DNA of 13,755 nucleotides from contig JAPUJX010000470.1 of assembly GCA_027295975.1 (NCBI GenBank), positions 1 through 13,755 of the forward strand, read 5' to 3'. Source of the DNA: Gammaproteobacteria bacterium (GTDB lineage Bacteria > Pseudomonadota > Gammaproteobacteria > Pseudomonadales > Azotimanducaceae). The notes beneath the pieces were generated by a model. That model worked only from the letters and a program-made list of their open reading frames with translations. It had not been told where the DNA came from and searched no databases. This document shows positions 1-13,755 of the stretch, piece by piece (positions within the stretch are counted from its first letter, which is position 1; each line of letters opens with the position of its first letter). A program made the translations under genes and the position numbers.

Positions 1-113
1 TCACCGCCGGAGCCCTGAACCGTACGGCGAGTTTCGCCGACGCCGACCAGAGCCAGTTAACGGCGGCATCTGCAGACGCCCGAACCGCAAGGGAGAGCTT
101 CAACAAAAAATAG
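1..113 (+). CDS. 3' end of an unidentified protein (partial)
   Basis: The reading frame beginning at base 3 is open to a TAG at 111-113. It encodes about 36 residues rich in Ala, Asp, Ser and Thr and ends in Phe-Asn-Lys-Lys. Third codon positions are mostly G or C, as in the neighbouring genes, which supports coding. The stop lies 17 bases before the next start, so the two genes could share a transcript. I see no recognisable motif. The frame of the following gene is also open from base 2 onward, so an N-terminal extension of that gene is a weaker alternative reading. The start lies outside the window. Confidence 0.4.
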   Translation, partial: TAGALNRTASFADADQSQLTAASADARTARESFNKK

Positions 114-130
114 CGCCACAGGAAAACGCA

Positions 131-925
131 ATGATATCAATACGCTACGTCGATGCGCTCAACAAATACTACGGTGCAATGGGTAATCCACCCTACCGCT
201 GGAGCATCAACGAGACCGCTCCGCTACACCGCCTGACCAAGCCGCTCAGGGAATGTGCCGTCGCCCTTTTGACTTCCGGGGGCGTCTCGCAGACTGTCGT
301 GCCGGCTTTCAATCCAGATGCCAGGAACGACCACCGTCTCGACGAAATTCCTCCCGACACCCCATCAAACGATTTCCAGGTTCACGACAGCTACTACGAT
401 CACACCGATGCGGAAACCGATATCAATTGCATCTTTCCCCTCGATCGACTTCGGGAGTTGGCCATTCTGGGAGAAATCGGAACCATCGCACCCAGGCTGT
501 GGAGCGGCTTCATGGGTCGTATCTACAATCGCAGCAAGATCAGAGACGAATCCGGTCCTGCGTTCGTTGACGCGCTTGAGGCAGACAACGTTGATGTGCT
601 TGTTGCCGCGCCAACCTGACCCCTTGATCACCAGACCGTTGGTCTGGTCTGCCGACTCGTCGAAGAGCGTGGAATCGCGACAACTTACGTCGCCACGGGA
701 CGCGACCTCACCGCACTGGTCAACCCCCCTAGAGCGTTGTTTGTCAACCACCCGATGGGTAACAACTTCGGACAAGCAAACGACAAAGCTGTGCAATTGA
801 GCATTCTTCGTACGGCCCTGTCACTCGTCGAAACCGCTGAGGAAGGGGGCACGCTGGTTGACATGCCAACGAGCTGGCCGGACTTTTTCGAGTTTACTCC
901 CGGCGGCAAAAACTCCATGGGTTGA
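131..925 (+). CDS. GrdB/PrdB-like reductase family selenoprotein (in-frame TGA = Sec163)
   Basis: This is a 264-residue protein if the TGA at 617-619 is read as selenocysteine; a normal reading stops at 162 residues. It resembles the glycine/sarcosine/betaine/D-proline reductase selenoprotein B family. The N-terminal part has a VALLTSGGVS segment and an NPDARNDHRLDEIP-like stretch. The middle has the HTDAETDINCIFPLDRLREL region, then IGTIAPRLWSGFMG. After the TGA the same frame stays open for 101 codons with family-like sequence: PLDHQTVGLV, LFVNHPMGNNFG and a C-terminal DMPTSWPDFF. Sec would sit at residue 163 in the context APT-U-PLDHQ. The start at 131 has AGGAAA at 120-125. In clostridia these reductases reduce amino acids with Sec as catalyst. 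Stand-alone homologues in proteobacteria have no assigned substrate, and no Grd or Prd partner subunits are visible here. The alternative is a Cys-type homologue killed by one nonsense mutation; the downstream hairpin argues against that. Confidence 0.82.
617..648 (+). promoter_or_regulatory. Candidate bacterial SECIS element after the in-frame TGA
   Basis: After the TGA (617-619), bases 630-637 (ACCAGACC) pair perfectly with 641-648 (GGTCTGGT), closing a three-base loop GTT at 638-640. The stem has 8 bp and the loop starts 18 nt after the TGA. Its first loop base is G. From established knowledge, bacterial SECIS elements are short hairpins lying inside the coding region just after the UGA; they usually have a G early in the apical loop and are bound by SelB. 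The fit is good, but the loop is not the E. coli fdhF consensus. The hairpin bases also encode the HQTVGLV stretch, so protein constraint could explain part of the pairing. Confidence 0.65.
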
Positions 926-941
926 AGTCGATCGCTGGACT

Positions 942-2072
942 CTACGCTATTGATTCGTACGCGGCCTGCAACAGCTTGAAACCCCGCTGATCTCCCAGTA
1001 GATCCGCCTCCATTTTGTTCATGACGTAACTGACACAGAGTTTTGCGTCTTGATCCACAACGATGCTGGAACCTCCCCAACCACCCCAATAGCAGATATG
1101 TTCGTTGGGTCCCATGGGCATCAATTCACTCGTCAACCCATAACCCATCCCGAAGCGAATCGGCACCCCGAGAACCAGATCCAGGCTATTGGACTGCTCA
1201 TCAAATATCGCCTTACAACCCTCTTCGGATATGAGCCGCTTTCCGAACACACTGCCCCCGTTTGCAACAAGACTCTGCACGCGAACCAGGGATCGCGCAT
1301 TTCCGTGGCCATTTGCCGCTGGAATTTCGGCCTGGCGCCAACCATCGGTGCGGGAGGCCAGTGCATCCACGGCCGGATTGGCAAAAGTTCTGGCAGCGAT
1401 GGAATTTTCTTCGGCAGTCCCAGCCGGACCGGTTACGGGGGGGATGAGTTCACCGATACGGTGATTGTGTTCAGCACCGGTGCCAATGTGAAAATCGGCG
1501 TCCAGGGGTTCGGCCAATTCGGTGCGGAAAAAGTTGCCAATACTCTGGCCGGTAACACGCCGTACCACTTCCCCGATCAGATGACCTTGCGTCAACGCAT
1601 GATAACCACTCGCGGTCCCCGGTTCCCACCACGGAGCCTGGCGTGCCAAAGCCTCCACCATGCGATCCCAGTCGTACACGTCCTCGCCGCGCATCGGTTC
1701 ATCCATGCCGGACAGCCCGGCGCTGTGGCTCATCAGGTGTCGCACTTCTATCTTGTCTTTACCGTTCTGAGCAAACTCGGGCCAGTAGGTTTTCACGGGC
1801 TCGTAGAAGTTGATCTCTCCGTGGTCCGCCAACAGCAGCGCGGATATCGCTGCCATCGTTTTAGTGGAGGAATACACGTTCACGATGGTGTTTTCCTCCC
1901 AGGGCAGGCTCCGGGCTTCATCCCGATGACCACCCCACAGATCTACCACATACTCGCCCTGATAAGTGACGGCGACACAAGCCCCGACGTCACCGCGTTC
2001 GGTGAAGTTATCTTGAAATGTCGCTTTGACCGCCGCAAAACGATCGTCACAAGCGCCGTGAATATCCACCAT
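942..2072 (-). CDS. Serine hydrolase, class C beta-lactamase-like (esterase/EstB type)
   Basis: This is a 376-residue protein of the beta-lactamase/transpeptidase-like serine hydrolase family, many of which are carboxylesterases. It opens with IHGACDDRFAAV, typical of the family start. The catalytic S-x-x-K is Ser68-Ser-Thr-Lys71. A Tyr in SGYHALTQGHLIGEV fits the second-motif tyrosine. A Gly-rich YWGGWGGSS segment near the C-terminus fits the third active-site strand. I chose the ATG at 2072 because the family homology begins there and GAGGG lies upstream. The frame extends to 2171, but those extra residues look unrelated. No signal peptide is visible, so a cytoplasmic esterase is more likely than a periplasmic beta-lactamase. 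It lies tail to tail with the selenoprotein gene (16-base gap) and downstream of the membrane cassette. The substrate is unknown. Confidence 0.88.
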   Translation of the reverse strand: MVDIHGACDDRFAAVKATFQDNFTERGDVGACVAVTYQGEYVVDLWGGHRDEARSLPWEENTIVNVYSSTKTMAAISALLLADHGEINFYEPVKTYWPEFAQNGKDKIEVRHLMSHSAGLSGMDEPMRGEDVYDWDRMVEALARQAPWWEPGTASGYHALTQGHLIGEVVRRVTGQSIGNFFRTELAEPLDADFHIGTGAEHNHRIGELIPPVTGPAGTAEENSIAARTFANPAVDALASRTDGWRQAEIPAANGHGNARSLVRVQSLVANGGSVFGKRLISEEGCKAIFDEQSNSLDLVLGVPIRFGMGYGLTSELMPMGPNEHICYWGGWGGSSIVVDQDAKLCVSYVMNKMEADLLGDQRGFKLLQAAYESIA

Positions 2073-2185
2073 GGAGACACCCTCATTCCAGATTGCCGAA
2101 ACCCTATGCACGTTTTGTACAATAAATTCGTCCGGCTCCGCGGGAGGTAACAGCGTCGCGCGCGACATCAAACAGCCGGGTTTCT

Positions 2186-2311
2186 TCAGCCGTATGCAAG
2201 CTCCAGCAGTTCCAACACATCGAGGATCTGCACCGAGTAAAACCAGATCGCGCTCCCAATCACCAGCAATGAAAGCCCACCAGCGATTTTTTCGAGTGTT
2301 GCCAGGCTCAT
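2186..2311 (-). CDS. 41-residue single-pass membrane microprotein
   Basis: This small gene starts at ATG 2309-2311 (minus strand) and ends with TGA at 2186-2188. Its 41 residues begin MSLATLEKIAGG. They continue with one hydrophobic helix (about residues 11-25, GGLSLLVIGSAIWFY) and end in an acidic, leucine-rich tail (LDVLELLELAYG). GGAG lies seven bases before the ATG, a good ribosome binding site. It follows the two membrane genes on the same strand by 28 bases, so it probably belongs to their operon. I do not recognise a family. A role as a small accessory subunit of the neighbouring membrane proteins is inference from position and topology only. Confidence 0.6.
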   Translation of the reverse strand: MSLATLEKIAGGLSLLVIGSAIWFYSVQILDVLELLELAYG

Positions 2312-2339
2312 TTATTACTCCACTTCAGCAATCTGCACC

Positions 2340-2816
2340 TCAGGAAAAGCCAATCCAGCGCCCCGACGCGGCAACCACAAACCAGATCGTCATGGAAGCC
2401 ACCGCAACGAGGCGCAATGTCCAGGGGTTGATCGACCCGTGATCATAACGCAGCAGGGGGCGGCGAATGGCGTAGACAAAAAAGATACCGAAAACCAGAC
2501 TCGTCATCTTTGCCCAGAAAAAAGAATTGTAGTAGAGCTTAATGGCCACCGCGGAAGCCATGAAGATGCCTGACGCAATGAGTGCAACCAAAGCCACGTT
2601 GATCCACTTCTGAGTGTTGTCGATCACCACTTCGGAGGGCACGTCTTTGAGAAGAACCCCAAGCAGACGCAGATCTCCGGTTATCACCATACCGCCCAAC
2701 GTCAGCATGGCAAGCAGATGAAAAACCTGTACGACGGCAAAAGTACCCCCGTAAGCTTTCGAGATTGATGCCAGCCAGGAAGCGTCCAGCCATTCGAAAA
2801 ACGCAAATACATCCAT
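2340..2816 (-). CDS. Four-helix integral membrane protein, DUF6644-like (second paralogue)
   Basis: This is a 158-residue, strongly hydrophobic protein with about four transmembrane segments, near residues 22-46, 71-93, 99-118 and 133-152. It shares a pattern with the protein encoded just upstream: a His in the first helix (His33, VFHLLAML), then GDLRLLG at the end of that helix, a WAKM segment before helix 3, and AASGRWIGF at the C-terminus. This suggests the pair arose by duplication. AGGGA lies about seven bases before the ATG. The gap to the upstream gene is only nine bases, so co-transcription is likely. I recall such proteins as uncharacterised (DUF6644-like), but that family name is from memory. 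The conserved His could bind heme or a metal; nothing in the sequence proves it. Confidence 0.75.
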   Translation of the reverse strand: MDVFAFFEWLDASWLASISKAYGGTFAVVQVFHLLAMLTLGGMVITGDLRLLGVLLKDVPSEVVIDNTQKWINVALVALIASGIFMASAVAIKLYYNSFFWAKMTSLVFGIFFVYAIRRPLLRYDHGSINPWTLRLVAVASMTIWFVVAASGRWIGFS

Positions 2817-2825
2817 GGTAATTCC

Positions 2826-3401
2826 CTACTCGAACGCGGCCATTTCGTCAACGCAACCGGCAACCCAGTACATGAAGTAGGGTAAGTTCTGATGGCAGTC
2901 GTACCAGTCGTATGCCATCAATCTCCCGGACGCCACCACGCAAGACCAGAGAGCGAGGGACACCCCGGCACCGGTGCGGATTCGCCTGGGTGGGATTGGA
3001 TCATTGTCCCAGGTATCGACCGCGGCTTTCATTCTGTTGCGGAATAACAAAGCGTTGATGCCCGCAGCGACGAAAAATACCATCTTCATGCGAAACCAGA
3101 TACTGTTTGTGGTGCGTACGGGGACGGCGTAAACAAGCAGGAGACCGCTGACCACCATTACCGCAAAACCGATCAGCATCGGCGTGTCGAGCCGTCTGGC
3201 GATAACGGAAGCGGGCACGCTGGTGAAAGCCCGGCCGAGCATGCGCAGGTCGATGACGACCAGCATGCCAAAAAACAGCGCCAACGTCAGTACGTGGGTG
3301 GATTCGACCCAACTGTACATGTAATAAGACTCATGCAGCGCCGTACTCCATGCGTGGGTGTCCAGCCACTCGGCAAAACGCAGCAGCACTTCATTCAGCA
3401 A
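2826..3401 (-). CDS. Four-helix integral membrane protein, DUF6644-like (first paralogue)
   Basis: This is a 191-residue membrane protein with hydrophobic segments near residues 34-54, 74-93, 102-121 and 143-163. His23 lies in ALHESYYMYSW. His36 lies in ESTHVLTL, followed by IDLRMLG, which matches GDLRLLG in the next protein. FRMKMVFF precedes helix 3, and VASGRLMAYDWYDC follows helix 4. The start is a TTG at 3399-3401 with a GGTGAG element just upstream. An in-frame TGA shortly before it rules out a longer protein, and the nearby ATG is in another frame. It is the first gene of the minus-strand cassette and is divergent from the phosphate symporter. Function is unknown. Compared with its neighbour it has a Cys-containing C-terminal extension. 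Confidence 0.75.
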   Translation of the reverse strand: MLNEVLLRFAEWLDTHAWSTALHESYYMYSWVESTHVLTLALFFGMLVVIDLRMLGRAFTSVPASVIARRLDTPMLIGFAVMVVSGLLLVYAVPVRTTNSIWFRMKMVFFVAAGINALLFRNRMKAAVDTWDNDPIPPRRIRTGAGVSLALWSCVVASGRLMAYDWYDCHQNLPYFMYWVAGCVDEMAAFE

Positions 3402-3450
3402 GTTGTCTCACCCCCCGCACAGTGTGAACTGGCCATATCGTCATGGATGG

Positions 3451-3458
3451 TGACGTCA
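3451..3458. promoter_or_regulatory. Perfect 8-bp palindrome TGACGTCA in a divergent intergenic region
   Basis: The 202-base region between the divergent membrane cassette and the symporter contains TGACGTCA, a perfect palindrome about 50 bases upstream of the cassette's TTG start. This is a plausible operator half or full site for a dimeric regulator. A short palindrome can also arise by chance, and I cannot name a regulator. Confidence 0.2.
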
Positions 3459-3534
3459 GAAAACGATCATTGTTCCATATTGCATTCAAGGAGGTAACCC
3501 GCAAGGCGTTTCAATTCGCAAATCTTCGGCGAGG

Positions 3535-3564
3535 TTCGTGCTCCGGCCCCGATTGAAATATACT
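3535..3564 (+). promoter_or_regulatory. Weak sigma-70-like promoter candidate for the phosphate symporter
   Basis: TATACT at 3559-3564 matches the -10 consensus at five of six positions and lies about 40 bases before the symporter ATG. The best -35 at 18-base spacing is TTCGTG (3535-3540), which is poor. I see no Pho box that I can support. Confidence 0.22.
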
Positions 3565-3603
3565 ACTTTTTCGTGTTCGGCTTACCGCCCGGGAATTTGA
3601 TAC

Positions 3604-4920
3604 ATGGCCATTGAGCTGCCCCCGGCAGAATGCGCTGACTCTCTTCTTCAAAAAATCCTGATACCCACCGCCGTACTTGCCCTCGTCTACCTGCTCATTC
3701 TGTCCGTCGGTCTGGTCGGCACTGGTTTCAAATGGGCAAGTGGCGGACAGGAAGGCGCCAGAGAGCTGTTTGCATTTGCGACCAATCCACTCATGGGTCT
3801 CATCGTTGGCATCCTTGCCACCGCGCTGGTGCAGAGTTCCAGCACGGTCACCTCCGTCATCGTCGGGCTGGTTGCCGGTGGTCTGGACGTGCACACCGCA
3901 ATACCCATGATCATGGGTGCGAATATCGGCACGACCGTTACCAATACCCTCGTCAGCCTTGGCCACATTACCCGGCCCCAGGAATTCCGGCGTGCCTTCG
4001 CCGCCGCAACGGTACACGACATGTTCAATTTTCTGGCGGTGACGATTTTCCTGACTCTTGAATTGTTGACCAGCTTGTTATCAGATAACGGCCAGGGCGT
4101 TCTACAGAGTATCACCGAGCCGATCGCACTGACTTTTGCGGGAAGTGCAGACGTCGACGTCAAGAGTCTGAACTTTATCGGAAATGTGACCAAACCTGTA
4201 ATTGCCATCTTGCACGACAAATCGGGGACCGGGGCGTTTGACGGTATGAGCCCGGTCGGCGGAGGCATCAGCATGATCGTCCTCGCGCTCGTCATGATTT
4301 TCCTGAGCATCACGTTGCTCGGAAAAACGCTGAAAAAAAATCTCACCGGGCGCGCCGAGCGCATCTTTCATGCCGCCGTCGGTCGCGGACCAATCAGCGG
4401 CATAACCTCCGGTACTATCGTGACGATTCTGGTGCAGAGTTCATCAACCACAACCAGTTTGATCATACCTATGGCCGGATCCGGGGTGATGAAGCTCAAA
4501 CAGATATTTCCTTTTACCCTGGGCGCCAATATCGGCACAACGATAACCGCACTCATCGCCTCCCTGTCTGGCGGCGATTACGCCGAAGCCGCTCTGCAGA
4601 TTGCGCTTGTCCATCTGTTCTTCAATGTATTCGCCACCGTACTGATCTACGGAATTCCACCGCTGCGGGCGATTCCATTAAAGGGCGCCGAATGGCTTGC
4701 GGATATAGCAGTTCGTAAACGAACCCTGGCAATCGTCTATGTGGTGGTCCTGTATTTCCTGCTGCCGCTGGGTATGCTGCTTGTTGCACAACTGTTGACG
4801 ACAGACAAAGCAACCACGGCAGCCACCCGGAGTCCGGCCCGACATGGGGAAATTCAGTCTAACCTCCAACCCATTCTCCAGCCGTTTCAAGATGTGCAAA
4901 AAGGAGACCAGCCATGTTAG
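3604..4920 (+). CDS. Na+/phosphate symporter family membrane protein (NptA/type II Na/Pi)
   Basis: This is a 438-residue inner-membrane protein predicted to import inorganic phosphate with sodium. It shows the internal duplication of the type II Na/Pi family. QSSST occurs at residues 77-81 and again at 278-282. Each copy is followed by GANIGTT, at 105-111 and 307-313. Hydrophobic helices surround both repeats, with others near 20-40, 142-160, 222-240, 330-352 and 376-397. The C-terminal 40 residues are polar and have no PhoU domain; that function is supplied by the next gene, whose ATG overlaps this gene's stop (ATGTTAG). The weak GGGAA before the ATG is the only visible binding site. Phosphate is the likely substrate by family, although some relatives may export it or carry other oxyanions. 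Confidence 0.9.
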   Translation: MAIELPPAECADSLLQKILIPTAVLALVYLLILSVGLVGTGFKWASGGQEGARELFAFATNPLMGLIVGILATALVQSSSTVTSVIVGLVAGGLDVHTAIPMIMGANIGTTVTNTLVSLGHITRPQEFRRAFAAATVHDMFNFLAVTIFLTLELLTSLLSDNGQGVLQSITEPIALTFAGSADVDVKSLNFIGNVTKPVIAILHDKSGTGAFDGMSPVGGGISMIVLALVMIFLSITLLGKTLKKNLTGRAERIFHAAVGRGPISGITSGTIVTILVQSSSTTTSLIIPMAGSGVMKLKQIFPFTLGANIGTTITALIASLSGGDYAEAALQIALVHLFFNVFATVLIYGIPPLRAIPLKGAEWLADIAVRKRTLAIVYVVVLYFLLPLGMLLVAQLLTTDKATTAATRSPARHGEIQSNLQPILQPFQDVQKGDQPC

Positions 4921-5618
4921 AAGTTTTGAGAGCTTTGTTTGGATCCGCCCGAACTCAGTCTTCGCTGGTTGTACAAGCCACCGGGCAGTTTCTGGAAATG
5001 TTGGACAATGGCCGTAGCCTGCTCGAAAAGGCTCAACCTCACCTGCTGGTCAAGGATGCCGGCAATAACCTGCTCAATGAAGCGCGCGACATCGATAAAT
5101 CGACCAACAGGCTGGTGCGTGCAGTGCGAAAAATACTCATCGCTCATCTGGCTTTCAATAAACAGGATGCTTCCACCTGTCTGATTCTCATGTCGGTAGT
5201 CAAAGACGCTGAGCGTCTGGTTGACGAGTGCCGGAGCCTGCTGAACCTTGCCAGCCTCGTGGTGGATCCCGTACCGGAAGAATACCGCAAAGCCTTGTCC
5301 GAAAACTGTACTGCGGTAATAGAAGTTCTAAAAAGCACCCGTACCGCCTACGCCGATAACGACGAAGCAAAAGCCCTGGGGCTGGTGGAAACCGAAAAGC
5401 CGTTTATCGAATCCATGAAGCCGGTGCGGGACAAAATTCTCGACGACACTGACCTCAATCCCCGCCAAGCCGTGGTAACGGCCAGTGCATTTCATACCAT
5501 CCAACGGATTCGTGCACACCTTGGCAATATTGCCAGCACGGTTGTTTTCCCGGTGCACCAAATCGACTTTACCAAGCAGAAATTCGTCAACGCCGCCAAA
5601 CAACGGTTGAATAAATAG
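4914..5618 (+). CDS. PhoU-domain-like regulatory protein coupled to the Na/Pi symporter
   Basis: This is a 234-residue, largely helical protein without membrane segments, consistent with two three-helix PhoU-type bundles. Acidic and basic heptad-like stretches support this: DIDKSTNRLVRAVRK (about residue 59), KDAERLVDECRSLL (about residue 97) and a C-terminal RIRAHLGNIASTV. PhoU domains bind metals and restrain phosphate uptake. In many Na/Pi symporters the domain is fused to the C-terminus, whereas here it is a separate gene. AAGGAGA at 4901-4907 gives a strong binding site inside the symporter gene, and the seven-base overlap indicates translational coupling. Identity rests on context and helical pattern more than on a diagnostic motif. 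Confidence 0.72.
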   Translation: MLEVLRALFGSARTQSSLVVQATGQFLEMLDNGRSLLEKAQPHLLVKDAGNNLLNEARDIDKSTNRLVRAVRKILIAHLAFNKQDASTCLILMSVVKDAERLVDECRSLLNLASLVVDPVPEEYRKALSENCTAVIEVLKSTRTAYADNDEAKALGLVETEKPFIESMKPVRDKILDDTDLNPRQAVVTASAFHTIQRIRAHLGNIASTVVFPVHQIDFTKQKFVNAAKQRLNK

Positions 5619-5684
5619 GCATACGACAAAATCCTTCGTAGAATCTCGTGCAAACGTCGGAATGTCTATTCAGGGGGAGTGGGG

Positions 5685-7382
5685 ATGTATCAGGAATTAC
5701 GTAGTGCTTGGAACGAACTGACGGCGCCCGGTGCTCGGTTCGAAGTAACGGAAGTGGACGTCCGCGGAGTGGCGATCAAGACCTATGTGAACGCGCCGTC
5801 GAGCCTTCGAGACCTCTGGCTGCTCTCTGCCGATTTCGCCGACAACGATTATCTCGTCTACCAGGAAGAACGCTGGACCTATGCACAAGCCCATCAACAA
5901 GTTGCGGCAATTGCCAGTTGGCTGAAGGCACATGGGGTGCAGCCCGGCGACCGCGTGGCCATCGCCATGCGCAACTACCCCGAGTGGCTGCTGGGTTACT
6001 GGGCAGTTGCGTCCATGGGCGCGGTGGTGGTGGGTCTGAACGCCTGGTGGATCGGTCCGGAAATGGTTTACGGGCTCAACGACTCCGCCCCGAAGGTGCT
6101 GATCTGCGACGAGGAACGGCTAACCCGCGCACTGGAACACCGTGACGAGTTTCCGGACATGATTTTCATCGGTGTGCGCCTGCCCGAAGCCATCGAGGGT
6201 GTGGTCTCCTGGAGCGAACTGACGGCAAATCCCGGAACGCTTCCCGACGTTTCCATCGATCCGGACAGCGACGTGTGCATCTTTTATACCTCGGGTACCA
6301 CCGGCAGTCCGAAAGGCGCGCAGCTAACCCATCGGGGCTGCGTGGCAAATGTCATGAACCTCGCGTTCTGGGCGGCAACGCTCGGACTGGTGGCGGAACG
6401 TGCGGGTAAAACCGGGGGCGACCCGGAGGCGGCAGCGCCAACCATGGCCGCGCTGGTTACGACCCCCTTGTTTCACGTAACCGCAAACAACTGTGTCGCT
6501 CATGGCGCCACCCTCTCCGGCGGGAAACTCGTACACATGTACCGCTGGGATGCCGGGGAGGCCTTGCGGCTCATAGAGGCGGAACGCATCACGAACCTCA
6601 CCGGCGTTCCGGTAATGGCCCGCGAGGTGATATCACACCCCGACTTCGCCACAACCGATACCTCGAGCCTGACCGGGTTGGGTGGAGGAGGTGCACAGCT
6701 GCAACCGGATCTCGTCAGCAAGATCGACTCGGCAGTAGAAACGGCACGACCCAACACCGGTTACGGTATGACGGAAACCTGTGGTGTGATCACGTCGATT
6801 TCTGCAGATTATTTTATCGACAAGCCTGAAAGTGCAGGACCGGCATTACCCGTTTACGATGTCAAACTGGTAGACGACGACGGCAACGAGGTACCCCGGG
6901 GAGAACCGGGAGAACTATGGGTGAAAGGAGCACCGGTCATTCGTGGCTACATCAACCGTCCCGATGACACGGCCGAGGCAATCACCGATGGCTGGCTGCA
7001 CACCGGCGACATCGCCCGCATCGACGAAGACAACTTCATTTTCATCGTCGATCGCAAGAAGGATATGGTCATTCGCGGGGGCGAGAATATTTATTGCGCC
7101 GAAGTGGAAAACACCATTCATGAAAACGGCGAAGTAGCGGAATGTGTCGTGTTTGGGGTTCCGGATCAGCGTCTCGGAGAAGAAGTGGGTGCTGCAGTAT
7201 TTCTAAACAAAGGAGGCAGCCTTACGGCGGACGAACTACGCAACTTCTGCGCCGAGCGCATTTCCCGGCACAAGTTACCCCGCTACATCTGGTTCACGAC
7301 CGAACCACTACCGCGCAATGCCAACGGCAAGTTCATGAAACGCGACCTGAAAGTACAGCTCGACCCCGCGAAGGCAGGTTAA
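5685..7382 (+). CDS. AMP-forming acyl-CoA synthetase / class I adenylate-forming ligase
   Basis: This is a 565-residue cytoplasmic enzyme that should activate a carboxylic acid to its acyl-AMP and then to the CoA thioester. The core motifs are complete: YTSGTTGSPKG (residues 201-211, ATP phosphate loop), TGYGMTETCG (from 358), GWLHTGD (436-442), DRKKDMVIRGGENIY (456-470, hinge and A8 loop), and PRNANGK with the adenylation lysine at Lys549. Length and layout fit fatty-acyl or aryl-CoA ligases; the exact acid cannot be read from the sequence. I chose the ATG at 5685 because GGGGGAG at 5673-5679 is well placed for it. A GTG at 5679 in the same frame would overlap that site. It is followed 94 bases later by the TauD-like dioxygenase on the same strand, suggesting a shared catabolic role. 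Confidence 0.92.
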   Translation: MYQELRSAWNELTAPGARFEVTEVDVRGVAIKTYVNAPSSLRDLWLLSADFADNDYLVYQEERWTYAQAHQQVAAIASWLKAHGVQPGDRVAIAMRNYPEWLLGYWAVASMGAVVVGLNAWWIGPEMVYGLNDSAPKVLICDEERLTRALEHRDEFPDMIFIGVRLPEAIEGVVSWSELTANPGTLPDVSIDPDSDVCIFYTSGTTGSPKGAQLTHRGCVANVMNLAFWAATLGLVAERAGKTGGDPEAAAPTMAALVTTPLFHVTANNCVAHGATLSGGKLVHMYRWDAGEALRLIEAERITNLTGVPVMAREVISHPDFATTDTSSLTGLGGGGAQLQPDLVSKIDSAVETARPNTGYGMTETCGVITSISADYFIDKPESAGPALPVYDVKLVDDDGNEVPRGEPGELWVKGAPVIRGYINRPDDTAEAITDGWLHTGDIARIDEDNFIFIVDRKKDMVIRGGENIYCAEVENTIHENGEVAECVVFGVPDQRLGEEVGAAVFLNKGGSLTADELRNFCAERISRHKLPRYIWFTTEPLPRNANGKFMKRDLKVQLDPAKAG

Positions 7383-7476
7383 CCCGGAAAATCGGGCTCT
7401 CAATCATCGGCCGAGGTGATCCTGGAGACCGGCGTGGTATTCTCCGTCAACCAGGCCATCCCAAGGAGGCATATCG

Positions 7477-8379
7477 ATGAACAGTGCACAGGACGGTTGG
7501 AACGTCTCTCGACTGGCGGGCTCGCTCGGTGCAGAGGTGCGCGGGGTTAATTTGTCTGCCGTTGACGACGGCGAATTTGCAACCCTCGAATCTTTGCTGC
7601 TCAAGCACCTCGTGCTGTTCTTTCCGGCACAGACGCTGACGATAGACCAGCACGTAGAGTTTGGCCGTCGTTTCGGACCCCTCGAGGGACACCCGAACTT
7701 GAAGAACCCGTTCACGGAACACGAAGAGCTTTTCGAACTCGCCGCGAGCCATGGGGGTGTCGCGGACGAGTGGCACACCGACCTCACGTTTCGACCCGAA
7801 CCCGCGCTCCTGTCTATCTTACGCATGGTGAAATGCCCACCAACGGGAGGCGATACCATGTGGACGAGCCTGTATGCCGCATACGATGAACTCTCGCCGC
7901 CGATGCAGGAGTTATGCGAAGGGCTGACCGCGCTGCACGATGCTTTGCCACACAATCACCCGGAGCAAATGACGATACATCCCGTGGTGCGGGTACACCC
8001 CCTGACGGGGAAGAAGGTTCTGTACGTCAACGAACACTTTACCCGTCGCATCGTCGAAATGAACGCCACCGAAAGCCGGGCACTCCTCGACTACCTGACC
8101 CGGTGGGTGAGCAATCCACGATTCACGATCCGCTATCAATGGGACGAGAACACGGTGGTAATCTGGGACAATCGTTGCACCCAGCACTTCGTGCTGAACG
8201 ATTTCGAAGGCGAAAGGGTCATCCAACGCGTCACCGTAATGGGAGATCAACCGGAAGGGACGGGGGCTCCGCGCTGGGAACCCTGGGTACGTCCGGGAAG
8301 GTTATCCGCTGCCAGCCGCCACGATCGACAATTGCAGCGTTACCTCAGCGAAGTAGCATCGGCGGAGGCCGGCGACTGA
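7477..8379 (+). CDS. TauD/TfdA-family Fe(II)/2-oxoglutarate dioxygenase
   Basis: This 300-residue enzyme belongs to the taurine/2,4-D dioxygenase family, which hydroxylates a substrate while decarboxylating 2-oxoglutarate. The iron triad is visible: His100 and Asp102 in EWHTDLTF, and His237 in CTQHFVLND. Arg247 and Arg251 in GERVIQRVTV match the 2-oxoglutarate-binding region of TauD (TauD Arg266 and Arg270 by spacing). The N-terminal LGAEVRGVNLS is typical. A near-perfect AAGGAGG at 7463-7469 lies seven bases before the ATG, predicting strong translation. The substrate is unknown. The adjacent CoA ligase suggests that the product or substrate is a carboxylic acid, which is inference. The gene ends 29 bases from the convergent dehydrogenase. 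Confidence 0.92.
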   Translation: MNSAQDGWNVSRLAGSLGAEVRGVNLSAVDDGEFATLESLLLKHLVLFFPAQTLTIDQHVEFGRRFGPLEGHPNLKNPFTEHEELFELAASHGGVADEWHTDLTFRPEPALLSILRMVKCPPTGGDTMWTSLYAAYDELSPPMQELCEGLTALHDALPHNHPEQMTIHPVVRVHPLTGKKVLYVNEHFTRRIVEMNATESRALLDYLTRWVSNPRFTIRYQWDENTVVIWDNRCTQHFVLNDFEGERVIQRVTVMGDQPEGTGAPRWEPWVRPGRLSAASRHDRQLQRYLSEVASAEAGD

Positions 8380-8390
8380 ATGGTGTCCCG

Positions 8391-8416
8391 CCGAGTACCA
8401 TGGACACTCTACTCGG
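8391..8416. terminator. Inverted repeat between convergent genes, possible shared terminator
   Basis: CCGAGTA at 8391-8397 and TACTCGG at 8410-8416 form a perfect 7-bp inverted repeat with a 12-base loop. It lies between the dioxygenase stop and the end of the convergent dehydrogenase, whose stop codon it overlaps. There is no T-run on either strand, so a standard intrinsic terminator is not established. Confidence 0.3.
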
Positions 8417-9128
8417 ACCGAGACCTTGGCCGCTGGTTTTCGGGCGAAAAAAGCCGATACTCCTGTTCGTTCCAGAACACCTTGCCCCTCGGCCCATCCG
8501 CCGGCAACGTCGCCAGCATTTTTGCCGTGGGGTAGGTAACCTGCGGTCCCTGTAGATCCGGCATATCACGGCCCCAGATCGCCGTGTTGGTTGGCCCGGG
8601 TATGAGCATGTTGATCAGGATATTCGCCTCCTCGACCTCCTCGGCAGCGCTGCGGGTAGCCGCCCAGATCGCGGCTTTTGCGGCCGAATAGGCAGAGTTC
8701 CTCGCAGTTGCAAATTCGGCTCCGCGGGAAATCGTGTTGACGATTCGCCCGTAGCCAGCCCGGCGCATATGCGGAATCGCATATCGCATACCGTTGACGG
8801 TACCGAACAGATGTATCGCCACGTGGTTTTCGAACTGATCATCACGCAGATCTTCGATGCGGGTGACAAATCCCACCCCCGCATTATTGAACAGTACATC
8901 CAGCCGCCCTGTTGCCGTTATGGCAAAGTCGACCATCGTTTCGACATCCTTCGAGTTGCTGACATCCGTTTCGATGCAATGGGCACCGATTTTCTTCAAG
9001 GACTTCAAACCGATCGTGTCGATATCCGCCGCAACAACCATGGCTCCCTCAGCCAGAAATCCTTCGCTCCAGGCGCGTCCCAAGCCACTTGCGGCGCCGG
9101 TGATGAGAATGGTTTTTCCCTTGGGCAT
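8409..9128 (-). CDS. Short-chain dehydrogenase/reductase (SDR)
   Basis: This is a 239-residue classical SDR that oxidises or reduces an alcohol/carbonyl with a nicotinamide cofactor. The cofactor loop TGAASGLG spans residues 10-17. Asp35 at the end of the second strand (AADID) favours NAD(H) over NADP(H). NNAG is at 81-84. The catalytic set is Ser134, Tyr147 and Lys151 (YSAAK). The C-terminal region is shorter than in many 250-residue SDRs and ends in a basic tail (RPRSRSE). AGGGG lies just before the ATG and overlaps the stop of the upstream hydrolase gene. The nine-base gap shows that the two genes form an operon. The substrate is unknown. Confidence 0.92.
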   Translation of the reverse strand: MPKGKTILITGAASGLGRAWSEGFLAEGAMVVAADIDTIGLKSLKKIGAHCIETDVSNSKDVETMVDFAITATGRLDVLFNNAGVGFVTRIEDLRDDQFENHVAIHLFGTVNGMRYAIPHMRRAGYGRIVNTISRGAEFATARNSAYSAAKAAIWAATRSAAEEVEEANILINMLIPGPTNTAIWGRDMPDLQGPQVTYPTAKMLATLPADGPRGKVFWNEQEYRLFSPENQRPRSRSE

Positions 9129-9137
9129 GGTTGGCCC

Positions 9138-9932
9138 CTATTCGATTTCGAGAGCAAGAGCAAATTCAAGCAACTCCTCGAGAACCCGAGCAGGCGCTTC
9201 GCGAACGACAAAGTGACCTGCCTGCTCGATGAACACCAACCGCGAGCCCGGAATTCTCCCGGCGAGATCCTCGGCATTTTCAGGGGTACCGTTTTTATCT
9301 TCCCGGCCGTAAAGCAGCAGAGTGGGTACCGAACTCGAGCCCCAATAGCTGACGGATGGCGACACTCTATGGTCCCATCGCGCCAGGTTATTTGGCGGCT
9401 TCGCCCACAGGAGATCGGCGATCTCGGCAAAACCCTCGGGTTCCCGCTGCGAATAACCTTCCGCACAGAATGCGGATTCAAGAGCCGCTTCCCAAACCGG
9501 GCGATCCCCTGTTTTGGCGCCCTTACGCATTGCCTTCGTCACTTCGGAAGACAACAGCGGCGGGAACTGACCGCCCGTACCGCAAACGACCAAACCACGC
9601 ACGAGATGCGGATAGTCGCGCACGAACACCTGCGCTGCGCGCCCGCCCCAGGCGTGGCCCACGGTGATGACCTCCGATACATCGAGATGAGCCAATATCG
9701 CCGCGGCATCCGCCGCAGTGTCGTTCAGGGTGAATGCACCTTCAGCCTGGCTGTCACCGGCATTGCGCTGATCGAAGCGTATGACAGTACTCGTCTGCGC
9801 AAGATTTTCGGCAACGCTGCCCCAGAATTCCAGAGGCAACGTTGCGCCGTTGAACAGAAGCCAAGCCGGAGAACCCGAGCCATCGACGCGATAGTTGATG
9901 TTGATGTCGTGTTGTATATTGAGCATGGCCAT
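9138..9932 (-). CDS. Alpha/beta-hydrolase-fold protein with Ala at the nucleophile position
   Basis: This is a 264-residue protein with the alpha/beta-hydrolase fold. It has an NGATLPLEFW oxyanion-region stretch, FDQRNAGDS, a nucleophile elbow, and a C-terminal acid and histidine. Asp212 in YGREDKN and His240 in EQAGHFV fit the catalytic acid and base. The elbow at residues 92-97 reads GHAWGG instead of GHSxGG, so the nucleophile at residue 94 is Ala (codon GCC on the minus strand). It may use a different mechanism, as some family members with non-Ser elbows do, or it may be a binding or non-hydrolytic protein. A strong GGGGGAGGGG lies about eight bases before the ATG. It is the first gene of an operon with the SDR and is divergent from the polyamine-type genes. 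Confidence 0.85.
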   Translation of the reverse strand: MAMLNIQHDININYRVDGSGSPAWLLFNGATLPLEFWGSVAENLAQTSTVIRFDQRNAGDSQAEGAFTLNDTAADAAAILAHLDVSEVITVGHAWGGRAAQVFVRDYPHLVRGLVVCGTGGQFPPLLSSEVTKAMRKGAKTGDRPVWEAALESAFCAEGYSQREPEGFAEIADLLWAKPPNNLARWDHRVSPSVSYWGSSSVPTLLLYGREDKNGTPENAEDLAGRIPGSRLVFIEQAGHFVVREAPARVLEELLEFALALEIE

Positions 9933-10010
9933 GTCGAATCCCCTCCCCCAGGTGGCAGGTTACAGGCCAGGGAGCCTTTAGTATCAGGATGTTACCGTTC
10001 CCGGCCAGGG

Positions 10011-10050
10011 TTAATCGACTCGCCGATCATTTAATTCGCCGACTCGAGAT
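10011..10050. repeat. Tandem imperfect 20-bp repeat in a divergent promoter region
   Basis: Within the 159-base gap between the divergent hydrolase and glutamine-synthetase-like genes, TTAAT recurs at 10011 and 10031. TCGCCGA recurs at 10020-10026 and 10036-10042. The two 20-base units share start, composition and the TCGCCGA core at slightly shifted positions. Such repeats next to divergent catabolic genes can be regulator binding sites, but no regulator gene is in the window. Confidence 0.3.
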
Positions 10051-10091
10051 GGTAGGGTCCGCGCAAAGCTGGCAGGTCAACGCCTGGATTT

Positions 10092-11396
10092 ATGGACATC
10101 ACGCAAGCAAGTGCCTGGCTGGACGCCGAATCCATCCATCGGGTCGAAGTTCTCATGCCTGACTTGGCGGGTATCGGCCGGGGCAAACTGATTCCGCGAA
10201 ATCAGTTCCTCGACGATTGGCGCGGCGGCAATTTACGCGTACCCAACTCACTATTGGGGCTCGGCATCGAGGGACACTTCGTGGAAACTCGTCCACTCGG
10301 AGATATGGAAGAGGATCTCATCCTCGAGCCCGACGCCAGCACGCTCGTGGCGACACCCTGGGGGGCGACCCCGACTGCCAGCATCATCTGCAGCGCAAGC
10401 TTCGACGGACAACCGGCATCTTTTACGCCCAGGGATCTTCTCCAACAAATTGTCGCCGCATTTACCGATCGAGGTTGGGCACCCATCGTTGCCCCGGAAC
10501 TCGAATTTTTTCTGTTACCCGTAAACGGAACAGATAAACGCGTTGAGCAGTTTTCTCCATTTGCCGTCGATACCACCTTTTCGGCACTCTTCGATGACAT
10601 CTACCGGTACGCGGACCGGCAGAAGGTGGCGATCAACACACTGGTACAGGAAGCCGGACAGGGTCAATTCGAGATCAACATGAAACACGATGCGCCCTTG
10701 ACCGTGGCCGATCAGGTTTTCTACTTCAAGCGGATAACGCACCAGGCAGCAGCTGATCACAATCTGCACGCCAGCTTCATGGCAAAACCGTATCCGAAAG
10801 ACTACGGCAGCGCCATGCACATACATCAGAGCCTGATGAGCACCACTTCTGGAGAAAACCTGTTTGCCACTGCGGCAGAAGAAACCACTCCTTTGTTCCT
10901 CTCCTATATCGCGGGTCTGCAGAAATACCTACCCGCCGTGATGCCATTAATCGCCCCTTATGTGAACTCTTACCTTCGCGTCGGCAGTGATATGAGCGCG
11001 CCAGGCAACACCCATTGGGGATGGGACAATCGTTCAGCCGGCCTTCGGGTGCCGTTCGGCGGATACGAAAGTCGGCGCGTGGAAAACCGGGTACCCGGTT
11101 CGGATGTGAATCCATACCTCGCAATTGCGGCAAACCTCGCTTGCGGTTACCTCGGCATGGTCGAACAACTGACTCCAAGCGCGCCACTGAAAGACGCCGG
11201 TTACGGGCGACGCTCACAACGTTTACCTCGACACTACCTCGCGGGACTCGAAGCCCTGGAAAGGTGCAGGCCGGTGCGTAAACTTTTTGGCCAGCAGTTT
11301 GTGGAACTGTTTATCGACGTGAAGGAATCCGAATACCTGACCCACCATCAAGAATTGAACCAGTGGGAAATAGACAACCTGTTGAATCGCGTCTGA
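10092..11396 (+). CDS. Glutamine-synthetase-family gamma-glutamyl ligase (PuuA/SpuB-like)
   Basis: This 434-residue member of the glutamine synthetase superfamily probably joins glutamate to an amine using ATP. By neighbour, a polyamine such as putrescine is likely, as for PuuA and Pseudomonas SpuB. Metal- and ATP-site motifs are present: APELEFFL (Glu136, Glu138), QEAGQGQFEIN (Glu187, Glu194), MHIHQSL (His243, His245), NSYLRVGSD, and ESRRVENRVPGSDVNPYLA (Glu331, Arg333). The N-terminal LMPDLAGIGRGKLIPR is typical of PuuA-like rather than housekeeping GlnA proteins. The missing GlnA adenylylation motif also argues against GlnA. The binding site before the ATG at 10092 is weak. The aminotransferase begins 26 bases after the stop, as in spuB-spuC. 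Other amines remain possible substrates. Confidence 0.88.
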   Translation: MDITQASAWLDAESIHRVEVLMPDLAGIGRGKLIPRNQFLDDWRGGNLRVPNSLLGLGIEGHFVETRPLGDMEEDLILEPDASTLVATPWGATPTASIICSASFDGQPASFTPRDLLQQIVAAFTDRGWAPIVAPELEFFLLPVNGTDKRVEQFSPFAVDTTFSALFDDIYRYADRQKVAINTLVQEAGQGQFEINMKHDAPLTVADQVFYFKRITHQAAADHNLHASFMAKPYPKDYGSAMHIHQSLMSTTSGENLFATAAEETTPLFLSYIAGLQKYLPAVMPLIAPYVNSYLRVGSDMSAPGNTHWGWDNRSAGLRVPFGGYESRRVENRVPGSDVNPYLAIAANLACGYLGMVEQLTPSAPLKDAGYGRRSQRLPRHYLAGLEALERCRPVRKLFGQQFVELFIDVKESEYLTHHQELNQWEIDNLLNRV

Positions 11397-11422
11397 TCAC
11401 TTTCGGGCAATAGGGAATATCA

Positions 11423-12802
11423 ATGGCTCTTGGAGATAACCGCACTCAAACCCAGTCCTGGCAAGAGGCTGACAGCCAGCATCACCTGCACCCGTTCACA
11501 ACACATCCAGAGTTGCGTGCGGCCGGTCCACGCGTGATCACCCGCGGCGAAGGTGTATACATCTACGATTCCGAGGGCCATAAGATGCTCGACGGCATGT
11601 CTGGGCTCTGGTGTGTACAACTGGGTTACGGAAACAAAAAACTGGTCGAGGCGGGGGCCGAAGCGCTGGCGAAACTTTCCTATTACAACACCTTCTTTCA
11701 AACCACTAATCCGTACGTGGCGGAGCTTGCAGAACTTGTCGCCAAGCTCACTCCGCCCGGGCTTGATGAGATGGTTTTCGCAAACTCCGGTTCCGAAGCG
11801 AACGACACCGCGGTAAAACTCGTTCGTTATTACTGGAACCTGAAAAAACGAACGTCGAAAAAGGCGATCATCACGCGCGAACTCAGTTACCACGGAGTCA
11901 CCCTGGCCGCCGCTTCCCTCACGGGGCTCACTCCCATGCATCCGCAATTCGACCTGCCGCTTCCAGGTTTTCACCACATCGGACCACCCCCGTACTGGTA
12001 CGGTTACGCAAAAGACTGTTCGCCCGAGGACTTCACCGACGTATGCGTCGCCGCGTTGGAAGACAAAATTCTGGAACTCGGCCCCGACAACGTCGGCGCA
12101 TTCTGCGGCGAGCCGGTAATGGGCGCCGGTGGCATGATTACGCCGCCGCCCGGATACTGGCCCAAGATCGAGGCGATCTGTCACAAGTACGACGTGCTGC
12201 TCTGGAGCGACGAGGTAATCTGCGGATTCGGGCGCACCGGCTCCTGGTTCGGCTGCCAGACCTACGGCTTCAACCCGGATATCATCACCGTGGCCAAAGG
12301 CCTTTCATCCGGTTATCAGCCTATCTCCGCAACCATTCTGGGGGGCGACGTCGCCGAGACCATCCGTTCTGCCGACCAGGAAATGTCCCACGGTTTTACC
12401 TACTCCGGCCACCCTGTCACGGCAGCCGTGGCATTGGCAAACATCAAGGAGATGCAGAGGCTGGATCTGGTCGGTGCCGACGGCGCGGAACGTGCCGCCT
12501 ACTTTCAGGAGCGCATACGGTCGTTGATGGATCATCCACTCGCGGGCGAAGTGCGAGGTGTAGGGTTCCTGGGCGCTGTGGAACTGGTGGAGGACAAAGT
12601 CTCACGTAAACATTTCCCCGAGAAGCGCAATGTCGGTCTCACCTGCCGTAATGCCTGTATGGAAAAGGGGCTGATCATTCGCGCGGTGCGCGACATCATG
12701 GTGATGTCACCTCCACTGGTTATCGACCGCAGCGAGATTGACGAACTGGTGGACACAACACGGCAATGTATGGACATCACGCTGGACGCTATTGGGGCCT
12801 GA
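11423..12802 (+). CDS. spuC: Class III PLP aminotransferase, SpuC-like (putrescine/polyamine-pyruvate)
   Basis: This 459-residue PLP-dependent omega-aminotransferase is very close in pattern to Pseudomonas SpuC, which moves an amino group from putrescine or related amines to pyruvate. Visible features are HLHPFT near the N-terminus, LDGMSGLWCVQLGYG (about 56-70), the phosphate-binding NSGSEANDT (121-129), SYHG (Tyr156), WSDEVICGFGRTG with Asp263 pairing the PLP ring nitrogen, and Lys292 in TVAKGLSSGYQP as the Schiff-base lysine. GFTYSGHPV and GEVRGVGFLGAVELV follow. The gene is full length. It sits 26 bases after the glutamine-synthetase-like gene with GGGAA upstream, so the two are likely co-transcribed. 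The usual companions (glutamine amidotransferase, aldehyde dehydrogenase, transporter) are not in the window. A beta-alanine or other omega-amine activity is possible. Confidence 0.9.
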   Translation: MALGDNRTQTQSWQEADSQHHLHPFTTHPELRAAGPRVITRGEGVYIYDSEGHKMLDGMSGLWCVQLGYGNKKLVEAGAEALAKLSYYNTFFQTTNPYVAELAELVAKLTPPGLDEMVFANSGSEANDTAVKLVRYYWNLKKRTSKKAIITRELSYHGVTLAAASLTGLTPMHPQFDLPLPGFHHIGPPPYWYGYAKDCSPEDFTDVCVAALEDKILELGPDNVGAFCGEPVMGAGGMITPPPGYWPKIEAICHKYDVLLWSDEVICGFGRTGSWFGCQTYGFNPDIITVAKGLSSGYQPISATILGGDVAETIRSADQEMSHGFTYSGHPVTAAVALANIKEMQRLDLVGADGAERAAYFQERIRSLMDHPLAGEVRGVGFLGAVELVEDKVSRKHFPEKRNVGLTCRNACMEKGLIIRAVRDIMVMSPPLVIDRSEIDELVDTTRQCMDITLDAIGA

Positions 12803-13281
12803 ACTACGACATAGCCGAGCGTTACCCGGCTGGAGTCGCGTTGGCGTGGGTAAACTCCAAGACGGTCGTAACAAACGGACCTGGCAACGTCCGCAAAGTA
12901 ACGAAGCGGCTTTGTCAGCACCGGAGCACCCCAGCCGAAAAACGGCTCTACCGGCTTGCAACTGCATCGACGTAGTGTCCTCAACGCCGGCGTAGTCGCT
13001 GCTGTTCGATCACGAACGCATGGGCTGGAATGACGTCGAGCTGCTCGCTCGTCTTCGTACCGATCCGCTCAAGCTCACAGCCACAGTCGCAGTGCGTGCG
13101 CTCAGGCGCATGCCCGAGATCGCCGCCGCCATCATCGACTAAGGTCAAGCGCATCGCGGTGCGAGTTTCTGAATGCCCGTGGCTCAGCGTGCGGTGATCA
13201 CTCACGTCGATCCAGCAATCTATCCACTGGGTTGCTGGCGTTCCGTTTGCGATCGTGGACTCTCTCCATCAGGCGAACGTT
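12803..13281. other. 479-base gene-poor stretch with mobile-element debris
   Basis: No intact gene is visible between the aminotransferase stop and the IS91-type transposase start. The first part (12803-12980) has no recognisable coding signal on either strand. It contains a small AGCCG/CGGCT inverted repeat around 12934-12948 without a T-run. The second part contains the IS66-like remnant listed separately. The last 75 bases upstream of 13282 may be the left flank of the IS91-family element, but I cannot place an end. Confidence 0.5.
12981..13118 (-). pseudogene. Fragment of an IS66-like transposase (TnpC)
   Basis: On the minus strand this stretch encodes HCDCGCELERIG followed by TKTSEQLDVIPAHAFVIEQQ. 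It resembles the region of IS66 TnpC proteins where a Cys-rich zinc-type motif precedes a C-x-CG-x-L-x-x-IGEDVSEQLD-x-x-P sequence. Only about 45 of the expected roughly 500 residues remain, and a stop follows at 12981-12983. The frame is open upstream to 13205, but that part is not recognisable. It is a decayed insertion-sequence remnant, identified from pattern memory on a short match. Confidence 0.55.
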
Positions 13282-13755
13282 ATGCCTTCAATCGATACCC
13301 AATCCGAGCTGGATCAAACGGCTGGCCTCGTCCGTTACCGGCGCCAAAAACCTGAGGAAACGTCTCTATACCCCATCATCGAGCGGCACCTGCCCCGGTT
13401 CCTGAATCTATTGTCCGAGCACGATTCCCAACTGCCTCGCTTCGTCACCCAGGAGTTCGACGACTACCTCGCCTGTGGTCGGTTGGAACATGGCTTTTTA
13501 AGGGTCAAGTGCAACGGCTGCCGACACGAACATCTGGTTGCTTTCTCATGTAAGTGCCGGGGTTTCTGCCCCTCCTGCGGCGCCAGGCGGATGATCGAAA
13601 CCTCCGCCCACCTCATCGATCACGTCATTCCGCCCGTGCCCACCCGGCAGTGGGTACTCTCTTTCCCCTGGCCCTTGCGCTTTCTCTATGCCAGCCGTCC
13701 AGTCGTGTTGACGCGTACGCTCGGGGTGATTACCCGGGCTATCGAGACAGATCTC
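13282..13755 (+). CDS. IS91-family transposase, N-terminal part (cut by window end)
   Basis: From the ATG at 13282 a frame stays open for 158 codons to the last base. The protein has IIERHLPRFL and RFVTQEFDDYLACGRLEHG, then a Cys-rich zinc-binding domain. Its cysteines are at residues 77, 80, 90, 92, 96 and 99 (KCNGC, CKCRGFCPSC). WVLSFPWPLRFLYA follows. This order is characteristic of the N-terminal domain of IS91/ISCR-type HUH (Y2) transposases, which move by a rolling-circle-like mechanism. The catalytic HUH and tyrosine motifs would lie beyond the window. Intactness cannot be judged. A clear binding site before the ATG is lacking. Confidence 0.85.
   Translation, partial: MPSIDTQSELDQTAGLVRYRRQKPEETSLYPIIERHLPRFLNLLSEHDSQLPRFVTQEFDDYLACGRLEHGFLRVKCNGCRHEHLVAFSCKCRGFCPSCGARRMIETSAHLIDHVIPPVPTRQWVLSFPWPLRFLYASRPVVLTRTLGVITRAIETDL
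13282..13755 (+). mobile_element. IS91-family insertion element, left part
   Basis: The transposase fragment implies an IS91-type element that runs past the right edge of the window. IS91 elements lack terminal inverted repeats and target-site duplications, so the left boundary cannot be set from repeats. It lies somewhere between 13119 and 13282 if the IS66-like remnant is host-side debris. Confidence 0.55.

Follow-up and report, generated by a model that had tools for sequence, protein, structure and literature searches.

A probable selenoprotein gene from a PrdB-related clade with an altered redox motif, in a gammaproteobacterium of the Azotimanducaceae

The stretch of DNA analyzed here (the window; 13,755 nucleotides) comes from a gammaproteobacterium of the family Azotimanducaceae and bears, close to its 5′ end, a gene on the forward strand coding for a PrdB/GrdB-like selenoprotein (131–925). 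Upstream of it, and read in the same direction, is the 3′ part of an enoyl-CoA hydratase/isomerase gene (3–112), which is cut by the contig start. Of the 36 residues encoded there, 27 are identical to the C-terminal residues of the ECH protein (Pfam ECH_1) encoded upstream of the orthologue in locus L138. This gene ends 18 nt before the ATG at 131, and a purine-rich AGGAAA at 120–125, read from the sequence, is a possible ribosome binding site for the selenoprotein gene. The frame opened by this ATG has a lone in-frame interruption, a TGA at 617–619 (codon 163), and closes with a terminal TGA at 923–925; when read through, it gives 264 residues with U at 163, in the motif U-P-L-D-H-Q-T. Standard ORF calling yields a 162-aa product and a separate 62-aa ORF at 737–925 on the same strand, which corresponds to the C-terminal part of the selenoprotein and would be reported as a gene of its own. 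An earlier reading based on the letters of the window alone (the sequence-only reading) had predicted such a split, and had also called the gene unannotated: the databases do cut it short, but a shortened copy (P0010) is already named “glycine/sarcosine/betaine reductase selenoprotein B family protein”. The same reading had put the chance of a frame staying open for the 101 codons after the TGA at about 1 in 100, which is too strong, since by our computation base composition gives 2.5% and triplet frequencies give 11%. Taken alone, the open frame past the TGA is weak evidence, and it is the comparison with relatives that decides.

This comparison was made at several depths. When a collection with one genome per species was scanned by pattern, eight relatives with 70–76% identity were recovered, and in 8/8 of them a TGA occupies the same codon. 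Among 200 genomes drawn from the host family, 31 gave matches at E up to 1e-55, at 32 places, with exactly one internal TGA at each; two of these places, only 41% identical, were left out of the later comparison. In the orthologue set read as DNA (n=33 including the window, with five duplicate contigs removed), the column of codon 163 is TGA in 33/33, and the UPLD motif is present in the window gene and in 33/33 orthologues. The 32 orthologues are 57–76% identical to the window gene, with a mean identity of 65.8% before the TGA and 65.0% after it and a synonymous share of codon differences of 52% on either side; the TGA is the only one in 31/32, the extra stop in L125 being that gene’s own terminal stop. 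Hence, the family-like sequence claimed to extend beyond the TGA is borne out, and neither an unrelated residue at the column nor a decay of the sequence after it, which together had been named as speaking against the claim, was seen. A sequencing error at 617–619 is refuted in practice, as the same TGA recurs in all 33 orthologues, which come from different assemblies.

At the protein level, a search returned 847 relatives. Among the best 120 of these, 79/79 full-length proteins (>230 residues) have a Cys at the TGA column, in the context CPLDHQ (70) or CPLDQQ (9), in keeping with the expectation that the column would hold Sec or Cys. A further 40 of the best 120, seen as protein only, are at most 175 residues long and end in AAPS, AAPT, AAST or ASPS, which are the residues directly preceding the TGA column; the window’s own 162-aa protein is one of these, and one remaining entry is of middle length. 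Thus, in 40 of the best 120 of 847 relatives the database entry ends just before the Sec column and thereby hides the likely catalytic residue. In an even draw across the phylum, the host alone was matched among 398 genomes at E 1e-55, implying that a draw of this kind seldom contains close orthologues. At E 1e-15, 16/398 were matched, namely the host, 14 genomes bearing Cys genes and a single genome in which two TGA-bearing genes were found.

Downstream of the TGA, starting 10 bases past it, lies a bacterial SECIS-like hairpin (630–648, forward strand) with an 8-bp stem formed by 630–637 (ACCAGACC) and 641–648 (GGTCTGGT) and the loop GTT at 638–640, which places the loop 18 nt from the UGA. 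Folding returns exactly this stem, with a minimum free energy of −12.3 kcal/mol. The hairpin is in line with the four bSECIS rules set out in a passage of PMC13188914: it resembles the bacterial consensus given there in its 3-nt loop with a G first and then a U, and its 8-bp stem, 18-nt spacing and −12.3 kcal/mol include nothing outside the limits of that passage. Among shuffled sequences, 7/200 (39 nt) and 1/200 (27-nt core) fold as low as the window hairpin, and for two orthologues the 39-nt shuffles that fold as well number 40/200 (L002) and 13/200 (L047). Synonymous shuffles of single sequences give p values of 0.015–0.037 for the orthologue hairpins, which is mildly significant. The folding energy of the whole 51 nt was mostly unremarkable against synonymous shuffles (2 to 458 of 500 fold as well across 28 rows; 168/500 for the window). 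It is a poor test, and was replaced by pair counts at fixed positions and by covariation.

All 8/8 stem pairs are kept in 33/33 orthologues, albeit as non-independent sequences; the facing Gln and Leu codons of the stem are CAG-CTG in 24 and CAA-TTG in 9, with no exceptions, and GGT and CAC in the stem region are fixed in 33/33 despite available synonyms; immediately 5′ of it, the codons for Pro and Leu vary among the same 33. Across 55 TGA-bearing genes, including paralogues, all 8 pairs are formed in 39 and at least 7 in 48, the remaining 7/55, the clostridial L135 among them, having 5 or 6; 94.3% of cells are paired, and 33 compensatory cells fall at 4 of the 8 pairs. The 17 Cys genes used for comparison (15 from the E 1e-15 phylum draw plus L133 and L134, all of them UPxC-type rather than UPLD) have 66.2% of cells paired and 4 compensatory cells, and 0/17 reach 7 pairs. 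The Terrisporobacter prdB gene (L155), which had been entered as a Cys gene, was dropped: it is really a Sec gene with UGTC, the TGA of which had been missed by local alignment. We propose that SelB and tRNA-Sec would insert selenocysteine at the UGA at 617–619 under the direction of the hairpin at 630–648.

The sequence-only reading had postulated a selenocysteine pathway in the host, and had held that an absence of the sel genes would count against it. On this point the host assembly (3.72 Mb, 680 contigs, 77% complete) gives a divided answer. No selA or selB was found in it, and no tRNA-Sec was found with 150 of the 496 first-look candidates scored; a weak selA match (25 bits) proved to be a 384-aa ORF far under the selA cut-off, and the best tRNA-Sec-like match is a tRNA-Leu according to ARAGORN. 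The assembly does, however, hold a fragment of an oxidoreductase–SelD-type fusion (L026; G000:C507, 3–1463, minus strand), cut by the contig end, which scores 436 bits with the Nterm_to_SelD model (cut-off 310), 89 with selD (cut-off 125) and 307 with “fusion_not_SelD” (cut-off 700). It contains the stretch CGGCGAK, which we take to be the SelD catalytic motif. Moreover, two host paralogues, L059 (G000:C321:1833–2582) and L173 (G000:C562:3220–3948), have one in-frame TGA each, in the motif UPVC; counting the window gene, the host thus appears to code for at least three PrdB-like selenoproteins.

As the host itself displays only the SelD-fusion fragment, the case for a full pathway in this genome rests on its near relatives. 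We compared 19 genomes, 13 with a TGA-bearing match (host included) and 6 without. SelA scores over the cut-off in 11/13 of the former versus 1/6 of the latter (Fisher p 0.0095) and in 11/12 same-family genomes other than the host, and the counts for SelB are the same (11/13 versus 1/6). The two selA misses among the 13 are the 77% complete host genome and a 73% complete genome of the same genus (G008), in which the selB match too is only below the cut-off. tRNA-Sec exceeds the gathering score in 14/19 genomes and reaches at least 59 bits in 12 (11/13 versus 1/6); two matches lie near the threshold of 47, at 48.3 in G008 and 49.9 in G025. In seven further orthologue genomes (G001–G007), selA is matched at E up to 1e-20 in 7/7, five of them over the cut-off, with selB over the cut-off in 5/7, selD in 4/7 and an ARAGORN-confirmed tRNA-Sec in 6/7. 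In another genome of the same genus (G009), selA, selB and tRNA-Sec sit together on contig C185, such that a single gap in an assembly could lose all three; we infer that their absence from the host is a gap of this kind, and that the UGA is decoded in this host.

Two other interpretations of the TGA can be weighed at this juncture. Under the first, the host would have lost Sec decoding, which would leave the TGA as a genuine stop and make the gene a decaying relic. It draws on the failure to find selA, selB and tRNA-Sec, but that observation comes from an assembly in 680 contigs that is 77% complete, for genes that share one contig in G009; furthermore, the host retains the SelD-fusion fragment and two additional TGA-bearing paralogues free of other internal stops, and in the window gene itself the hairpin still has 8/8 pairs and the frame no other stop. 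We regard a relic as very unlikely. The second holds that UGA is read as Trp or Cys by means of a changed code or a suppressor. The Cys of the homologues would fit a UGA-to-Cys reassignment, but under a changed code the window gene’s own terminal TGA would be read on, and Sec is favored both by the constraint on the hairpin and by the presence of the SelD-fusion fragment; this interpretation is exceedingly unlikely. That the window gene codes for a selenoprotein is, in our assessment, nearly certain.

Turning to its affinities, the read-through protein is recognized by the Pfam GRDB model (PF07355) at 28.7 bits against a gathering score of 22, and its best NCBIfam match is PrdB (TIGR04483), at 143.1 bits against an equivalog cut-off of 300. 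The latter match spans residues 33–247, and the homology to the family thus crosses the TGA; clostridial D-proline reductase PrdB is homologous over this same range and has its Sec at the same column. These matches, along with the column and the hairpin, support the assignment of the gene to the GrdB/PrdB-like selenoproteins that the sequence-only reading had made. We made a quick maximum-likelihood tree from 150 proteins, 54 with Sec and 96 with Cys; in it the window gene falls in a clade of 111 rows with support 99, of which 32 have Sec and 79 have Cys, and the tool warns of long branches elsewhere. The window gene is adjoined by a protein with Cys (P0002), indicating exchange between Sec and Cys in the course of the superfamily’s history; the tree as a whole has 8 Sec/Cys changes, at least 6 of which are forced by well-supported branches. 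Position +3 from the Sec/Cys is Asp in 111/150 proteins, Cys in 39/150 and never anything else, and the rows with Asp are the rows of the clade. Judged by tree and motif, this clade, which we name UPLD, is a distinct one within the PrdB/GrdB superfamily, wherein U/C-P-L-D replaces the usual redox pair U/C-x-x-C. We also considered Cys100 as a UPLD-specific resolving cysteine, as it is present in 111/111 UPLD rows and 4/39 others; yet the matching INC segment of Terrisporobacter PrdB, compared by eye, has a Cys there, so that Cys100 is not specific to the clade. An INC-FP-DR segment and GFMG are, again by eye, common to Terrisporobacter PrdB and the window protein.

Reports of PrdB-type selenoproteins in marine metagenomes go back to 2005, and these genes count among the most abundant selenoproteins there, going by the relevant passages of PMC1088965 and PMC2398784. 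Those passages give UxxC for PrdB, from 42 Sargasso Sea sequences (PMC1088965) and 235 GOS sequences (PMC2398784), as do the corresponding passages of two reviews (PMC9312934, PMC13188914). The marine genes belong to the same broad family as the window gene, with an encoded Sec, and may include some UPLD genes; the UxxC description, as worded in these passages, fits the UPVC paralogues of the host and not the window gene. A search of the open-licence literature for “UxxD” together with “selenoprotein”, in that spelling, found no paper. The UPLD clade shows that neither the name of a clostridial amino-acid reductase nor the UxxC motif fits every member of the superfamily.

It could be argued that the window gene nevertheless codes for the PrdB of a true D-proline reductase, or for the GrdB of a glycine, betaine or sarcosine reductase. 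Its best NCBIfam match is indeed PrdB, at 143 bits, and D-proline reductase PrdB is the name on many database entries. However, that score is about half of the equivalog cut-off of 300; the PrdB proteins of L155 and L135 have UGTC, in contrast to the UPLD of the window gene, and the host has no gene of the PrdA family. By the length of the models, GrdB (PF07355) has about 435 residues, as against about 265 for the family of the window gene, and the GrdB motif is UxxCxxC in a passage of PMC13188914 as against UxxD here, the host having no GrdE-family gene (GrdA and GrdC lay outside the search).

For the partner subunits we used PF09338. We take this family to cover both GrdE and PrdA, and on the Terrisporobacter plasmid used as a positive control it was found at the region of PrdA. 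In 39 genome entries, amounting to 34 distinct genomes because of five duplicate pairs, it was absent from 38/39 entries and 33/34 distinct genomes, the incomplete host assembly among them; two of the 34 (G008 and G009) have no UPLD gene. The only searched genome that combines a selenoprotein with a PF09338 gene (468.8 bits) is that of L177 (G427:C195:56878–58110), where the two are on different contigs. The absence of PF09338 in 33/34 distinct genomes including the host, with GrdA and GrdC outside the search, is a further argument against such a PrdB or GrdB, which we deem highly unlikely; it also agrees with the sequence-only reading, which had seen a stand-alone protein in this gene. Accordingly, on sequence grounds the window product is probably not a D-proline reductase, and more generally we think it very likely that the gene is something other than PrdB.

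The gene neighborhoods of the UPLD selenoproteins offer some clues regarding their context. We surveyed 32 orthologue loci, 31 of them distinct (L007 and L110 are one contig), leaving out L122 and L123, with a reach that was often short. A methyltransferase of the Pfam family Methyltransf_2 is encoded within 5 kb of the selenoprotein gene in 13/31 loci, and a particular short-chain dehydrogenase (at least 65% identity to the query) in 11/31; the query proteins were taken from L154 and L138, both of which are counted. The two genes are close together in L143, L147 and L154, where the start of the methyltransferase ORF falls in a range from 8 bases ahead of the selenoprotein gene’s end to about 21 bases beyond it, an arrangement that looks like a single operon. 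No Methyltransf_2 neighbor was found at the 17 UPxC-type loci listed, and with the reach held to about 2.2 kb the counts are 11/32 versus 0/17 (Fisher p 0.009, with one contig counted twice and relatedness uncorrected). Judging by these recurring neighbors, the selenoprotein may share a pathway with a methyltransferase of the Methyltransf_2 type and with a short-chain dehydrogenase, which provides a first handle on the substrate. In the window itself no Methyltransf_2-type methyltransferase was found. An enoyl-CoA hydratase gene is upstream of the orthologue in L002 and L138 as well. Separately, a molybdopterin-oxidoreductase-like protein, identified by eye, is encoded directly 3′ of the gene on the minus strand in L002 (798–3329) and L004 (789–3461), with positions relative to the gene start. 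Taken together, we consider the finding real and largely right: the gene, with its encoded Sec, belongs to a clade related to PrdB in which the motif is changed, no partner is known and certain gene neighbors recur.

The AlphaFold2 model of the protein, built with 79 sequences, has a pLDDT of 94.5 and a pTM of 0.93; neither sequence nor fold search found a clear relative in the PDB. In the predicted structure, residue 163 is positioned immediately before a helix (164–179). Reactive thiols and selenols are often situated directly before a helix. We propose that the selenolate of Sec163 would attack a polarized bond (C–N, C–S or similar) of a small organic substrate. With the +3 cysteine missing, the resulting Se-adduct or selenenyl state would then be resolved by an external thiol or by another cysteine. 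For relatives of GrdB, a Sec attack on a polarized C–N or C–F bond is proposed in a passage of PMC10838667; by analogy, this specific chemistry of Sec163 is conceivable, though we would sooner bet against it than for it. The UPLD product would probably work without PrdA or GrdE, members of the partner family of the D-proline and glycine reductases, and the methyltransferase and the short-chain dehydrogenase would act before or after the selenoenzyme step.

The joint explanation that best accommodates these observations, and that we hold with considerable confidence, is a functional Sec gene of the UPLD clade with hairpin-directed decoding, whose product is probably partner-free, would employ selenolate chemistry and may belong to a methyltransferase/dehydrogenase pathway. 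A bolder proposal, which we put forward tentatively and at somewhat less than an even chance, is that UPLD proteins constitute a separate family of partner-free selenoenzymes with a reaction of their own: the Asp would stand in for the resolving Cys, the Sec would act as a one-selenium nucleophile, and the enzyme would share a pathway with the methyltransferase and dehydrogenase; its substrate could, for example, be a methylated small molecule, of which a group is cleaved or transferred.

Elsewhere, the window codes for two adjoining DUF6644 proteins on the minus strand (2340–3401), a Na/Pi cotransporter and, after it, a PhoU-like protein that scores slightly below the Pfam cut-off (3604–5618), and the start of an IS91-type transposase (13255–13755; Zn_Tnp_IS91, 70.8 bits), which is cut by the window end.
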